Positions 1 to 64,000 of a stretch of 64,000 nt of DNA are shown here, one piece after another. Numbering within the stretch: the first letter of the stretch is position 1; the number at the start of each line of letters is the position of its first letter. The DNA lies in contig NZ_SOQX01000002.1 in the NCBI RefSeq assembly GCF_004366735.1, positions 310,001 to 374,000 of the forward strand, in the 5' to 3' direction. Origin of the DNA: Thiohalophilus thiocyanatoxydans. GTDB lineage: Bacteria; Pseudomonadota; Gammaproteobacteria; UBA6429; Thiohalophilaceae. The notes under the pieces are model-generated. The model did no database searches. It was not told where the DNA came from and saw nothing but the letters and a program-made list of their open reading frames with translations. Both the position numbers and the translations under genes were made by a program.

Positions 1-41
1 TCTCTGGCCTGAGAGCCTCAGTCGCCAAACAATGTGAATAA

Positions 42-141
42 TCAAGTACTAAGTACAAAGAACTCTTTTATGACTAAGTACTAAGAACTCGGAACTTAGA
101 ACTCTTTTATGACTCAGAACTCAGAACTCAGAACTAAGAAC
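42..141 (-). repeat. Degenerate 7-bp tandem array running into the ugd start
   Basis: Read on the minus strand the units are AGTACTT, AGTTCTT, AGTTCTG and AGTTCCG. The short string CTCTTTTATGACT occurs twice (about 63-75 and 102-114), so the array carries two copies of a start-codon-like segment. The first copy hits a TAA after four codons; the second begins the ugd reading frame. The last units are therefore codons 2-11 of ugd. Confidence 0.9.
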
Positions 142-1392
142 TATAAAGTGGCCATCGCCGGCACCGGCTACGTCGGTCTCTCCAACGCCATCCTGCTGGC
201 CCAGCACAACGAGGTTGTCGCCCTGGACATCGATCCGGAAAAAGTCGAACTCATCAATGCGCGCAAATCCCCGATCATCGACACCGAGATCGAGGACTAC
301 CTGGCGAACAACAACCTCAACCTGCGCGCCACGCTGGACAAAAACGAGGCCTATCAGGACGCCGACTTCGTCATCATCGCCACCCCGACCGACTACGACC
401 CGGTAACCAACTACTTCAACACCAGCACCGTCGAGTCCGTCATCGCAGACGTCCTGGCCATCAACCCCGACACCACGATGGTCATAAAATCAACAGTACC
501 CGTAGGGTACACAGCCGGGTTAAAGTCTGAAGATTTCCGACTTCCGACTTCCGATTGCGACCTGAAAAATGTGAGTCTGTTTTTTTCACCAGAATTCTTG
601 AGAGAAGGTAAAGCACTACACGATAACCTCTACCCCTCGCGCATCATCGTTGGCGAACAATCCGAGCGGGCCGAAACGTTTGCCAACCTGCTCAGGCAGG
701 GCGCGGTAAAAGAAGACATCCCGGTGCTGTTCATGAACAGCACCGAAGCCGAAGCGGTCAAACTGTTTGCCAACACTTATCTGGCCATGCGGGTCGCCTA
801 CTTCAACGAACTGGACACCTACGCCGAGACCCATAACCTCGACACCCGGCACATCATCGACGGCGTCTGCCTGGATCCGCGCATCGGCAGCCACTACAAC
901 AATCCCTCGTTTGGCTACGGCGGCTATTGCCTGCCCAAGGACACCAAGCAGCTGCTGGCCAATTACCAGGATATTCCCGGTAACATCATCCAGGCCATTG
1001 TCGATGCGAATACCACCCGCAAGGATTTTGTCGCCGACAGCATCCTCAGGCGACTCAACAACACATCCCCTCTCCCTCAGGGAGAGGGCAAGGGAGAGGG
1101 GATATCAAAGCAGAAAACCGTCGGTGTCTACCGCCTGGTCATGAAAAGCGGCTCCGACAACTTCCGCACCTCCGCCATCCAGGGCGTGATGAAGCGAATC
1201 AAGGCCAAGGGCATCGAAGTCGTCGTCTACGAACCGGCGCTGGAAGATGACAACTTTTACAACTCCCGCGTCATCAAGGATTTGAACGAATTCAAACAAA
1301 CCTGCGACATCATCATCGCCAACCGCCGGTCAGAAAACCTGACCGATGTCGCAGACAAGGTATACACGCGGGATCTGTTTAACAGCGACTAG
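109..1392 (+). CDS. ugd: UDP-glucose 6-dehydrogenase
   Basis: Oxidises UDP-glucose to UDP-glucuronate in the cytoplasm, a precursor for the polysaccharide encoded downstream. The Rossmann motif AGTGYVG lies at about residues 17-23, and the catalytic cysteine is Cys274 in [13 protein letters not shown]. The body aligns closely with the roughly 388-residue enterobacterial Ugd, but this protein has 427 residues. The excess is a repeat-encoded N-terminus (about 12 residues), a short insertion at about residues 140-151 made of TTCCGAC heptamers, and about 18 residues (near 320-337) encoded by a G-rich palindromic repeat. The usual Met-Lys-Ile start has been lost, so the ATG in the array at 109 is the likely start. 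No strong Shine-Dalgarno sequence is visible. Confidence 0.95.
531..556 (-). repeat. In-frame heptamer array inside ugd
   Basis: Three units of TTCCGAC (minus strand AGTCGGA) lie within the coding sequence. They encode about eight residues that the E. coli Ugd sequence lacks between the KSTVPVG and FSPEFLREG motifs. The reading frame is kept. Confidence 0.75.
1066..1102. repeat. G-rich palindromic repeat inside ugd
   Basis: A 37-bp palindrome, CCCCTCTCCC then GGGAGAGGG twice, lies in frame in ugd. Close relatives occur at 6003-6041 (tviB-like gene), 46160-46250, 47800-47905, 48470-48565 and 51580-51676 (pheT). It encodes a Pro/Gly/Glu-rich loop. Confidence 0.85.
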
Positions 1393-1400
1393 AGGAAGGC

Positions 1401-1490
1401 AATGCTGAATGATGAATTTTGAATGTTGAATTTATAAATAACAGCCGTGACAACTATTCAACATTAAGCATTTAAAATTCAAAATTAATA
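1401..1490. repeat. Inverted pair of AATGTTG-type heptamer arrays
   Basis: The left arm (1401-1435) is AATGCTG, AATGATG, AATTTTG, AATGTTG. The right arm (1453-1490) is the same kind of unit in inverse orientation. About 20 bp separate them, so the transcript could fold into a long imperfect hairpin just upstream of the four-helix-bundle gene. Confidence 0.85.
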
Positions 1491-1509
1491 GCAACATCGG
1501 AGGTTTATC

Positions 1510-1878
1510 ATGGCAAAGGAAAATGCCGTTCTGGAAAAGTCATTCGCGTTTGCGGTTCGGGTGATCAATATACACAAAAAATTGGCGGCTAATCGTGAGT
1601 ATATTTTGTCCAAACAGTTATTACGCGCCGGGACGTCGATTGGTGCCAATGTGAATGAGGCTCAGGCCGGTCAGAGTCGAAATGACTTTACTGCCAAAAT
1701 GGCTATAGCGAGCAAAGAAGCCAGAGAAACCAAATACTGGATTGACTTGCTGGTGGAAACAGGCTATTTGGTCAGACAGGATGATGAGACGAAATCTCTC
1801 ATTGATGAATCCGAGCAACTAGTCAGGTTATTGACAAAGATCGTCAAATCAAGCGCCTGTTATAAAATAGATAGATGA
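1510..1878 (+). CDS. Four-helix-bundle protein (23S rRNA intervening-sequence protein family)
   Basis: A 122-residue protein of the IVP/S23 four-helix-bundle family, known from 23S rRNA intervening sequences and related to the Avd proteins of diversity-generating retroelements; its biochemical role is not settled. The family signature is clear: LLRAGTSIGANVNEA, then SRNDFTAKMAIASKEARET and a Tyr-Trp-Ile-x-Leu-Leu segment. A good ribosome binding site (GGAGG) precedes the ATG. The gene interrupts the order ugd-manC and has no obvious part in sugar metabolism. AATGTTG-type heptamer arrays lie on both sides (1401-1490 and 1886-1922), so it looks like cargo or the functional part of a repeat-bearing element. 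Confidence 0.9.
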   Translation: MAKENAVLEKSFAFAVRVINIHKKLAANREYILSKQLLRAGTSIGANVNEAQAGQSRNDFTAKMAIASKEARETKYWIDLLVETGYLVRQDDETKSLIDESEQLVRLLTKIVKSSACYKIDR

Positions 1879-1885
1879 GGCGAAT

Positions 1886-1922
1886 GACAATTCAAAATCA
1901 AAAATTCAACATTCACCATTTC
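1886..1922 (-). repeat. ATTCAAA/ATTCAAC heptamer array
   Basis: Degenerate units ATTCAAA, ATTCAAC and ATTCACC start 8 bp after the four-helix-bundle stop codon. They are the inverse of the left arm at 1401-1435, so that gene is bracketed by inverted copies of one array type. Confidence 0.75.
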
Positions 1923-1984
1923 TCGAAGCACAGCTCCAGGGTCACCTTTATTTTGCACCGTTCGAAAGCAGCAGGCCGTATCTA

Positions 1985-3451
1985 ATGCCAACCTTGCAGC
2001 CTGTTATCCTGTCCGGCGGAACCGGCTCGCGTTTGTGGCCGGTCTCCCGGGAACATTATCCCAAGCAGTTGCTGGCCCTGTTCTCCGAACAGACCCTGAT
2101 ACAGGATACAGTCAGCCGCCTGGAGGGACTGGATCGGGACACCGACGAGTTAACCATGCTGCCGCCGATTGTGGTCTGCAATGAGGAACACCGCTTTTTT
2201 ATTGCCGAGCAGCTGCGCCAGATCGACTGTCCGCCCGAGGCGATCATTCTCGAGCCCCAGGGCCGCAATACCGCCCCGGCGCTGACCCTGGCCGCACTGG
2301 CCATTGCCGAACAGGATCCGGAGACCATTATGCTGGTCATGCCCGCGGACCACGTGATTCTGGACCAGGCCAGCTTCCAGGCGAGTCTGCGTCACGGCAT
2401 TACCCAGGCGGGGCAGGGTAAGCTGGTGACCTTCGGGATTGAGCCGGTCAGTGCCGAGACTGGCTACGGGTATATTCGCAAAGGCGAGTCGGTTGACGGC
2501 AATCCGGTCGCCTGCACGATTGACCGCTTTGTGGAAAAGCCGGATCAGAGCACGGCCGAATCCTACCTGGCCAGCGGCGATTACCTCTGGAACAGCGGCA
2601 TGTTCATGATGCAGGCAGGCGTCTGGAACCGCACGATCGAAACCTGTGCGCCGGCCATATACAACGCCGTGCAACAGGCATTCGCCGGCCGCGAGGATGA
2701 TCGGGACTTTGTCCGCGTCGACAAGACGGCCTTTTTGGCGTCCCCCGGCGATTCCATAGACTACGCGGTGATGGAAAAGCTCACCGGGGAGTCGGCCAGC
2801 ACAACATTGTCTCCCGTGGTGGTGCCCATGTCCGCCGGCTGGTCGGATATCGGTATCTGGTCCACGCTGTGGGAAGTCTCCGACAAGGACCCCGAGGGGA
2901 ATGTCATCAAAGGCGATGTCTACGCCCTGGATAACGAGGATTGCCTGCTGTTCAGCAATCAGCGGCACATCGCAACGGTCGGCCTGAAAGAAACCATCGT
3001 CGTGGAAACCGCCGATGCGATACTGGTCGCGGACAGAAACCGCTCGCAGGATGTCAAACAGATTGTCGACTATCTCAAAGGCGCCAGTCGCGATGAGTAC
3101 CTCACCCATCGCAAGGTTTACCGGCCCTGGGGCAATTACGAGTCCATTGACGCCGCCACGCGTTATCAGGTCAAACGCATCACTGTTGCACCGGGCTCGG
3201 CCCTGTCACTGCAAATGCACCATCACCGGGCGGAACACTGGGTCGTGGTCACCGGCACCGCCCGGGTGACCCGGGGTGAGGAAGAGTTTCTGGTCACCGA
3301 GAACGAATCCACCTTCATCCCGCTGGGCGTCAAACACCGCCTGGAAAATTGCGGCAGCATCCCGCTGGAGATCATCGAAGTTCAGTCCGGCAGCTACCTC
3401 GGCGAGGATGATATCGTGCGCTTTGAAGACATCTACGGCCGGAAAAAATAA
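1985..3451 (+). CDS. manC: Mannose-1-phosphate guanylyltransferase / mannose-6-phosphate isomerase
   Basis: Bifunctional type II enzyme (ManC/AlgA/CpsB family) making GDP-mannose from mannose-1-phosphate and GTP; the C-terminal cupin interconverts fructose-6-P and mannose-6-P. The N-terminal nucleotidyltransferase has the signature SGGTGSRLWPVSREHYPKQ at about residues 10-28 and FVEKPD further on. The C-terminal cupin (about 370-485) carries RPWGNYE, the metal-binding LQMHHHRAEHW and a second histidine in GVKHRLEN. The length of 488 residues is normal. Unlike ugd and the tviB-like gene, no repeat-derived insertion is visible. Confidence 0.96.
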   Translation: MPTLQPVILSGGTGSRLWPVSREHYPKQLLALFSEQTLIQDTVSRLEGLDRDTDELTMLPPIVVCNEEHRFFIAEQLRQIDCPPEAIILEPQGRNTAPALTLAALAIAEQDPETIMLVMPADHVILDQASFQASLRHGITQAGQGKLVTFGIEPVSAETGYGYIRKGESVDGNPVACTIDRFVEKPDQSTAESYLASGDYLWNSGMFMMQAGVWNRTIETCAPAIYNAVQQAFAGREDDRDFVRVDKTAFLASPGDSIDYAVMEKLTGESASTTLSPVVVPMSAGWSDIGIWSTLWEVSDKDPEGNVIKGDVYALDNEDCLLFSNQRHIATVGLKETIVVETADAILVADRNRSQDVKQIVDYLKGASRDEYLTHRKVYRPWGNYESIDAATRYQVKRITVAPGSALSLQMHHHRAEHWVVVTGTARVTRGEEEFLVTENESTFIPLGVKHRLENCGSIPLEIIEVQSGSYLGEDDIVRFEDIYGRKK

Positions 3452-3460
3452 ATTAAGAAC

Positions 3461-3644
3461 AATGTTGAATGCTTGATTTTGAATTTTTAATTGATGAGAT
3501 TGCTGTTTTATATAAATGAACAGCATGCGACGAAGCATACATAAATTAAACATCCAACATTCAAAATTCAAAATTATATAAGCCGTTCAGCATGCGAAGC
3601 ACACATAAATTAAAAATCCAACATTCAAAATTTAACATTAATAA
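3461..3644. repeat. AATGTTG-type heptamer arrays with a duplicated ~55-bp unit
   Basis: A plus-oriented array (3461-3494) is followed by two inverse copies (3542-3578 and 3607-3644). The inverse copies share a longer direct duplication: CAGCATGCGA, then ACATAAATTAAA, CCAACATTCAAAA (about 3521-3576 and 3588-3640). The segment fills the manC to epimerase gap and holds no gene. Confidence 0.85.
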
Positions 3645-3677
3645 AGTGTTGAATTTGCTAACAAAGGATTGCCAACA

Positions 3678-4685
3678 ATGAAAGTACTCGTAACCGGCGC
3701 GGCCGGCTTCATTGGCTCCGCGCTCAGCCTCCGGCTTCTGGAGCGCGGCGACGAAGTCGTGGGAATAGATAACCACAATGACTATTACGATCCGGCCATC
3801 AAAGAGGCCCGTCTGGCCCGTCATGCAGACCACCCCAACTACACCCATTTGCGCATCGATCTGGGGGACAGGGCGGCGATCGAGGAGGCGTTTGCCACCC
3901 ACAAGCCGCAGCGGGTCGTCAACCTCGCCGCCCAGGCCGGGGTACGCTATTCCATCGAAAATCCCATGGCCTACATCGACAGCAACCTGGTGGGGTTTGG
4001 TCATATCCTCGAAGGCTGCCGCCACAATGGCGTCGAACACCTGGTGTTTGCCTCGTCCAGCTCGGTCTACGGCGCCAACACCAACATGCCCTTTTCGGTG
4101 CATAACAATGTCGACCACCCCCTGAGTCTTTACGCGGCCAGCAAAAAAGCCAACGAGCTGATGGCCCACACCTACAGTCATCTGTACAACCTGCCGACCA
4201 CCGGCCTGCGGTTTTTCACCGTCTACGGTCCCTGGGGCCGGCCGGATATGGCCCTGTTCCTGTTTACCCGTAAGATCCTGGCGGGCGAGCCCATTGACGT
4301 CTTCAACTACGGCAAGCACCGCCGCGACTTTACCTACATCGACGACATCGTCGAAGGCGTCATCCGCGTACTCGACCGACCCGCAACCGCCAACCCGGAC
4401 TGGTCCGGCGACAGCCCCGATCCCGGCACCAGCATGGCCCCCTGGCGGGTTTACAACATCGGCAACAACAACCCGGTCGAGCTGGAACACTACATCGAAG
4501 TCCTGGAAGAGTGCCTGGGCAAAAAAGCCGAAAAAAACCTGCTTCCCCTGCAACCCGGCGACGTCCCCGACACCTACGCCGACGTCCAGGACCTGGTCAA
4601 CGACACCGGCTACAAACCCGATACCAGCGTCGAAGAGGGCATCCGAAACTTCGTCGACTGGTACCGCGACTATCATAAAATATAA
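3678..4685 (+). CDS. UDP-glucuronate 4-epimerase (NAD-dependent epimerase/dehydratase)
   Basis: Extended short-chain dehydrogenase of about 335 residues that converts UDP-glucuronate to UDP-galacturonate, using the product of ugd. It has the NAD-binding GAAGFIG at residues 7-13, the SSSSVYG strand and the catalytic Tyr-x-x-x-Lys in [21 protein letters not shown] is typical of the UDP-glucuronate epimerase branch. The ATG at 3678 is preferred over the in-frame TTG at 3669 because AAAGGA lies about 10 bp upstream of the ATG and only the ATG gives the canonical MKVLVTG start. Confidence 0.92.
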
Positions 4686-4689
4686 ACAA

Positions 4690-4833
4690 AGTTGGCAGCC
4701 GCAGTTGTCAGTTACAGTTAACGACTTACGACTTACGACTTACGACTTACGACTTAGTACTAAGTACTAAGAACTCGGAACTAAGAACTAATTCATATGA
4801 CTCAGCACTCAGAACCCAGTACTCAGCACTCGA
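4690..4833 (-). repeat. Mixed heptamer array entering the tviB-like gene
   Basis: It begins with degenerate AGTTGGC-like units, then about five units of ACTTACG (minus strand AGTCGTA), then AGTACTT/AGTTCTT/AGTTCCG units in inverse orientation. It continues past the ATG at 4797, so about codons 2-12 of the next gene are array sequence. Confidence 0.9.
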
Positions 4834-6194
4834 GCTTCAGCATTAATAATGCGAAGCTCGCGATCATTGGCCTCGGCTACGTCGGCCTCCCCCTGGCCGT
4901 GGAATTCGGAAAAAAACAGCCCGTCGTCGGCTTCGACATCAATGCCAAACGCATCGCGGAACTGCAGCGCGGCCATGACGCCACCCTGGAAGTGGATAGC
5001 GACGAACTGTCACAAGCCGGGCAACTGAGTTTCACCAGTAATATCGATGACCTGGCCCAATGCAATGTCTACATCGTCACCGTGCCAACTCCCATCGACG
5101 AGCACAAACGCCCCGATCTGACCCCGCTGATCAAGGCCTCCGAGACCATCGGCAAAGTGTTAAAAAAAGACGACATCGTCATCTACGAATCCACCGTCTA
5201 CCCCGGCTGCACCGAAGAAGACTGCGCCCCGGTTCTGGAAAAATATTCCGGGCTAACTTATCTCCATGCTGCCAACTGCCAACTGCCAACTGCCGACTAC
5301 GCTCAACCAACTGCCGGCTTTTATTTAGGTTACAGCCCCGAACGCATCAACCCCGGCGACAAACAACATCGCGTGACCACCATTAAAAAAGTCACTTCCG
5401 GTTCCACCCCGGAGATCGCCGAGTTTGTCGATAACCTCTACGCCGGCATCATCACCGCCGGCACCCACAAGGCGTCCAGCATCAAGGTGGCCGAAGCGGC
5501 CAAGGTCATTGAAAACACCCAGCGCGACGTCAACATCGCCCTGATCAACGAGCTGGCCATTCTGTTTAATAAACTGGGTATCGATACTCTGCAGGTTCTT
5601 GAAGCTGCAGGCACCAAATGGAACTTCCTGCCGTTTCGTCCCGGCCTGGTCGGCGGCCACTGCATCGGTGTCGATCCCTATTACCTTACCCACAAGGCCC
5701 AGACCGTCGGCCACCATCCCGAGATGATCCTGGCCGGCCGCCGGCTCAACGACAACATGGGCGCCCACATCGTCTCGCAACTGGTCAAGGCCATGCTCAA
5801 AAAACGCATCCAGGTCGAGGGCAGCCGGATACTGGTTATGGGATTTGCTTTCAAGGAAAACTGCCCCGATCTGCGCAACACCCGTATCATCGATATCGTA
5901 CAGGAGCTGAAAGAGTACAACGCCACGGTGGATGTCCACGATCCCTGGGTCGATGCGGATGAAGCCCGGCACGAATACAACCTCGAACTACTCACAAAAC
6001 TTCCCTCTCCCCCCGGGGGAGAGGGCCAGGGAGAGGGGGAGTCCAGCCCCTACGACGCCATCATCATCGCCGTCGCCCATGACCAGTTCAAAAAAATGGG
6101 ACCGCAGGCCATACGCTCACTCGGGAAAGAAAACCATGTCCTGTACGACATCAAATACCTGCTGCCTCCCGAAGAGTGTGACCTACGTTTATAA
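4797..6194 (+). CDS. tviB: UDP-N-acetylhexosamine (GalNAc/GlcNAc-type) 6-dehydrogenase, TviB/WbpO-like
   Basis: NAD-dependent nucleotide-sugar dehydrogenase giving a UDP-HexNAc-uronic acid. GLGYVG is at residues 25-30 and the catalytic cysteine is Cys289 in [13 protein letters not shown]. The match to TviB extends through [24 protein letters not shown] and the C-terminal end. At 465 residues it is about 40 longer than TviB. The excess is a repeat-coded N-terminus (about 18 residues), a GCCAACT heptamer insertion (near residues 157-172) before [11 protein letters not shown], and a G-rich palindrome insertion (about 403-415). No clear ribosome binding site precedes the ATG. Exact substrate is uncertain. 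Confidence 0.92.
5269..5298 (-). repeat. In-frame heptamer array inside the tviB-like gene
   Basis: Three GCCAACT units plus one GCCGACT (minus strand AGTTGGC) encode a short insertion, part of about 15 extra residues compared with TviB, just before the conserved [11 protein letters not shown] block. Confidence 0.85.
6003..6041. repeat. G-rich palindromic repeat inside the tviB-like gene
   Basis: CCCTCTCCCC then GGGGGAGAGGG and GGGAGAGGGGG. It is the same family as 1066-1102 and is again in frame, adding a Pro/Gly/Glu-rich loop before the last conserved block. Confidence 0.85.
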
Positions 6195-6202
6195 CATGCG
6201 TA

Positions 6203-6224
6203 GGTACTAAGAACTAAGAACTTT
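6203..6224 (-). repeat. Short AGTTCTT heptamer array
   Basis: About three units (minus strand AGTTCTT, AGTACC) lie 8 bp after the stop codon of the tviB-like gene. Confidence 0.7.
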
Positions 6225-6276
6225 ATTTCTGTCCGAGCCCCCTCGGCGAAAAAACTTTAACTGAATCACTACCTCA

Positions 6277-8085
6277 ATGCTTGATACCTACCGCAAAATC
6301 CGTGATCTGCTTGACGCCCGCGAGCGCCGCAACGCCGTGCTGTTGTTCGGCATGATGCTGGTCATGGGCTTGCTGGATGTCATTGGCGTCGCTTCGATTA
6401 TGCCATTTATATCAGTGGTATCTAACCCGGAGGTGGTGGAGACAAATCTATATCTCAATGCCGTCTACACTAGCCTTGGTTTTACTAGTACCGATACCTT
6501 CCTGCTCTTCCTCGGTGGAGTTGTCTTTGTGCTGGTAGTAGGCAGTCTCATTTTCAAGGCGCTGACACACTGGGCTATGGCGCGCTTCACTCACATGCGC
6601 AACTACACTATCAGCATTCGCCTGCTGCGCGGCTACCTCGGGCGCCCTTACAGCTTCTTTCTGAACCGTCATAGCGCCGATCTCGGTAAATCGATACTCT
6701 CCGAAGTCCAACAGGTTATCAGTGTCGTTCTACTGCCAGCGGTGAACCTGTTGGCCCATGGTATTGTCGCCTTCTTTCTTATTGCTTTGGTGGTGATGGT
6801 GAATCCGATGGTTGCCATGGTCGCGGTACTGGTCCTCGGTGGCGTATACGGCCTCATCTATGGCGTACTGCGCCGCTACATTGGCCGCATCGGCGCTGAG
6901 CGTGTAAAGGCAAACCAGGAGCGCTTCCAGATCGCCCAGGAGGCACTGGGCGGCATCAAGGATGTCAAGGTCCTCGGGCTGGAGAACGGCTACATCCGTG
7001 GATTCGCTGGCCCGGCCAGCCGTTTTGCTCGTGTCCAGGCCATAAATCAGATCATAAATCAAGTGCCTCGCTTTGCCTTAGAAGCGCTGGTTTTAGGCGG
7101 CATGCTGGTACTGCTGCTGGTCCTGCTGGCAGTGGAGGAGGGCGAACTGGGCAACGTGTTGCCCCTTATTACTCTCTATGCCTTTGCCGGCATGCGGCTG
7201 ATGCCAGCCCTGCAACAAATCTACGGCGCCCTTGCCAAGCTGCGTTTCGGCCAACCCGCCTTGGAGGCATTGCACCGTGATCTGGTAGAGACAGAGCAAG
7301 TTGGTGCCCTCCCCACTGCTAGGGTGCGTACGGAGACAGAGGAAGTGTTGTCGCTGAAGGAGCGCATCACGCTAGACGGCATCGTTTATACCTACCCGCA
7401 GGCCGAACAGCCCGCGTTGAACCACCTTAGTCTTACCATCCCGGCACGCACAACCGTCGGCTTGGTGGGCAGCACCGGCGCAGGCAAGACCACCGCCGTC
7501 GATCTCATCCTTGGCCTACTGGAGCCGCAACAAGGTCACCTGAAGATCGACGACCAGCCAATTAGTGGCGAAGAATTGCGCGCTTGGCAGCGCAACATAG
7601 GTTACGTACCTCAGAGCATCTTCCTTACTGACGACACCGTGGCGGCCAATATCGCCTTCGGTTTGCCACCAGAGCGGATTGACCCCGTCGCCGTGGAGAA
7701 CGCCGCGCGCATCGCCGAATTGCACAACTTCGTGGTCAGTGAGATGCCTCAGGGCTACGACACCGTGGTGGGCGAGCGCGGTGTGCGCCTCTCTGGCGGC
7801 CAGCGTCAGCGCATTGGCATTGCCCGTGCCCTCTACCACGATCCGGAAGTACTGGTATTTGACGAGGCCACCAGCGCCTTGGATAACCTCACCGAGAGGG
7901 CGGTGATGGACGCGGTGCACAACCTAGGTCACCGCAAGACCATCATCATGATTGCCCATCGGCTTAGTACCGTGCGCCAGTGCGAACAGATCTATCTTCT
8001 TCAGGGTGGTGAAGTAATAGCGCATGGAAGTTACGAACAGCTCATTGATGAAAATCAGATCTTCCGGGAAATGGATACTATATAA
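6277..8085 (+). CDS. ABC transporter, fused permease and ATPase (PglK/MsbA-like flippase)
   Basis: A 602-residue half-transporter: a membrane domain with about six helices in residues 1-310, then an ATPase domain. Walker A is GSTGAGKT at 398-405, the signature is LSGGQRQRIGIARAL, Walker B ends in [13 protein letters not shown], and the H-loop histidine is in MIAHRLS. Homologues such as Campylobacter PglK flip undecaprenyl-linked oligosaccharides. No Wzx-type flippase is visible in the locus, so this protein is the best candidate for moving the lipid-linked repeat unit across the inner membrane. Substrate assignment is inference. Confidence 0.9.
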   Translation: MLDTYRKIRDLLDARERRNAVLLFGMMLVMGLLDVIGVASIMPFISVVSNPEVVETNLYLNAVYTSLGFTSTDTFLLFLGGVVFVLVVGSLIFKALTHWAMARFTHMRNYTISIRLLRGYLGRPYSFFLNRHSADLGKSILSEVQQVISVVLLPAVNLLAHGIVAFFLIALVVMVNPMVAMVAVLVLGGVYGLIYGVLRRYIGRIGAERVKANQERFQIAQEALGGIKDVKVLGLENGYIRGFAGPASRFARVQAINQIINQVPRFALEALVLGGMLVLLLVLLAVEEGELGNVLPLITLYAFAGMRLMPALQQIYGALAKLRFGQPALEALHRDLVETEQVGALPTARVRTETEEVLSLKERITLDGIVYTYPQAEQPALNHLSLTIPARTTVGLVGSTGAGKTTAVDLILGLLEPQQGHLKIDDQPISGEELRAWQRNIGYVPQSIFLTDDTVAANIAFGLPPERIDPVAVENAARIAELHNFVVSEMPQGYDTVVGERGVRLSGGQRQRIGIARALYHDPEVLVFDEATSALDNLTERAVMDAVHNLGHRKTIIMIAHRLSTVRQCEQIYLLQGGEVIAHGSYEQLIDENQIFREMDTI

Positions 8086-8134
8086 CAACCGTCTGTACTT
8101 TTTACTGTTTCATGATAATTAAGAAGGTGAAGTA

Positions 8135-9217
8135 ATGAATCATACACCTAGTACATCAATACTTATTGACGATATAAAAATAGATAATTCTGAGCCTGTT
8201 TACTTTATTGCTGAAATAGGCTCAAATTTCGACGGCGATCTAAATCGGGCTAAAGAACTTATCTATATGGCGAAAGAGGCTGGTGCTGCTGCAGCTAAGT
8301 TTCAGCATTACACGGCAGGCTCACTAGTAAGTGACTATGGATTCAAAGAGTTGGGTGAAAAACAATCTCATCAAGCGGCATGGAAAAAGTCTGTATATCA
8401 GACTTATGAAGATGCTTCATTGAATAGAGAATGGACTGCTGAATTAAAAAAAACATGTGATGAAGTAGGCATTTCCTTCTTGACGAGCCCCTACTCGCTT
8501 GAGCTTGTAGATTACGTGGATACATTTGTGCCTGCATATAAAATAGGATCAGGAGATATAACGTGGCTAGATATTATCAAGCATATAGCTTTTAAGGAAA
8601 AGCCTATATTACTTGCGACAGGAGCCTCGGACATAGTTGATGTCAAACGCGCAGTTAATGTGATTTTAGAGAATACACCGGATTTGGTGCTGATGCAGTG
8701 CAATACAAACTATACAGCTGGACTCGATAACTATTCCAATCTTCAACTAAATGTGTTACGAACTTATGCGGAGATGTACCCCGGAGTTATATTAGGGCTG
8801 AGTGATCACATGCCGGGCCATGTTTCGGTGCTAGGTGCCGTTGCTTTGGGAGCGCGCGTGATTGAAAAGCATTTCACGGATTCCAATAAGCGAGAAGGAC
8901 CGGACCATTCGTTTGCTATGGACCCTCAATCCTGGCGAGAAATGGTCGACCGAACAAGAGAGCTTGAAGCCTCCTTGGGTGATGGAACTAAGAAAATCGA
9001 GACGAATGAGCGTGAAACAGCAATTGTACAGCGCCGATGTGTTAGGGCTGCGCATGATCTTAAGATGGGGAAGGTAATTGAATTAAATGATCTGACTGTG
9101 TTGAGACCTTGTCCGTCAGATTCAATTGCACCGTTCGAAATCCATAAGCTAGTTGGTAAAAGACTGCTCAAAAATGTTGCGTGTGGAGCAGGCTTAAAAT
9201 GGGCTGATGTCGAATAA
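8135..9217 (+). CDS. N-acetylneuraminate synthase family protein (NeuB/SpsE-like)
   Basis: A 360-residue aldol-type synthase expected to condense phosphoenolpyruvate with a C6 amino sugar to give a nine-carbon nonulosonic acid. The N-terminal TIM barrel shows YFIAEIGSNFDGDL, AAKFQHY, YKIGSGDITW, LGLSDHMPGH and IEKHFTDSNKREGPDH. The C-terminal SAF domain (about residues 300-358) begins at RRCVRAAHDL. The ribosome binding site GAAGGTG lies well placed before the ATG. The gene opens the AT-rich central block and is followed by a dehydratase, an unknown gene and an SpsF fusion, which suggests a dedicated nonulosonate pathway. The acid made cannot be told from sequence. Confidence 0.9.
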   Translation: MNHTPSTSILIDDIKIDNSEPVYFIAEIGSNFDGDLNRAKELIYMAKEAGAAAAKFQHYTAGSLVSDYGFKELGEKQSHQAAWKKSVYQTYEDASLNREWTAELKKTCDEVGISFLTSPYSLELVDYVDTFVPAYKIGSGDITWLDIIKHIAFKEKPILLATGASDIVDVKRAVNVILENTPDLVLMQCNTNYTAGLDNYSNLQLNVLRTYAEMYPGVILGLSDHMPGHVSVLGAVALGARVIEKHFTDSNKREGPDHSFAMDPQSWREMVDRTRELEASLGDGTKKIETNERETAIVQRRCVRAAHDLKMGKVIELNDLTVLRPCPSDSIAPFEIHKLVGKRLLKNVACGAGLKWADVE

Positions 9218-9238
9218 ACTCTAAATATTGGTATTATT

Positions 9239-10252
9239 ATGATAGAGAGTATGATTTCAACTAATTCTAGAATTGTTGTAACAGGTGCTTGTGGATCCGT
9301 AGGGTCAGAACTAGTACGCCGTCTTCTAAGCTTGGGGCATACTGTTTGTGCTCTTGATCAAAGTGAGGATGGTCTTTTTAGACTTGATCAGGAGCTCAAT
9401 GAAATAGCTGAAGGTCGTTTACGTTCATTCTTAGGTAACATCAGAGATGAGTACCGTCTTAGAATGGCTTTTGAAGGTGTTGATATTGTCTTTCACTGCG
9501 CTGCCTTGAAGCATGTTTATTTATCGGAGTATAACCCTTTCGAGGCGATGCAAACGAATATTGAAGGTTCGCACAATGTGATTCAGGCGGCCATTGCTGC
9601 AGATGTCGATCGTGTGATTTTTACAAGTAGCGACAAAGCAGTTAATCCAACCAGCACAATGGGTGCAAGTAAACTTTTGGGGGAGCGTTTGTTTGTATCG
9701 GCTAACCATCACGCTGGAAAACATAAAACTCGATTCTCCTGTGTGCGTTTTGGCAATGTTCTTAATTCGAACGGCTCAGTCTTGACAATCTTCAAAAGAC
9801 AACTCGAAAATGGTTCACCAATTACTATAACATCAAAACAGATGACTCGTTTTTTCATTACTATGGAACAGGCGGTAGATCTTTGTTTGTATGCAGCATC
9901 TGAGATGTTGGGTGGTGAAATTTTTGTATTGAATATGGGTAGTAATGATATAATGACACTTGCGCGAGTTGTAAGTGGTGATGAGTCACCTGAATTTATA
10001 GAAATTGGTGTAAAGCCGGGCGAAAAACTCTATGAAGAGTTGGTAACAGAAAATGAAGCGCCTCGCACTGTATATGATGATCACGTTTATGTCGTTCTAC
10101 CTGATACAGTAGATCTTATGTCAGATGAAACACGTCATGAGTATAGTAAGTACAATGACTTTCCACGCCTTAATGCCCCGTTACGCTCGGATCAGGACCT
10201 TTTGACTGAAGAAGAAGTAGCCAATATTCTTAGTTTTTCAAGCTTAATATAG
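9239..10252 (+). CDS. UDP-HexNAc 4,6-dehydratase-like protein (soluble WbpM/PseB family)
   Basis: A 337-residue soluble member of the CapD/WbpM/PseB family, which forms 4-keto-6-deoxy sugars from UDP-GlcNAc-type substrates. Rossmann motif GACGSVGSE is at about 16-24. The active site reads SSDKAVNPTSTMGASK, with Asp-Lys present and Met in place of the PseB tyrosine, as in WbpM-type enzymes. PGEKLYEELV near the C-terminus is a family hallmark. ATG 9239 is used; ATG 9251 in frame is an alternative. It would supply the keto sugar for the aminotransferase encoded downstream. Confidence 0.88.
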   Translation: MIESMISTNSRIVVTGACGSVGSELVRRLLSLGHTVCALDQSEDGLFRLDQELNEIAEGRLRSFLGNIRDEYRLRMAFEGVDIVFHCAALKHVYLSEYNPFEAMQTNIEGSHNVIQAAIAADVDRVIFTSSDKAVNPTSTMGASKLLGERLFVSANHHAGKHKTRFSCVRFGNVLNSNGSVLTIFKRQLENGSPITITSKQMTRFFITMEQAVDLCLYAASEMLGGEIFVLNMGSNDIMTLARVVSGDESPEFIEIGVKPGEKLYEELVTENEAPRTVYDDHVYVVLPDTVDLMSDETRHEYSKYNDFPRLNAPLRSDQDLLTEEEVANILSFSSLI

Positions 10253-10301
10253 TATACGGTTGGTTCGTGCCCAGTTTGTTGTGTGAAAGAGATAAAAATA
10301 A

Positions 10302-11042
10302 ATGTATAAGTTGAACAAGCATTTTTCTGATCTCAGAGAAGCATATCAATCTGTTGGAAAGCGTACATGGCTTGCATCAGATTTTGATAAAACACAACTC
10401 GAAATTTCCAGATCCCTTTTTAATCCGGAAAGCCTTGAGTCACGAAATCCACGACCCAAAGCACAAGAAGTTTATGCGTTATTATCTGGATTACCCTTCG
10501 AAGAAGATTTCACGGAAGCGCTGATTTCTGTTCAAAAGGAAATATCAAAAATCCTTAAGGATAGCTTGCACTACTGGGTCTTGCCACAAAACCTCGGGTT
10601 GGAATATTGCGTATTTAAATGGCCAGACGACTATTGGCATGATAGTTGGCAATCTAGTATTGAAACAACATTGACAGCATTGAAGCCCTCCGTCTTTAAA
10701 TTTATTATTGGCGGTATACAAATTAATCCAGATGGTTGTGTCGTCGCTAGAGGATTTGACAAAAATGCCGAAATATTTCGCTTGCGCACTAGACTCAAAT
10801 CGGAAATATCTTTCATGCCGAAAAAGCAGTCTGCTTGGGCGCATGTTCCACTAGGACGAATTCTTGAACCATTAGGGGTGAGACGATTTTCGGATCTTGC
10901 GAGTTTAATGCAAGAACTCAGTGACATAACAATTGCATCAACCGAAATACGTAGCATGAAATTCATCCATGAGACACGTTGGTATATGGAAGAAAGAGAG
11001 CTTATTGCCGAGTATCCCCTTATTCAAACATCAGCAAAGTAG
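10302..11042 (+). CDS. Protein of unknown function, possible degenerate 2H-phosphoesterase fold
   Basis: A 246-residue protein that I do not recognise as a named family. No signal peptide or membrane segment is seen. The C-terminal third resembles the second half of 2'-5' RNA-ligase-like (2H) proteins: WAHVPLGRILEPLG looks like a decayed HxTLxR motif, and the terminal block KFIHETRWYMEERELIAEYPL resembles the last strand pair of that fold. A first His motif might be LHYWVLPQ. This is weak inference. It lies between the dehydratase and the SpsF fusion, 4 bp before the latter, so it is probably co-translated and part of the same sugar pathway, perhaps in a hydrolase role. Confidence 0.7.
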   Translation: MYKLNKHFSDLREAYQSVGKRTWLASDFDKTQLEISRSLFNPESLESRNPRPKAQEVYALLSGLPFEEDFTEALISVQKEISKILKDSLHYWVLPQNLGLEYCVFKWPDDYWHDSWQSSIETTLTALKPSVFKFIIGGIQINPDGCVVARGFDKNAEIFRLRTRLKSEISFMPKKQSAWAHVPLGRILEPLGVRRFSDLASLMQELSDITIASTEIRSMKFIHETRWYMEERELIAEYPLIQTSAK

Positions 11043-11046
11043 AATT

Positions 11047-13113
11047 ATGAAAAAATCAGGGAAAGTAGTAGCAATTGTACAGGCGCGCATGGGATCTCGC
11101 CGGTTGCCTGGCAAGACCATGATGGATGTCGCGGGAGTCCCATTATTGGAACGCCTATTACGCCAACTTCAAGGCGCAACATCTCTTGATGAAATAGTCA
11201 TCGCAACCAGTAGCGAACCGGCTGACGACGTCATTGCCGAATTTGGTCGGAATCTAGGTTATCGGGTCGTCCGTGGATCTAAAGAAAATGTTCTTAGTCG
11301 CTATATCAAAGCGGCTGACGCATCTGAAGCCGATATCGTGGTGCGAGTTACTGGTGATTGTCCGTTGCACTCGCCGGATACCGTCGATGAAGTAGTGTAT
11401 ACTTTCCTTGATTCAAATGCAGAATATGCCAGTAATACAAACCCGTACACAAGGCCCGATGGTCAGGATGTGGAGGTGTTTACTACATCGGTTATGAATC
11501 TGGCATCAACTTTCGCAGTTGATGAACCTGATCTTGAGCATGTTACCTTATGGATTCGTCGAAATCCTGATGTAGTCAAACTGGATGTATCACACCAGCC
11601 GCCAATTAACCCATCAATGCGTTGGTCTGTTGACCATCCGGACGATCTTGAATTTGTACGATTAGTGTGGGCTTGTCTAGACCGGCGTGGTCCAGGACCC
11701 TTCAACTTCGAGGAAATCATGTCAACCGTTACTGAAAGTGGTGCAGAACCAGGAAAAGCGATAATCAATGAGGGTTATTATCTGTCAATATTCAACACCG
11801 CTACTGCTGAAGCCGCACCGCCGCTATCTTTGGGCAAAAGCTTTGCTTGGTTGGAACGCAGTGAGCAAGTAATACCGGGTGGTGCACAAACCTACTCAAA
11901 GAGTTGGCGTCATCACATCAGGGGTGTAACGCCAATCTTTCTGGAAAACGGCAAAGGCGCGGTTGTCACGGATGTGGATGGTAACCAATATGTTGATCTT
12001 GTCCAAGGCTTATTGCCTAATATTTTAGGGTATGCACATGATGAAGTAGATCGCGCTGCCTATGAACGAGCAACTCATGGCCACTGTTTCACATTGCCTC
12101 ATCCCATTGAGGTGGAGCTTGCAGAAAGGCTCTGCAGTCTGATCCCTTGCGCAGAGATGGTTCGATATGGAAAGAACGGTTCTGATGCCACGTCAGGTGC
12201 AATACGAGCAGCTAGAGCTTATACCGAAAGAGATCGGGTCGCAGTTTGTGGTTACCATGGTTGGCAAGACTGGTTTATTGGTTCTACTTCACGCAACGCA
12301 GGCGTACCAAAAACTGTCCAGGAACTGACGCACCCATTCCCTTATAATGATCTTGATGCACTTGAGGAGCTACTAGCGAGCAAATCCGGAGAGTTCGCTG
12401 CCGTGATAATGGAACCGGTCAATTTTAACTGGCCTGATCGTGAGTACCTGGCAAAGGTAAAAGAGATTGTGCATAAGCATGGTGCCTTACTTATTTTTGA
12501 TGAAATATGTTCCGGTTTCCATTTTCAGCTTGGTGGCGCACAAAAGATATTCGACGTAACGCCTGATATGGCTACCTTCGGAAAGGCTATGGGTAATGGC
12601 TGGCCAATTAGCTGCATCGTAGGACGCCGTGATGTTATGAAAGTTTTCGAAGATGCTTTCGTGAGCTTTACTTTTGCTGGTGACGTGTCTGCTATGGCTG
12701 CATCATTGAAAGTCCTTGATATTCTTGAACACGGTGATGCATATGCACGCATGACTGCTGCTGGTACCAAACTATTTGATGGCGCACGGATCATGGCTGA
12801 AGCGGCGGGTTTAAAAGATACCTTCATCTTAAAGGGACATCCACATTGGGCGACATTTGCATTCATTAACGAAAATGGCGAAGATGACCCGGCAACAAAA
12901 GCTCTTTGGTTACAGGAAGTTACGCGTCGAGGAGTACTGATGTTAACTACGTTTAATATTTCAGCAGCACTAGATGAAGCTGCAGTGAACATAGTGCTTT
13001 CTGCTTTCGCTCATGGCTTCAAACGTATTGCAGAGGCTCGAAATAATGGTATTGATCCTAAAGAGTGGTTAGAGGGGCCTGTTCCCGTGCCAGCGTTCCA
13101 AGCCAGAAGTTAA
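11047..13113 (+). CDS. SpsF-type cytidylyltransferase fused to class III (GSA-like) aminotransferase
   Basis: A two-domain protein of 688 residues. Residues 1 to about 240 are an SpsF/acylneuraminate cytidylyltransferase-like nucleotidyltransferase (VAIVQARMGSRRLPGKTM near the N-terminus, VRVTGDCPL). Residues about 265-680 are a glutamate-1-semialdehyde aminomutase-like aminotransferase, with PGGAQTYSK, YGKNGSDATSGAIRAAR, FDEICSGF and the PLP lysine at Lys513 in TFGKAMGNGWP. ATG 11047 gives the standard start; an upstream in-frame ATG at 10969 overlaps the preceding gene. The likely roles are CMP activation of a nonulosonate and transamination of a keto sugar. Known nonulosonate pathways use DegT-type aminotransferases, so a class III domain is unusual. 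Confidence 0.88.
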   Translation: MKKSGKVVAIVQARMGSRRLPGKTMMDVAGVPLLERLLRQLQGATSLDEIVIATSSEPADDVIAEFGRNLGYRVVRGSKENVLSRYIKAADASEADIVVRVTGDCPLHSPDTVDEVVYTFLDSNAEYASNTNPYTRPDGQDVEVFTTSVMNLASTFAVDEPDLEHVTLWIRRNPDVVKLDVSHQPPINPSMRWSVDHPDDLEFVRLVWACLDRRGPGPFNFEEIMSTVTESGAEPGKAIINEGYYLSIFNTATAEAAPPLSLGKSFAWLERSEQVIPGGAQTYSKSWRHHIRGVTPIFLENGKGAVVTDVDGNQYVDLVQGLLPNILGYAHDEVDRAAYERATHGHCFTLPHPIEVELAERLCSLIPCAEMVRYGKNGSDATSGAIRAARAYTERDRVAVCGYHGWQDWFIGSTSRNAGVPKTVQELTHPFPYNDLDALEELLASKSGEFAAVIMEPVNFNWPDREYLAKVKEIVHKHGALLIFDEICSGFHFQLGGAQKIFDVTPDMATFGKAMGNGWPISCIVGRRDVMKVFEDAFVSFTFAGDVSAMAASLKVLDILEHGDAYARMTAAGTKLFDGARIMAEAAGLKDTFILKGHPHWATFAFINENGEDDPATKALWLQEVTRRGVLMLTTFNISAALDEAAVNIVLSAFAHGFKRIAEARNNGIDPKEWLEGPVPVPAFQARS

Positions 13114-13209
13114 TCTATCCTCATTAACATAGTAAAGAGAGTAACTATACAAGGTAAAGCTATATATGAATCAATTTGTATGATTCAAGAATTTTAGACA
13201 AGGTTTTTC

Positions 13210-14040
13210 ATGATAATCAGTCATAAATATAAATATATTTTTTTGCATACCCCTAAGGTCGCTGGCTCATCGATTGCTGTCTATTTGAGTCAGTTTCTTG
13301 GTGATGACGACTTGATGCTCGATGCTTGGAATGACGCATTGAATAATCGTATTCCATACAACAAAAGAGTTTTTAGAGAGATTAACAATGAATACGGCTT
13401 GCAAATGATTTCTGAGGCGCTGAAGCGCAGGGAAAATGATGGCAAATTATTTGAAAGGCCAGTTCTCGATTATGCGCTTAGAAAGAATATAGCGAAGAAA
13501 TTGGGAACAGAGAGCGTGCATGCTGCTGCTATCCAGGTTGCACAATATGCTCCGGAGGAGTGGAGTAATTATTTTAAATTCGCTTTTTTGCGTAATCCGT
13601 ATACTCATGCGGTTTCTTTTTTTAGATTTAATGAATCTGCATGGTCTCTTGCAGCCGGCAAAGAAAATGAACTGTTTGAAAATAATAGTAATAGTAATGG
13701 GCAATTCAAGAATTTTTTGAGGGGGGTATTATATGAGCGCAATAAGGGCATACAACAGAACTCACTGCCTGAGCGAAATTATGAAATCCCTGGAGATAAA
13801 ATCTACATGATTGATGGTGATATAGCAGTAGATTATATCGGTAGGTTTGAGACGCTTGAGGCTGATATTGAAAAAATTTCAAATATTATTAAGCTTCCTC
13901 CGTCAGTGATACCATTTCCGCATACAAAAAAAAATTCTCCAGTGAATATAAGAGATATATATGATGATGAGTCTAAAGCTCTGGTAGAGGAAATCTGGTC
14001 TAATGTTTTTAGACATTTTGATTATGAATTTCCTTTGTAA
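13210..14040 (+). CDS. Sulfotransferase family 2-like protein
   Basis: A 276-residue cytosolic sulfotransferase-like protein. The PAPS 5'-phosphosulfate loop reads FLHTPKVAGSSI at about residues 12-23. The 3'-phosphate motif reads FAFLRNPYTHAVSFF at about 124-138. Such proteins move sulfate from PAPS to a carbohydrate hydroxyl. Strong AT richness matches the neighbours. It is the first of three sulfotransferase-like genes in the locus. Confidence 0.85.
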   Translation: MIISHKYKYIFLHTPKVAGSSIAVYLSQFLGDDDLMLDAWNDALNNRIPYNKRVFREINNEYGLQMISEALKRRENDGKLFERPVLDYALRKNIAKKLGTESVHAAAIQVAQYAPEEWSNYFKFAFLRNPYTHAVSFFRFNESAWSLAAGKENELFENNSNSNGQFKNFLRGVLYERNKGIQQNSLPERNYEIPGDKIYMIDGDIAVDYIGRFETLEADIEKISNIIKLPPSVIPFPHTKKNSPVNIRDIYDDESKALVEEIWSNVFRHFDYEFPL

Positions 14041-14236
14041 AGTCGCGTATTCAAATTGAAAGTGCATCATCAAGTTTAATCACGAAAGATACCTGATTCG
14101 TGGTTTCGATACTAATGCATTACCGTGTGCGATTATTGGGATTATCCATTACGCAGTCAACATGTTGTTGAGTGATTCTCGTAAAATTATGCTTCTTGGG
14201 AAAATGCTAGCGGAGTGAGTGCATTCGTATTTTCAT

Positions 14237-14960
14237 TCAAGCCACATACCCACGAAGCGAAGGGATGGGCAATGTAGAATTACGCATTGGGTGCCTTGGC
14301 GATTTTTTTTGATGCTGAGAAAATTCCCGGCCATTATTGACTGTGATCGTATGAACCCAGTGTGCCAGAGGTTTGAGTAATTGAGGTATTGCTTCGTAGA
14401 CGGCATCAGCTATCTTCCGCGCCACATTGGCGAGCTGCTTAAAGCGTGATTTATGTTCTACCAGCGTTACCAGTGCCTGATGGTGTTTTATCGATAACGG
14501 TATAGAATTCCCAATCGCCGAAATAGCGGTGTGACTCGACGATAGCCTTCGTCGGTGGATGGAGAGACATTGTTCGGGATCTGGTGGCGAAATGAATAGG
14601 GAGCAAAGTGCTTCTTGCGTTGCTTCTGGCAACGCAGATGCCGATTGAGTGGCCGTCAGCCTGCTAATCGGCGATGGATATATTGGTAAATGGGCTTGTG
14701 ACTGACAGATCGGCTTCCTGAGCTAGACAACAACAGATATTCTCGGGACTCCAGTCTTCGCACAGGAGCTGGCGAACAAGGCGCCAGGTAGCATTATCGG
14801 TGTGAGGTCAAACTTTGACCGTATGAGCGCTGAAGACAGAAGCGATGGGCTGTGCGCGAGGTATTTCCGATATCCCTGGTTGCGGTGCAACGCATACCTC
14901 ATGGTGGTTACATATACGCCGATAGAATTATCGACCTTTGTTTAAGTAAGAACCAACTTT
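14237..14960 (-). pseudogene. IS30-family transposase remnant with frameshifts
   Basis: Broken minus-strand transposase. The 3' part (14237-14632, open) reads ALVTLVEHKSRF and VHTITVNNGREFSQH, the IS30 catalytic-core blocks. Farther upstream on the minus strand, in shifted frames, one finds EDWSPENI, SHKPIYQYIHRR and NRHLRCQKQRKKHF, which match the IS30 middle region in order. At least two frame changes and stops are needed to join them. No terminal repeats could be assigned. The remainder of 14041-15124 shows no gene, so this gap is a decayed insertion site. Confidence 0.85.
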
Positions 14961-15124
14961 CATAGTGCGCAAAATTGATGCTGTTGTTGCAGGGTAAGCT
15001 GCGTGTATTGCTCATGTGTGTTCTCAAACCTTGAGCGGTGAGCGAAGTCATATAGTCTAATGTGGCTTGCCTCGCGCCAAACTAATTGAATTGCATATAC
15101 AAATTGAATTCAGGTTATAAATGT

Positions 15125-16543
15125 ATGAGTGTAGAAAAAGTAAAATTTATAATTGATCCAGGGTATATACCAGCGAAGGAATTAGAGAAAATAATATCAG
15201 AATATGAAATATCACATGATGTCAGTGTGGTGTATGCGCGTCCTAGGAATAAATCGCGATGGAGTAAAAATAATTTTCCTGAAATAAGTACCTCGTATGA
15301 CGAAATCGAAGAGGTTGTTCAATCTAATAAAAAATATCTTCCAGATGTGTATATCGATAAATTAATTTCATTGATAAATGATCATCGTACGCTATTGCTT
15401 TGTGAGCGATGCCGCAATAGAAGGTATGGGGTAAGCTTATTTAATGAACTACGTCGTATAGAAAAAATGTTATATGGTTCTTTTGTTTACTTGAATAGTA
15501 AAAAACCAGAATTTCTATTACTTTTTTCTACGCCGCACCACCCTAGAGTATGGGCTCTTGCAATGGCGGCTGAATATATTAGTATACCTGTATATATAGT
15601 AGAGGAAGCACCAATACCATGGAGATATTGGTTGATATCCGGGATAGATAGTCGTAAGTGTGTGCCTTTGTTCGAAGTAGATAAAAAAAATAAAATTACC
15701 AGCACATTGTCAGCTGAAGTTGAGCAATTTATAAAATACAAAAACCAATCTTATAAAGATGCGATTCCATATTATGAAAAAGAGCGTATAGAGGCAAGGG
15801 GAGGTAAATATTGGTCATGGCGAAAAGAAATATCTGACCATAAGTTTCACTTAGTATCGCTATTAAAAAAATGGCGACTATTTAAGTCATATTACCAATT
15901 TGTTAATACTACAGAGATAGATGCCCCGTATTTAGTATTTTTCATGCATCGCCAACCAGAGAGAACTTCTTTACCAGAAGGGATGAGTTTTTCACAGCAA
16001 TGGTATGCAATACGGGCAATTTCTCTCGCTTTACCTCCAGGATATAGGTTGTATGTGAAAGAGCATCCATCAACCTTCACGAATATAACTGATGAGCGAT
16101 ACCGGCATAAAGGTTTTTATTCTGATATCGATGCCTTAACGAATACCTTCCTTCTTCCTCTTGAAGAGGATACGTTTCAATTAATTGATAATGCCGTCGC
16201 TGTTTGTACTTTAACGGGTATTGTGGGCATAGAAGCCCTTACTAGAGGGACGCCTGTAATTGCATTTGGCAACCCTTCGTATCGTAGTGCCCCGGGTGTT
16301 TTCATAGCGAGCAATGAAAATGATATTTCTGCTGCTATTAATAAGATAAATCTTACGCACAATGAGAAGGATTTAACTTCTGCTGTTAGGCAATACCTGC
16401 AGTGGGTGGTTAAGAATTCTGTTTCTGGGTTTGAGCAAGACGAAATTGATTATAGCTATTATCCAGAAAAGGTAAGAATAGCTGGGCATATTAGGTTATT
16501 GAAACGGCTATTGGATTACACAAAAGAGCATCAAGAGCTGTGA
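15125..16543 (+). CDS. Capsule_synth-like polysaccharide biosynthesis protein
   Basis: A 472-residue protein resembling the KpsS/KpsC (Capsule_synth) group of Kdo-type transferases. Supporting blocks are FFMHRQPERTSLPEG, the RLYVKEHPS strand, and the C-terminal donor-site-like VCTLTGIVGIEALTRGTPVIAFG. ATG 15125 is preferred; the longer frame would use a TTG at 15086. The gene follows the decayed IS30 and is very AT-rich. It could transfer a nonulosonic or Kdo-like sugar, which would fit the NeuB-like gene upstream. That role is inferred. Confidence 0.75.
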   Translation: MSVEKVKFIIDPGYIPAKELEKIISEYEISHDVSVVYARPRNKSRWSKNNFPEISTSYDEIEEVVQSNKKYLPDVYIDKLISLINDHRTLLLCERCRNRRYGVSLFNELRRIEKMLYGSFVYLNSKKPEFLLLFSTPHHPRVWALAMAAEYISIPVYIVEEAPIPWRYWLISGIDSRKCVPLFEVDKKNKITSTLSAEVEQFIKYKNQSYKDAIPYYEKERIEARGGKYWSWRKEISDHKFHLVSLLKKWRLFKSYYQFVNTTEIDAPYLVFFMHRQPERTSLPEGMSFSQQWYAIRAISLALPPGYRLYVKEHPSTFTNITDERYRHKGFYSDIDALTNTFLLPLEEDTFQLIDNAVAVCTLTGIVGIEALTRGTPVIAFGNPSYRSAPGVFIASNENDISAAINKINLTHNEKDLTSAVRQYLQWVVKNSVSGFEQDEIDYSYYPEKVRIAGHIRLLKRLLDYTKEHQEL

Positions 16544-16598
16544 TCAGATGTGTTTATTGAAAACATGGCTCCATATAAAAGTATAAGGCTGAGAACAT

Positions 16599-17366
16599 AT
16601 GGTTAAAAAGTTATTAAAAATTCTACAATTCGCATTTTTATTTCCAAAGTCATTTGTAAATATAAATTTATGGGCCAGAGATGAGCTACGAAAAAATCGA
16701 TTAACAGTATTATCAGATAGTGCAGGATCTGATAAAGGTACGAAAAAGCATTTATATACTCGTATTTATGATGATTTATTTGACAAAGAAAGGGAAAAAA
16801 TAAAATGTATACTGGAAATTGGGCTTCTGTGTCACTCAGTTCAAAACATTATTGGGGGTAACAAATTTTCTTCTGTACCTTCTCTCGATATGTGGAGCAA
16901 GTACTTTCCCGCAGCTAATGTGTATGGGTTTGATGATAAGGACTTTACTAATGCTCATGGTGCATGGACGAAGATATATAGAGGTGACCAAAGTAACAGG
17001 GAAGATCTTGCGAAGATATCATCCTCTGATGGCGGCTTTGATGTGGTAATTGATGACGCATTACATGCATCCTATCATCAGCAAGTCACATTTTCTTTCC
17101 TGTTTTCTGAGCTCAAGCCTGGAGGGTTTTATATTATTGAGGATTTGCATTTTCAGCCGAGTTGGGTAGAAGAACTACATCCTATAGGTAAAACTATCGA
17201 TTACCTTGAAAAATTGCGAAGCACTGGTGTATGGGATTCTCCGGTTGCAACAGAAGATGAGAAGAAATTAATTGAGAATACAGTAGAATCTATAGAGTTT
17301 TACGATAGTATGAGTCAGGGATTGTCTGGTGTAAGAGCACTCGCTGTAATACGTAAAAAATTATAA
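16599..17366 (+). CDS. Class I SAM-dependent methyltransferase
   Basis: A 255-residue protein. SDKGTKKHLYTRIYDDLF followed by ILEIGLL resembles the SAM-binding start of sugar or antibiotic methyltransferases (CmcI-like group), and FDVVIDDALHASYHQ with LKPGGFYIIEDL provides the acidic and post-core strands. It would modify a glycan or sugar intermediate in the cytoplasm. The N-terminal 30 residues are hydrophobic and may associate with the membrane. Target unknown. Confidence 0.8.
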   Translation: MVKKLLKILQFAFLFPKSFVNINLWARDELRKNRLTVLSDSAGSDKGTKKHLYTRIYDDLFDKEREKIKCILEIGLLCHSVQNIIGGNKFSSVPSLDMWSKYFPAANVYGFDDKDFTNAHGAWTKIYRGDQSNREDLAKISSSDGGFDVVIDDALHASYHQQVTFSFLFSELKPGGFYIIEDLHFQPSWVEELHPIGKTIDYLEKLRSTGVWDSPVATEDEKKLIENTVESIEFYDSMSQGLSGVRALAVIRKKL

Positions 17367-17585
17367 TTTAATTATCTGTTAGGATATCTACTGATAATAT
17401 TTTGTTTCCCTTACCCGTCAAAGAATAGTGAATTATATATTGTCTGGCTAGCATCTGCATGTTTATAACGTGAATGACATCAGACAATATAACCCATCTG
17501 TTTATAAGTGTCTTGAATACTATGTTGGTAGTAAATCAAGAATCACATTTAGTATATATGTTGTGGATTTAAAAAAAGGGCTATA

Positions 17586-18497
17586 ATGCGTAAATCATCA
17601 TCTTGGCACTCCCTTAACGCAGATCGCGGATTAAGCAAAATAGAGAAAATTCGGTGGATGATATATAATATTATCAACAATAGCATGCCACAGCGAAACT
17701 TGGATCCAAATCTCAATGTCAAGACATTTGATCTTGAAAATCCTGACCATAATTGGCAAAAAGTAAGTTCAATTGCGTCACCCGCAAGACGTATGAGTGA
17801 TTTTTTTTGGCTTCAGCTACCATGGGAGCAGTTAGCAATGGAGCTCGGGAGTCAGGTGAGCGCAGTTGAAGTGGGTTGTGGAAGCGGACGTTATGGTAGC
17901 TTGTTGAAGGAGTGCTTGGGGGATAAGTTAATTGAATATATTGGAATTGATATTAAGCCCCATAAGGATTGGCGTGAATTATCCAAAGACAATAGGTTTA
18001 AATTCGTTGTAGGTGATTCGTCTTCTATGTCTGAGTACTTACAATCGGCAAATTTAATTATTACCCAGAGTGCCTTGGAACATTTTGATGAAGATTTAAC
18101 TTTTTTTCGTCAGATTTCCGATTATATTAATAGCGCTGGTAAGCCTGTTATTCAAGTTCATTTAATGCCTTCTGCTGGATGTCAGATGACATTTCTTTGG
18201 CATGGAGTCCGACACTATACACCAAGAACAGTTTCAAAAATAACCAAAATTTTTGATTCTGATACGGTGAAAACCCTTTATTCTCTCGGTTCAAGAAATT
18301 GTAATAGAGTACATCGCCGTTTTATTACGATTCCGAGACGGTTTGGTAAAGGAGATCAAAGAGAATGCAAAATAGGCACGTATCAATCCCAACTGCATGA
18401 TGCTATCGAGCGAGATCTACAAAAACCGAAAAAAAACGAAGCTTGTTTTTACGCGTTATTGTTACAAAGTAACGTAATGAATCCTCTCGCTATCTAG
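17586..18497 (+). CDS. Class I SAM-dependent methyltransferase
   Basis: A 303-residue protein with motif I VEVGCGSGRYG, an acidic strand end IGIDIKPHKDW, and the post-motif ITQSALEHFDED. The C-terminal half contains HGVRHYTPRTV. It is unrelated in detail to the preceding methyltransferase. The gap before it (17367-17585) shows no gene. Substrate unknown; context suggests a glycan modification. Confidence 0.82.
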   Translation: MRKSSSWHSLNADRGLSKIEKIRWMIYNIINNSMPQRNLDPNLNVKTFDLENPDHNWQKVSSIASPARRMSDFFWLQLPWEQLAMELGSQVSAVEVGCGSGRYGSLLKECLGDKLIEYIGIDIKPHKDWRELSKDNRFKFVVGDSSSMSEYLQSANLIITQSALEHFDEDLTFFRQISDYINSAGKPVIQVHLMPSAGCQMTFLWHGVRHYTPRTVSKITKIFDSDTVKTLYSLGSRNCNRVHRRFITIPRRFGKGDQRECKIGTYQSQLHDAIERDLQKPKKNEACFYALLLQSNVMNPLAI

Positions 18498-18509
18498 AAT
18501 GAGAAATAT

Positions 18510-19604
18510 ATGGCTGATATTGTCATAGTTTTTGATTCCGGCTTCGGCGGAGGTGGTGCAGAGCGAGTCGCATTACACCTGGTAGATTATTGGATTAAAC
18601 AAGGTAGAACAGTCCAGTTGGTTACGATGCGTGGTCCTGAACATGATTTCTATACGGTGCCTTCCAATGCACAGCGTATTGTACTTGGTGGTACTGCTAA
18701 ATCACGTAACAAAATCTTTGGGTTGCTGAATAATATCCCCCGAGTTCTACGGTTGCGAAGTGCATTAGTACAATCTGATGCACAAATTATCCTTGCATTC
18801 CAAACTCGTACAAACATAAGAACTATACTAGCATGCTTTGGTTCTGGCAAAAGAGTCATTATTTCTGAACGTAATGACCCTTCGCGACAACTTTTTGGCT
18901 GGCCTTGGCCCTGGTTACGTAGAATGCTTTATAGATATGCGGATATTGTTACAGCAAATTCTCAAATAGCATTGGAGTATATGCGAGATTATGTTCCGGG
19001 ACATAAACTCACCTATGTTCCCAATCCAGTAGTCGTACCAGATTCTTCCGCTCACTTAAAGCAGTCTACCAAGATCCTCAATGTAAGTAGCCTGAAATCA
19101 CATAAAGGCCAGGAACTGTTGATTGAAGCTATCGCGCTGCTGGGGGAAGGACTAGGTGGATGGACTGTCGACTTGCTGGGAGAAGGCCCGGAGCGGAATA
19201 ACTTGAATTCACTCGTTTACACGCACAGTTTGCAAAATCGGGTCCTTTTTCATGGTCTCGTAGATGACCCGTCCCCATTTTACCTATCTGCAGGGATATT
19301 TGTTTTTCCTTCGACATATGAAGGCACACCAAATGCACTACTTGAAGCTATGGCGTTTGGACTACCATGTATAGTCTCAGACAGTTTACCTGGAGCATTA
19401 GAGCATATTGAGGATGGAGTAACAGGACTCGTATTTCGCAATGGAGACACATCAGATCTAGCAGAGAAAATACAGAAACTGATTGAGGATGTTAATTTGC
19501 GAATAAATTTTGGATCGGCCGCTCGAGAGAGTATGAAAGTGTTGGCCTCAAAAAACCAGATGATGGCATGGGATTCGCTGCTAAAACCTAGTGGGCGCCA
19601 GTGA
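18510..19604 (+). CDS. Glycosyltransferase family 4
   Basis: A 364-residue GT-B fold enzyme. The N-terminus has the glycine loop GFGGGGAERVA. The donor domain has ILNVSSLKSHKGQ, VDLLGEGPE, VLFHGLVDD and the nucleotide-sugar E-x7-E block FPSTYEGTPNALLEAMAFG. It transfers an unknown sugar to the growing lipid-linked repeat on the cytoplasmic face. Only 12 bp separate it from the preceding methyltransferase gene. Confidence 0.9.
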   Translation: MADIVIVFDSGFGGGGAERVALHLVDYWIKQGRTVQLVTMRGPEHDFYTVPSNAQRIVLGGTAKSRNKIFGLLNNIPRVLRLRSALVQSDAQIILAFQTRTNIRTILACFGSGKRVIISERNDPSRQLFGWPWPWLRRMLYRYADIVTANSQIALEYMRDYVPGHKLTYVPNPVVVPDSSAHLKQSTKILNVSSLKSHKGQELLIEAIALLGEGLGGWTVDLLGEGPERNNLNSLVYTHSLQNRVLFHGLVDDPSPFYLSAGIFVFPSTYEGTPNALLEAMAFGLPCIVSDSLPGALEHIEDGVTGLVFRNGDTSDLAEKIQKLIEDVNLRINFGSAARESMKVLASKNQMMAWDSLLKPSGRQ

Positions 19605-19618
19605 TTGCGTGACATGTA

Positions 19619-20689
19619 ATGTATATTTTTCAGAAAAATGACACCAAATATAGAGCGTGGTCTAAAGGACTTGATGAATATGGAATTGAAACTACGGCAA
19701 TAACCGGCTCACCGATTAAAGCTCCATTATTGATTTTATGGATGATTATAAAAAAGAAGCCTATCAATGGTTATATATTTCGTTACCTTAATGATTATCC
19801 ATCATTACCTAAAACCATTGTTAGGTTGTTGTCCGAGTTAGCCACGATTCTGCTTGTTAAAATATTTGGTGGGCATGTCATCTGGATTGCCCATAATGTG
19901 GACAAAGAATCATCGTGTCACTATAAGACGTTAACAAACATTCGGCGTTTATGTATAAAAAATGCTGCAACATGCATATTCGTTACGGATCCGTTGCTTC
20001 TAAAATATGCACAAAAAGAAATATCTGATACTAAAAATATAGACTGGACTTGTTTTGGCAGGCCATCTGATTTGCCCGTAAATAGGGAAACTTTAAAAGT
20101 GCAAGATGCAATTCGTTCTCTTCGTTACAAATTGGAATTAAATAATCCTGAGAAAAAAGTTTATATTGGTTTGTGTGTAAGTTCACCAAGTACTAAATGT
20201 ATACATTTTTTAACTGTCAGTAATTTTGTAGACCGTTATAATCATGCTGGCGTAATTGTGGGTGTTGTGGTAGTTGGTGCTATTGGGTTAATTCATGACG
20301 AACGTTTTCAGTGGGCACGAAATGAAATTATTAACCATGAACATATTGTATTATTGGACGAGACAATTTCAGTTCGAGAACAGTATCTCAAGAATGATAT
20401 AGATTTTTTTTATCGCGCACTTGATGATTTGTCAGTATCTTATAGTGTGTATGTATCTGCTTCTATTAGAAAGCCTATTGTTACTGAAGAAGGAACATTC
20501 TTGGCTGAAATGATTGATTGTTATGAGTTGGGAGGTGTTTCACCTTTAAAATCGTCATGTGAAAACGAGAATTGGCTAGAGACGCTATTAAAATCTTGGC
20601 AGCCAGAAAAATCGGAAAAGTTTTTAGATGATAGAAACTGGAATGTTGCCGCAGCTCAGCTCATATCTGCAATAAAGGGAAGAGAGTAG
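19619..20689 (+). CDS. Putative glycosyltransferase (GT-B-like), divergent
   Basis: A 356-residue protein with GT-B-like features but no strong diagnostic motif. An early block GGHVIWIAHNVDKE resembles the acceptor-side histidine region of family 4 enzymes, followed by CIFVTDPLLLKYA. The C-terminal region has YVSASIRKPIVTEEGTFLAEMI where the donor E-x7-E block is expected. It starts 14 bp after the previous gene and ends 5 bp before the polymerase gene, so it is in one translation unit with them. Confidence 0.65.
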   Translation: MYIFQKNDTKYRAWSKGLDEYGIETTAITGSPIKAPLLILWMIIKKKPINGYIFRYLNDYPSLPKTIVRLLSELATILLVKIFGGHVIWIAHNVDKESSCHYKTLTNIRRLCIKNAATCIFVTDPLLLKYAQKEISDTKNIDWTCFGRPSDLPVNRETLKVQDAIRSLRYKLELNNPEKKVYIGLCVSSPSTKCIHFLTVSNFVDRYNHAGVIVGVVVVGAIGLIHDERFQWARNEIINHEHIVLLDETISVREQYLKNDIDFFYRALDDLSVSYSVYVSASIRKPIVTEEGTFLAEMIDCYELGGVSPLKSSCENENWLETLLKSWQPEKSEKFLDDRNWNVAAAQLISAIKGRE

Positions 20690-20694
20690 CAATT

Positions 20695-21972
20695 TTGATT
20701 TACCGTGAAATAACAACTAATTCAGAATATCCAGATGGTTTGCACGCCATTAAGGCTAACGTGCTTCTAAACACTTTATTAGTTGTTTATATGTTGTCGA
20801 TATTTTATGCGCCAATGCTACTTCATGGTCGGTATTTCGCTTATTCATATTTGCCAGCATGGTTTTTTTCACATGCTACCATATTAGTTGCTCTAAGCGA
20901 AAAGCGAGTACATTTGAGTATATATGTGGTTCTTTACATAATATTTTCAATCTTTTGTTTGGCATCGATTGGCTGGAGTATAGACCCAGACGTTACATTC
21001 AGTCGAGCCGTACGTGTTGCTGCAGTTGCTATGGTGCTACCAGGTATCTGGTTGTACTGCTCATCTGTGGATCGGATCAATAAATTTATACTTACTTATG
21101 TAATAACCGCAGCTTCAGCTGTATTGATTGGTTTTTTCTTTAACTGGTCTGCAGCTGAGCGCCAATTTCTTGGTGTTTCATCTAGTGCCGTGGCATTTAC
21201 TTATGGTACTGCAGCAATTTTCTCATTTCTTGGATGGCTGATCAATCAAAAAAAGCAATGGTTATTATTGATCCCGCTTTTTTTATCTCCAATTGTTGCA
21301 GTAGGGTCTGTTCGAGGTTTTGTATTGATATTAGGCGTGCTTGCTATGTATGGCTTAATAAGGACTGCGCGTAAACTGGTGAGGCTTCAATTATTTTCTT
21401 TCAGCAAGAATTTTTCTATTATAGCATTAATATCTGTGTTAATTCTTATAACTATAAATAGCTCATCAAAGTTAACTGATAGAATCGACCGTAATATTTC
21501 CACTGCTAATGAAGTTCTGACCGAAGGCTATAAAATTCAAAATACCGGCGCCGCAGGACTTCGCCTCATACTTATTTATGAAGGAATTGACTATCTTCGC
21601 CATAATCTGACTTTTTTTGGCAAGGGTTTGGATGCGAGTTATTCGATATATCAGGATAGGATTGGGATGCGCGCATATTCTCATACAACATACATTGATT
21701 TATTAATGGGGGTCGGCATATTTGGTACGTTGCTTTTTTATTCAATGTTTTTTCATTTTTTATTCCGACTCATTTCCAAAAAAATATATCCTGATAGTCT
21801 AATAGATGGGCTGATTTCTATTGTCTCCATGCTTTTAGTATTTAGCCTGGTCGCACGAGTTTTTTCAATTCATCATGTGATGATGTTGTTTGTTTTGATA
21901 CATGCTATTTATTATAATACTAAGCTGTTTAATGTTAGTACAAAATCACAGCTAAACCCGAAAAATATCTGA
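20695..21972 (+). CDS. O-antigen ligase/polymerase-like membrane protein (Wzy candidate)
   Basis: A 425-residue polytopic membrane protein with about ten hydrophobic segments. A large polar loop (about residues 255-335) contains RIDRNISTANEVL and GAAGLRLILIYEGIDYL, followed by GLDASYSIYQDR and AYSHTTYIDLLMGVGIFG, the pattern of the Wzy_C/O-antigen ligase superfamily. It would polymerise flipped repeat units in the periplasm. The start is a TTG at 20695 with GGAAGAGAG just upstream; no suitable in-frame ATG lies close. Confidence 0.85.
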   Translation: MIYREITTNSEYPDGLHAIKANVLLNTLLVVYMLSIFYAPMLLHGRYFAYSYLPAWFFSHATILVALSEKRVHLSIYVVLYIIFSIFCLASIGWSIDPDVTFSRAVRVAAVAMVLPGIWLYCSSVDRINKFILTYVITAASAVLIGFFFNWSAAERQFLGVSSSAVAFTYGTAAIFSFLGWLINQKKQWLLLIPLFLSPIVAVGSVRGFVLILGVLAMYGLIRTARKLVRLQLFSFSKNFSIIALISVLILITINSSSKLTDRIDRNISTANEVLTEGYKIQNTGAAGLRLILIYEGIDYLRHNLTFFGKGLDASYSIYQDRIGMRAYSHTTYIDLLMGVGIFGTLLFYSMFFHFLFRLISKKIYPDSLIDGLISIVSMLLVFSLVARVFSIHHVMMLFVLIHAIYYNTKLFNVSTKSQLNPKNI

Positions 21973-22171
21973 TTCATTGTCTTTATACAAAAGCGAAACC
22001 AATTTGCAAGTTTAACCCCACTGGTTAGTGAGAGGGAGAGCTGAGCATATGATTACATACATGCTTCTCTAACTTTGCGGTGAGAGAATCCATGTAGATG
22101 TCCTGGACTCGCCTTCTTGCCAAAGCAATTGATTTGCACATATTAACAATTGAAGTTACGTTTATTTTATC

Positions 22172-23239
22172 ATGAAAGTTTTGATGATTTTAAATTACGC
22201 GCCTGATTATAGGGAAGCTTTCTTGCGGGAGCTTAGTGCCTATAATAATATCGATTTGACAGTTGTTGCTCAGCCTTGTGATCCTGCCGGTTTAAGCCCG
22301 CCTCTGCAAAGGGTGGGATATAATTATATAGAAATTAGTTCTGTTAAATATTTTGGTCTCGTATGGCAACCCGGCCTTGCTAAGATAATTCGTAGTCGTA
22401 GGTGGGATATTGTATGCGTTAGTGCCAATTTAAGACATGTGTCTAGAATCGTCCTCTATCTGATTAGTCCGTATTATTGGAAGCGATGGGTATGGTGGGG
22501 TCTTATCTTTGGCGAGGTTGAATCAGGGGTTGTCAGAGTCATTAGAAAACAACTATTCAAACACTCTGCCTGTTGTCTCGTTCACACAAAAGCAGTTGTG
22601 GTACGGCTACAGAAAGAATGCACTGTTGCAGGGGTAAGTTTTAACAATAGCGAGGTATCAAAATCTGAATTCAGGCATGGAAAATATGATAAAAAAAAAC
22701 AAGAAATAAAAATGTTATTTGTCGGCACATATAAACCACGTAAAAAACTCGAGCGATTAATACAGCTTGCTGATCGTAGGACTGACGTGAAAATCCGAAT
22801 TGTTGGGCCCGGCATGGAAAAATTAACTGGTTATAAACAATTGGCTAAAGCAGGTAAACTTTCGGTTTACGGCAGGACTACAGGACACGAACTCGATTCT
22901 CATTTTGATTGGGCTGATATAGTTGTATCCCCGGGAAATGTCGGCCTATTGATTATGAATGCTGCTCGTCATGGGAAAGGTATAGTTATTGATAATGATA
23001 GTTATCATGGCCCTGAGTTATTTCTGGCCAAAGAAACCGGCCAGCCTTTTATCTCTTTCAATGATATCCAAGAATTGGACCAATTTATAGAATTACTGCA
23101 TGCCAAACCTTCTTTGTTGAAAAAATGGGGAAAAGATCTGCAGGCAAAGGCCAAGGAGGAATATACAATAGAACATATGGCTGAGGTTCATGCGCGGACG
23201 TTCGAAGAAATAACATTGAAGCAAAGCACTAATTTATGA
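22172..23239 (+). CDS. Glycosyltransferase family 4-like protein
   Basis: A 355-residue GT-B enzyme. The N-terminus MKVLMILNYAPDYREAFLREL is followed by a donor domain with MLFVGTYKPRKKLERLIQL, VRIVGPGMEKL-like strands and WADIVVSPGNVGLLIMNAARHGKG. The last block is atypical for family 4 because Gly-Asn-Val replaces the first glutamate segment, so the donor may be unusual. The stop overlaps the next start by 4 bp (ATGA), which indicates translational coupling to the sulfotransferase. Confidence 0.82.
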   Translation: MKVLMILNYAPDYREAFLRELSAYNNIDLTVVAQPCDPAGLSPPLQRVGYNYIEISSVKYFGLVWQPGLAKIIRSRRWDIVCVSANLRHVSRIVLYLISPYYWKRWVWWGLIFGEVESGVVRVIRKQLFKHSACCLVHTKAVVVRLQKECTVAGVSFNNSEVSKSEFRHGKYDKKKQEIKMLFVGTYKPRKKLERLIQLADRRTDVKIRIVGPGMEKLTGYKQLAKAGKLSVYGRTTGHELDSHFDWADIVVSPGNVGLLIMNAARHGKGIVIDNDSYHGPELFLAKETGQPFISFNDIQELDQFIELLHAKPSLLKKWGKDLQAKAKEEYTIEHMAEVHARTFEEITLKQSTNL

Positions 23240-24195
23240 CCATATCTAAGCTTTTCATTGTGGGTGTTGGTCGTTCGGGGACTTCGCTTGTGCAAAGCAT
23301 GTTTGCGGCTCACCCCAAGGTGTCTTGTTTGCCAGAAACCTCTTTTATTCGGCGTATGGTTTTCACCAATCAACTTAACACGATTTACCAAAAGCATGGA
23401 GTACATGCCGCCTCAAAGGTCTTGACAGAAGATGAGTATTTTGCCAGGACTGGTCTTGATGCATCAAACCTTCTTGTTCTGGCACAAGAAAGCGGTGGTC
23501 CCCTTGATGCGGCTGTGTACAGAGAGATGCTATTCTCGTATGCGCAAGACATGAACTGGGTTGGAGACAAGGACCCAAGGGCTGTGGAATTTCTACCGCT
23601 TCTGGCTGAAATCTTGCCTGATACACATGTAATCCATGTGTTTCGTGATCCCAGGGACGTGCTAGCATCCAAGAAAAAGGCAGCTTGGTCCCAAAAATCC
23701 CACGTATGGAAGCATGTTTTTGCCAATAGGGTGCAATTTTCCATCGGTACTAAACTAGGTCCTAAACTGTTCGGCAACAACTATCATGAGATTTGTTATG
23801 AAGAACTTTTGTCTTCTCCTGAAAAAGTGCTGTTCAATTTGTGCCGGAAACTAGGCCTTGGCTACGACAAAAGAATGCTCTCTTTCGATAAGGCCGCTGA
23901 AAGATTGGTTACAGACAAGGAAATGAGTTGGAAAAAAGAAACCCTTGGACCTCTTCTAACTAAAAACACGCAAAAATGGATAAATGAACTGCATCCTAGG
24001 GAGATTCTGCTTGTCGAGAAGTGCTGCGGCCAAGCAATTGCCCATGGGGGTTACATAAAAGATCATCGGAATTATCGACTTAACCTCAAGAATTGGCTTT
24101 GGTTACAGACTGGACGGATTCTTATTACCCTTGCCACCCGGCCATATATTTTATATCGGAATTTCAGGATTAATCAGACATGCCGAGCGATGTAA
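23236..24195 (+). CDS. Sulfotransferase family 3-like protein
   Basis: A 319-residue sulfotransferase-like protein. The PAPS phosphosulfate loop is IVGVGRSGTSLVQSMF at about residues 8-23 and the 3'-phosphate block is HVFRDPRDVLASK at about 134-146. It overlaps the glycosyltransferase by 4 bp and the following propeller-like gene by 16 bp, so the three form one coupled unit. Probably sulfates the glycan made by this locus. Confidence 0.86.
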   Translation: MTISKLFIVGVGRSGTSLVQSMFAAHPKVSCLPETSFIRRMVFTNQLNTIYQKHGVHAASKVLTEDEYFARTGLDASNLLVLAQESGGPLDAAVYREMLFSYAQDMNWVGDKDPRAVEFLPLLAEILPDTHVIHVFRDPRDVLASKKKAAWSQKSHVWKHVFANRVQFSIGTKLGPKLFGNNYHEICYEELLSSPEKVLFNLCRKLGLGYDKRMLSFDKAAERLVTDKEMSWKKETLGPLLTKNTQKWINELHPREILLVEKCCGQAIAHGGYIKDHRNYRLNLKNWLWLQTGRILITLATRPYILYRNFRINQTCRAM

Positions 24196-25184
24196 TGATC
24201 CCAGGTCGTGTGGTATTTGTTTCAGGCGAAAGGATTCTTGCTGCCCGGGGCTCTCTGTTTTTTGAGAGCAAAGACAGCGGAGCTACATGGAAGCAAGTGG
24301 TTGACTTGCCCATGAGTCATTATGAGAAGGCGATTATGTCTTCCAGGCTTTTTTGCAGACTGTTGAGGAAAGGGGTGCATCATCTTGCGATTAGAGATTC
24401 ATGCATGCTGATTGTGGCAAATCGAAATACTTATTATTCTCAGGCCGGGGTCACAAGCAATTTGGGGCGCTTGAATGGTTCCAGGCCACTTTCTCTTTGT
24501 TCGACGAACAATGCATTTTATTACGGAGAATATCGTTCTAACCCGGAACGCTCGCCGGTGCATATCTGGAAGCTTAGAGAATATGAAAAGCATTGGCAAA
24601 ATGTTTGGCGGTTTTCCGGTATTCGCCACGTTCATGGGGTATTTCATGACCCATACGAAAACACCCTGTGGGTGACTACGGGTGATATGGACCATGAGGC
24701 TGGTATCTGGCGCACGGATGACGATTTCTGTACGCTGCGAAAAGTCGCCGGAGGCAGTCAGCGGTTTCGAGCTGTGCAGCTTTTGTTTACTAATGAGTAT
24801 ATTTATTTCGGTTCGGATGCGCCTGATGAAAAAAACTATATTTATCGCATGGATCGCAAAGGGCAAAATGTGGAAAAGCTGGCGGCAGTTGAAAGTTCCG
24901 TTTTTTATGGGTGCAAGGTGGGGGAGTATCTTTTCTTTTCTACTGCTGTTGAACCCAGTCAAGTTAATACGACGCGTCATGCAGAGGTATGGGGCTCGGC
25001 GGATGGGGAAAACTGGCAGGTTGTGCGCCGGTTTAAAAAAGATATCTGGTCAATGAAGTATTTTCAGTACGGACAGGTCCTTTTCCCTGGTGGCCCGGGA
25101 GATGGAAGTAATCTATGGATGACCCCATTTTCAGTTGAATACGCTGATAAAACCATAAAAGTTTCTCTAAAGGATATATTTTGA
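24180..25184 (+). CDS. Putative BNR/sialidase-like beta-propeller protein
   Basis: A 334-residue protein without recognisable signal peptide. It shows spaced Ser-x-Asp-x-Gly-x-x-Trp type (Asp-box) repeats such as ESKDSGATWKQV and GSADGENWQVVRRF, and IWRTDDDFCTL; these are typical of BNR/sialidase-like propellers. No catalytic arginine triad or tyrosine/glutamate pair was assigned, so hydrolase activity is unproven. It overlaps the sulfotransferase gene and its stop shares bases with the wecB start, which places it firmly in the operon. Confidence 0.65.
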   Translation: MPSDVMIPGRVVFVSGERILAARGSLFFESKDSGATWKQVVDLPMSHYEKAIMSSRLFCRLLRKGVHHLAIRDSCMLIVANRNTYYSQAGVTSNLGRLNGSRPLSLCSTNNAFYYGEYRSNPERSPVHIWKLREYEKHWQNVWRFSGIRHVHGVFHDPYENTLWVTTGDMDHEAGIWRTDDDFCTLRKVAGGSQRFRAVQLLFTNEYIYFGSDAPDEKNYIYRMDRKGQNVEKLAAVESSVFYGCKVGEYLFFSTAVEPSQVNTTRHAEVWGSADGENWQVVRRFKKDIWSMKYFQYGQVLFPGGPGDGSNLWMTPFSVEYADKTIKVSLKDIF

Positions 25185-26272
25185 AAATTATTGATATTAT
25201 CGCTGGTGCCCGGCCGAATTTTATGAAGATTGCGCCGATTATCAAGGCACTGCGTTTGCGCGAAGCATCCGGCGGCCCGCTGCGATATCGGCTGGTGCAT
25301 ACCGGCCAGCACTATGACGCCCGCATGTCGGGCGATTTTTTTGCCCAGCTGGGAATTCCCGAGCCGGATGTGAACCTGGAAGTGGGTTCCGGGACCCAGG
25401 CGGAGCAGACCGCCGCTATTATGGTGCGCTATGAGGCGTTGCTGCTAGAAAAGCGCAGTGATCTCTGTCTGGTGGTGGGGGATGTGACCTCCACCATGGC
25501 CTGTGCGATAGCGGCGCAAAAACTGTGCGTGCCGGTGGCGCACGTGGAGGCGGGGATCCGCTCCGGAGACTGGAGCATGCCCGAGGAGATCAACCGCATG
25601 GTGACCGACTCGATCACCAACCATTTTTTCACCACCAGCGAAATTGCCAATAACAATTTACGCAATGCCAGTGTGGGGGAGGAGCGGATTCATTTTGTCG
25701 GCAACACCATGATCGATACGCTGCTGATCAATATGGATCGCCTGCAGCCGCCTGACTTCTGGAATGAGATGGCGTTACAGGCCGGGGAGTATTTTGTTGT
25801 GACCCTGCATCGACCGGCCAATGTCGACGAGGCGCAGGGCTTTGCAAAGTTGCTGACGGCCATCAGCAAGGGCGCCAGAGGGTTGCCCGTGTTGTTTCCG
25901 GTGCATCCCCGGACCGCGAAAACCCTCCGTGAGGTGCTGGACTTGCCCGACAATATTCACCTGGTCGAACCGCAGCCCTATCTGGAATTCAATTACCTGG
26001 TCAAACACGCCAAAGCCGTGATTACCGATTCGGGCGGGATTACCGAGGAAGCCACAGTGATGCAGGTGCCCTGCATGACCCTGCGCAATTCGACCGAACG
26101 GCCCGAGACGATCACGCTGGGTACCAACGAGCTGATCGGCACCGCTCCTGACAAGCTCAAGCCCGCGCTGGATCGGCTGTTCGCGGGCCAGTGGAAATCC
26201 GGAACCATTCCGCCATTATGGGACGGCAAGACCGGCGAGCGAATTGTGGCTGCTCTTGAACTGTTACTTTGA
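25181..26272 (+). CDS. wecB: UDP-N-acetylglucosamine 2-epimerase (non-hydrolysing)
   Basis: Interconverts UDP-GlcNAc and UDP-ManNAc. The 363-residue protein begins MKIIDIIAGARPNFMK and contains HTGQHYD, HVEAGIRSGDWSMPEEINR, TLHRPANVDE, VHPRTAK and ITDSGGITEEATVMQVPC, all family landmarks. The start codon is TTG at 25181, overlapping the stop of the previous gene. GC content rises sharply from this gene onward. Together with the tviB-like dehydrogenase it could supply ManNAc-type uronic acid. Confidence 0.95.
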   Translation: MKIIDIIAGARPNFMKIAPIIKALRLREASGGPLRYRLVHTGQHYDARMSGDFFAQLGIPEPDVNLEVGSGTQAEQTAAIMVRYEALLLEKRSDLCLVVGDVTSTMACAIAAQKLCVPVAHVEAGIRSGDWSMPEEINRMVTDSITNHFFTTSEIANNNLRNASVGEERIHFVGNTMIDTLLINMDRLQPPDFWNEMALQAGEYFVVTLHRPANVDEAQGFAKLLTAISKGARGLPVLFPVHPRTAKTLREVLDLPDNIHLVEPQPYLEFNYLVKHAKAVITDSGGITEEATVMQVPCMTLRNSTERPETITLGTNELIGTAPDKLKPALDRLFAGQWKSGTIPPLWDGKTGERIVAALELLL

Positions 26273-26297
26273 TGGTGTGTTGAGTGGTGCTATAAAG

Positions 26298-28130
26298 ATG
26301 CGTTTTTTACGTAGACGTGCTGTATTGCTCAGGCAATTGGGTCTTCGTAATGTCTTGCGGGTTTTGGTCTACCGTTTGGGCTTGCGCACTTGTCTGCACT
26401 CGGTGTGCCGACTAAAAGCCGATATTCCGAACGGCCCGTTCTTCTCGAGCGATATTAAACCTTTGCGTTTGAATGTGGCCCTATGTGACCTGCCCCCCTG
26501 GCGAATATTCGGATGGCATGACATACCCTTGGAAGGTGACCCGCCGGATTGGCTGTATAGTATTCAGGCTCATGTGCGTGTACCTGAGCCGGGTCGTCCC
26601 TGGTGGGAAATCCCCGATTTTTCTGATGAGATAGGCGACATCAAGGCGATCTGGGAACTGTCTCGTTTCGACTGGGTGACACTGCTTGCACAGCGTTTAC
26701 AGCATGGTGACTTAGGTGCAGCGGTGACACTGAACGCCTGGTTATCCGACTGGTTGCAAACCAATCCGCCTTACCTGGGGCCAAACTGGAAGTGTGGGCA
26801 GGAGGCTTCTATCCGGGTTATTCATTTGGCGTTCGCTGCTTTACTATTAGAGCAGATCGAACGACCATCGAAAGGCATCATGGACTTGGTACGCCTTCAC
26901 CTTCTGCGGATACGACCTACCTTGTCCTATGCCTTGGGTCAAGCGAATAACCATGCTATTTCCGAAGCAACAGCACTTTTTATCGGGGGGAGTTGGCTGT
27001 ACTACGTTGCAGGAGACCGTCGGGCCTGGCGTTGGGCAACTAAAGGTCGTCGTGTTCTCGAGGAACGAGTCAGAGCGCTCTTTGCCCCCGATGGCAGTTT
27101 TAGCCAATATTCAACGAATTATCACCGACTGGCGCTGAGTACCCTGTGTGCTGCTGAGACATGGCGACGACATTTGAAGTTGCCGTTGATGTCGGAACGG
27201 TTTTATAAACGAGCCGATGCCGCGACCCGATGGTTAGTATGTTTTGTGAATCCGATTAACGGTGAACCACCAAACATTGGTGCCAACGATGGTGCACGGC
27301 TATTGCCATTGTCAGATGCTGATCATCGGGATTTTCGTCCTGATTTAGAATGGGCCAGTAACCTTTTTTGTTCTGCACGGGTTTTTCCGGCGGACAAAAA
27401 GCATGATGTGCTTGCCCGCATGTTTGGTATTGCCAAGCCTGATGGGAGACTTGATGCATGTGGTTCGGCGCAGTTCGATGATGGGGGGTATGCGGTAATG
27501 CGTTCTGATGGCGTATCCTGTTATCTGAATTACCCACGCTATCGATTTAGACCCCGGCACTCCGATGCACTGCACATTGATTTGTGGTGTGATGGTGTCA
27601 ACTGGCTGCGTGATGGCGGCTCCTACAGCTATAACAGCGATGCGGCTTGGGATGACTATTTCCCGTCTACCGCAGCTCACAATACAGTGGAATTTGACGG
27701 TCGAGATCAGATGCCGCGCGCGGGACGGTTTTTGCGGGCCGAGTGGTTGCAAGTCGATGATCTAGAGCCCGTTAGGACCCTTGGTGAGACGGTGAAGGTA
27801 GCTGCTGCCTATCGTGACTGGCTCGGTGCCCGCCATCATAGGGCCGTGTCCCTAAGTCCCGGAGCGTTGCACGTTCGCGACCAGGTTGACGGCTTTGCCA
27901 AAACTGCCGTGCTGCGCTGGCGGCTGCGTCCTGGAAAGTGGCGCATCTCGGGGTATGGAGTTGAGGGAGAGGGCAGCATGTTGCACGTGAAAGCCGACGT
28001 GCCAATTGTACGGTGCGAGTTGGTTATGGGTTGGGAGTCCCGCTATTACATGTGTAAAACCCCACTGCCAGTTCTGGAAATCGAAATTCGGGAGCCCGGC
28101 GTTTTGCTAACTGAGTTCAGCTTCCAATGA
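26298..28130 (+). CDS. Heparinase II/III-like polysaccharide lyase
   Basis: A 610-residue protein of the heparinase II/III superfamily. The N-terminal alpha/alpha toroid has NWKCGQEASIRVIHLAFA, QANNHAISEATALFIG and the Tyr-His pair in YSTNYHRLALSTLCAAE, candidate catalytic residues. The C-terminal beta-sheet domain has LWCDGVNWLRDGGSYSYN and AAHNTVEFDGRDQMPR. ATG 26298 is preferred over an upstream TTG at 26244. No classical signal peptide is obvious although the N-terminus is basic and hydrophobic. Lyases of this type often accompany uronate-rich polymers such as alginate-like or glycosaminoglycan-like chains, consistent with ugd, epimerase and sulfotransferases here. Confidence 0.88.
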   Translation: MRFLRRRAVLLRQLGLRNVLRVLVYRLGLRTCLHSVCRLKADIPNGPFFSSDIKPLRLNVALCDLPPWRIFGWHDIPLEGDPPDWLYSIQAHVRVPEPGRPWWEIPDFSDEIGDIKAIWELSRFDWVTLLAQRLQHGDLGAAVTLNAWLSDWLQTNPPYLGPNWKCGQEASIRVIHLAFAALLLEQIERPSKGIMDLVRLHLLRIRPTLSYALGQANNHAISEATALFIGGSWLYYVAGDRRAWRWATKGRRVLEERVRALFAPDGSFSQYSTNYHRLALSTLCAAETWRRHLKLPLMSERFYKRADAATRWLVCFVNPINGEPPNIGANDGARLLPLSDADHRDFRPDLEWASNLFCSARVFPADKKHDVLARMFGIAKPDGRLDACGSAQFDDGGYAVMRSDGVSCYLNYPRYRFRPRHSDALHIDLWCDGVNWLRDGGSYSYNSDAAWDDYFPSTAAHNTVEFDGRDQMPRAGRFLRAEWLQVDDLEPVRTLGETVKVAAAYRDWLGARHHRAVSLSPGALHVRDQVDGFAKTAVLRWRLRPGKWRISGYGVEGEGSMLHVKADVPIVRCELVMGWESRYYMCKTPLPVLEIEIREPGVLLTEFSFQ

Positions 28131-28140
28131 TGGTGATGCC

Positions 28141-29355
28141 ATGAGACATATCCTTATCGTTAATCACAATGCGGGCTCCGTCCATCACGGGCCAAATTTT
28201 CGTTCGTATTACGTTGCTCGGTCGCTACTCGAGCACGGGTTCAGGGTTACTATCGTCTGTTCGGGATTTAGTCACAAGCTGACGAAATTGCCTGTGATTG
28301 AGGGCGAATCGCATGTGGAGGATGTCGATGGCGTACGGATGATTTGGCTGAAGATGCCGGTGTACCGCTCCAGCGTACAGCGGCTGTGGAACTATGCACA
28401 ATTCGCTATGCGGCTGCGTCGACTTGACGCTATCGTCCCTGAGCCGGTTGATGCTGTGGTGTGTTCATCTCCACCGCCTTACTGGATCTGGGCCTGTCGG
28501 CATTTTACGCAGCAACGGGAGATTCCTCTCATTTTCGAGTGTCGTGATCTTTGGCCGGATGTCATTCTGGAGACCAGGCGTACCGCGATCCTGAACCCCG
28601 CTGTGTGGCTGATGATGCTTGCTGAACGAATCGCATATCGCAGTGCTGATGCCGTGGTGGCGGTCAATCAGGAAGCACGTAAAACTATGGAACGGCGCGG
28701 TTTGGCAAAGGGGAAATTTCATGCCATCCCCAATGGAGTATCGCTCGAAGCGGATAATGCACATGAGTCGCTAAGTTCTTCCATCCGTGAGCGCCTGCCG
28801 TCGGACGATGTGTTCAGGGTAGGGTATGCCGGGAGTCTGAGTCGTGTCTATGGCTTGGAGTATTTGTTGGGTGCGGCGAGACTTCTGTGTGGTCAGAGAG
28901 TGCATTTCGTATTAGCCGGGAGCGGTGGAGACGAGCAGTGGTTACGAGAACAGGCTACCGGGCTTGACAATGTCACGTTTGTGGGTTGGATACCGAAGCC
29001 GCAATTGCACGCTTTCCTTAGTGTGGTTGATGTTGCCTATGCCGGTTTGTTGGATATCCCGTCCTTTGCGATTGGTAGCGACAGCACGAAGGTCTTTGAG
29101 TACCTTAAAGCCGCTCGACCAGTGGTGCATGCCTTGGGCGCGGAGAACAGCGTGATCGCTGAGGCAGGAGCGGGACTTCACGTGCCTCCAGAAAACAGCG
29201 AGGCAATTGCAAAAGCTGTGGTTAAAATGCGCGATCTGACACAGGATAAACGTGATGCCCTGGGAAGAGCCGGACTGGATTATCTTAAACAATACCGAAC
29301 CTATGAGGCGCTGGGGTTTCAATGGAAAGAGCTGCTGGATTCATGGGGCAATTAA
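28141..29355 (+). CDS. Glycosyltransferase family 4 (WbuB/WcaI-like)
   Basis: A 404-residue GT-B enzyme. The N-terminus has VHHGPNFRSYYVARSLLEHG, then FECRDLWPDV at about residues 132-141, typical of WbuB-like L-FucNAc transferases. The donor domain includes VGYAGSLSRVYGLEYLL, VLAGSGGDEQ, VTFVGWIPK and a late PSFAIGSDSTKVFEYLKAARP block. It begins 10 bp after the heparinase-like gene and overlaps the next sulfotransferase start. Confidence 0.9.
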   Translation: MRHILIVNHNAGSVHHGPNFRSYYVARSLLEHGFRVTIVCSGFSHKLTKLPVIEGESHVEDVDGVRMIWLKMPVYRSSVQRLWNYAQFAMRLRRLDAIVPEPVDAVVCSSPPPYWIWACRHFTQQREIPLIFECRDLWPDVILETRRTAILNPAVWLMMLAERIAYRSADAVVAVNQEARKTMERRGLAKGKFHAIPNGVSLEADNAHESLSSSIRERLPSDDVFRVGYAGSLSRVYGLEYLLGAARLLCGQRVHFVLAGSGGDEQWLREQATGLDNVTFVGWIPKPQLHAFLSVVDVAYAGLLDIPSFAIGSDSTKVFEYLKAARPVVHALGAENSVIAEAGAGLHVPPENSEAIAKAVVKMRDLTQDKRDALGRAGLDYLKQYRTYEALGFQWKELLDSWGN

Positions 29356-30230
29356 AGCATATATGCTCTGGTCCTGACTGGACTCCGGTCGTGATCGTGG
29401 GTGCCCCCCGTTCCGGCACTAACATGCTACGTGAAATCTTATGTACTCTGCCGGATGTAGCAACTTGGCCGTGCGACGAGATCAACTATATCTGGCGCCA
29501 CGGCAACGTACGTCACGACTCCGATGTGTTTACGCCTGACATGGCCCGGCCTGCTGTTACGAACTCTATCCGTCGCCAGTTCGATTGGGTGGCCCGCAAC
29601 TATCAAGCCGAGTTTGTTGTTGAGAAGACCTGTGCCAATTCACTGCGTGTGCCGTTTGTGGATGCCGTGCTCCCTGAGGCCAAATATCTGTTTATCCGGC
29701 GCGATGGACTGGATGCGGTCGGTTCCGCCATGAAACGCTGGAAAGCGGAGCTGGATATTCCGTATCTGATGCGCAAGGCTCGGTTTGTGCCGCTTTCCGA
29801 TCTGCCGTACTACGGCGGTCGATATCTCTGGAATCGATTCTATCGGCTTGTTTCCCGGGAAGAACGCCTGGCTTTCTGGGGGCCACAACTTGAGGGGATG
29901 GATGAGTTGTTGGTAAAACATCCCCTGGATGAAGTTTGCGCCCTGCAGTGGCAGGCTTGCGTCGATAAGGCGGCCGACGCCTTTGCGGCCATGCCGACCG
30001 ATCGCTGGCTGGAAATCGCCTATGAGGATTTTGTCCGTGAACCCGAGAGGGAGTTTGCCCGCGTTATTGAATTTCTGGGCATTGAGTCGCCCTCGGAGCA
30101 GGTTAAACAGGCGGTCGCGGGTGTCCGGGCGGACAGTATCGGCAAGGGGCGGGCGGCCCTGAATGACGACGCGCTACAGCGGCTTGAGGGGCTGGTCCAT
30201 CAAACGCTGGCGCGTTACGGGTACGTTTGA
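29343..30230 (+). CDS. Sulfotransferase family protein
   Basis: A 295-residue protein with the PAPS loop VIVGAPRSGTNMLREIL near the N-terminus and the 3'-phosphate block YLFIRRDGLDAVGSAMKRW. It is the third sulfotransferase of the locus and is closer in GC content to the flanking conserved genes. ATG 29343 and ATG 29322 are both in frame and both overlap the previous gene; 29343 gives the shorter overlap. It abuts the sugar transferase gene. Acceptor unknown. Confidence 0.85.
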   Translation: MGQLKHICSGPDWTPVVIVGAPRSGTNMLREILCTLPDVATWPCDEINYIWRHGNVRHDSDVFTPDMARPAVTNSIRRQFDWVARNYQAEFVVEKTCANSLRVPFVDAVLPEAKYLFIRRDGLDAVGSAMKRWKAELDIPYLMRKARFVPLSDLPYYGGRYLWNRFYRLVSREERLAFWGPQLEGMDELLVKHPLDEVCALQWQACVDKAADAFAAMPTDRWLEIAYEDFVREPEREFARVIEFLGIESPSEQVKQAVAGVRADSIGKGRAALNDDALQRLEGLVHQTLARYGYV

Positions 30231-30832
30231 TGGCACTGTCCACGCGACAGGCGGCGACCAAGCGCGCCTTTGATTTGCTGGGCGCCTCGTGCGGCCTGGT
30301 GTTGACCTTCTGGCTGATTGTCCCGGCCTGGATTGCGGCGACGATTGATACCCGGCAGAACGGCTTCTTTACCCAGCAGCGGGTCGGGCGAAACGGGCGA
30401 CTGTTTAACGTTATCAAGATCCGCACCATGCGCAATGTGGCCGGTGTAGAGACGACAGTGACGACGGGCGCCGATCCCCGAATAACCCGCGTTGGTCGAA
30501 TTTTGCGCAAGACAAAGATTGATGAGCTGCCTCAGCTAATCAATGTGCTTTTGGGGGATATGAGCTTTGTGGGTCCGAGGCCGGACGTGCCGGGTTTTGC
30601 CGACAGGTTGGCCGATGAGGATAAGGTGGTGCTTTCGATTCGCCCCGGCATCACCGGTCCGGCGACGTTGAAGTATCGCGATGAAGAGACCCTTCTCGCC
30701 CGTCAAACGGACCCGGAAGCGTATAATCGTGAGGTCATTTTTCCGGACAAAGTCCGAATCAATCGTGAATACATCGAAAACTGGAGTCTGGCAGGCGATA
30801 TCCGCTATATCTGGCAGACTCTGACCGGCTGA
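30230..30832 (+). CDS. Initiating sugar-phosphate transferase (PglC/WcaJ-type monotopic PGT)
   Basis: A 200-residue monotopic phosphoglycosyltransferase that loads the first sugar phosphate onto undecaprenyl phosphate. One hydrophobic re-entrant segment (about residues 15-38) is followed by the core QQRVGRNGRLFNVIKIRTM, the catalytic Asp-Glu in KIDELPQLINVLLGDMS, and PRPDVPGF. Its small size matches PglC rather than full-length WcaJ/WbaP. It overlaps the sulfotransferase stop by one base. Confidence 0.93.
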   Translation: MALSTRQAATKRAFDLLGASCGLVLTFWLIVPAWIAATIDTRQNGFFTQQRVGRNGRLFNVIKIRTMRNVAGVETTVTTGADPRITRVGRILRKTKIDELPQLINVLLGDMSFVGPRPDVPGFADRLADEDKVVLSIRPGITGPATLKYRDEETLLARQTDPEAYNREVIFPDKVRINREYIENWSLAGDIRYIWQTLTG

Positions 30833-30845
30833 TAAAAGATTACCT

Positions 30846-32027
30846 ATGCTAAACGGACCATTCTCTCCCTGGCCTTCATTTACCCAGGAGGAAGCCGAAG
30901 CAGTACAGCAGGTACTGCTGTCAAACCGGGTTAATTACTGGACCGGCGAAGCGGGCCGGCTCTTTGAGCAGGCGTTTGCGCACTGGAGTGGTGCACGGTA
31001 TGCGCTTGCTCTGGCCAACGGCACGGTGGCCCTGGAGTTGGCGCTGAAGGCATTGCGTATCGGACCGGGAGACGAGGTGGTGGTGACGCCACGCACCTTC
31101 ATCGCCTCGGCCAGTGCGATTGTGGCCGTGGGCGCGACGCCGGTGTTTGCGGAAGTGGATCGGGACTCACAGAACATCACCGCACAGAGTATTGAGCGCG
31201 TTTTGACGCGGAACACGCGCGCTGTGATCTGTGTGCATCTGGCCGGCTGGCCGTGCGATATGGACGGCATTATGGATTTGGCCAATCGCCATGATCTGTC
31301 TGTGATTGAGGATTGCGCGCAGGCTCATGGTGCAATCTACAAGGGCAGGCCGGTCGGTACCCTCGGGCATGTCGCCGCGTGGTCTTTTTGTCAGGACAAG
31401 ATTATGACCACCGGTGGCGAAGGGGGGATGCTCACCACCAATGATGAAACCCTCTGGAAGCGCGCCTGGGCCTACAAGGATCACGGCAAGAGCTATGACG
31501 CAGTTTACCACCGCGAGCACCCGCCGGGTTTTCGCTGGTTGCATGAGTCCTTCGGGACGAACTGGCGGATGACGGAAATGCAGGCGGCCATCGGGCGCAT
31601 TCAGTTAAAACGGATGCGTGATTGGCACACGTCGCGCAAGCGCAATGCTGAAATGATCCTGGACGCTGCCCGGACCTGTGACGCGTTACGGGTGCCGACT
31701 GTTCCGGAGGATATCGAACATGCCTGGTATAAATGCTATGTGTTCGTTCGCCCCGAGAAACTGCAGTCCGGATGGCATCGTGATCGCATTATCGAGGCGA
31801 TTAACGAACGGGGCGTGCCTTGTTTTACCGGGTCCTGTTCTGAAATCTATCGGGAAAAAGCCTTCGACAATACCGGCTGGCGGCCGGAGAGCCGGTTGCC
31901 TGTGGCCAAAGAACTGGGTGAGACCAGTTTGATGTTTCTGGTGCATCCGACGCTGACGGATGCCGAAATCGAACTGACTTGTAAAGTGATTCGGGAAGTG
32001 ATGGCGTTATGCACTGTTAAATCATAG
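30846..32027 (+). CDS. DegT/DnrJ/EryC1/StrS family aminotransferase
   Basis: A 393-residue PLP-dependent sugar aminotransferase, likely aminating a 4-keto-6-deoxy HexNAc nucleotide made by the CapD/WbpM protein at 37.2 kb. Landmarks are LANGTVALELALKAL, VVVTPRTFIASASAI, VIEDCAQAHGA, and the PLP lysine Lys185 in SFCQDKIMTTGGEGG. In Pgl-type systems such a gene lies next to PglC and an acetyltransferase; no acetyltransferase is seen here. It ends just before a terminator-bearing repeat. Confidence 0.93.
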   Translation: MLNGPFSPWPSFTQEEAEAVQQVLLSNRVNYWTGEAGRLFEQAFAHWSGARYALALANGTVALELALKALRIGPGDEVVVTPRTFIASASAIVAVGATPVFAEVDRDSQNITAQSIERVLTRNTRAVICVHLAGWPCDMDGIMDLANRHDLSVIEDCAQAHGAIYKGRPVGTLGHVAAWSFCQDKIMTTGGEGGMLTTNDETLWKRAWAYKDHGKSYDAVYHREHPPGFRWLHESFGTNWRMTEMQAAIGRIQLKRMRDWHTSRKRNAEMILDAARTCDALRVPTVPEDIEHAWYKCYVFVRPEKLQSGWHRDRIIEAINERGVPCFTGSCSEIYREKAFDNTGWRPESRLPVAKELGETSLMFLVHPTLTDAEIELTCKVIREVMALCTVKS

Positions 32028-32202
32028 TTGGCAGATTGCAGTTGGCAGAAACACCAGAATTTTGAGTTTTTAATTTTGAATGTTGAATTGATGAGCGGCG
32101 CTTTGCGCCGTTTTTTGTTTGGGTATTAATAAAAGTCTGCAGTTGGCAGAAAATAACAGTTCTGAGTTCTGAGTTCTGAGTTCTGAGTTCTGAATTCTTA
32201 GT
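32028..32202 (+). repeat. Composite repeat element, copy 1
   Basis: After a short AGTTGGC stretch (32028-32050) the modules run in order: AATTTTG/AATGTTG heptamers (32056-32092), a perfect GC hairpin with T-run (32096-32116), AAAAGTCTGC plus AGTTGGC heptamer (32131-32148), a linker AGAAAATAAC, and five or six AGTTCTG heptamers (32158-32202). The same order recurs at 33021-33262 and 39333-39566. The region 32203-32339 after it holds only the promoter area of the next gene pair. Confidence 0.9.
32096..32116 (+). terminator. Rho-independent terminator after the DegT gene
   Basis: Perfect 6-bp stem CGGCGC/GCGCCG with TTT loop, followed by six T. It lies 69 bp after the DegT stop codon and inside the composite repeat. 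Confidence 0.88.
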
Positions 32203-32303
32203 ATTATGATGGCAGTGAGGCTGCAATTTTGTGTTTTTGAATGATTAAATACCATATAAAAAATATAGATAATGTTGATCCTTGAGTTATAGTGAACTAG
32301 ACT

Positions 32304-32326
32304 AATCAGACTAAGTTAATCTGATT
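32304..32326 (+). promoter_or_regulatory. Palindromic operator candidate upstream of a phd-vapC pair
   Basis: Inverted repeat AATCAGA (32304-32310) and TCTGATT (32320-32326) lies 14 bp before the antitoxin start, the place where Phd-type antitoxins usually bind their own promoter. Confidence 0.6.
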
Positions 32327-32339
32327 GGGTGATACTCAC

Positions 32340-32600
32340 ATGGAAATTGTAAATATTCATGAGGCGAAGAGTCAGCTTTCGAAGCTGCTGGAAGGGGTGA
32401 GTCAGGGCAAGCCGTTTATTATTGCCAAGGCGGGTAAACCGATCGCCCGGGTGACCCGGATTGATGCGCCCGAGCCGGGCCAGGTAAACCGCCTGGGTTT
32501 TTTGGCGGGGCAGATTAAGGTGCCGGACGATTTTGATCGCATGGGCGAGGCGGCGATTCTTTCGCAATTCGGTCTGGATGACGATGAATCTGCTGCTTGA
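32340..32600 (+). CDS. Phd/YefM-family antitoxin
   Basis: An 86-residue antitoxin. The DNA-binding N-terminus reads VNIHEAKSQLSKLLEGV and the following strand IAKAGKPIARVTRI is a Phd hallmark. ATG 32340 is preferred over the in-frame TTG at 32325. Its 3' end overlaps the PIN toxin gene, the usual arrangement for coupled translation. It should repress its own promoter through the palindrome just upstream. Confidence 0.9.
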   Translation: MEIVNIHEAKSQLSKLLEGVSQGKPFIIAKAGKPIARVTRIDAPEPGQVNRLGFLAGQIKVPDDFDRMGEAAILSQFGLDDDESAA

Positions 32601-32970
32601 TACGCATCTGTTGTTGTGGGCGGCCGGCGAGCCGGACAGGCTGTCACCTGAGGCGGTGGAGCTGATTAATCAAGCCGAGAACAAACTGTATTTCAGTGCA
32701 GTGAGTATCTGGGAAGTTGTGATCAAACATGGTCTGGGTCGATCCGACTTTCGGGTCGATCCAGCGTTGCTCCGCCGGGGGCTGGTGGAGCACGACTATG
32801 CTGAATTACCGATCACCAGCACGCATGCGATGGCTGTCAGCCACTTACCCGCCATTCACCGTGATCCCTTCGACAGGCTGCTGGTTGCGCAGGCCGAGAT
32901 GGAAGGGCTGTTGTTGCTGACCAATGATGATCAGGTTGCGTGTTATCCGGGACCGGTACAGCGGGTATAG
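32584..32970 (+). CDS. vapC: VapC-family PIN-domain toxin
   Basis: A 128-residue PIN-domain ribonuclease toxin. The first acidic residue is in LLLDTHLLLW, then SIWEVVIKHGLG (glutamate) and HRDPFDRLLVAQA and LLTNDD provide the remaining acidic pocket. ATG 32584 (or 32578) lies inside the antitoxin gene. An AGTTCTG heptamer array begins five bases after the stop codon. Confidence 0.92.
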   Translation: MNLLLDTHLLLWAAGEPDRLSPEAVELINQAENKLYFSAVSIWEVVIKHGLGRSDFRVDPALLRRGLVEHDYAELPITSTHAMAVSHLPAIHRDPFDRLLVAQAEMEGLLLLTNDDQVACYPGPVQRV

Positions 32971-32975
32971 ATTAA

Positions 32976-33262
32976 AGTTCTGAGTTCTGAGTTCTGAGTG
33001 CTGAGCAAACAGAAGGCTGAAATTTTGAGTTTTTAATTTTGAATGTTGAATTGATGAGCGGCGCTTGGCGCCGTTTTTTTGGTTTTGGAGTAATAAAAGT
33101 CGACAGTTATCAGTTTGCAATAAACAAAGTTGGCAGTCTTCAGTTTGCAGTTGGCAGAATATAATAGTGCTGAGTGCTGAGTGCTGAGTGCTGAGTGCTG
33201 AGTGCTGAGTTCTGCGGGCTGTCTTTTGTGGGAGGGGCTTGCTGCCGTGACTTCTTGAATAT
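32976..33262 (+). repeat. Composite repeat element, copy 2, with REP
   Basis: A short AGTTCTG array (32976-33005) is followed by a full composite: AATTTTG/AATGTTG heptamers (33021-33057), GC hairpin with T-run (33059-33080), AAAAGTCGAC and AGTTGGC-type units (about 33097-33148), linker AGAATATAAT, six or more AGTGCTG units (33159-33212), CTGTCTTTTGT, and a REP-like GTGGGAGGGGCTTGC (33227-33262). The rest of 33263-33385 contains an inverse REP half and no gene. Confidence 0.9.
33059..33080 (+). terminator. Rho-independent terminator within composite copy 2
   Basis: CGGCGC/GCGCCG stem, TTG loop, seven T. It sits 88 bp after the vapC stop codon at the same module position as the terminator at 32096-32116. 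Confidence 0.85.
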
Positions 33263-33385
33263 TGATGGTGGTGCGATCGTCGTGATGGGTCGTCAAGGGG
33301 CTCGGCTCCTGCAATGCCCTTTGGGCGGGGCCTGACGCGCACGGCTGTGGTGTTGCGGTCGCGATAGTGTTTATATCGCGGCGGT

Positions 33386-34141
33386 TTACTTTGTCTCATC
33401 CTCCAGTAGTTGTTGGGTAAGCGCTACTTCGTATTGTTCGATAAGCCGGGCAAGATCTTTGGTCAGTTGCTCGACAGGGAGATCTTTGTCGACAAGTGCA
33501 TCAAAACCAGGATCGGTGATACTGAAGCTTTGCTTGAGAAGGCGTGAGCGAACTGTCTCGTAAGGGTAGGTAGGATGGCACTCGTTGAGGATGCCAACCA
33601 GAGCGTCGAGCGTATAACCCTTGTACATGAGCAGGAAGTGCAGGTCGAAGATGTCCCGCATTGTGACCCTTTTGGTTAGCAGGAGCACTTTGGTGCGAAA
33701 CAGGGTCGAGGTGTCTGCGACACTGATTTGCCCGTATTGGGTGGAATTTTGCGTCTTGAGGGCGCAGCGGGTTTCTGTGTCTGCGGTAAAGAAGCTGAGT
33801 TTGACGCCATCGACGACATAGTCGCGGTGGTAGTCGAAAAGGTCCAGGCCGTCGTTCTCGAACTCCAGTCGCTGTGTCGGGTTGTCTTGCAGTGATACCG
33901 TGCAACCCTGGGTGTGGAGCTCGTCCACGATGGCTTGTATCGCCTGCCGGTCGAGTCGTGTGTGGGACGTGATGAAGTCCAGGTCTTCGCTGTGGCGGTG
34001 TTGCTCATTGATTGCCAGGGCCGTGCCGCCAACCAGAGTGAAGCCGGCGATGTCGCCGACCAGGCTCAGGCGTGAAAAGAGCTCCCAGGTCGCTGGCGGC
34101 AGGCTATTGCGGTTGGGGAGCGTGTGTTCGGCGGTGCTCAT
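33386..34141 (-). CDS. AbiEii/AbiGii-type nucleotidyltransferase toxin-like protein
   Basis: A 251-residue nucleotidyltransferase-like protein. The polymerase-beta motif reads LVGGTALAINEQHRHSEDLDF, matching the G-G-x-A-L and R-x-S-x-D-L-D-F pattern of AbiEii toxins. The start is set at 34141 because AAGGGA precedes this ATG by about 6 bp and MSTAEHTL starts a compact domain; longer in-frame starts exist upstream. Its 5' end overlaps the 3' end of the small gene before it. AbiEii partners are type IV antitoxins of the AbiEi kind, which I do not see here. Confidence 0.87.
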   Translation of the reverse strand: MSTAEHTLPNRNSLPPATWELFSRLSLVGDIAGFTLVGGTALAINEQHRHSEDLDFITSHTRLDRQAIQAIVDELHTQGCTVSLQDNPTQRLEFENDGLDLFDYHRDYVVDGVKLSFFTADTETRCALKTQNSTQYGQISVADTSTLFRTKVLLLTKRVTMRDIFDLHFLLMYKGYTLDALVGILNECHPTYPYETVRSRLLKQSFSITDPGFDALVDKDLPVEQLTKDLARLIEQYEVALTQQLLEDETK

Positions 34142-34373
34142 GGATCCCTTTTGAAATATTGGCGAGCATGCCTCTGAGCTCATCGGTGACCGGTTTTGGA
34201 ATCTCACCATTGGCGCCAAGCCGCTCAAGTGTTGCAAGCAATGCCTCCTCACCGAAACGGTTTGTGAGAGTTACCAGATCGGCGAACCGCGGGCGCAACA
34301 GGGCATTGGCCAGAAGCGCCTGCTCGCTGGCGTTTGGGTTGCTCCATGTGTAGGGGAAGGCCAGATTGCTCAT
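34104..34373 (-). CDS. Small protein upstream of the AbiEii-like gene, possible antitoxin
   Basis: An 89-residue protein beginning MSNLAFPYTWSNPNAS. No named family is recognised with certainty. Its 3' end overlaps the nucleotidyltransferase start by 38 bp, so the two are co-translated and the small one is a plausible antitoxin or partner. It is too short to be AbiEi, and the middle part reads LLRPRFADLVTLTNRFGEEAL, compatible with a helical fold. Confidence 0.7.
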   Translation of the reverse strand: MSNLAFPYTWSNPNASEQALLANALLRPRFADLVTLTNRFGEEALLATLERLGANGEIPKPVTDELRGMLANISKGIHEHRRTHAPQPQ

Positions 34374-34458
34374 GGTGTAACCTGTGAAATATCAACTTCC
34401 ATCTGATTATACAACATCATCCGTTTACCCGCATTGCTGTGGTGTGACGGAAATAATC

Positions 34459-34560
34459 TTGAGTGCTGAGTGCTGAGTGCTGAGTGCTGAGTGCTGAGTG
34501 CTGAGTGCTGTGGGAAAGCAGGCAGTCGCAGTTGGCAGTAGGCAGAATATAAGAGTTCTG
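34459..34560 (+). repeat. AGTGCTG array followed by AGTTGGC-type units
   Basis: About seven AGTGCTG units (34459-34510), then AGTCGC, AGTTGGC, AGTAGGC, linker AGAATATAAG and one AGTTCTG. It fills the gap downstream of the minus-strand vapC at 34566. Confidence 0.88.
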
Positions 34561-34565
34561 TCGGG

Positions 34566-34967
34566 TTATTGTTCCCAGTCTTCGGTTGTTAGTCCGGCGA
34601 CTCTGCTGAATTCGGCGGTGTTGTGGGTGACCAGGGTGAGGTTGTGGGCGCGGGCTGTCGCGGCGATGATGAGGTCGTTGGGGCCGATGGGGGTGCTCTG
34701 GGCAGCGAGATCGGCGCGAATCAGGGCATAGTGTTCGGCACAGGTATCGTCGAAGGGAACGCTGCGCAGGGGAGCAAAGAACTGGCGTAATCGCTGTTGA
34801 TTGGCGTCCACTCTTGCGCTGCGTTGCGCGCCATAGAGCAGCTCTGCTTTCACGACGCTGCACAGGGCAATCTCGTCGGGACTGTGTGACTGGAAGTGTT
34901 GCAGGATACGGGGGTGGTTGCCGTTGAGGAAGTGTATGCAGACGTTGGTGTCCAGCAGAACCATCAT
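34566..34967 (-). CDS. vapC: VapC-family PIN-domain toxin
   Basis: A 133-residue PIN toxin with LLDTNVCIHFLNGN at the N-terminus, VVKAELLYGAQ (glutamate), IGPNDLIIAATARAHNLTLVTHNTAEF (written here as two blocks: IGPNDLIIAATA and LVTHNTAEF) and a C-terminal TEDWE. Its start overlaps the RHH antitoxin stop by 4 bp. The canonical VapBC order (antitoxin first) is kept on the minus strand. Confidence 0.93.
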   Translation of the reverse strand: MMVLLDTNVCIHFLNGNHPRILQHFQSHSPDEIALCSVVKAELLYGAQRSARVDANQQRLRQFFAPLRSVPFDDTCAEHYALIRADLAAQSTPIGPNDLIIAATARAHNLTLVTHNTAEFSRVAGLTTEDWEQ

Positions 34968-35200
34968 TCCAGTCCCGGACGTTGTTCATAATCGCCCTGA
35001 GTGGTTCGGCGCAGAGGCTCTTCACCTTCCCAGCCCCCATAGACCGTTTCAAAATAACCCGGAGGCCAGTCGGTGTTGTCAGCCAGTTGTCGCTGGATCA
35101 GGTTGGCCAGATAGCGCGACAGCGGCTGGCCGGTTTGCCGGGCCTGCTCACGCAGTTTTTTCTCTATCTCATCGGGAACGTAAAAATGGAGTTGAGACAT
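34964..35200 (-). CDS. Ribbon-helix-helix antitoxin (VapB-like)
   Basis: A 78-residue antitoxin. The N-terminal RHH strand and helices read SQLHFYVPDEIEKKLREQA and SRYLANLIQRQL. The start at 35200 has GAGGTTG placed for ribosome binding; the longer open frame upstream is made of heptamer-repeat sequence and is not credible protein. Promoter-region direct repeats of CACATAG are seen about 20 bp upstream on the minus strand. Confidence 0.88.
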   Translation of the reverse strand: MSQLHFYVPDEIEKKLREQARQTGQPLSRYLANLIQRQLADNTDWPPGYFETVYGGWEGEEPLRRTTQGDYEQRPGLE

Positions 35201-35270
35201 CGGCAACCTCACTATGTGTGCTATGTGCATATAAAAAATATAGTCCAGTATTGGGACAGGGTCAAGCTGA

Positions 35271-35416
35271 GTTCTAAGTTCTGAGTTCTGAGTTCTGAGT
35301 TCTGAGTTCTGAGTTCTGAGTGCTGAGTGCTGAGTGCTGTTTGTTGTGGGAGGGGCTTTCAGCCGCGACCAGGGAAAAATGGCACACCCGGTCGCCGATG
35401 ACACCGCCTCCTGTAA
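35271..35416 (+). repeat. AGTTCTG/AGTGCTG array joined to a REPIN
   Basis: About ten heptamers (35271-35340), then TGTTTGTTGT and a REP half (35344-35372) facing an inverse half (35390-35416), with the GGCTTTCAGCC hairpin. The array-REP junction matches those at 33213, 39243, 39480, 41066 and 49777. Confidence 0.88.
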
Positions 35417-35460
35417 AAGCCATCCGGCAGAAGCTGCTGACTGCGACTATCGGCTTTGTC

Positions 35461-35856
35461 TTATTCGTACCAGTCTGCCAGCTGCAGATCGGGGATTCGG
35501 CTGAATTCCCGGGTATTGTGGGTGACCAGGATGGTGTTGTTGGCGAGGGCGGTGCCGGCGATGAGGGTGTCCAGCGGGCCGATGGGGCTCCCGCTTTGTT
35601 CCAGCCGGGCGTGAAGGGTGGCGGCCTGGCTGGCGGCGAGACGATCGAAAGGCAGGAGGGTGACGGCGTCGAGCAACGGGTCGAGTTGTTGTTGGCGTTT
35701 TTCCGGCTGGCTCGATTTGGCGATCCCGGTTTCGATTTCATAGAGCACCACGGCCGGGATGGCGATGCTGGCCGGCGGGGTGTCCAGTAACCGCCGGGCC
35801 ACGTTGCCGATCCCCTTGAAGAAGTAAATCAGGGTATTGGTATCCAGGGCGTACAT
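35461..35856 (-). CDS. vapC: VapC-family PIN-domain toxin
   Basis: A 131-residue PIN toxin: MYALDTNTLIYFFKG, VLYEIETGIAKS, IGPLDTLIAGTALANN and LVTHNTREFSRI carry the conserved acidic residues and the terminal Asn. It starts directly after the upstream antitoxin stop codon. It resembles the VapC at 34566 but is clearly a different copy, not a recent duplicate. Confidence 0.93.
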   Translation of the reverse strand: MYALDTNTLIYFFKGIGNVARRLLDTPPASIAIPAVVLYEIETGIAKSSQPEKRQQQLDPLLDAVTLLPFDRLAASQAATLHARLEQSGSPIGPLDTLIAGTALANNTILVTHNTREFSRIPDLQLADWYE

Positions 35857-36087
35857 TCAGAGTGGTTCCCGGCGGGCATCGGGAATCGGCTTGCCACGCA
35901 ACGTTTCCAAATCCGGAAAATCGGTCCAGCTGCCCGCCAGCTGTTTGATCGATTCGGGCCACTCGGTACGCGTCTTTTCCTGGATGAGGCTGGCCACCCA
36001 GCGGCTGACCGGCATGCCGGCGGCTCTGGCAGCGGTTTTGAGCCGGCGCTCATTCTCGTCGTCAAGGTAGATAGTGACTTGTCCCAT
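35857..36087 (-). CDS. Ribbon-helix-helix antitoxin (VapB-like)
   Basis: A 76-residue antitoxin starting MGQVTIYLDDENERRLKTAA, an RHH pattern, with SRWVASLIQEK in helix two. The ATG at 36087 has GGAGG eight bases upstream, so it is preferred over the ATG at 36099. It is immediately followed by the PIN toxin gene and preceded by a palindromic operator candidate. Confidence 0.88.
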   Translation of the reverse strand: MGQVTIYLDDENERRLKTAARAAGMPVSRWVASLIQEKTRTEWPESIKQLAGSWTDFPDLETLRGKPIPDARREPL

Positions 36088-36105
36088 CAGTACCTCCAAA
36101 CAGGC

Positions 36106-36122
36106 TAATATAATTTATATTA
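36106..36122 (-). promoter_or_regulatory. AT-rich palindrome upstream of the vapBC pair
   Basis: TAATATA and TATATTA in inverse order around a 3-bp centre, about 20 bp upstream of the antitoxin start. It overlaps a likely -10 region and is a good candidate for autoregulation. Confidence 0.6.
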
Positions 36123-36151
36123 TAAGTTATTTTTGGTGGGATGCAATTATT

Positions 36152-36205
36152 CAGTTCTGAGTGCTGAGTGCTGAGTGCTGAGTACTTAGTTCTTAGTACT
36201 TAGTC
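36152..36205 (+). repeat. AGTTCTG/AGTGCTG/AGTACTT heptamer array
   Basis: About seven degenerate units lie between two minus-strand TA operons. The 3' part shifts to AGTACTT and AGTTCTT units. Confidence 0.85.
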
Positions 36206-36247
36206 GACAGTGAGGAACGGTAGTGCCGCGATGGTCGTCGGGTGGTG

Positions 36248-36628
36248 TCAGGGGCGGAAGATGGTGAGTTCGAGGTTGTCGATGTGGCGGTAGTGTTTGT
36301 CGTTGGCGGTCAGGAGTTCGAGTCCCTGTTCGAGCGCGGTGGCGGCGATGAGGGCGTCGGCCAGTTGCATGGCATTGGCCAGGGCATGTTGTTCGATTAA
36401 AAATGTGGCGCGATTGGATATCCCTTCGTCGATATGGATGATCCTGGCGTCCCAGAAGGCGAGGGCCTGTTTGATGCTGCGCAATTCCTGTTTGTTGCGC
36501 ACGCCCTGGACCAGTTCCATATAGCTGACGGCGGACAGGGTAAAGCCGGTATGTGTGTCGAGCAGATCGGCGGCTTTGCGGTTGCCGCGCAGGTTCCAGA
36601 TCAGGACATCCGTGTCCACCAGGATCAT
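36248..36628 (-). CDS. vapC: VapC-family PIN-domain toxin
   Basis: A 126-residue PIN toxin: MILVDTDVLIWNLRGN, SAVSYMELVQGVRNKQE, LADALIAATALEQG and LLTANDKHYRHI. It overlaps the antitoxin stop by 4 bp. The partner is a Phd-type protein rather than RHH, so this module is not a simple copy of the two VapBC pairs beside it. Confidence 0.93.
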   Translation of the reverse strand: MILVDTDVLIWNLRGNRKAADLLDTHTGFTLSAVSYMELVQGVRNKQELRSIKQALAFWDARIIHIDEGISNRATFLIEQHALANAMQLADALIAATALEQGLELLTANDKHYRHIDNLELTIFRP

Positions 36629-36867
36629 GGCAAATCCCGTCGTTGTCTGAGTTGGCGAATTTCGTTCTCGACACGGTCGGTTTTATCCGCCCAGAGGCCA
36701 AATGCGGGATTGGTTTGCGGTCTGTGCCGGTCGGCTTGCGCCTCCTGCCAGCGCGTGAGCACGGCGCGGCGCTGGCCGTGGTAGGTAATAATGACTTCTT
36801 CACCGCGCTCGATGGCGGCGAGGACCTGGGCGGTATGCAGGCGTAGATCTTTGGTGCTGGCTTCCAT
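36625..36867 (-). CDS. Phd/YefM-family antitoxin
   Basis: An 80-residue antitoxin; DLRLHTAQVLAAIERGEEV and ITYHGQRRAVLTRW match the Phd N-terminal fold. Inverse copies of AAGTT (36882-36886 and 36901-36905) flank the promoter-proximal sequence and may be an operator. The region 36906-37229 upstream holds heptamer arrays and the wbpM promoter area. Confidence 0.88.
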   Translation of the reverse strand: MEASTKDLRLHTAQVLAAIERGEEVIITYHGQRRAVLTRWQEAQADRHRPQTNPAFGLWADKTDRVENEIRQLRQRRDLP

Positions 36868-36930
36868 GGTGGTTATCTCGTAAGTTTCACTTTTAATTGT
36901 AACTTTGTTGGGGTGGGTGTCAAGAGACCA

Positions 36931-37046
36931 CAGTGCTGAGTTCTGAGTTCTAAGTTCTAAGTTCTAAGTTCTGAGGACTAAGTAGGTAGTTGGCGGTACT
37001 CAGTGCTTTGTTGTGACTCAGTACTCAGCACCCGGAACTCAGAACT
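36931..37046. repeat. Inverted pair of heptamer arrays
   Basis: Plus-oriented AGTTCTG/AGTTCTA units (36931-36988) face minus-oriented AGTACTG/AGTTCTG units (37015-37046) across about 26 bp. The arms could pair in RNA. Confidence 0.85.
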
Positions 37047-37194
37047 TCGTAGAGTTGGATTGGCGCAGGGGTTAAAATTTGAGCATGTGGTATTCTCCGG
37101 TCAGTCTGGATGGTGATCGGAGTCGGGCCGCTGGCGAACGCACGGGGGCCGGGGGTGGTTAAATTATGTTAAAGTTATCAGGGTTTTCCCCGAT

Positions 37195-37223
37195 ATGAGA
37201 ATTGAGTCTCATTTGTCTACAAT
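37195..37223 (+). promoter_or_regulatory. Candidate promoter and inverted repeat upstream of capD/wbpM
   Basis: Inverted repeat ATGAGA (37195-37200) and TCTCAT (37207-37212) precedes a good -10 hexamer TACAAT (37218-37223). No matching -35 is seen. Transcription would begin close to the start codon, so the mRNA leader would be very short. Low certainty. Confidence 0.4.
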
Positions 37224-37229
37224 ACGGAT

Positions 37230-39215
37230 ATGGGTATGACAATAACAAGAATAACCGGTTGGCTGGGGGATTTGCCCCGGCCGTACAAGCAGTTGGTGAT
37301 GGCGGCATCGGATGCCCTGCTGTTGATTATGGCGCTGTGGGCGGCGTTTTCATTGCGGTTGGGGACGCTGTATGTGCCGCAGCCGCCGGTGCTGTGGGTG
37401 ATGCTGGCGGCGCCGCTGCTGGCGATTCCGCTTTTTATCCGTTTTGGCCTGTACCGGGCCATTGTCCGTTATATCGGGCTCAAGGCGATCTGGGTGGTGG
37501 TGCAGGCGGTCTCCCTCTACGCGCTGACCTGGGCGGTGCTGGCGTTTTTGAGCGGGGTCGAGAGCATTCCCCGCTCGGTGATCCTGATCAACTGGCTGGT
37601 GGCGATCCTGCTTATCGGCGGCAGCCGCATGCTGGCCCGCTGGTGGTTCCTGCGCCTGCAGTCGGAACCCGACGCGTCCGTGCACGGACGCATCAGTGTG
37701 CTCATCTATGGCGCCGGGGCCTCGGGGATCCAGCTGGCCACGGCGCTGAGCTTTAGTCAGCAATACCGGCCGGTGGCCTTCATCGACGACAATCCGGCGC
37801 TGCAGGGCCATCAGATCAACGGCCTGCCGGTGTTTGCCTTCTCCGCGCTGGACAAACTGATCAAACGTCTGCGGGTGCGTGAGATCATGCTGGCCATGCC
37901 CTCGGCGCCGCGCAGCCGGCGCAAGATGATCATCCGGCGGCTCGAGCCCTATTCGGTGCATGTGAAAACCCTGCCCGGCTTTACCGAACTGGCCGACGGG
38001 CGGGTCAAGATCGAGGATGTCAAGGAGGTGGAGATCGACGATCTGCTGGGCCGTGATCATGTCGAGCCGCGTCCGGAGCTGATCGAGGCCAATGTGCGCG
38101 ACAAGGTGGTGATGGTCACCGGCGCCGGCGGCTCCATCGGCTCCGAGCTGTGCCGCCAGATCCTCAAACACCATCCCCGCCAGTTGCTGCTCTACGAGCA
38201 GAACGAATACGCCCTGTACAACATCGATCATGAGCTGATCCATGCGCCCGCTTATCAGGGCTCGTCAGCGGATCGGGTGGCACAACGCCAGGTCTTGCCC
38301 GTGCTCGGCTCGGTGCTCGATCAGGCGCGGCTGGAGCGGTTGTGTACCGCCTTCGGGGTGCAGACCCTTTATCACGCCGCAGCCTACAAGCATGTGCCCA
38401 TGGTGGAGATGAACCCCGTGGCGGCGATCCGCAACAACATCTTCGGCACCCTGCATCCCGCACAGGCGGCCATCAATACCGGGGTCGAATCGTTCGTCCT
38501 GATCTCCACCGACAAGGCGGTGCGCCCGACCAATACCATGGGGGCCAGCAAACGCTTTGCCGAATTGATCCTGCAGGCATTGAGCCGGCGCCAGGATGTC
38601 GGGACCCGGTTCAGCATGGTCCGCTTCGGCAACGTGCTGGACTCGTCCGGTTCGGTCATTCCGCTGTTCCGGCGCCAGATCCAGAACGGTGGGCCGGTCA
38701 CCGTGACCGATCCGCGGATTATTCGTTACTTTATGACCATTCCCGAGGCCGCCGAGCTGGTGATCCAGGCCGGGGCCATGGGGCAGGGCGGGGACGTTTT
38801 TGTGCTGGATATGGGCGAGCCGGTCAAGATCCTGGATCTGGCCCAGCACATGATCCGACTCAGCGGCCTGGAAGTACGGGATGAGGAACATCCCGACGGC
38901 GATATCGCGATTGAGATCACCGGCCTGCGTCCCGGCGAAAAACTTTTTGAAGAGCTGCTGATCGGCGATAACGTCAGCGAGACCTGCCACCCGGCCATCA
39001 TGCGCGCCGAAGAAGACGCCCTCGACTGGAGCCGGTTGGAGGCCTACCTGAAACGGCTGGATGCGGCGGTACAAAGCTTCGATCAACAAACCATCCGGGA
39101 TGTACTGCTGGACGCGGTGAAAGGCTTTAATCCTCAGTGCGGGATTGAAGATCTCGTCTACAAAAATGCCGTAGGGATGGCGGGGGAGAATGTATTGGAA
39201 ATCGGGAATCTTTAG
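37230..39215 (+). CDS. Membrane-anchored UDP-HexNAc 4,6-dehydratase (WbpM/CapD/FlaA1 long form)
   Basis: A 661-residue inner-membrane protein. Four hydrophobic helices lie in residues 1-150, then a CoA-binding-like Rossmann segment, then the C-terminal catalytic dehydratase with TGAGGSIGSELCRQIL (about 292-307), HAAAYKHVPMVEMNP and the active-site STDKAVRPTNTMGASKR. It converts UDP-GlcNAc to a 4-keto-6-deoxy sugar, the substrate for the DegT aminotransferase at 30.8 kb and the PglC-like transferase. It is separated from them by a 5-kb TA island. Its stop codon (39213-39215) lies within a heptamer array. ATG 37236 is an alternative start. Confidence 0.94.
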   Translation: MGMTITRITGWLGDLPRPYKQLVMAASDALLLIMALWAAFSLRLGTLYVPQPPVLWVMLAAPLLAIPLFIRFGLYRAIVRYIGLKAIWVVVQAVSLYALTWAVLAFLSGVESIPRSVILINWLVAILLIGGSRMLARWWFLRLQSEPDASVHGRISVLIYGAGASGIQLATALSFSQQYRPVAFIDDNPALQGHQINGLPVFAFSALDKLIKRLRVREIMLAMPSAPRSRRKMIIRRLEPYSVHVKTLPGFTELADGRVKIEDVKEVEIDDLLGRDHVEPRPELIEANVRDKVVMVTGAGGSIGSELCRQILKHHPRQLLLYEQNEYALYNIDHELIHAPAYQGSSADRVAQRQVLPVLGSVLDQARLERLCTAFGVQTLYHAAAYKHVPMVEMNPVAAIRNNIFGTLHPAQAAINTGVESFVLISTDKAVRPTNTMGASKRFAELILQALSRRQDVGTRFSMVRFGNVLDSSGSVIPLFRRQIQNGGPVTVTDPRIIRYFMTIPEAAELVIQAGAMGQGGDVFVLDMGEPVKILDLAQHMIRLSGLEVRDEEHPDGDIAIEITGLRPGEKLFEELLIGDNVSETCHPAIMRAEEDALDWSRLEAYLKRLDAAVQSFDQQTIRDVLLDAVKGFNPQCGIEDLVYKNAVGMAGENVLEIGNL

Positions 39216-39331
39216 TACTTAGTACTTAGTACTTAGTTCTGAGTGCTGGGGACTGTCTGTTGTAGGAGGGGCTTTCAGCCGCGACTGTATGAGTGAGGCA
39301 GACTGGTCGCCGATTAAATCGCCTCCCACAA
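39213..39331 (+). repeat. AGTACTT array followed by a REPIN
   Basis: AGTACTT, AGTTCTG and AGTGCTG units (39213-39248) begin at the capD stop codon, continue to GACTGTCTGTTGT, and join a REP half TGTAGGAGGGGCTTTCAGCCG (split here for length: TGTAGGAGGGG, CTTTCAGCCG) at 39260-39286. The inverse half is at 39305-39331 (GTCGCCG and CGCCTCCCACA), giving a complete REPIN. Confidence 0.9.
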
Positions 39332-39332
39332 G

Positions 39333-39566
39333 TAATTTTGAATGTTGAATTGGACGGCGCTTCGGCGCCGTTTTTTGGTTGTGGGATAAATAAAAGTCGG
39401 CAGTCGGCAGTTTGCAGTTGGCAGGATATAAGAGTTCTGAGTTCTGAGTTCTGAGTTCTGAGTACTTAGGACTAAGGACTAAGGACTGTCTGTTGTGGGA
39501 GGGGCTTGCAGCCGCGACTTTTCGAAGTGAGGCAAAACTCGCCGTCGGGGGCGTCACCTCCTGCAG
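39333..39566 (+). repeat. Composite repeat element, copy 3, with REPIN
   Basis: AATTTTG/AATGTTG units (39333-39352), GC hairpin with T-run (39355-39376), AAAAGTCGGC and AGTTGGC-type units (39393-39422), linker AGGATATAAG, AGTTCTG units then AGTACTT and AGGACTA units (39433-39486), CTGTCTGTTGT and a REPIN (39493-39566). The modules match copies 1 and 2 in order. Confidence 0.92.
39355..39376 (+). terminator. Rho-independent terminator within composite copy 3
   Basis: CGGCGC/GCGCCG stem with TTCG tetraloop followed by six T; 140 bp after the capD stop codon, on the same strand. Confidence 0.85.
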
Positions 39567-39599
39567 GCCCTTCGGGCAAGGGGAGGCAGGTTGGCTGTA

Positions 39600-39628
39600 T
39601 TGACAAAACGCACGTTATAACGTACGTT
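39600..39628 (+). promoter_or_regulatory. Promoter and palindromic operator of the yefM-yoeB pair
   Basis: TTGACA (39600-39605) with TACGTT 17 bp downstream. Overlapping palindromes ACGTTATAACGT (39612-39623) and AACGTACGTT (39619-39628) cover the spacer and -10. This matches the autorepression layout of YefM-type antitoxins. Confidence 0.65.
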
Positions 39629-39647
39629 TTCGGTAGAGGTAATTGAT

Positions 39648-39890
39648 ATGAGCAACATTACTGCTACTGAGGCCCGGGCCAGACTTTACAGCCTGATTGA
39701 TGAGGTGGCTGAATCACACCAGCCTGCCGTGATCACCGGCAAGCGGACCAATGCGGTTCTGATCTCGGAAGAGGATTGGAACGCCATTGCGGAAACCCTG
39801 CATTTGTTGTCCGTGCCCGGTATGCGCGAGTCGATCAAGTCAGGCATGGATGAGCCTGTCGATGAATGTGCCAGGGAACTGGATTGGTGA
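39648..39890 (+). CDS. yefM: YefM-family antitoxin
   Basis: An 80-residue antitoxin of the Phd/YefM family with ITATEARARLYSLIDEVAES at the N-terminus and the YefM-like AVLISEEDWNAIAETLHLLS. GAGG lies nine bases before the ATG. Its stop overlaps the toxin start (GTGA), so both proteins come from one mRNA. Confidence 0.93.
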   Translation: MSNITATEARARLYSLIDEVAESHQPAVITGKRTNAVLISEEDWNAIAETLHLLSVPGMRESIKSGMDEPVDECARELDW

Positions 39891-40150
39891 GCTGGACGCT
39901 TATCTATACCAAACAAGCGCAAAAAGATGCCAGAAAGCTCGCCGCTTCGGGGCTGAAGAACAAGGCCCGGGAGCTACTCGCCGTTCTGGAGAGTAATCCC
40001 TTCCAAAATCCACCGCCCTACGAAAAGCTGGTCGGCGATCTGTCCGGCGCCTGTTCACGTCGAATCAATATTCAACACCGCCTTGTGTATCAGGTTCTGG
40101 AGGAGGAGCGCGTGGTCAAGGTCCTTCGGCTCTGGACGCATTATGAATAA
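39887..40150 (+). CDS. yoeB: YoeB/Txe-family mRNA interferase toxin
   Basis: An 87-residue RelE-superfamily toxin cleaving mRNA in the ribosomal A site. WTLIYTKQAQKDARKLAAS opens the protein; catalytic blocks are PPPYEKLVGDLSGACSRRI, NIQHRLVYQV and the C-terminal RLWTHYE, including the Glu/Arg/His/Tyr set of YoeB. The start is GTG at 39887, overlapping the antitoxin stop; the ATG at 39866 would give a non-family extension. Confidence 0.94.
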   Translation: MSWTLIYTKQAQKDARKLAASGLKNKARELLAVLESNPFQNPPPYEKLVGDLSGACSRRINIQHRLVYQVLEEERVVKVLRLWTHYE

Positions 40151-40153
40151 GAC

Positions 40154-40316
40154 AAGTTGGCAGTCGCAGTTTGCAGTCGGCAGGATAAAACAGTGCTGAG
40201 TGCTGAGTGCTGAGTGCAAACAAGTTGGCAGTCGGCAATCGGCAGTCGGCAGTCGGCAGGATAAAATAGTGCTGAGTGCTGAGTCGGCAGCGTAGGAGCG
40301 GCTACGCCGCGATAGT
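40154..40316 (+). repeat. Duplicated AGTTGGC-linker-AGTGCTG module ending in REP
   Basis: The block AGTTGGC units, linker AGGATAAAA, AGTGCTG units occurs twice in tandem (40155-40215 and 40224-40283). It ends in GTAGGAGCGGCTACGCCGCG (40292-40311), a shorter REP variant. No gene lies in 40151-40448. Confidence 0.9.
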
Positions 40317-40366
40317 GTTGAAGCGTGTCGTGCTTAAAGACGCATAAATAAAATGTGAAAAAGGGT

Positions 40367-40428
40367 ATGTAATAGACTTACATTTTACCGCCTTCTGTTT
40401 GACATACATTGGCAATATTTGCCATATT
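40367..40428 (+). promoter_or_regulatory. Promoter and operators of the parDE pair
   Basis: TTGACA (40399-40404) with CATATT (40423-40428) at 18-bp spacing. The palindrome TGGCAATATTTGCCA (40410-40424) covers the spacer, and ATGTAA/TTACAT (40367-40372, 40378-40383) lies just upstream. These are natural ParD binding-site candidates. Confidence 0.65.
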
Positions 40429-40448
40429 AAGTAAAGGAGGTGTTGATT

Positions 40449-40691
40449 ATGGCCACGATGAATATTTCGCTGCCTGAGGGAATGAAAGACTGGGTGGAGA
40501 AGCAGGCCCGGTCCGGGCGGTATAGTAATCATAGTGATTATGTCCGCGATCTGATTCGTCGGGATCAGGATCAGACGATGAAAATTGCCCGGATGCAGTC
40601 CCTGGTGACCGAGGGGATTGAGAGTGGGGAGGGGGAGCGTTCTATGGATGAGCTACGCGCCGCCGCTCAAAAGAAAGTATCAACAACCTGA
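40449..40691 (+). CDS. parD: ParD-family antitoxin
   Basis: An 80-residue RHH antitoxin. The family core is MNISLPEGMKDWVEKQ, SGRYSNHSDYVRDLIRRD. AAGGAGG at 40434-40440 fits ATG 40449, so the in-frame GTG at 40440 is not used. The C-terminal half, SMDELRAAAQKK, should wrap the toxin. Confidence 0.94.
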   Translation: MATMNISLPEGMKDWVEKQARSGRYSNHSDYVRDLIRRDQDQTMKIARMQSLVTEGIESGEGERSMDELRAAAQKKVSTT

Positions 40692-40700
40692 CGCCACTTG

Positions 40701-41009
40701 ATGGCTTACAAGCTCAGTCGCAAGGCGGAAGAAGATACCATTGCGGTTTTTGTCGCCGGGATTGAACAGTTCGGTTTGTTACAGGCCGAACGCTATCACG
40801 ACGAGCTGGAGAAATGTTTTCAGTTTCTTGCAGAGAATCCCAAAGCGGCACGCGAGCGATATGAAATTACTCCTCCTGTTCGTGTGCATCCTTTTGAATC
40901 CCACCTGATTATCTACACCGTCGATGAAGATGATGATGTCTTTATCGTTCGTGTACGGCATGGTCATGAAGATTGGCTGTCGGCAGGATATAAAAGTTCT
41001 GAGTTCTGA
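40701..41009 (+). CDS. parE: ParE-family toxin
   Basis: A 102-residue RelE/ParE-superfamily toxin, usually acting on DNA gyrase. YKLSRKAEEDTIAVFVAG, AERYHDELEKCFQFLAENP and HLIIYTVDEDDDVFIVRVRHG (two blocks, HLIIYTV and VFIVRVRHG) are characteristic. It follows parD by 9 bp. The last four codons and the stop codon are made of AGTTCTG heptamer sequence, which suggests that the original C-terminus was overwritten by the repeat. Confidence 0.93.
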   Translation: MAYKLSRKAEEDTIAVFVAGIEQFGLLQAERYHDELEKCFQFLAENPKAARERYEITPPVRVHPFESHLIIYTVDEDDDVFIVRVRHGHEDWLSAGYKSSEF

Positions 41010-41145
41010 GTACTTAGGACTTAGGACTAAGGACTAAGGACTAAGGACTAAGGACTAAGGACTAAGGACTGTCTGTTGTGGGAGGGGCTTGCAGCCGCGA
41101 CTTCTCGAAGCCAGGCAAGTCGTCGCTACAAGTGCCTCCTACAGT
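40981..41145 (+). repeat. AGTTCTG/AGGACTA array joined to a REPIN
   Basis: GTCGGCAGGATATAAA linker, AGTTCTG units, AGTACTT, then about seven AGGACTA units (to 41067), CTGTCTGTTGT, and a REPIN (41075-41145). The start of the array overlaps the end of parE. The remainder up to 41255 has no gene. Confidence 0.92.
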
Positions 41146-41255
41146 TTCTGTGGCCAGGGAAGGGCGAGCCGGGAGTCGTTGACAGTTTGCAGATGACAGT
41201 CAGGCTGCAATTTTGGTTTTGAGCCCTGGTGGGACTGGTCGGAACGGGGTTCTTT

Positions 41256-41275
41256 GTGTACACTTATTGTGTACA
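41256..41275 (+). promoter_or_regulatory. Operator candidate upstream of a phd-vapC pair
   Basis: GTGTACAC (41256-41263), itself palindromic, is repeated as GTGTACA (41269-41275) 13 bp later, 18 bp before the antitoxin start. Confidence 0.6.
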
Positions 41276-41292
41276 TCAAAAGGAGGTGGGTT

Positions 41293-41529
41293 ATGTCGAC
41301 GGTGAATGTGCGGGATGCGCGGGAGCGGTTTGCGCAGCTACTGGATGAGGTGGCGGCCGGTGAGGAGGTTATTATCCTGCGGCGAGGCGCGCCTGCCGCG
41401 CGCCTGGTGGGTATGGGGGCGAAAAGCATCAGCTTCCCCGACAGGCAGCAGCTGCGGGAATCCTTGCCGCCGCTGGAGACGACGGCGGCAGAGGTGGTGC
41501 GCGAACTGCGGGATCAGGAACGGTATTAA
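41293..41529 (+). CDS. Phd/YefM-family antitoxin
   Basis: A 78-residue antitoxin; VNVRDARERFAQLLDEVAAG and IILRRGAPAARLVGM are Phd hallmarks. AAAGGAGG lies six bases before the ATG at 41293, a stronger start than the ATG at 41254. The stop codon overlaps the PIN toxin ATG. Confidence 0.9.
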   Translation: MSTVNVRDARERFAQLLDEVAAGEEVIILRRGAPAARLVGMGAKSISFPDRQQLRESLPPLETTAAEVVRELRDQERY

Positions 41530-41951
41530 TGCTTTATATCGATACTTCCGCGCTGTTGCCTTATTACCGCCAGGAGCCGGCCAGCCAACAGGTGCAGGCC
41601 TTGTTCAGTGCGCAGCGGTCGCCGGTGTTGATCAGCCGATTGACGAAGCTGGAGCTCGCCTCGGCGCTGGCCCGCTGGGTCAGAACCGGTGAGTTGAGCG
41701 AGGTCCAGGCCAATCGAATCGAAGCGGCGTTTAATGAAGATTGTGATGAGGGGCGTTTCATCGTCAAAGCACTCACCGGCCAACAATTCGAACGGGCCAA
41801 CCACTGGCTGCTGACGCGCAAGACCGCTTTACGCTCGCTGAATGCACTACACCTTGCCTGCGCGGCGGGTAACGAAGCGATTCTGGTCACCGGGGACGAG
41901 GCACTGTTCAAGGCAGCGGAATTTCTGGGGTTGCGGGTGCGGTGGCCGTAA
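41529..41951 (+). CDS. vapC: VapC-family PIN-domain toxin
   Basis: A 140-residue PIN toxin with MLYIDTSALLPYY, ISRLTKLELASALARW, LRSLNALHLACAA and LVTGDEALFKAAE. It belongs to the longer PIN branch paired with Phd-type antitoxins. An AGTGCTG array begins eight bases after the stop codon. Confidence 0.92.
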   Translation: MLYIDTSALLPYYRQEPASQQVQALFSAQRSPVLISRLTKLELASALARWVRTGELSEVQANRIEAAFNEDCDEGRFIVKALTGQQFERANHWLLTRKTALRSLNALHLACAAGNEAILVTGDEALFKAAEFLGLRVRWP

Positions 41952-41958
41952 AAATAAA

Positions 41959-42036
41959 GTGCTGAGTGCTGAGTGCTGAGTGCTGAGTGCTGAGTGCTGA
42001 GTGCTGAGTGCTGAGTGCTGAGTGCTGAGTGCTGAG
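41959..42036 (+). repeat. AGTGCTG array, about 11 perfect units
   Basis: The purest array in the window: about 11 near-identical units of AGTGCTG. It ends exactly at the terminal inverted repeat of an IS3-family remnant, so the element appears joined to, or inserted beside, the array edge. Confidence 0.95.
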
Positions 42037-42225
42037 TGAATCGCCCCGGTTTTCGCGGAGGCTGTTTGGTTTAAGTTAAGCCGCTGCAGCGATCGATTCG
42101 CCAAGCTACTGGTCGTAAGCTTCCGCCGGCGGATAGATACCCGATGCTTTCCAGCAGTCGGTGGTGGTTCAACCAGCGCACCCATTCCAGCGTGGTCAGT
42201 TCCTCGGCCACCCGGGTTTTTACAG
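42037..42225 (-). pseudogene. IS3-family insertion-sequence remnant (transposase 3' end)
   Basis: TGAATCGCCCCGG at 42037 resembles the terminal inverted repeat of IS3-family elements. Reading the minus strand from 42225, RVAEELTTLEWVRWLNHHR and LLESIGY match the C-terminal end of OrfB (usual form TLEWVDWFNNRRLLE); a frame shift then gives PPAEAYDQ. Only the last 55 or so codons remain. 42226-42346 shows no recognisable gene. Confidence 0.85.
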
Positions 42226-42346
42226 CCGAACATCATTGACCTGAGATCGGGCGAGCTTTGTATACGATGCCAAAACTGATCAACATATGGCCGCCTATCT
42301 GATATGCGGCGGGAATTGAGCTTTTGCGCCGGGTTGCGAGCCTGTT

Positions 42347-43549
42347 TTACGCCGGTGCCAGTTGCGGGAAATACCAGGGCTCGGCATGGGCCGGAATTGC
42401 CCAGTAAAGATCCGAACGGGGACTGATTTCGGTCAGCAGGCCTTCCTGCTTGAGCTGGGACAACAGACGCCGGGCACTGCGCTCGGGCATGCCGGTGAGC
42501 TCCAGTGCGTGGGCACGTTTTAGCCTGCCCTGCAGGAAGGCGGAATAGAGAACCAGCGACGCGGCTTCCTTGAGTTGTCCCATTCCCGAGACCCGGTTGT
42601 CGTTTCTGGCCTGTACGTAGCTTGCAATACGCGCCTGTATGGCATCGAGTGCCAGTAGCTCGTCCATGTACTGGATCTGATCCAGTGCTGTCTCCAGCAT
42701 GAACTGGCAAAACGCGAGCAGGGCCGATTCGCTAAGTTGACCACGGCCGTCGTAATCTCCCTGGCGGGGCATATCGGTGTGTGCCAGGGCTGCCTTGTAC
42801 TGCGTGGACGATCGGGCCAGGCCGCGGCTCAAACACCAGACACCTTCGCTTTCCAAACCCAGTGCTCGAAGAGACGCATCGGTAAAAAGTCGCATCACGC
42901 GACCATTACCATCGGCAAACGGGTGGATCCAGGCCAAACGGTGATGAGCGCACATCACGGCGATCACTTTACGATCTCCGCTGTACCGGCTCGGATGATA
43001 GGTCTCACAGAACTGTTGCATAAACTGCGGCAATGTCTCGGGGGGCGGGGGATGGTGGCGTCCTACCGTAACCGGTTTGCTGCGCCAGTCGCCGGGGATG
43101 ACCTGCTCGATCACTTCGCCTTGCTCATTTTTAAGTTCACGGAACGTGTTGGGGATATGCCGATAGAATTGCCGGTGAATCGCCTGAATAAAATCCGCCG
43201 TGAAGAGCTTATCCAGCCCGGGGGACTGGTCCTGTAGCCAGTTTTGCGCCTCGATATGTGCCAGGGATTCGAGTTGTAGATCCCGTTTGGCGGGATCGGC
43301 GGAAAATTCCCCCTGCTGTGCGGCCCGGATTTCATGCGGGAGAGTCCGGTTACCTTCTATCAGGTTTGAATAATAGGAGTTGATGACGGCCATATGGCGG
43401 ATAAGGGTTCGGCGTGTCTCTTCGGCCACGCGGCCGGCCAGCTTGGCCGAGGCGGCATTGATGGCCAGGGCCATATCGGGCAGGGGGCTGTTCCGCAGCG
43501 CCTTATCCGAAGGCACATAGGGCGAGCAGGCTTGCAGGAGCGTTGGCAT
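42347..43549 (-). CDS. Fic/DOC-family AMP-transferase
   Basis: A 400-residue Fic protein that would transfer AMP, or a related group, to a protein hydroxyl. The active-site motif is HPFADGNGRVMR with His209. The class II inhibitory helix is present as SNLIEGN at residues 61-67, so the enzyme is self-inhibited. The C-terminal third, LTGMPERSARRLLSQLKQEG, is a winged-helix-like region as in many stand-alone bacterial Fic proteins. No partner antitoxin is seen, as expected for class II. It closes the TA island. Confidence 0.95.
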   Translation of the reverse strand: MPTLLQACSPYVPSDKALRNSPLPDMALAINAASAKLAGRVAEETRRTLIRHMAVINSYYSNLIEGNRTLPHEIRAAQQGEFSADPAKRDLQLESLAHIEAQNWLQDQSPGLDKLFTADFIQAIHRQFYRHIPNTFRELKNEQGEVIEQVIPGDWRSKPVTVGRHHPPPPETLPQFMQQFCETYHPSRYSGDRKVIAVMCAHHRLAWIHPFADGNGRVMRLFTDASLRALGLESEGVWCLSRGLARSSTQYKAALAHTDMPRQGDYDGRGQLSESALLAFCQFMLETALDQIQYMDELLALDAIQARIASYVQARNDNRVSGMGQLKEAASLVLYSAFLQGRLKRAHALELTGMPERSARRLLSQLKQEGLLTEISPRSDLYWAIPAHAEPWYFPQLAPA

Positions 43550-43674
43550 GAGGTGATTTTGGCCGGTTTTTTGGCCGGAATCAAGACATAAAAATATCTT
43601 TTGGATCAGTCATGTGAAACTATTGAGTGTGATTTTCGGCCTGGATTTGGCCGGATTGTTGGCCGCCAGATTTG

Positions 43675-43742
43675 CAGGGGCGGCTGCGCCGCGATAGATC
43701 TTGCCGCGTGGCACGGTTTGTCGCGCCGGAGGCGCTCTTACA
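43675..43742. repeat. REPIN-like inverted repeat
   Basis: GGGGCGGCTGCGCCGCGAT faces an inverse half TCGCGCCGGAGGCGCTCTTACA. It belongs with the short REP variant at 40292. No gene is found in 43550-43903. Confidence 0.7.
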
Positions 43743-43903
43743 GCCCATTGGGACTGAATTTGCTTTCCTCGTCCCTTGTCCCGGTTCGAACGGGACGGAG
43801 CGGTCGGTATATACCCAGCCTCGGGACCGAGGCTGAGAGGCCGTTTCCCCCGCATTTGAGGCTTGCCATAAGTCGTTCATTTCTGTATCTTTCCCGCCTC
43901 TCC

Positions 43904-43980
43904 AGTCGCGTAGCTCAGTTGGTTAGAGCACCACCTTGACATGGTGGGGGTCGGTGGTTCGAGTCCACTCGCGACTACCA
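43904..43980 (+). tRNA. tRNA-Val (anticodon GAC)
   Basis: 77-nt cloverleaf. Acceptor AGTCGCG pairs with CGCGACT, D-arm GCTCAGTTGGTTAGAGC, anticodon stem CCACC/GGTGG with loop TTGACAT giving anticodon GAC, T-arm GGTTCGAGTCC, and encoded ACCA end. It stands alone upstream of thrS. Confidence 0.96.
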
Positions 43981-43988
43981 AATCCAGA

Positions 43989-44093
43989 TACTAGGGGCTA
44001 GGCGCTAGGTCCTAGTAAAAGCCTTGAGTCCTGCCCGGTGGGCAGGAACAAATTATTGAATTACTCGCCCCTAGTTACTAGCCCCTAGTACCT
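43989..44093. repeat. Inverted pair of AGGGGCT heptamer arrays around a palindrome
   Basis: Left arm units CTAGGGG, CTAGGCG, CTAGGTC (43989-44016), right arm inverse (44065-44093: TCGCCCC, TAGTTAC, TAGCCCC, TAGTACC). Between them lies CCTGCCCGGTGGGCAGG. This is the same layout as at 46122-46289. Confidence 0.85.
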
Positions 44094-44195
44094 TGTAAGG
44101 GCGAAGCCCTCTTGCCGGCCCATTGTGGGGGTCGGCGCAAGATGCACCAAGCGGCCCCTGGTACCGGTCGCCACTGAGAAGATGAGGAGCACGAC

Positions 44196-46121
44196 ATGCC
44201 TACTGTTTCCCTGCCTGACGGCAGTCAGCGCGATTATGCCAATCCCGTTACCGTTGCCGACGTGGCCGCCGATATCGGCGCCGGTCTGGCCAAGGCCGCT
44301 CTGGCGGGCAAGGTCGACGGCAAGCTGGTGGACACCTCCTACAAGATCGATCACGACGCCGAGCTGGCCATCGTCACCGAGCGGGACGAGGACGGGCTCG
44401 AGGTCATTCGCCACTCCACCGCCCATCTGCTGGCCCAGGCGGTCAAGGAGCTGTTTCCGGACGCCCAGGTGACCATCGGCCCGGTGATCGAGGACGGCTT
44501 CTATTACGATTTCGCCTACGAAAACGGTTTCTCCGAGTCGGATCTGGAGAAGATCGAGCAGAAAATGGCCGAGCTGGCCAAACAGGACATCCCGGTCGAG
44601 CGCACGGTGATGCCACGCGAGGAGGCGGTCGAGTTCTTCCGCCAGATGGGCGAGGAGTACAAGGCCAAAATCATCGAGGACATCCCCAAAGGCGAAGAGC
44701 TGTCGCTCTATCGCCAGGGCGACTTTATCGATCTGTGCCGCGGCCCGCACGTGCCCTCCACGGGCCGGCTCAAGGCGTTCAAGCTGATGAAACTGGCCGG
44801 CGCCTACTGGCGCGGCGACTCCAAGAACGAGATGCTGCAGCGGGTCTACGGCACCGCCTGGCCGGACAAGAAGCAGCTCAAGGGCTATCTGCATCGCCTG
44901 GAAGAGGCCGAAAAGCGCGATCACCGCAAGCTGGGCCGCCAGCAGGACCTGTTCCATACCCAGGAAGAGGCGCCGGGGATGGTGTTCTGGCACGACAAGG
45001 GCTGGACGCTGTATCAGCAGGTCGAGCAGTACATCCGCGCCAGGCTGCGCGAGCACGATTACGAAGAGGTCCGCACCCCGCAGGTGGTGGACCGCTCCCT
45101 GTGGGAGAAGTCGGGCCACTGGGACAAGTTCCAGCACATGATGTTCACGACCGAGTCGGAGGACCGCCATTACGCAGTCAAGCCGATGAACTGCCCCTGC
45201 CACGTGCAGATCTTTAACCAGGGGCTCAAGAGCTACCGGGATCTGCCGCTGCGCATGGGCGAGTTCGGCTCCTGCCACCGCAACGAGCCTTCCGGCACGC
45301 TGCACGGGCTGATGCGGGTGCGCGGCTTTACCCAGGACGATGCGCACATCTTCTGCACCGAGGATCAGATCCAGCCGGAGGTCTCGGCGTTTATCGATCT
45401 GTTGTTCGAGGTCTACCGCGATTTTGGCTTCGAGGAAGTGCTGATCAAGCTCTCCACCCGCCCCGAGCAGCGCGTGGGCTCCGACGAGGTCTGGGACAAG
45501 GCCGAGCACGCCCTGGAGCGGGCCCTGAACGACAAGGGCCTGGAATGGGACCTGCAGCCGGGCGAGGGCGCCTTCTACGGGCCCAAGATCGAATTCTCGC
45601 TCAAGGACAGTCTGGGTCGGGTCTGGCAGTGCGGGACCATCCAGGTGGACTTCTCCATGCCGGGACGGCTGGGCGCCGAGTACGTGGGCGAGGACGGCGA
45701 CCGCCATACCCCCGTCATGCTGCACCGGGCGATCCTGGGTTCGCTGGAGCGGTTTATCGGGATTCTCATCGAAGAATACGCCGGCGCCTTCCCGGCCTGG
45801 CTCGCCCCCGAGCAGGTGGTGGTGATGGGAATTACCGACAAACAGGCCGAAACGGTCAAAAAGATCGAAAAAACCTTGCGCGCAAGGGGCTTGCGGGCCA
45901 AAGCTGACTTGAGAAATGAGAAGATCGGCTTTAAAATCCGGGAACATACGCTACAGCGCATTCCCTATCTGCTGGTCATCGGGGATCGGGAAGTTGAAAA
46001 TTCTACTGTGGCCGTGCGCACGCGAACCGGCGAGGATCTGGGCAGCATGCCCCTCGATGAATTCATCGGGCACCTCGAACAGGAAATCGCGAGCCGCGGC
46101 CGTAGTCTTTTAGAACAGTAG
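44196..46121 (+). CDS. thrS: Threonyl-tRNA synthetase
   Basis: A 641-residue class II synthetase charging tRNA-Thr. The TGS domain occupies residues 1-65, the editing domain has [17 protein letters not shown], and the catalytic core has the zinc-ligand block [25 protein letters not shown] and the anticodon domain begins near [20 protein letters not shown] precedes the ATG by 8 bp. It leads the classical thrS-infC-rpmI-rplT-pheST-ihfA cluster. Confidence 0.98.
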
Positions 46122-46289
46122 CCAGGGACGAGTTACGAGGGACGAGGTTTTATTCCCTCCCCCTGATCCCCTCCCTGAGAGAGGGGGTTGGATCTTTGCG
46201 ATACGCAAGATCATTCCCTCCCCTACAAGGGGAGGGTCAGGGAGGGGTGATAGAATATCCTCGTTACTCGTAACTCGTCCCTCGTACCT
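46122..46289. repeat. Inverted-array element around G-rich palindromes, between thrS and infC
   Basis: Left arm AGGGACG, AGTTACG, AGGGACG units (46122-46148); right arm inverse (46259-46289). The core has TCCCTCCCC-type palindromes on both sides of GATCTTTGCGATACGCAAGATC. Related cores with GATCTTGCTAATCGCGAAGATC lie at 47830-47854 and 48501-48525. The element starts one base after the thrS stop. Confidence 0.9.
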
Positions 46290-46313
46290 GAGATTTTATT
46301 GGAGGATTAAAGT

Positions 46314-46829
46314 ATCGCGACGAAAAAAACACGAATCAATGACGACATCACCGCGCCTGAGCTGCGGGTAATTGATTCGGAGGGTGAACAGGCCGGCGTG
46401 ATGTCGCTGGAAGATGCGCTCAACATGGCGGAAACCGCCGAAATGGATCTGGTGGAGGTTGCACCGGATGCCGATCCACCGGTCTGCCGGATCATGGATT
46501 ACGGCAAGTACAAGTTTGAAGAGAACAAAAAGCGGCACGCCGCCAAGAAGAAACAGAAACAGATTCAGATCAAGGAAGTGAAGTTCCGTCCCGGGACGGA
46601 AGAGGGGGATTATCAGGTCAAACTACGCAACCTGATACGTTTCCTGGAGAACGGGGACAAGGCCAAGGTCACGCTGCGGTTTCGCGGTCGTGAAATGGCT
46701 CACCAGGAGCTGGGCAGGCACCTTCTCGAACGTATCGAGAAGGACCTGGCCGAGATAGCCTCCGTCGAGCAATTCCCAAGGATGGAAGGCCGGCAGATGG
46801 TGATGGTGATTGCCCCGAAAAAGAAATGA
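46314..46829 (+). CDS. infC: Translation initiation factor IF-3, AUC start codon
   Basis: A 171-residue IF3. Reading from 46314 gives [12 protein letters not shown] after the initiator, then [20 protein letters not shown] and the C-terminal [16 protein letters not shown]. An in-frame TAA stands at 46308, so only AGT and ATC precede the coding region; ATC at 46314 has GGAGG eight bases upstream. infC genes commonly start with AUU, AUC or AUA, which lets IF3 repress its own translation. The ATG at 46398 would delete the conserved N-terminus. Confidence 0.95.
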
Positions 46830-46882
46830 TCCGTCGTGTTGACGGGTTAATTTATTTATTAACGAATGCGGAGTATTGAAAA

Positions 46883-47080
46883 ATGCCCAAGATGAAGACT
46901 AACCGGGGGACGGCCAAGCGTTTTAAACGCACCGCCTCAGGCGGGTTCAAGCGCGCCCAGTCGCACAAGAACCATATCCTTACCAAGAAGAGCACCAAGC
47001 GCAAGCGTCATTTACGCACGATCGAACAGGTCGCGGACGCTGACGTGGCGATGATTCGTCGCCTGATGCCCTACAGCTAA
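46883..47080 (+). CDS. rpmI: 50S ribosomal protein L35
   Basis: A 65-residue basic protein, [15 protein letters not shown] at the start and [19 protein letters not shown] in the middle, both universal in L35. GGAG lies about ten bases before the ATG. It lies between infC and rplT, with which it is normally co-transcribed and co-regulated by L20. Confidence 0.98.
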
Positions 47081-47096
47081 CCCGAGGTAAGGATAA

Positions 47097-47456
47097 ATGC
47101 CAAGAGTAAAACGTGGTGTGACCGCCCATGCGCGGCACAAAAAAGTAATCGATCAGGCCAAGGGTTATCGCGGACGCCGTAAAAACGTCTTCCGGGTTGC
47201 CGAACAGGCCGTCACCAAGGCCGGCCAGTACGCCTACATCGGCCGCAAACAGCGCAAGCGCCAGTTCCGCGCGCTGTGGATCGCCCGCATCAACGCCGGC
47301 GCCCGCGAACACGGCTTGTCCTACAGCCGGTTCATCAACGGGCTGAAAAAGGCCGAGATCGAAATCGATCGCAAGGTGCTGGCCGATCTGGCCGTGTTTG
47401 ACAAGAGCGCCTTTGCGGCGCTGGCAGAACAAGCCAAGGCCAACTTGTCGAACTAA
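47097..47456 (+). CDS. rplT: 50S ribosomal protein L20
   Basis: A 119-residue early-assembly 23S rRNA binding protein. [33 protein letters not shown] and [14 protein letters not shown] are family landmarks. AGGTAAGG precedes the ATG. In related bacteria L20 represses the rpmI-rplT message. A terminator follows 68 bp after the stop. Confidence 0.98.
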
Positions 47457-47524
47457 CGCACATGGATGTGCTAATGCCGCGAGGACAGGGATGTCCAGGA
47501 GCGGCGAAGCCGTATTGCAAATAA

Positions 47525-47562
47525 GGGAAGACAAGCCCGGTCCGGCTGGTCTTCCCTTTTTT
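47525..47562 (+). terminator. Rho-independent terminator after rplT
   Basis: Stem GGGAAGAC (47525-47532) pairs with GTCTTCCC (47549-47556); the loop contains a further CCGG pairing; six T follow. It would separate infC-rplT from pheST unless read-through occurs. Confidence 0.88.
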
Positions 47563-47669
47563 CATTTCAAGGACGATAAAAAATATTAACCACCAAGACA
47601 CAAAGACTCGAAGAACAGTTGAATAGAAAAGTAAGGTAGGGTGTGTTCTACGCGCTGAGCCTTTCGGAC

Positions 47670-47905
47670 AGGGACGAGTTACCAGGGGCCTGGTGCCAGG
47701 GTTTTGCCGGGACTGATTTTATATCACCCCTCTCTGGCCCTTCGGGCAGGGACGAGGTACGAGTGACGAGGAGGGTTTGCTGGGGCTGATTTTCTATCAC
47801 CCCTCCCTAACCCTCCCCTTGAAGGGGAGGGAATGATCTTGCTAATCGCGAAGATCGGTTCCCCCTCCCGCAGGGAGGGGGTTAGGGGGAGGGGATAAAA
47901 AACAA
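47670..47905. repeat. GACGAGG arrays and G-rich palindrome unit, left of the DUF559 gene
   Basis: AGGGACG/AGTTACC units (47670-47705), then a unit TATCACCCCTC, GGCCCTTCGGGCAGGGACGAG (split) with heptamers (47751-47776), then palindromes CCTCCCCTTGAAGGGGAGG, GATCTTGCTAATCGCGAAGATC (as two halves GATCTTGC and GCGAAGATC) and CCCTCCCGCAGGGAGGG. The same unit recurs at 48306-48565 and in pheT. 47563-47669 holds an ACAAAGACTCGAAG-like fragment and no gene. Confidence 0.88.
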
Positions 47906-47983
47906 GCCCTGGCACCCAGTACCTGGTATCTACCTGTAGGGTTATAGGAAAAAGGTTCGAAATACGTTTTCATGGAGGAAAAC

Positions 47984-48358
47984 ATGAGCTTTAGGATGCT
48001 AGCTAGACGATTGCGAAACAACTCGACTGATGTCGAACGATTGTTGTGGGAATATTTACGTAAGCAGCAGCTAGATGGGTATAAATTTCGCAGACAGGTT
48101 GTCATTGAACCCTATATTGTCGACTTTGCCTGTTTTGAGGCAAAACTGATCATCGAACTTGATGGTGGACAGCACCAACTTGAAGAAGAAAAGGATCGAG
48201 AAAGAGACGAGTTTCTGAAAAGATGTGGCTATATCGTTCTGCGGTTTTGGAATAACGATGTAATAAACAACATTGAGGGTGTAATCGAAGCAATTCGATT
48301 TCATTTGATCACCCCTCCCAGGCCCTTCGGGCAGGGGCGAGGTACGAGGGGCGAGTAA
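47984..48358 (+). CDS. DUF559 protein (Vsr/PD-(D/E)XK-like endonuclease fold)
   Basis: A 124-residue DUF559 protein, related in fold to very-short-patch repair endonucleases. LRNNSTDVERLLWEYLR, YKFRRQVVIEPYIVDFAC, AKLIIELDGGQHQ and VLRFWNNDV are the family blocks; the acidic-lysine-like core is Asp in VDFAC, Glu and Asp in IIELDGGQH. GGAGGA precedes ATG 47984; ATG 47972 is an alternative. The last ~15 codons and the stop are made of the surrounding repeat. Repeat units of one family lie on both sides. Confidence 0.92.
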   Translation: MSFRMLARRLRNNSTDVERLLWEYLRKQQLDGYKFRRQVVIEPYIVDFACFEAKLIIELDGGQHQLEEEKDRERDEFLKRCGYIVLRFWNNDVINNIEGVIEAIRFHLITPPRPFGQGRGTRGE

Positions 48359-48565
48359 CAAGTGTATTGCTGGGGCTGAATTTTATCACCCCTCCTTGGC
48401 CCTTCGGGCAGGGACGAGGTACGAGGGGCGAGTAACAAGGTGTATTGCTGGGGCTGAACTTTATCACCCCTCCCTAACCCTCCCCTTGAAGGGGAGGGAA
48501 TGATCTTGCTAATCGCGAAGATCGGTTCCCCCTCCCGCAGGGAGGGGGTTAGGGGGAGGGGATAT
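48306..48565. repeat. Tandemly duplicated GACGAGG/G-rich palindrome unit, right of the DUF559 gene
   Basis: A unit of about 78 bp (ATCACCCCTCC, GGCCCTTCGGGCAGG, CGAGGTACGAGGGGCGAGTAA split, TGTATTGCTGGGGCTGA) occurs twice (48306 and about 48385), then the full palindrome core runs from 48463 to 48565. The core is nearly identical to that at 47800-47905. Confidence 0.9.
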
Positions 48566-48603
48566 TAATAAAACCATCACAAGACAAGATAAGATAGAAA
48601 TAG

Positions 48604-49632
<1,029 letters not shown>

Positions 49633-49635
49633 AAG

Positions 49636-50117
49636 AGCCTCACCGCAGAGACGCAGAGGGCGCAAAGAAAAAATTATATAAAGTTGGTAGATGACAGTTT
49701 GTAGTTGGCAGAATATAAAAGTTCTTAGTTCTTAGTTCTTAGTTCTTAGTTCTTAGTTCTTAGTTCTTAGTTCTTAGGACTATTTGTTGTAGGAGGGGCT
49801 TGTAGCCGCGACTTGTTGAATTTCGGCAGGTCGCCGATGGGTCGCTTACGGCGTGTCTCATAGAAACCCTTTGGGTTTCATTATGAGTACCCTACCTATC
49901 TCCGATAGGTCAGGGCACCATGCCTACCGCGACAGAGCCCACCCCGCGAGTAAGGCGAGTGTTTTGGGTGGTTGCACTTCCATGTGCTTCAATCGCCTCC
50001 CACAGGTCCTTTGGGTATATATCCAAGGATAAACATTGTGATTCGATGGATTCGGGTGTGATACAAAAAATAATTTTCTTCTCTACGCTCTCTACGCTCT
50101 CTGCGTCTCTGCGGTAA
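49636..50117. repeat. Repeat block separating pheS and pheT
   Basis: Outer inverted arms of a GCAGAGACGCAGAGG-type repeat (49641-49665 and 50082-50117) enclose AGTTGGC units, linker AGAATATAAA, about eight AGTTCTT units (49720-49778), TATTTGTTGT, a REP half (49788-49815) and an inverse REP half (49988-50006), with small hairpins such as GAAACCCTTTGGGTTTC. No gene is present. Confidence 0.88.
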
Positions 50118-50133
50118 AAAATGAGATTACATC

Positions 50134-52755
50134 ATGAAATTCAGTGAAAAATGGTTACGCGAGTGGGTTAATCCCGATATCGATACCGAGGCGCTGGCGC
50201 ATCAGTTGACGATGGCCGGGCTGGAGGTGGATGCGATCGAGCCGGTGGCCGGGGCCTTTGACAAGGTGGTGGTCGGCGAGGTGATCGGGCTGGAACCCCA
50301 TCCCGATGCGGACAAGCTGCGCGTGGCGACGGTGAATGTCGGTGCGGACGAGCCGCTGCAGATCGTTTGCGGCGCGGCCAATGTGCGCGAGGGCCTCAAG
50401 GCGCCGACGGCGCTGGTCGGGGCGAAGCTGCCGGGCGATCTGAAAATCAAAAAATCCAAGCTGCGCGGCGTGCCGTCGCAGGGCATGCTCTGCTCCGAGA
50501 AGGAGCTGGGGCTGGCAGACAGTGCCGAGGGGTTGATGGAACTGCCCATTGATGCGCCGGTGGGCGAATCGATTCGCGACTATCTGCAGCTGGACGATGT
50601 GACTATCGAACTGGGGCTGACCCCCAACCGCGGCGACTGTCTGAGCGTGGCGGGGATCGCCCGGGAAGTGGGTGTGCTGAACAAACTGGCGGTCGAAGGG
50701 CCCGAGCCCGGCGAATGCGCCACGCCGATCAAAGACACATTGAACGTGACGCTGGAAGCCGCCGGGGCCTGTCCGCAATACGCCGGGCGGCTGTTGCGAG
50801 GAATTAATCCACAGGCCGGGACGCCCCTGTGGCTGGCCGAGCGGCTGCGTCGCAGCGGCCTGCGCAGCCTGGGCCCGGTGGTGGATGTGACCAACTACGT
50901 GCTGCTGGAGCTGGGGCAGCCGATGCATGCCTTCGATCTGGGCAAGCTGCGCGGCGGCATCCAGGTCCGCTATGCCGACGCCGGTGAATCCCTGACTTTG
51001 CTGGATGAGCAGACCATTGAGCTGGATAGTGAGACGCTGGTGATTGCCGATGAGACCGCGCCGGTGGCGCTGGCGGGAATCATGGGCGGTGCCGACTCCG
51101 CCGTGGGCGAGGGGACGGTCGATATTTTTCTGGAGAGCGCGTACTTCGCGCCGCAGGCTATCGCCGGCAAGGCGCGGGGCTATGGCCTGCATACCGACTC
51201 CTCGCACCGCTTCGAGCGGGGGGTGGACCCGCAGCTGCAGGTCCCGGCGCTGGAACGGGCCACGGCGCTGCTGCAGGCCATCTGTGGCGGTGAGGCGGGG
51301 CCGGTGGTCCATGTCCAGCAGGCCGATCAATTGCCTGTCAGAGCGCCGGTGAGGCTGCGATATGCCCGAATCGGCCGGATTCTCGGGGCGGACATTGCCG
51401 GGGACGCGGTGGTCGATATTCTGACGCGTCTCGGGATGGTGGTCCAGCCGGCCGATAGTGACGAGGATGGCCCTTCGGGCAGTGACGAGGGACGAGGGAC
51501 GAGGGACGAGGATCGATCACCCCTCCCTGGCCCTTCGGGCAGTGACGAGGGACGAGGGGCGAGGGGCGAGGATCGATCACCCCTCCCTAACCCTCCCCTT
51601 GAAGGGGAGGGGATGGAGCGGGGAGCCGATCAGATTATTCCCCCTCCCGCAGGGAGGGGGTTAGGGGGAGGGGATCAAAAAACCTCTTCGGCCGAGATAA
51701 TCTGGGAGGTGACGCCGCCGTCGTTTCGGTTTGATATCAATCTGGAGGTGGATCTGATTGAGGAGCTGGGGCGGATCCACGGGTATGACAATCTGCCGGC
51801 CAGTCGGCCGCGGATTACGCTGGCGATGGGGGAGCGGCCGGAATCCCGTCGGCCGGCGGGGCATTACAAGCGGTTGCTGGTGGATCGGGGCTACCAGGAA
51901 GCGATTACCTACAGCTTTGTGGATCCGAAGCTGCAGCAACAGCTCGATCCGCAGGCCGGGGCCCTGCAGCTGGCCAATCCGATCTCGGCCGACATGGCGG
52001 CGATGCGCACCTCGCTCTGGCCGGGATTGCTGCAAACTGCGCTATATAACTTGAATCGTCAGCAGGATCGGGTATTATTGTTCGAGCAGGGTCTGAGGTT
52101 TGTTTTCCAAGGCGCTGAATTAGAACAGGAACCGGTACTCGCGGGTTTGTTGTCCGGGCCGTTGCAGCCACCGCAGTGGGGCAGCGCCACCCGCCAGGCC
52201 GACTTTTACGATTGCAAGGGACACGTTGAGCAGTTGCTGGCACAGACAGGGAACGCCGATCAATTCCGCTTCGACGCCGATGAGACCCACCCGGCGCTGC
52301 ATCCCGGCCAGGCGGCCGTGATATTGCGCGAGGGCAGGCCGGTCGGGCGTCTGGGTGCGCTGCATCCGGCGTTGCAGCAGTCGCTGGGGCTGGCGCAGCG
52401 GGTCTATCTGTTCGAGATTGCCCAGGCCGCGCTGGCCGACCGCCGGCTGCCGGCGTTCGCGCCGCTGTCGAAATACCCGTCTATTCGTCGGGATATTGCC
52501 ATCGTGCTGGATGAGGTCATATCCGCGCAGAAAGTCAAGGATTGCATCGAAAAAGCGGGCTCCCAGCGCCTGGCAAACATCGAGCTGTTTGATGTCTATG
52601 TGGGCGAAGGTATTGATTCTGGAAGAAAAAGTCTGGCTCTGGGCTTGACCTTGCAGGATCTTTCACGCACTCTTAAGGACACAGATGTCGAGAGCGAGAT
52701 CAGCACGATACTGACGGCGCTGAATCGCGAACTTGGGGCTACACTTAGAGAATAA
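50134..52755 (+). CDS. pheT: Phenylalanyl-tRNA synthetase beta subunit with repeat-encoded insertion
   Basis: An 873-residue protein; usual length is about 795. The N-terminus [18 protein letters not shown]-like segment [22 protein letters not shown] and the C-terminal ferredoxin-fold anticodon domain ([19 protein letters not shown]) are intact. Residues about 447-515 are Asp/Gly/Arg/Pro-rich low-complexity sequence encoded by AGGGACG heptamers and G-rich palindromes. They lie in the B5 domain loop between LTRLGMVV and the conserved block [18 protein letters not shown]. The frame is kept, and the gene is presumably essential, so the insertion must be tolerated. Confidence 0.97.
51471..51676. 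repeat. Repeat unit inserted in frame in pheT
   Basis: Two copies of GGCCCTTCGGGCAGTGACGAG (split: GGCCCTTCGGGC, AGTGACGAG) with AGGGACG heptamers, ATCACCCCTCCC, then the palindromes CCTCCCCTTGAAGGGGAGG and CCCTCCCGCAGGGAGGGGG. It is the same unit as at 47724-47905 and 48306-48565, but the central GATCTT palindrome is replaced. Confidence 0.93.
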
Positions 52756-52760
52756 CAATT

Positions 52761-53063
52761 ATGGCGCTGACAAAAGCGGTGATGGCCGAGCGACTGTTCG
52801 AAGAGCTGGGGCTGAACAAGCGCGAAGCCAAGGAAATTGTGGAGATGTTTTTCGAGGAAATTCGCAATGCGCTGGAAAACGGCCAGCAGGTGAAGCTCTC
52901 CGGCTTCGGCAATTTCGATTTACGTGACAAGAAGCAACGTCCCGGGCGCAACCCCAAGACCGGGGAAGAGATCCCGATAACCGCACGGCGAGTCGTGACT
53001 TTCCGACCCGGACAAAAACTGAAGGCCAGAGTCGAAGCATATGCTGGAACCCACCAACAATAA
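52761..53063 (+). CDS. ihfA: Integration host factor alpha subunit
   Basis: A 100-residue HU/IHF nucleoid protein. [21 protein letters not shown], the [14 protein letters not shown] turn and the DNA-minor-groove arm [20 protein letters not shown] are classic IhfA. It follows pheT by 5 bp and overlaps the MerR gene by 23 bp. It bends DNA and is co-expressed with pheST in gammaproteobacteria. Confidence 0.97.
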
Positions 53064-53403
53064 CGAACTTCCCCCGATCCCCGGCAAGCGCTACTTCACC
53101 ATCGGTGAGGTGAGCGAGCTGTGCGCGGTCAAACCGCACGTGCTGCGCTACTGGGAGCAGGAATTCCCCCAGCTCAAGCCGGTCAAGCGCCGCGGCAACC
53201 GCCGCTACTATCAGCGTCAGGATGTGATGATGATCCGCGAGATCCGCAGCCTGCTCTACGAACAGGGCTACACCATTGGCGGCGCGCGTCTGCAACTGAC
53301 CGAAAGCAACAACCAGCCCAAAAAAGGCAGCCGGACCGACAAGGAAACCCTGCGCCAGATGCGCATGGAACTCGAGGAAATCGCCTCGATTCTTTCAAGA
53401 TAA
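53041..53403 (+). CDS. MerR-family regulator downstream of ihfA
   Basis: A 120-residue MerR-type protein. The winged helix reads [40 protein letters not shown], then a coiled-coil dimer helix. No effector-binding cysteines are present, so no metal role is implied. This gene is a standard neighbour of ihfA. Its start lies inside ihfA, so it is translationally coupled. Target unknown. Confidence 0.93.
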
Positions 53404-53410
53404 ACCAAAG

Positions 53411-53620
53411 GGCCGAGTTACGAGGGACGAGTGACGAGGTCCGCCCGATACCGCTTCGCTTTATCGGGCCTACATACTCGTCCCTGCGTCCGGAGGACGC
53501 CGGGGAGCGGGCTACGACCGCGACAAACCTTTCCACCCGCACAATCCACGCGCCGAAGGCGCTCCCAACAGTTTACGGGACAGGGTGTTTTTCCTCGTCC
53601 CTCGTAACTCGTCCCTTGGC
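53411..53620. repeat. Inverted GACGAGG arrays enclosing two REP-type repeats
   Basis: Left arm AGTTACG, AGGGACG, AGTGACG (53411-53440); right arm inverse (53588-53620). Inside lie the palindrome CCCGATACCGCTTCGC, TTTATCGGGCCTAC (53447-53477) and a REPIN-like pair GGGAGCGGGCTACGACCGCG and CGCCGAAGGCGCTCCCAACA (53502-53572). Confidence 0.85.
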
Positions 53621-53661
53621 CCTGAGATTGATGTGGTGTATGATTCCCGCCTTCAAACCGT

Positions 53662-53738
53662 CGGGGCGTAGCGCAGCCTGGTAGCGCATCTGCATGGGGT
53701 GCAGAGGGTCGCAGGTTCAAATCCTGCCGTCCCGACCA
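53662..53738 (+). tRNA. tRNA-Pro (anticodon GGG)
   Basis: 77-nt cloverleaf beginning with C as in bacterial tRNA-Pro. Acceptor CGGGGCG with CGTCCCG, D-arm GCGCAGCCTGGTAGCGC, anticodon stem TCTGC/GCAGA with loop ATGGGGT (anticodon GGG), T-arm GCAGGTTCAAATCCTGC, and encoded ACCA. It lies in its usual place downstream of ihfA-merR. Confidence 0.96.
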
Positions 53739-53742
53739 AATC

Positions 53743-54190
53743 AGTTTCTAGTCTCTAGGTTCTAGGGGCTAGTATTTCTCTCCCCGCCGTGAGTCGTAGG
53801 CCAGGTTGCGCGCAGCGCTACCTGGTGTTTCTGCTCGGTTCAAGGTTGTGTCACGCAGGCTGTCGCCAGCGTGACCTACGCGCTATCCCGCCGTAGGGTG
53901 GCATCCTCGTCAAATCTGTTCCTATCTTGTGGATTGCCCGATACCGCTTTGCTTTATCGGGCCTACCTGTTGAAGCTTCACCACGAAGACGCGAAGACAC
54001 GAAGCTCCTTAATTGAAATTTCAGAATTTATCCTTCGTGTCTTCGTGCCTTCGTGGTTGCAAGGTTTTGATCTTCCTCGTCACTCGTCCCCCGGCCCCCG
54101 GCCCTGTCATAAAGTGGCGTTCGGCAAACGCCCGATACCGCTGCGCTTTATCGGGCCTACGCTCAGAACTCAGAACTAAGAACTAAACTC
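53743..54190. repeat. Mixed repeat block between tRNA-Pro and cysC
   Basis: CTAGTCT/CTAGGTT/CTAGGGG heptamers (53743-53776); two copies of the CCCGATACCGC...TTTATCGGGCCTAC palindrome (53937-53967 and 54130-54160); an inverted pair of ACGAAGAC-type 8-bp repeats (53979-54004 and 54031-54058); minus-oriented AGTTCTG/AGTTCTT units (54162-54188). No gene is seen. Confidence 0.85.
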
Positions 54191-54799
54191 TCAGCACTTT
54201 ATGATATGCCGTTCGGTCAGCAGGTTGATGACGGCCTGGACCGACTCTTCCAGGGGTTGTTCGCCGGTATCGAGGTGCAGCTCGGGTTTGAGCGGGGCTT
54301 CGTAGGGGGAGCTGATGCCGGTGAATTCGGGGATCTTGCCGTCCCGGGCTTTTTGATACAGCCCCTTGGGATCGCGTTTTTCACACACTTCGACCGGCGC
54401 ATCGCAAAAGATTTCCAGAAAGTCGCCGTGGGGCATCAGATTGCGGGCGATGTTCCGATCCTGGCGCAGGGGGGAGATGAAGGCGGTGAGGACGATGACT
54501 CCGGCCTCGATGAACAGTTTGGCCACGTTGCCAATACGGCGAATATTCTCGTGCCGGTCCTCGAGTGAGAAGCTGAGATCGCTGCACAGGCCGTGGCGGA
54601 CGTTGTCACCGTCGAGCACGAAGCTGTGACAGCCCCGGGCGTAGAGCTCTTTTTCCACGGCATGGGCGAGGGTGGATTTGCCGGAGGCGGAGAGGCCGGT
54701 AAACCACAGGACGGCGCTTTTGTGGTGATGCAGGCTTTCGCGCTGTTCGCGATCGATGCTGGCGGCGTGCCAGACGACGTTGTTGTCCTGTGCGGTCAT
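54191..54799 (-). CDS. cysC: Adenylyl-sulfate (APS) kinase
   Basis: A 202-residue kinase making PAPS from APS and ATP. The P-loop GLSASGKST is at about residues 30-38, [10 protein letters not shown] binds APS, and [10 protein letters not shown] and DPKGLYQKA follow. The length is normal for stand-alone CysC. PAPS is the donor for sulfotransferases, so the three sulfotransferases in the polysaccharide locus depend on an enzyme of this kind. It is divergent from cysG across 107 bp. Confidence 0.97.
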
Positions 54800-54906
54800 G
54801 CGGGTTCCCGGGGTTGAGAGGCCATTGAAATTAAAATAATGCGCGAAGCGCCAATATATAGTAAAATATCCTGCTATTTCAACGGGTTATTCCGGATTTT
54901 TCCAAT

Positions 54907-56304
54907 ATGAAATTTTTACCGATTTTTCTCGATATCAGGGACAAGCCCTGTCTGGTGGTGGGCGGTGGCGGGATTGCCGCGCGCAAGGTTTTTTTACTGC
55001 TGCGTGCCGGCGCCCGGGTCACGGTGGTCGCGCCCGCGTTGTGCCAGGAGCTGGTCGAACGCCAGCAGGCCGGGGATCTCGAACACATTGCCCGTGATTT
55101 TGACGATGCGGATATTGATCATCCCTATATTGTGATCGCCGCGACCGATGATGAGGCGGTGAATCGCCGCGTCTCCGAACTGGCCAAGTTGAAGAACATC
55201 CCGGTCAACGTGGTGGATGCGCCGGAGTTGTGCAGTTTTACCATGCCTTCGATCATCGATCGCTCGCCGGTCCAGATTGCCATCTCGACCGGTGGCGCGT
55301 CACCGGTACTGGCCCGCTTGCTGCGTTCGCGACTGGAAACCGTCATCCCGGCCGCGTACGGGCAACTGGCCACGTTGCTGGAAAGTTATCGGGAAAAGGT
55401 CAAACAACGCTTCGGTTCCATTACTGAGATACGCCGTTTCTGGGAGGCGATCCTGGAAGGGCCGGTGGCCGATCGTCTGCTGGCCGGCAAGGAGCAGGAG
55501 GCCGAGGCGCTGCTCGAACAGGCAGTCGCCTCGGGCCAGGCACCTTCGCTGGAAGGGGAAGTCTATCTGGTCGGCGCGGGGCCGGGCGATCCGGATCTGC
55601 TGACCTTCAAGGCGTTGCGACTGATGCAGCAGGCCGACGTGGTGGTCTACGACCGGCTGGTGTCACAGGGCATTCTGGATATGGTGCGCCGCGATGCGGA
55701 GTTTATCTATGCCGGCAAGGAGCGTAACAAGCACACGATTCAACAGGAAGATATCAATACCCTGCTGGCGCGGCTGGCCAAGGAAGGCAAGAAGGTCCTG
55801 CGTCTGAAAGGCGGCGATCCGTTTATCTTCGGCCGCGGCGGCGAGGAGATCGAAACCCTGATGAAAGAGGGGGTCAGCTTCCAGGTGGTGCCGGGGATTA
55901 CCGCCGCCGCCGGGTGTGCCGCCTATGCCGGTATTCCGCTGACCCATCGCGATTATGTTCAGTCCTGTACTTTCGTCACGGGCCATCTCAAGGACGGCAG
56001 CATCAACCTCAACTGGGAGAACCTGTCCCGGCCGGGTCAGACACTGGTGTTTTACATGGGCCTGCACGGTCTTCCGGCGATTTGCGAAAACCTGGTCAAG
56101 CACGGTCTGGCGGACAGAACCCCGGCCGCCCTGGTGGAAAAAGGCACCAGCCAGGAGCAGAAAGTGCATCTCGGCACCCTGGCGACCTTGCCGGACCTGG
56201 TGAAAAACAACGATATCAAACCACCGACCCTGATCATCGTCGGCGAAGTCGTGGCCCTGCATGACAAGCTCAAATGGTTTGATCCGACCGGGCATGAGAA
56301 TTAA
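54907..56304 (+). CDS. cysG: Siroheme synthase (trifunctional)
   Basis: A 465-residue CysG. The N-terminal half is precorrin-2 dehydrogenase and sirohydrochlorin ferrochelatase, with NAD motif VVGGGGIAARK and IDRSPVQIAISTGGASPVLAR carrying the known regulatory serine. The C-terminal half is uroporphyrinogen-III methyltransferase, with VYLVGAGPGDPDLLTFKALR, GGDPFIFGRGGEE and VVPGITAAAGCAAYAGIPLTHRD (two blocks). Siroheme is the cofactor of sulfite reductases, including DsrAB. Its stop is followed by heptamer arrays. Confidence 0.97.
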   Translation: MKFLPIFLDIRDKPCLVVGGGGIAARKVFLLLRAGARVTVVAPALCQELVERQQAGDLEHIARDFDDADIDHPYIVIAATDDEAVNRRVSELAKLKNIPVNVVDAPELCSFTMPSIIDRSPVQIAISTGGASPVLARLLRSRLETVIPAAYGQLATLLESYREKVKQRFGSITEIRRFWEAILEGPVADRLLAGKEQEAEALLEQAVASGQAPSLEGEVYLVGAGPGDPDLLTFKALRLMQQADVVVYDRLVSQGILDMVRRDAEFIYAGKERNKHTIQQEDINTLLARLAKEGKKVLRLKGGDPFIFGRGGEEIETLMKEGVSFQVVPGITAAAGCAAYAGIPLTHRDYVQSCTFVTGHLKDGSINLNWENLSRPGQTLVFYMGLHGLPAICENLVKHGLADRTPAALVEKGTSQEQKVHLGTLATLPDLVKNNDIKPPTLIIVGEVVALHDKLKWFDPTGHEN

Positions 56305-56311
56305 AAAAAAG

Positions 56312-56493
56312 TTATCAGTTTGCAGTTTGCAGTCATAAATCGTAAGTCGTAAGTCGTAAGTCGCCAAGAGGCTCGTTGACAACGATAGATACCGAATTAA
56401 AAATCTGCCAACTGCCAACTGCCAACTGCCAACTGCCAACTGCCAACTGCCAACTGCCAACTGCCAACTGCCAACTGCCAACTGCCAACTGCT
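56312..56493. repeat. AGTTTGC/AGTCGTA array facing a 12-unit AGTTGGC array
   Basis: Plus-oriented AGTTTGC and AGTCGTA units (56312-56362) are followed by about 40 bp of other sequence and about 12.5 minus-oriented AGTTGGC units (56404-56493). The second array ends eight bases before the start codon of the ABC exporter and takes the place of a ribosome binding site. Confidence 0.93.
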
Positions 56494-56501
56494 AATCATC
56501 C

Positions 56502-58322
56502 ATGACTATTCCACGTTACACGAGCGCGCCGCATAAGAATCGTCAGGATCTGCGTAATCTGCGGCGTATAGTGCCGTATTTGTGGGAGTATCGGGGTCGG
56601 GTGCTGGTTGCGTTGCTGAGTCTGGTGCTGGCCAAGGTGGCGACGGTGGGGATCCCGGTTCTGCTCAAGGAGATCGTCGATACCCTGGATACGGAGGAGG
56701 GGCAGGCGCTGGTATTGCCCATTGTGCTGTTTCTGGCGTATGGCGCATTACGTCTGGGCAGTTCGTTTTTTAATGAGATGCGCGACGCGGTCTTCGCCCG
56801 GGTGCGCTACGGCGCCATGCGCAAGCTGTCGCTTCAGGTTCTGAAGCATCTGCATCAGCTCTCCCTGCGTTTTCATCTGGATCGTCGCACCGGGAATATT
56901 ACCCGGGACCTGGAGCGGGGCGCCCAGAGTGTCAGTTCGATCATGAACTACATGGTCTTTAATATCCTGCCGACCCTGGCCGAGTTTTTGATGGTGGCAG
57001 TCATTCTACTGGGTCAGTACGACATCAAGTTTACCATTGTGACATTTCTAACCGTGGGTCTGTATGTCGGCTATACCCTGCTGGTCAGCGAATGGCGTAT
57101 GAATTTTCGCCATCGCATGAACACCATGGATTCGCAGGCCAATGGCCAGGCGATCGACAGCCTGCTGAACTACGAGACGGTCAAGTACTTTAATAACGAA
57201 CAGTTCGAAGTGCAGCGGTATCACGATACCCTCAACGAATGGGAAGCGGCGGCGGTCAAGAGCCAGACCTCCATGTCGTTACTCAATTTCGGTCAGGGCG
57301 CGATCATCGCCGTTGGCCTGACCATGATTATGATTTACGCCGGTCACGGCGTGGTCGATGGCGAGATGAGTCTGGGTGATCTGGTGCTGGTCAATACCCT
57401 GATGTTGCAGATGTTCATGCCGTTGGGCACCCTGGGGATCATCTACCGGATGCTCAAATACACGCTGGCGGATATGGATCTGGTGCTCAAGCTGTTGCAA
57501 CGCGAAGAGGAGATCCAGGACGCCCCGGATGCCCGGCCCTTGCAGGTCACGCGTGGCAGGGTCGAGTTTGAACACGTCGGATTTGCCTATAATGAAGACC
57601 GGCCAATTCTCAAGGACATCACCTTCTCGATAGAGCCGGGACGCAAGGTCGCGGTGGTGGGGCCCTCCGGGGCCGGCAAATCGACCCTGGCCCGACTGCT
57701 GTTCCGGTTTTACGATGTCTCCTCCGGGCGGATCGTGATCGATGATCAGGATATTCGTCAGGTTACCCAGCAGAGCCTGCGTGCCGCCATCGGCATTGTC
57801 CCGCAGGACACGGTGCTGTTTAACGAGAGTATTTTCTACAATATCCAGTACGCCCGCCCCGACGCCAGCCGGGAAGAGGTGGAACAGGCGGCGCGCCATG
57901 CCCATATCCATGATTTCATCGTCAATCTTCCCCAGGGCTATGACACCATCGTGGGCGAGCGGGGACTGAAACTCTCCGGGGGCGAGAAACAGCGCGTGGC
58001 GATTGCGCGGGTGATTTTGAAGAACCCGGTGATTCTGGTGTTTGACGAGGCCACCTCGTCGCTGGACAGTCAGTCGGAGCAGGCGATCCTCGCGGCACTG
58101 CGGGAAGTGGCGGAACAGCATACGACGCTGGTGGTGGCACATCGCCTCTCGACCATTGTCGACGCGGATGAAATTCTGGTCATGGAAGCGGGCCAGATTC
58201 TTGAGCGGGGAACCCATGCCACGCTGCTGGCACGCGACGGTCTGTACAGTCACATGTGGGCGCTGCAGCAAAAAGAGCAGCATGAGCTGTTACAGTCCGG
58301 GCCGCCGCCACGGGACGTCTGA
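56502..58322 (+). CDS. Atm1/HMT-type ABC exporter, fused permease and ATPase
   Basis: A 606-residue half-transporter. The membrane domain (about 25-320) has six helices. [22 protein letters not shown] and [18 protein letters not shown] are hallmarks of the Atm1/HMT1 group, which exports glutathione-linked sulfur or metal compounds. The ATPase has Walker [10 protein letters not shown], signature [16 protein letters not shown] and Walker [13 protein letters not shown]. No Shine-Dalgarno sequence precedes the ATG because a heptamer array lies there; no other in-frame start is near. Confidence 0.92.
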
Positions 58323-58409
58323 TAACCACCAGGTCGGCAGGGGAATTGGGCGGCTGTGTCACGGCGCGATTCGCGCTATAATCGGCCTCGAACATCCGTG
58401 AGGTGAGCC

Positions 58410-58769
58410 ATGCAACAAGATATGAAGAGGGCGATTGAATCCGCTGCCGAGTCAAGCTGCGGCGGCGCCGAGCCCTATGCCCTGCAGGTGGTGGACGACA
58501 GCATGGAACCCGAGTTCCGGCGTCGTTGTATCATCCTGGTCGATCCGACCGGCGTCGCCCGCGACGGCAGTTACGTCATTGCCCTGATCGAAAACGGCTA
58601 TATTTTTCGTCAGCTGGTTCTGGAAAACGAACAGTACTATCTGCAGCCGCTCAATGAAGAGTATATGCACGAGAAACGCCCGATCGAACTCAAGGCCATC
58701 CAGGGCGTGGTCGTCCAGCAGTCCGGCCCCCACGGCCGCCGCAAGGACCGCAAGCGGTACGATGACTAG
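58410..58769 (+). CDS. S24/LexA-like C-terminal-domain protein, probably not an active protease
   Basis: A 119-residue protein made only of an S24-like domain. The serine is kept in VVDDSMEPEF, but the position of the catalytic lysine (VKRL in LexA) reads IFRQL, so lysine is replaced by arginine. No DNA-binding domain is present. GAGGTGAG precedes the ATG. It may be a binding rather than a cleaving domain. It lies 87 bp after the Atm1-like gene. Confidence 0.8.
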   Translation: MQQDMKRAIESAAESSCGGAEPYALQVVDDSMEPEFRRRCIILVDPTGVARDGSYVIALIENGYIFRQLVLENEQYYLQPLNEEYMHEKRPIELKAIQGVVVQQSGPHGRRKDRKRYDD

Positions 58770-58789
58770 CCAGATTGTTGGGAATTAAC

Positions 58790-58988
58790 GCGGAGGACGC
58801 GGAGGCGCAGAGGCGCGGAGAAAATCATTTTTATCTTGTTACCAGGTTGATTGCTTGATCTCCGGTTAAAAGCCCGCCTGTTCCATAATTACAAGTTATA
58901 GCAATATCTTCTTCGGGATTTCGCGCCTTCGTGATTAACGATAATTTTATTCCTCCGCGTCTCCGCGCCTCCGCGTCCTCTGCGTTTT
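58790..58988. repeat. Inverted pair of GCGGAGGAC-type repeats
   Basis: Left arm ACGCGGAGG, ACGCGGAGGC, GCAGAGGCGCGGAG (58790-58820), right arm inverse (58953-58986: CTCCGCGTCTCCGCGCCTCC, GCGTCCTCTGCG). About 130 bp lie between, without a gene. Confidence 0.88.
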
Positions 58989-59010
58989 TAATCGGATTCT
59001 AAAAAAAAGA

Positions 59011-59475
59011 TTATTTCTTGCTCAGTTGTTCCGGGCTAAGTTTGGGGGTGAAGAAGTCGATGACGGTGTCTTCGTCCACTTCGTTGCCGTTGTTGTCGTA
59101 GAAGGGCTGTTCGTAGTCGCTCCAGCCGCGCAGGCCGGTTTTGAGTGAGACCACGTTTTTGTAGCCGAGTTTTTGCATAACTTCGGCGGCGAAGATGCTG
59201 CGGTTGCCGGAGCGGCAGACGACCACGACATCCCGATCGCGGGCCTCGACCAGTTCGGGGACGGTGTCCTCGTAGTCGTATTCGCAGGCGGTCTCGAGTA
59301 TGCCGCGGGGGACATTGATCGAGCCGGGGATGTGCATGGTGTCGTATTCGTAGGGCTCGCGCACATCCACGATCAGGGTGTCGGGGTTTTCCTGCAGATG
59401 CTCTTCCAGATCCCAGGGGAAAAGTTCATCGACATGTTTGGCGCTCTCGGCGAGCAGTTCGGTAAATTTTTTCAT
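59011..59475 (-). CDS. Rhodanese-domain sulfurtransferase
   Basis: A 154-residue single-domain rhodanese. The active-site loop is VVCRSGNRS with Cys87; VDVREPYEYDTMHIPGSIN is the conserved N-terminal block, and GLRGWSDYEQPF ends the domain. It moves sulfane sulfur between thiol carriers in the cytoplasm. Position next to dsr-type genes suggests sulfur trafficking. About 20 N-terminal and 25 C-terminal residues extend beyond the core. Confidence 0.93.
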   Translation of the reverse strand: MKKFTELLAESAKHVDELFPWDLEEHLQENPDTLIVDVREPYEYDTMHIPGSINVPRGILETACEYDYEDTVPELVEARDRDVVVVCRSGNRSIFAAEVMQKLGYKNVVSLKTGLRGWSDYEQPFYDNNGNEVDEDTVIDFFTPKLSPEQLSKK

Positions 59476-59680
59476 CGTTACAGCCTGTCCAATAAATTAA
59501 ATGTAGTTTGTCAGAGATATAAACCAGGTGAATCCCTGAATCCGTCGAATGCTTTGAGAAGACCGGGCAAGTAAAACCGATCGGCCTGTGCCTTCGTTGT
59601 TGCTGTCTTCAGGGCTTTTGATGTCATCGCGGATTACAGATCGGTCTCGAATAACCGCCGGTGATCGACGAGCGGGAGTG

Positions 59681-60352
59681 TTATTCCGGGGTGGCGCGAG
59701 ACAGGCCGTATTCGACGGCCATGACCGCGGCCTCAACCCGGGAGTGAACATCCAGTTTGCGCAGGATGGCCTTGACGTGCAGTTTGACCGTCCCGTCGGA
59801 GATCCCCAGGTTGCGGGCGATGGCCTTGTTGCTCTGGCCTTCGGCCAGCAGGCCGAGGATTTCCGTCTCCCGCGGAGTCAGTTCGTCAAACGGGCTGGTA
59901 CTGGCGCCTTCCTCGTCACTGTGACTGCCCTGGACGGCCTTGGCCAGTATCGGGGCGAGATCGGGGGCCACCACGGTCTTGCCGTTGTTGACGATATCGC
60001 GCAGGGCCAGAACCAGATCATCGGGCTCCATGTCCTTGAGCAGATAACCCTGCGCCCCTTCACGCAGGGATTCGAGCAGATCCCCTTCATCGCTGCTGGT
60101 GGTGAGCATGACAATCGGCAGATTCTCGTCATTCTCCCGCAATACCTTGAGGACGCTCAGCCCATCGATGCCCGGCATGCGCATATCCAGCAGGACCACA
60201 TCGGGTTTGAGTTCCTCGACCAGTCGCAGGCAGTCCTGGCCGGAACCGACCGAGGCGACGATTTCGATGCCCCGGCTGGCCAGCAGGCCTTCCAGACCCA
60301 CGCGAAACAGGGTGTGATCATCAATTAACAGAACGCGCAGACTCATACTCAA
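59681..60352 (-). CDS. NarL/FixJ-type response regulator
   Basis: A 223-residue regulator. The receiver domain has VLLIDDHTLFRVGLEGLL and phospho-acceptor Asp56 in VVLLDMRMPGIDG. The C-terminal LuxR-type helix-turn-helix reads LTPRETEILGLLAEGQSNKA and DGTVKLHVKAILRKLDVHSR, very like NarL. Its start overlaps the kinase stop by 4 bp, so the two are coupled. No gene lies between it and the rhodanese gene (59476-59680). Confidence 0.95.
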   Translation of the reverse strand: MSMSLRVLLIDDHTLFRVGLEGLLASRGIEIVASVGSGQDCLRLVEELKPDVVLLDMRMPGIDGLSVLKVLRENDENLPIVMLTTSSDEGDLLESLREGAQGYLLKDMEPDDLVLALRDIVNNGKTVVAPDLAPILAKAVQGSHSDEEGASTSPFDELTPRETEILGLLAEGQSNKAIARNLGISDGTVKLHVKAILRKLDVHSRVEAAVMAVEYGLSRATPE

Positions 60353-61998
60353 CCCTGTAGTTGTAGCGGTACTTCAACGGTCTGGACTTCGGGATAACGG
60401 AAACGCAGCAAGACCCGGGTGCCCTCGTTGGGTTCGCTTTCAATGCGGACAGTGCCGCCGATGCGTTTGGCCCGTTCGTCCATAATGCTCAGACCGAGAT
60501 GATCGCCGGAGGTACGATCGGAGGACGGCAGGATATTCATGCCGACGCCGTCATCTTCGATGAGGATGTTGCAGTCACCGTTGACATCACTGCGCATAAT
60601 AACACGGACGGTATGGGCCTGGCTGTGTTTGCGGATATTGTTGAGCGCTTCCTGGATAATGCGCAATGCCTGCACTTCCACGCTGGCCGGGAGGTAGAGC
60701 ACATTCCACTCCTTTTGCAGGTAGATGGAGATATCGCACTGGTTGCGGAAACGCTCCACCAGGTGTTCAACGGCCGGCACCAGGCCGCGCTTGTCGATCG
60801 GCGCGCGGAAGTGGGTGATCAGTTCGCGCAATTCGGCATAGGCTTCGTCGATATTGTTTTCGATCTTTTCCAGCTCGTACCAGATCGAGGGTTCTTCGCC
60901 CTGGCGGATGGTTTCATCCAGGACGCGGATCTGGAAGCGCAGGCTGGCCAGGGTCTGGGCCAGGGAGTCGTGCAGCTCATGGGCGAGCCGGGTACGCTCT
61001 TCCATGATCGACAGACGTTGCGCCTCGTCTTCGGAGCGGGCCTTGTCGATCGCCATCCCCAGGTGTCGGCCGATGCTGGTGAGCAGATCTTCGATATCCT
61101 CGGGCTCGGCGAAGTCCTCCTGGCTGACAAACAGGTTGTAGACCCCGAGAGTCTTGCCCCGGTACTGGAGGGGGACGACGATCATGCCGACGTCTTCGCT
61201 ATCAAAGAAGTTGCGGCCGATGATCTTGTTGCATTTTTGCAGGTCGGTCTGGAACAGCACCTTGCCTTCGGTGAAGGAGCTGCCGCACAGACATTCTTCC
61301 GAGGGGATAAACTGTTCGCGTTTGACCAGATCCTCATCCAGTCCGATGCTGGAGACCAGTCGCATCTGGTTGTTGTCGTCCGTCAGTCGCACGACGGCGG
61401 CGCGGGCATTGACCACATCTTTGAGGGTGTGCAGAAACCGGGTCAGCAGATCATCGAGATCCCGGGAGATGTTAATACTGGCCGCGACATCATAGATGAT
61501 TTCCAGCGAGTGAGTTTTGCGCTCAATATGCTTGGTCTGTTTGCGGACCTGGCTTTGCATGTCCAGCGAGAGGACTTCCAGCTCATCGGCCAGGGTGTTG
61601 AAGTCACCGAACAGCCCCTTGAAGTCGTTGGGCACCTCCCCCGGCAGCCGGGCGGCGAGATTGCCCTGGCGCAGTTGTGCGGTCCAGTGGCGTAACTGGG
61701 TCAGGGGGGTGAGCAGGGTCCGCTGCACCAGCCTGATGAGAAGCGCGATGAATCCCAGACCGCCCACCAGCAGGGCCAGGGTGATGATCACCAGAGTGGA
61801 GCCGGCATGGTTGACGTACAACAGCCAGGTGCTGGCGATGCCCAGGATGATGAGGACCGCACCAATGCCGAAAATCGCGCCGCACAGGCGACTGCGCCAG
61901 ATGCCCTCGCGCGGGGGCAGGGCAGTGGCGTCAGCGCCGGACGTTTCACTGTCACCGGCCGGTTCAGTATGACCTGTAGGCGGATCGATCATCGACAT
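60349..61998 (-). CDS. NarX-like sensor histidine kinase with GAF domain, lacking the periplasmic sensor
   Basis: A 549-residue kinase. Two membrane helices (about 39-61 and 68-91) are separated by only a few residues, so the NarX periplasmic nitrate-binding domain is absent. HAMP follows (about 92-145), then a GAF-like domain (about 170-320) with cysteines 236, 238 and 256, then a HisKA_3 domain with phospho-accepting His343 in LAHELHDSLAQTL and an ATPase domain with EALNNIRKHS and EDDGVGMN. The signal is probably cytoplasmic, perhaps redox. The paired regulator is NarL-like. Confidence 0.93.
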   Translation of the reverse strand: MSMIDPPTGHTEPAGDSETSGADATALPPREGIWRSRLCGAIFGIGAVLIILGIASTWLLYVNHAGSTLVIITLALLVGGLGFIALLIRLVQRTLLTPLTQLRHWTAQLRQGNLAARLPGEVPNDFKGLFGDFNTLADELEVLSLDMQSQVRKQTKHIERKTHSLEIIYDVAASINISRDLDDLLTRFLHTLKDVVNARAAVVRLTDDNNQMRLVSSIGLDEDLVKREQFIPSEECLCGSSFTEGKVLFQTDLQKCNKIIGRNFFDSEDVGMIVVPLQYRGKTLGVYNLFVSQEDFAEPEDIEDLLTSIGRHLGMAIDKARSEDEAQRLSIMEERTRLAHELHDSLAQTLASLRFQIRVLDETIRQGEEPSIWYELEKIENNIDEAYAELRELITHFRAPIDKRGLVPAVEHLVERFRNQCDISIYLQKEWNVLYLPASVEVQALRIIQEALNNIRKHSQAHTVRVIMRSDVNGDCNILIEDDGVGMNILPSSDRTSGDHLGLSIMDERAKRIGGTVRIESEPNEGTRVLLRFRYPEVQTVEVPLQLQG

Positions 61999-62074
61999 AG
62001 TATACGGCAGACCCCGATAGCAAGGCTATGTGCAGGCGGATAAGCCTCTTGACGAGGCGATTTAACTGCTTGAA

Positions 62075-62413
62075 TTAAAAGTAATGCGAGCTGCCACTGC
62101 CTTCCTGGGGCGGGACATACTCGGGATCGTTGGGGTTCAGGAAAATAAAATTGAACTCGCCCGATTCCAGCTCGACAAAGTCCAGGGTGGCGCCCTGCAG
62201 CAGTTCCACGCTGTCCGGCGGCACCATCACCGTAACGCCTTCGGAGGTATAGCTGATGTCATTCTCATCCTGCTGATCGGCGAATCCCATGGCGTACTGT
62301 ATCGAGCCGGCGTCATCGCGTTTGGCGGCGATACGGATGGGCATGCCTTCCATCTGGTTCTGCTTGGCCGATTGCTTGATTTGTTCAGCGGCTTTGGGCG
62401 TCACCGTAATCAT
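62075..62413 (-). CDS. dsrR: Cysteine-free A-type (IscA-like) protein, DsrR candidate
   Basis: A 112-residue protein of the HesB/IscA fold. ITVTPKAAEQIKQSAKQN is the family start, and VMVPPDSVELLQGATLDFVE is the middle block. None of the three iron-sulfur ligand cysteines is present; the protein has no cysteine at all. Loss of the cysteines in an A-type protein is the known feature of DsrR of sulfur-oxidising bacteria. It lies 76 bp downstream of the dsrN-like gene on the same strand, as in the dsr operon of Allochromatium. AAGGAG precedes the ATG. Confidence 0.85.
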   Translation of the reverse strand: MITVTPKAAEQIKQSAKQNQMEGMPIRIAAKRDDAGSIQYAMGFADQQDENDISYTSEGVTVMVPPDSVELLQGATLDFVELESGEFNFIFLNPNDPEYVPPQEGSGSSHYF

Positions 62414-62489
62414 AAGAGAACTCCTTCATTTCGATTGTCTGACAGTGATTCACAGACCGGATGGTCAAATATCCCAGTCATTTAGTCAA

Positions 62490-63884
62490 TTATACATCAA
62501 TTCCGTTCTGGCGGGTGTGGCGGACAAAGTCGATAAAGCGCCGCGCCCAATGGTGACGCGCGGTATCGCGCTGGTGCGCGTAACAGGCCAGCAGGTTTTT
62601 GTGGATCAGCCCGTCATGGGCCCCGTCGATGCCGGTGCCGCGCACGACCTCGTAGGCGAAGCGCTGGGGCCGGCTCAGGTTCTCGAGGCTCGAATAGTGA
62701 AACTCGTGGGCGGGGAATTCGCCCCGGGGCGCGGCGGAGGCGTCCGGCCAGGGGCTGTCGTCGGTCTCGCGCAGACGGACATAACCGCGTCCCTGGGGGC
62801 GATCATGCATGACCACATCGGCGGGAATGACCCCGACCATGGGCGCGCTCTCCTCTTGCCAGCGGATCTGACGACACAGATACATCAGGCCGCCACACTC
62901 GGCATAGGCGGGGAGGCCCCCCTCGATGGCGTTGTAGATGGCCTCGCGCAGCGGCCGATTGGCGGCCAGCGCGCTCAGACAGGATTCGGGAAAACCCCCA
63001 CCGATAAACAGGCCATCGATCGCCGGTAACCGGTCGTCGCGCAGGGTATCGATGGGCACCAGCTCGGCGCCGGCCTGCTCCAGGGCCTCGAGGTCCCCGG
63101 GATAGTAAAAGCCGAAGGCCTCGTCCCGGGCGATGCCGAGGCGGATATCCGGCGGCTGGACCGGTTCCGGGCCCGTCAGCGGCTCGCTCGCGGGCAGGGC
63201 CGGGGCCTGGCCGGCAAGGCTCTGGAGCCGCGCCAGATCCACCTGCCGGGCAATCAGCTGGCCGATGGCTTCGATTTTGTCGGCGGCTTCGGCATTTTCA
63301 TTGCTGGGAATCAGCCCCAGATGGCGTTCGGTAATGGCCAGGCGCGCATCATGATAGACGGCGCCGACCACGGGCAGGTGGGTGTAATGTTCGATGACGG
63401 CGCGCAGTTTGGCTTCGTGGCGGCTGCCACGGATCTGGTTGAGGATCACCCCGGCAATATTGACCTGGGGATCAAACGCCTGATATCCGAGGATCAGCGG
63501 GGCGATCCCCCGGGTCATGCCCTGCACGTCAATGACCAGAATGACCGGGGTTTCGGTCAGGCGGGCCAGGGCGGCATTGCTGTTGCTGCCCTCGATATCC
63601 AGTCCGTCATACAGCCCCTTGTTGGCCTCGATCAGCGCCAGATCGCTCGCCCCGGCCTGCTGTTGCAGGGTCTGCAGGATCTCGTCCCGGGACATGGTGT
63701 AAAAATCGAGATTATGACAGGGCCGCCCGGCCGCCTGACCCAGCCACATGGGATCGATATAGTCCGGCCCCTTCTTAAACGGCCGGACATCGAGCCCCTG
63801 CTGCCGAAACGCCGCGCACAGCCCGATCGACAGGGTGGTTTTCCCCGAGGATTTATGGGCGGCGGAAATGAGCAGGCGGTTCAT
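62490..63884 (-). CDS. dsrN: Cobyrinate a,c-diamide synthase family protein, DsrN candidate (siroheme amidase)
   Basis: A 464-residue glutamine amidotransferase of the CbiA family. The N-terminal ATP-binding domain has ISAAHKSSGKTTLSIGLC at residues 6-23 and PFKKGPDYIDP. The C-terminal class I amidotransferase has GGGFPE and the nucleophile Cys330 in AYAECGGLMYLC, with a partner histidine in EFHYSS. CbiA would act in cobalamin synthesis, but no other cobalamin gene is seen. The next gene is a DsrR-like protein, and siroheme synthase is nearby, so DsrN, which amidates siroheme for reverse DsrAB, is the preferred call. Confidence 0.85.
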   Translation of the reverse strand: MNRLLISAAHKSSGKTTLSIGLCAAFRQQGLDVRPFKKGPDYIDPMWLGQAAGRPCHNLDFYTMSRDEILQTLQQQAGASDLALIEANKGLYDGLDIEGSNSNAALARLTETPVILVIDVQGMTRGIAPLILGYQAFDPQVNIAGVILNQIRGSRHEAKLRAVIEHYTHLPVVGAVYHDARLAITERHLGLIPSNENAEAADKIEAIGQLIARQVDLARLQSLAGQAPALPASEPLTGPEPVQPPDIRLGIARDEAFGFYYPGDLEALEQAGAELVPIDTLRDDRLPAIDGLFIGGGFPESCLSALAANRPLREAIYNAIEGGLPAYAECGGLMYLCRQIRWQEESAPMVGVIPADVVMHDRPQGRGYVRLRETDDSPWPDASAAPRGEFPAHEFHYSSLENLSRPQRFAYEVVRGTGIDGAHDGLIHKNLLACYAHQRDTARHHWARRFIDFVRHTRQNGIDV

Positions 63885-64000
63885 GACAGGACGGGGCCTT
63901 TGAAAGGAATCAGCATATCACGCGCATGTTGTCCCGAAACGAATGCGAGTGAAAAGCGAGGAGTGCTTTAGTATCTAAGAATTCTGGAGGCAATCGGAGG
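63885..64000. other. Right edge: upstream region of the dsrN-like gene, no gene seen
   Basis: The 116 bp before dsrN show no end of another minus-strand gene and no convincing Shine-Dalgarno sequence next to the ATG (AAAGG lies 12 bp away). A dsrP-type gene, if present, must end beyond the window edge. Confidence 0.5.

Follow-up and report, generated by a model that had tools for sequence, protein, structure and literature searches.

YcjD-like DUF559 nuclease genes lie between intrastrand triplex repeats across bacterial phyla and are candidates for the enzyme that spreads them

The window analysed here is a stretch of 64,000 nucleotides from Thiohalophilus thiocyanatoxydans (contig NZ_SOQX01000002.1). 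On its forward strand, at 47972-48358, lies a gene for a 128-residue DUF559 protein, a YcjD-like PD-(D/E)XK nuclease by its Pfam match and conserved residues; the next ATG of the frame is at 47984. The protein matches the DUF559 profile (PF04480) with E=5.5e-43 and 145.7 bits against a gathering cut-off of 20.6, its only other Pfam match is MTES_1575, and the E, D, E-x-D and H residues are invariant across 45 aligned DUF559 proteins, the window protein included. The Vsr profile (PF03852) does not match the window protein, and its genome contains no Vsr match at all. One full repeat unit lies upstream of the gene (47795-47897, + strand) and another downstream (48462-48564, + strand). The two had been described in an earlier note as near-identical; they are direct copies that agree at 103 of 103 nucleotides, and the next-best copy in the genome reaches 94% identity. 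The same note had placed the last codons and the stop in the repeat, and indeed the C-terminus is encoded by repeat DNA, 48312-48358 running through a truncated repeat start (ATCACCCCTCCC...) and a heptad tract. Two such truncated starts (ATCACCCCTCC...) with heptad tracts span 48312-48440 (+) and overlap the 3' end of the gene. The gene-free units reported earlier are also present, one on the opposite strand between thrS and infC (46148-46252, found in the sister species as well) and one on the forward strand in-frame within pheT (51575-51681), where the sister species has only a heptad tract.

Each unit consists of two halves, left and right, separated by a short spacer palindrome, and each half is a hairpin with a third arm similar to its own purine arm. 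In the upstream unit, the motif scan places a left pyrimidine-purine-purine triplex motif at 47801-47831 (- strand) and, beyond the short spacer hairpin, a right triplex motif at 47861-47892 (+ strand) with its third strand toward the gene; a relaxed scan finds the motif in both window units. The 104-nt unit is predicted to fold as three hairpins closed by paired tails (z=-5.9 against dinucleotide shuffles), and since its two third arms are able to pair together, a single strand of this length would form three hairpins on one stem. The window repeats are the known intrastrand triplex motifs BoxC/PIT/TM_ECO, an identity overlooked by the earlier note, which also missed the same arrangement at E. 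coli ycjD and the cassettes inserted in-frame in other genes. BLAST finds 59 places in the 2.9-Mb genome, of which about 22 are longer than 60 nt and the other approximately 35 are mostly left halves. A second DUF559 gene of this genome (C1:408837) starts within a CTCTCCC-type repeat copy and has the repeat upstream only.

Intergenic regions in this genus are dense with repeats of several unrelated families. Heptad tracts of the ACGAGGG/ACGAGTA type lie just outside many units, those on one side being inverted relative to those on the other (window 46117-46147, 48410-48440, 51481-51571, 53409-53439 and others), and an AGTTCTT heptanucleotide tandem repeat occupies 49720-49789 in the gap between pheS and pheT. 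Two more CTCTCCC-type triplex motifs are found at window 1068-1099 and 6003-6036, far from the DUF559 gene. The sister genome (G274) was considered as a clean empty site and set aside: its pheT lacks the unit and retains the heptad tract, but its intergenic sites are too rearranged, the orthologous regions differing completely between the two species.

The arrangement was followed through 80 named DUF559 loci from many phyla, a survey for flanking repeats that the earlier note had proposed and whose outcome agrees with the REP/RAYT-like arrangement it had described, namely a nuclease gene, flanking repeats and gene-free copies. When the upstream flank was compared with the reverse complement of the downstream flank, 65 of 76 loci scored above the 99th percentile of control windows taken farther out (n=332), with a median score of 27 against 9; one of these 65 positives (L078) owes its score to runs of N and is to be discounted. 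A motif scan, whose thresholds were picked after these repeats had been seen so that far bins and Vsr loci form its fair comparison, finds a pyrimidine-purine-purine motif no more than 200 nt from the gene at 68 of 79 loci; its density is 7.3/kb over the first 100 nt and 0.08-0.10/kb beyond 500 nt. GC-rich hairpins follow the same course: their density is 7-11/kb up to 100 nt from the domain and mostly 0.3-1.5/kb at distances above 400 nt. In the hairpin nearest to the gene, it is usually the third arm that lies on the gene side (58 v 9 upstream, 50 v 11 downstream), and the commonest layout is hairpin-tail>gene<tail-hairpin. Repeat copies occur in 33 of the 35 named genomes with DUF559, up to 172 in one genome, the pattern counting about 80-170 copies in Azospirillum, Roseomonas or Luteimonas, and the exact TM_ECO consensus has 44 matches within the named loci. 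One flank (L025) is GGATTCCGGCCTCCGCCGGAATGACGG, a CGTC-type REP look-alike that coexists in the same genome. Two further assignments were tried and dropped: the Caulobacter CIR repeats are no more than a lead, with GANTC absent from the flanking repeat aligned at locus L108, and PADLOC gave only weak partial matches to defence systems.

Vsr genes served as the main control. In the 274 gammaproteobacterial genomes that provided the DUF559 loci of this class, 30 Vsr genes were taken, and the flank excess seen at 21 of 28 DUF559 loci was found at none of the 30 Vsr loci (Fisher p=3.5e-10); the triplex motif was present at 25 of 31 DUF559 loci and again at 0/30 Vsr loci. In a viral collection, the motif accompanied 8 of 15 close DUF559 relatives and 0 of 18 distant phage-type DUF559 genes; two annotated phage records carry DUF559. 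The two zero counts indicate that the link to the repeats is specific to the YcjD-like subfamily. The association of YcjD-like DUF559 genes with triplex repeats is specific, oriented and shared across phyla. Stable hairpins close to gene ends might also be read as transcription terminators, or as GC-rich clutter that happens to lie near a small gene. The Vsr loci, together with windows farther out at the DUF559 loci themselves (0/77), rule this out for practical purposes; the hairpins also have no T-run, a backwards-pattern control is near zero, the repeats occur in-frame within coding genes, and PIT motifs showed no terminator activity (Holder et al., 2015; PMC4666352). What chance is left for terminators or clutter is negligible.

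At the level of whole genomes, one pattern covering both repeat types was counted in the 274 gammaproteobacterial genomes. Repeats occur in 42 of 60 genomes with DUF559 and in 30 of 214 without it (odds ratio 14.3, p=2e-16), and among families with both states 16 favour the DUF559-positive genomes and 4 the reverse (p=0.012). The earlier note had held that repeats thriving in genomes without DUF559 would speak against the idea, and here the result is divided: the overall counts go with the gene, but 15 of the 214 negative genomes carry at least five copies. Among these 15, two contain DUF559 fragments and several belong to families in which relatives carry DUF559. In two genomes (G131, G215), the repeats that match the pattern occur only at their DUF559 genes.

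Flanks also match locus by locus. Genomes with two DUF559 genes can have a different repeat type at each, and in several genomes with multiple DUF559 genes a gene's own two flanks match each other best (most clearly in G215 and G091), although this is not universal, one gene each in G136 and G165 having no matching flanks. Between genomes, repeat similarity is about 0.31-0.36 for protein identities below 60%, 0.45 at 60-70% and 0.98 above 70%, the last figure resting on five pairs only, and overall, protein and repeat correlate only weakly (Mantel rho 0.11, p=0.036). Nitrospira and Candidatus Binatia share the same repeat and have DUF559 proteins that are 77% identical; Ca. Binatia carries exactly two copies, both flanking the gene, and Nitrospira carries 36 dispersed copies. 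In both, the cassette lies in-frame at the same point of hsdS, so that the DUF559 gene may have moved together with hsdS. It is conceivable that another source makes and spreads the repeats and that DUF559 acts as a nuclease of repair or resolution by which cells tolerate such replication-blocking structures, gene and repeats being co-selected. A Vsr-like fold, the persistence of repeats in some genomes without DUF559 and the published link of TM motifs to genome instability (Holder et al., 2015; PMC4666352) would suit such a role, but a tolerance factor has no need of its own repeat on either side, the two flanks of a locus agree with each other while different loci in a genome have different flanks, and gene and repeat turn up together across phyla. 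This explanation is accordingly rated as unlikely.

The E. coli DUF559 gene is ycjD, which lies between sapF and fabI, with an exact TM_ECO (BoxC) consensus between ycjD and fabI. In 3364 of 5426 genomes, one place matches the greater part of the sapF-ycjD query. In 60 evenly sampled E. coli records, a raw comparison across phylogroups gives a median of 18 motif places in the 37 records with ycjD and 4 in the 23 without it (p=9e-10). The absence of ycjD cannot be treated as a simple empty site, as in the ycjD-negative strains examined (L384, L385, L387, L388) an efflux operon follows directly after sapF and fills the place of ycjD.

Gene-free and gene-bearing copies stand at different places, and these include insertions within reading frames. 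The frame stays open across the first repeat, the DUF559 gene and the second repeat in ValS, Mfd, PriA, HsdM, HsdS, BioA, IspE and an M14 peptidase; valS is an essential gene and priA an important one, and the ValS and Mfd cassettes are both in one Rickettsiales genome. The BioA fusion aligns with residues 3-268 and then 270-438 of a solved homologue, with the insert in between, and the PriA alignment is likewise split by its insert. No intein/Hint domain was detected in the nine host fusions scanned. Two side observations concern recurrent insertion points: hsdM carries the cassette at the same place in two unrelated genomes (L127, L257), a possible hot spot or a case of shared inheritance, and the same MpaA-like M14 peptidase gene is split in-frame by a DUF559 cassette in three genomes (L087, L089, L115).

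Insertions of this kind in conserved genes resemble homing elements, and DUF559 might accordingly cut gene-free units or sites while repair from a cassette copies the gene in, the repeats being targets and homology arms instead of element ends. The window flanks, direct and 100% identical where other copies reach at most 94%, are in keeping with this, as are the strong direct repeats that flank about 15 of 76 loci. However, the layout hairpin-tail>gene<tail-hairpin is opposite to the one expected had the gene gone into the centre of a solo unit, the cassettes in host genes lie at places without a known solo unit, and homing alone does not explain how gene-free copies multiply. Homing in this form is considered doubtful, with about the same small chance as a maintenance role. 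For the typical cassette, neither the sister species nor the ycjD-negative E. coli examined offered an empty site that is clean and shows a defined duplication.

Duplications of 9 bp were found only in one genome (G032), in which three DUF559 elements that are about 97% identical have unrelated flanks and 9-bp target duplications, one of them with a mismatch. Their outer ends, AAAGGTATCTACACAA, are found as well at four sites that lack DUF559 (L278-L281), which means that a separate transposase could have moved the three elements, and the triple copy was dropped as proof of DUF559-driven transposition. Three of these four sites are directly preceded by CAAACC, and the sequence is perhaps an IS or MITE end. 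From this genome it could be argued that DUF559 is in general cargo, lodged in repeats or within IS/MITE ends that a separate transposase moves. Such outer ends were found in G032 only, the cassettes examined contain no transposase gene, and the inner triplex motifs flank DUF559 at most loci and Vsr genes at none. A passenger role is thus improbable, more so than either homing or maintenance.

On balance, the DUF559 gene and its two units probably constitute one selfish element of REP/RAYT type, in which DUF559 would cut the motif and drive its spread, a reading inferred from the arrangement of genes and repeats. The repeat is a hairpin (a-loop-a') with a gene-proximal third arm (a'') similar to a', a structure that DUF559 would recognise in single-stranded or extruded DNA and at or near which it would cut. 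Repair might then copy the repeat, or the whole repeat-gene-repeat cassette, to a new place, and the gene-free units would represent non-autonomous copies. DUF559 is in this respect the first enzyme with a good claim to spreading these repeats. There is an even chance that such elements are a class of bacterial mobile element of their own, with a Vsr-like PD-(D/E)XK nuclease that works on intrastrand triplex motifs and carries both the motifs and its own gene across most bacterial phyla, often by in-frame insertion into essential genes, and with YcjD behind BoxC/TM_ECO. A linked nuclease gene makes the source of the BoxC/PIT/TM repeats directly testable in E. coli K-12. If the reading is true, it would suggest a role for the widespread DUF559 family and could account for the Pro/Gly-rich inserts that recur in-frame in bacterial proteins.

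Several known systems can be compared with these elements. Inverted palindromes around a nuclease gene, gene-free dispersed copies and paired units that build a larger fold are shared with REP/REPIN sequences and their RAYT genes. The enzyme here is a PD-(D/E)XK DUF559 protein whereas RAYTs are HUH (Y1) tyrosine transposases, and the 103-nt unit has no GTAG head, neither GTAG nor its complement being present in it, and instead has a third arm that makes a triplex motif. Rickettsia palindromic elements (RPE) are palindromic insertions that lie in-frame in protein genes. The cassettes in valS and mfd of the Rickettsiales genome are similar to these in their habit of insertion and differ in that the insertion can carry a nuclease gene. 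CGTC-tagged REPs (PMC3733652) are likewise dispersed palindromes without a known transposase, but CGTC is absent from both strands of the 103-nt window unit, and stems and loops are unlike. DUF559 proteins have the same broad fold as Vsr, according to the published comparison for Caulobacter VsrA (PMC12907096), although the Vsr profile misses the window protein and Vsr genes are without the repeats. VsrA, itself a DUF559 protein, is reported to damage DNA in vivo and provokes an SOS response in cells that lack a cytosine methylase (PMC12907096), which supports nuclease activity. A solved structure of a DUF559 relative exists (3hrl).

The closest system is the BoxC/PIT/TM motif itself. A search of openly licensed papers with the exact repeat strings returned no paper. 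The motif has been published in more than 260 genomes by Holder et al., who also described paired motifs on opposite strands, demonstrated the TM_ECO triplex in vitro and not in vivo, observed no mobility activity around the motif and left its origin open (Holder et al., 2015; PMC4666352). Neither ycjD nor DUF559 is named in that study, which cites Bergler et al. (1992) as an earlier reference for BoxC/PIT/TM_ECO. TM_ECO is said there to be always intergenic (PMC4666352), whereas the related units and cassettes described here also lie in-frame within genes.
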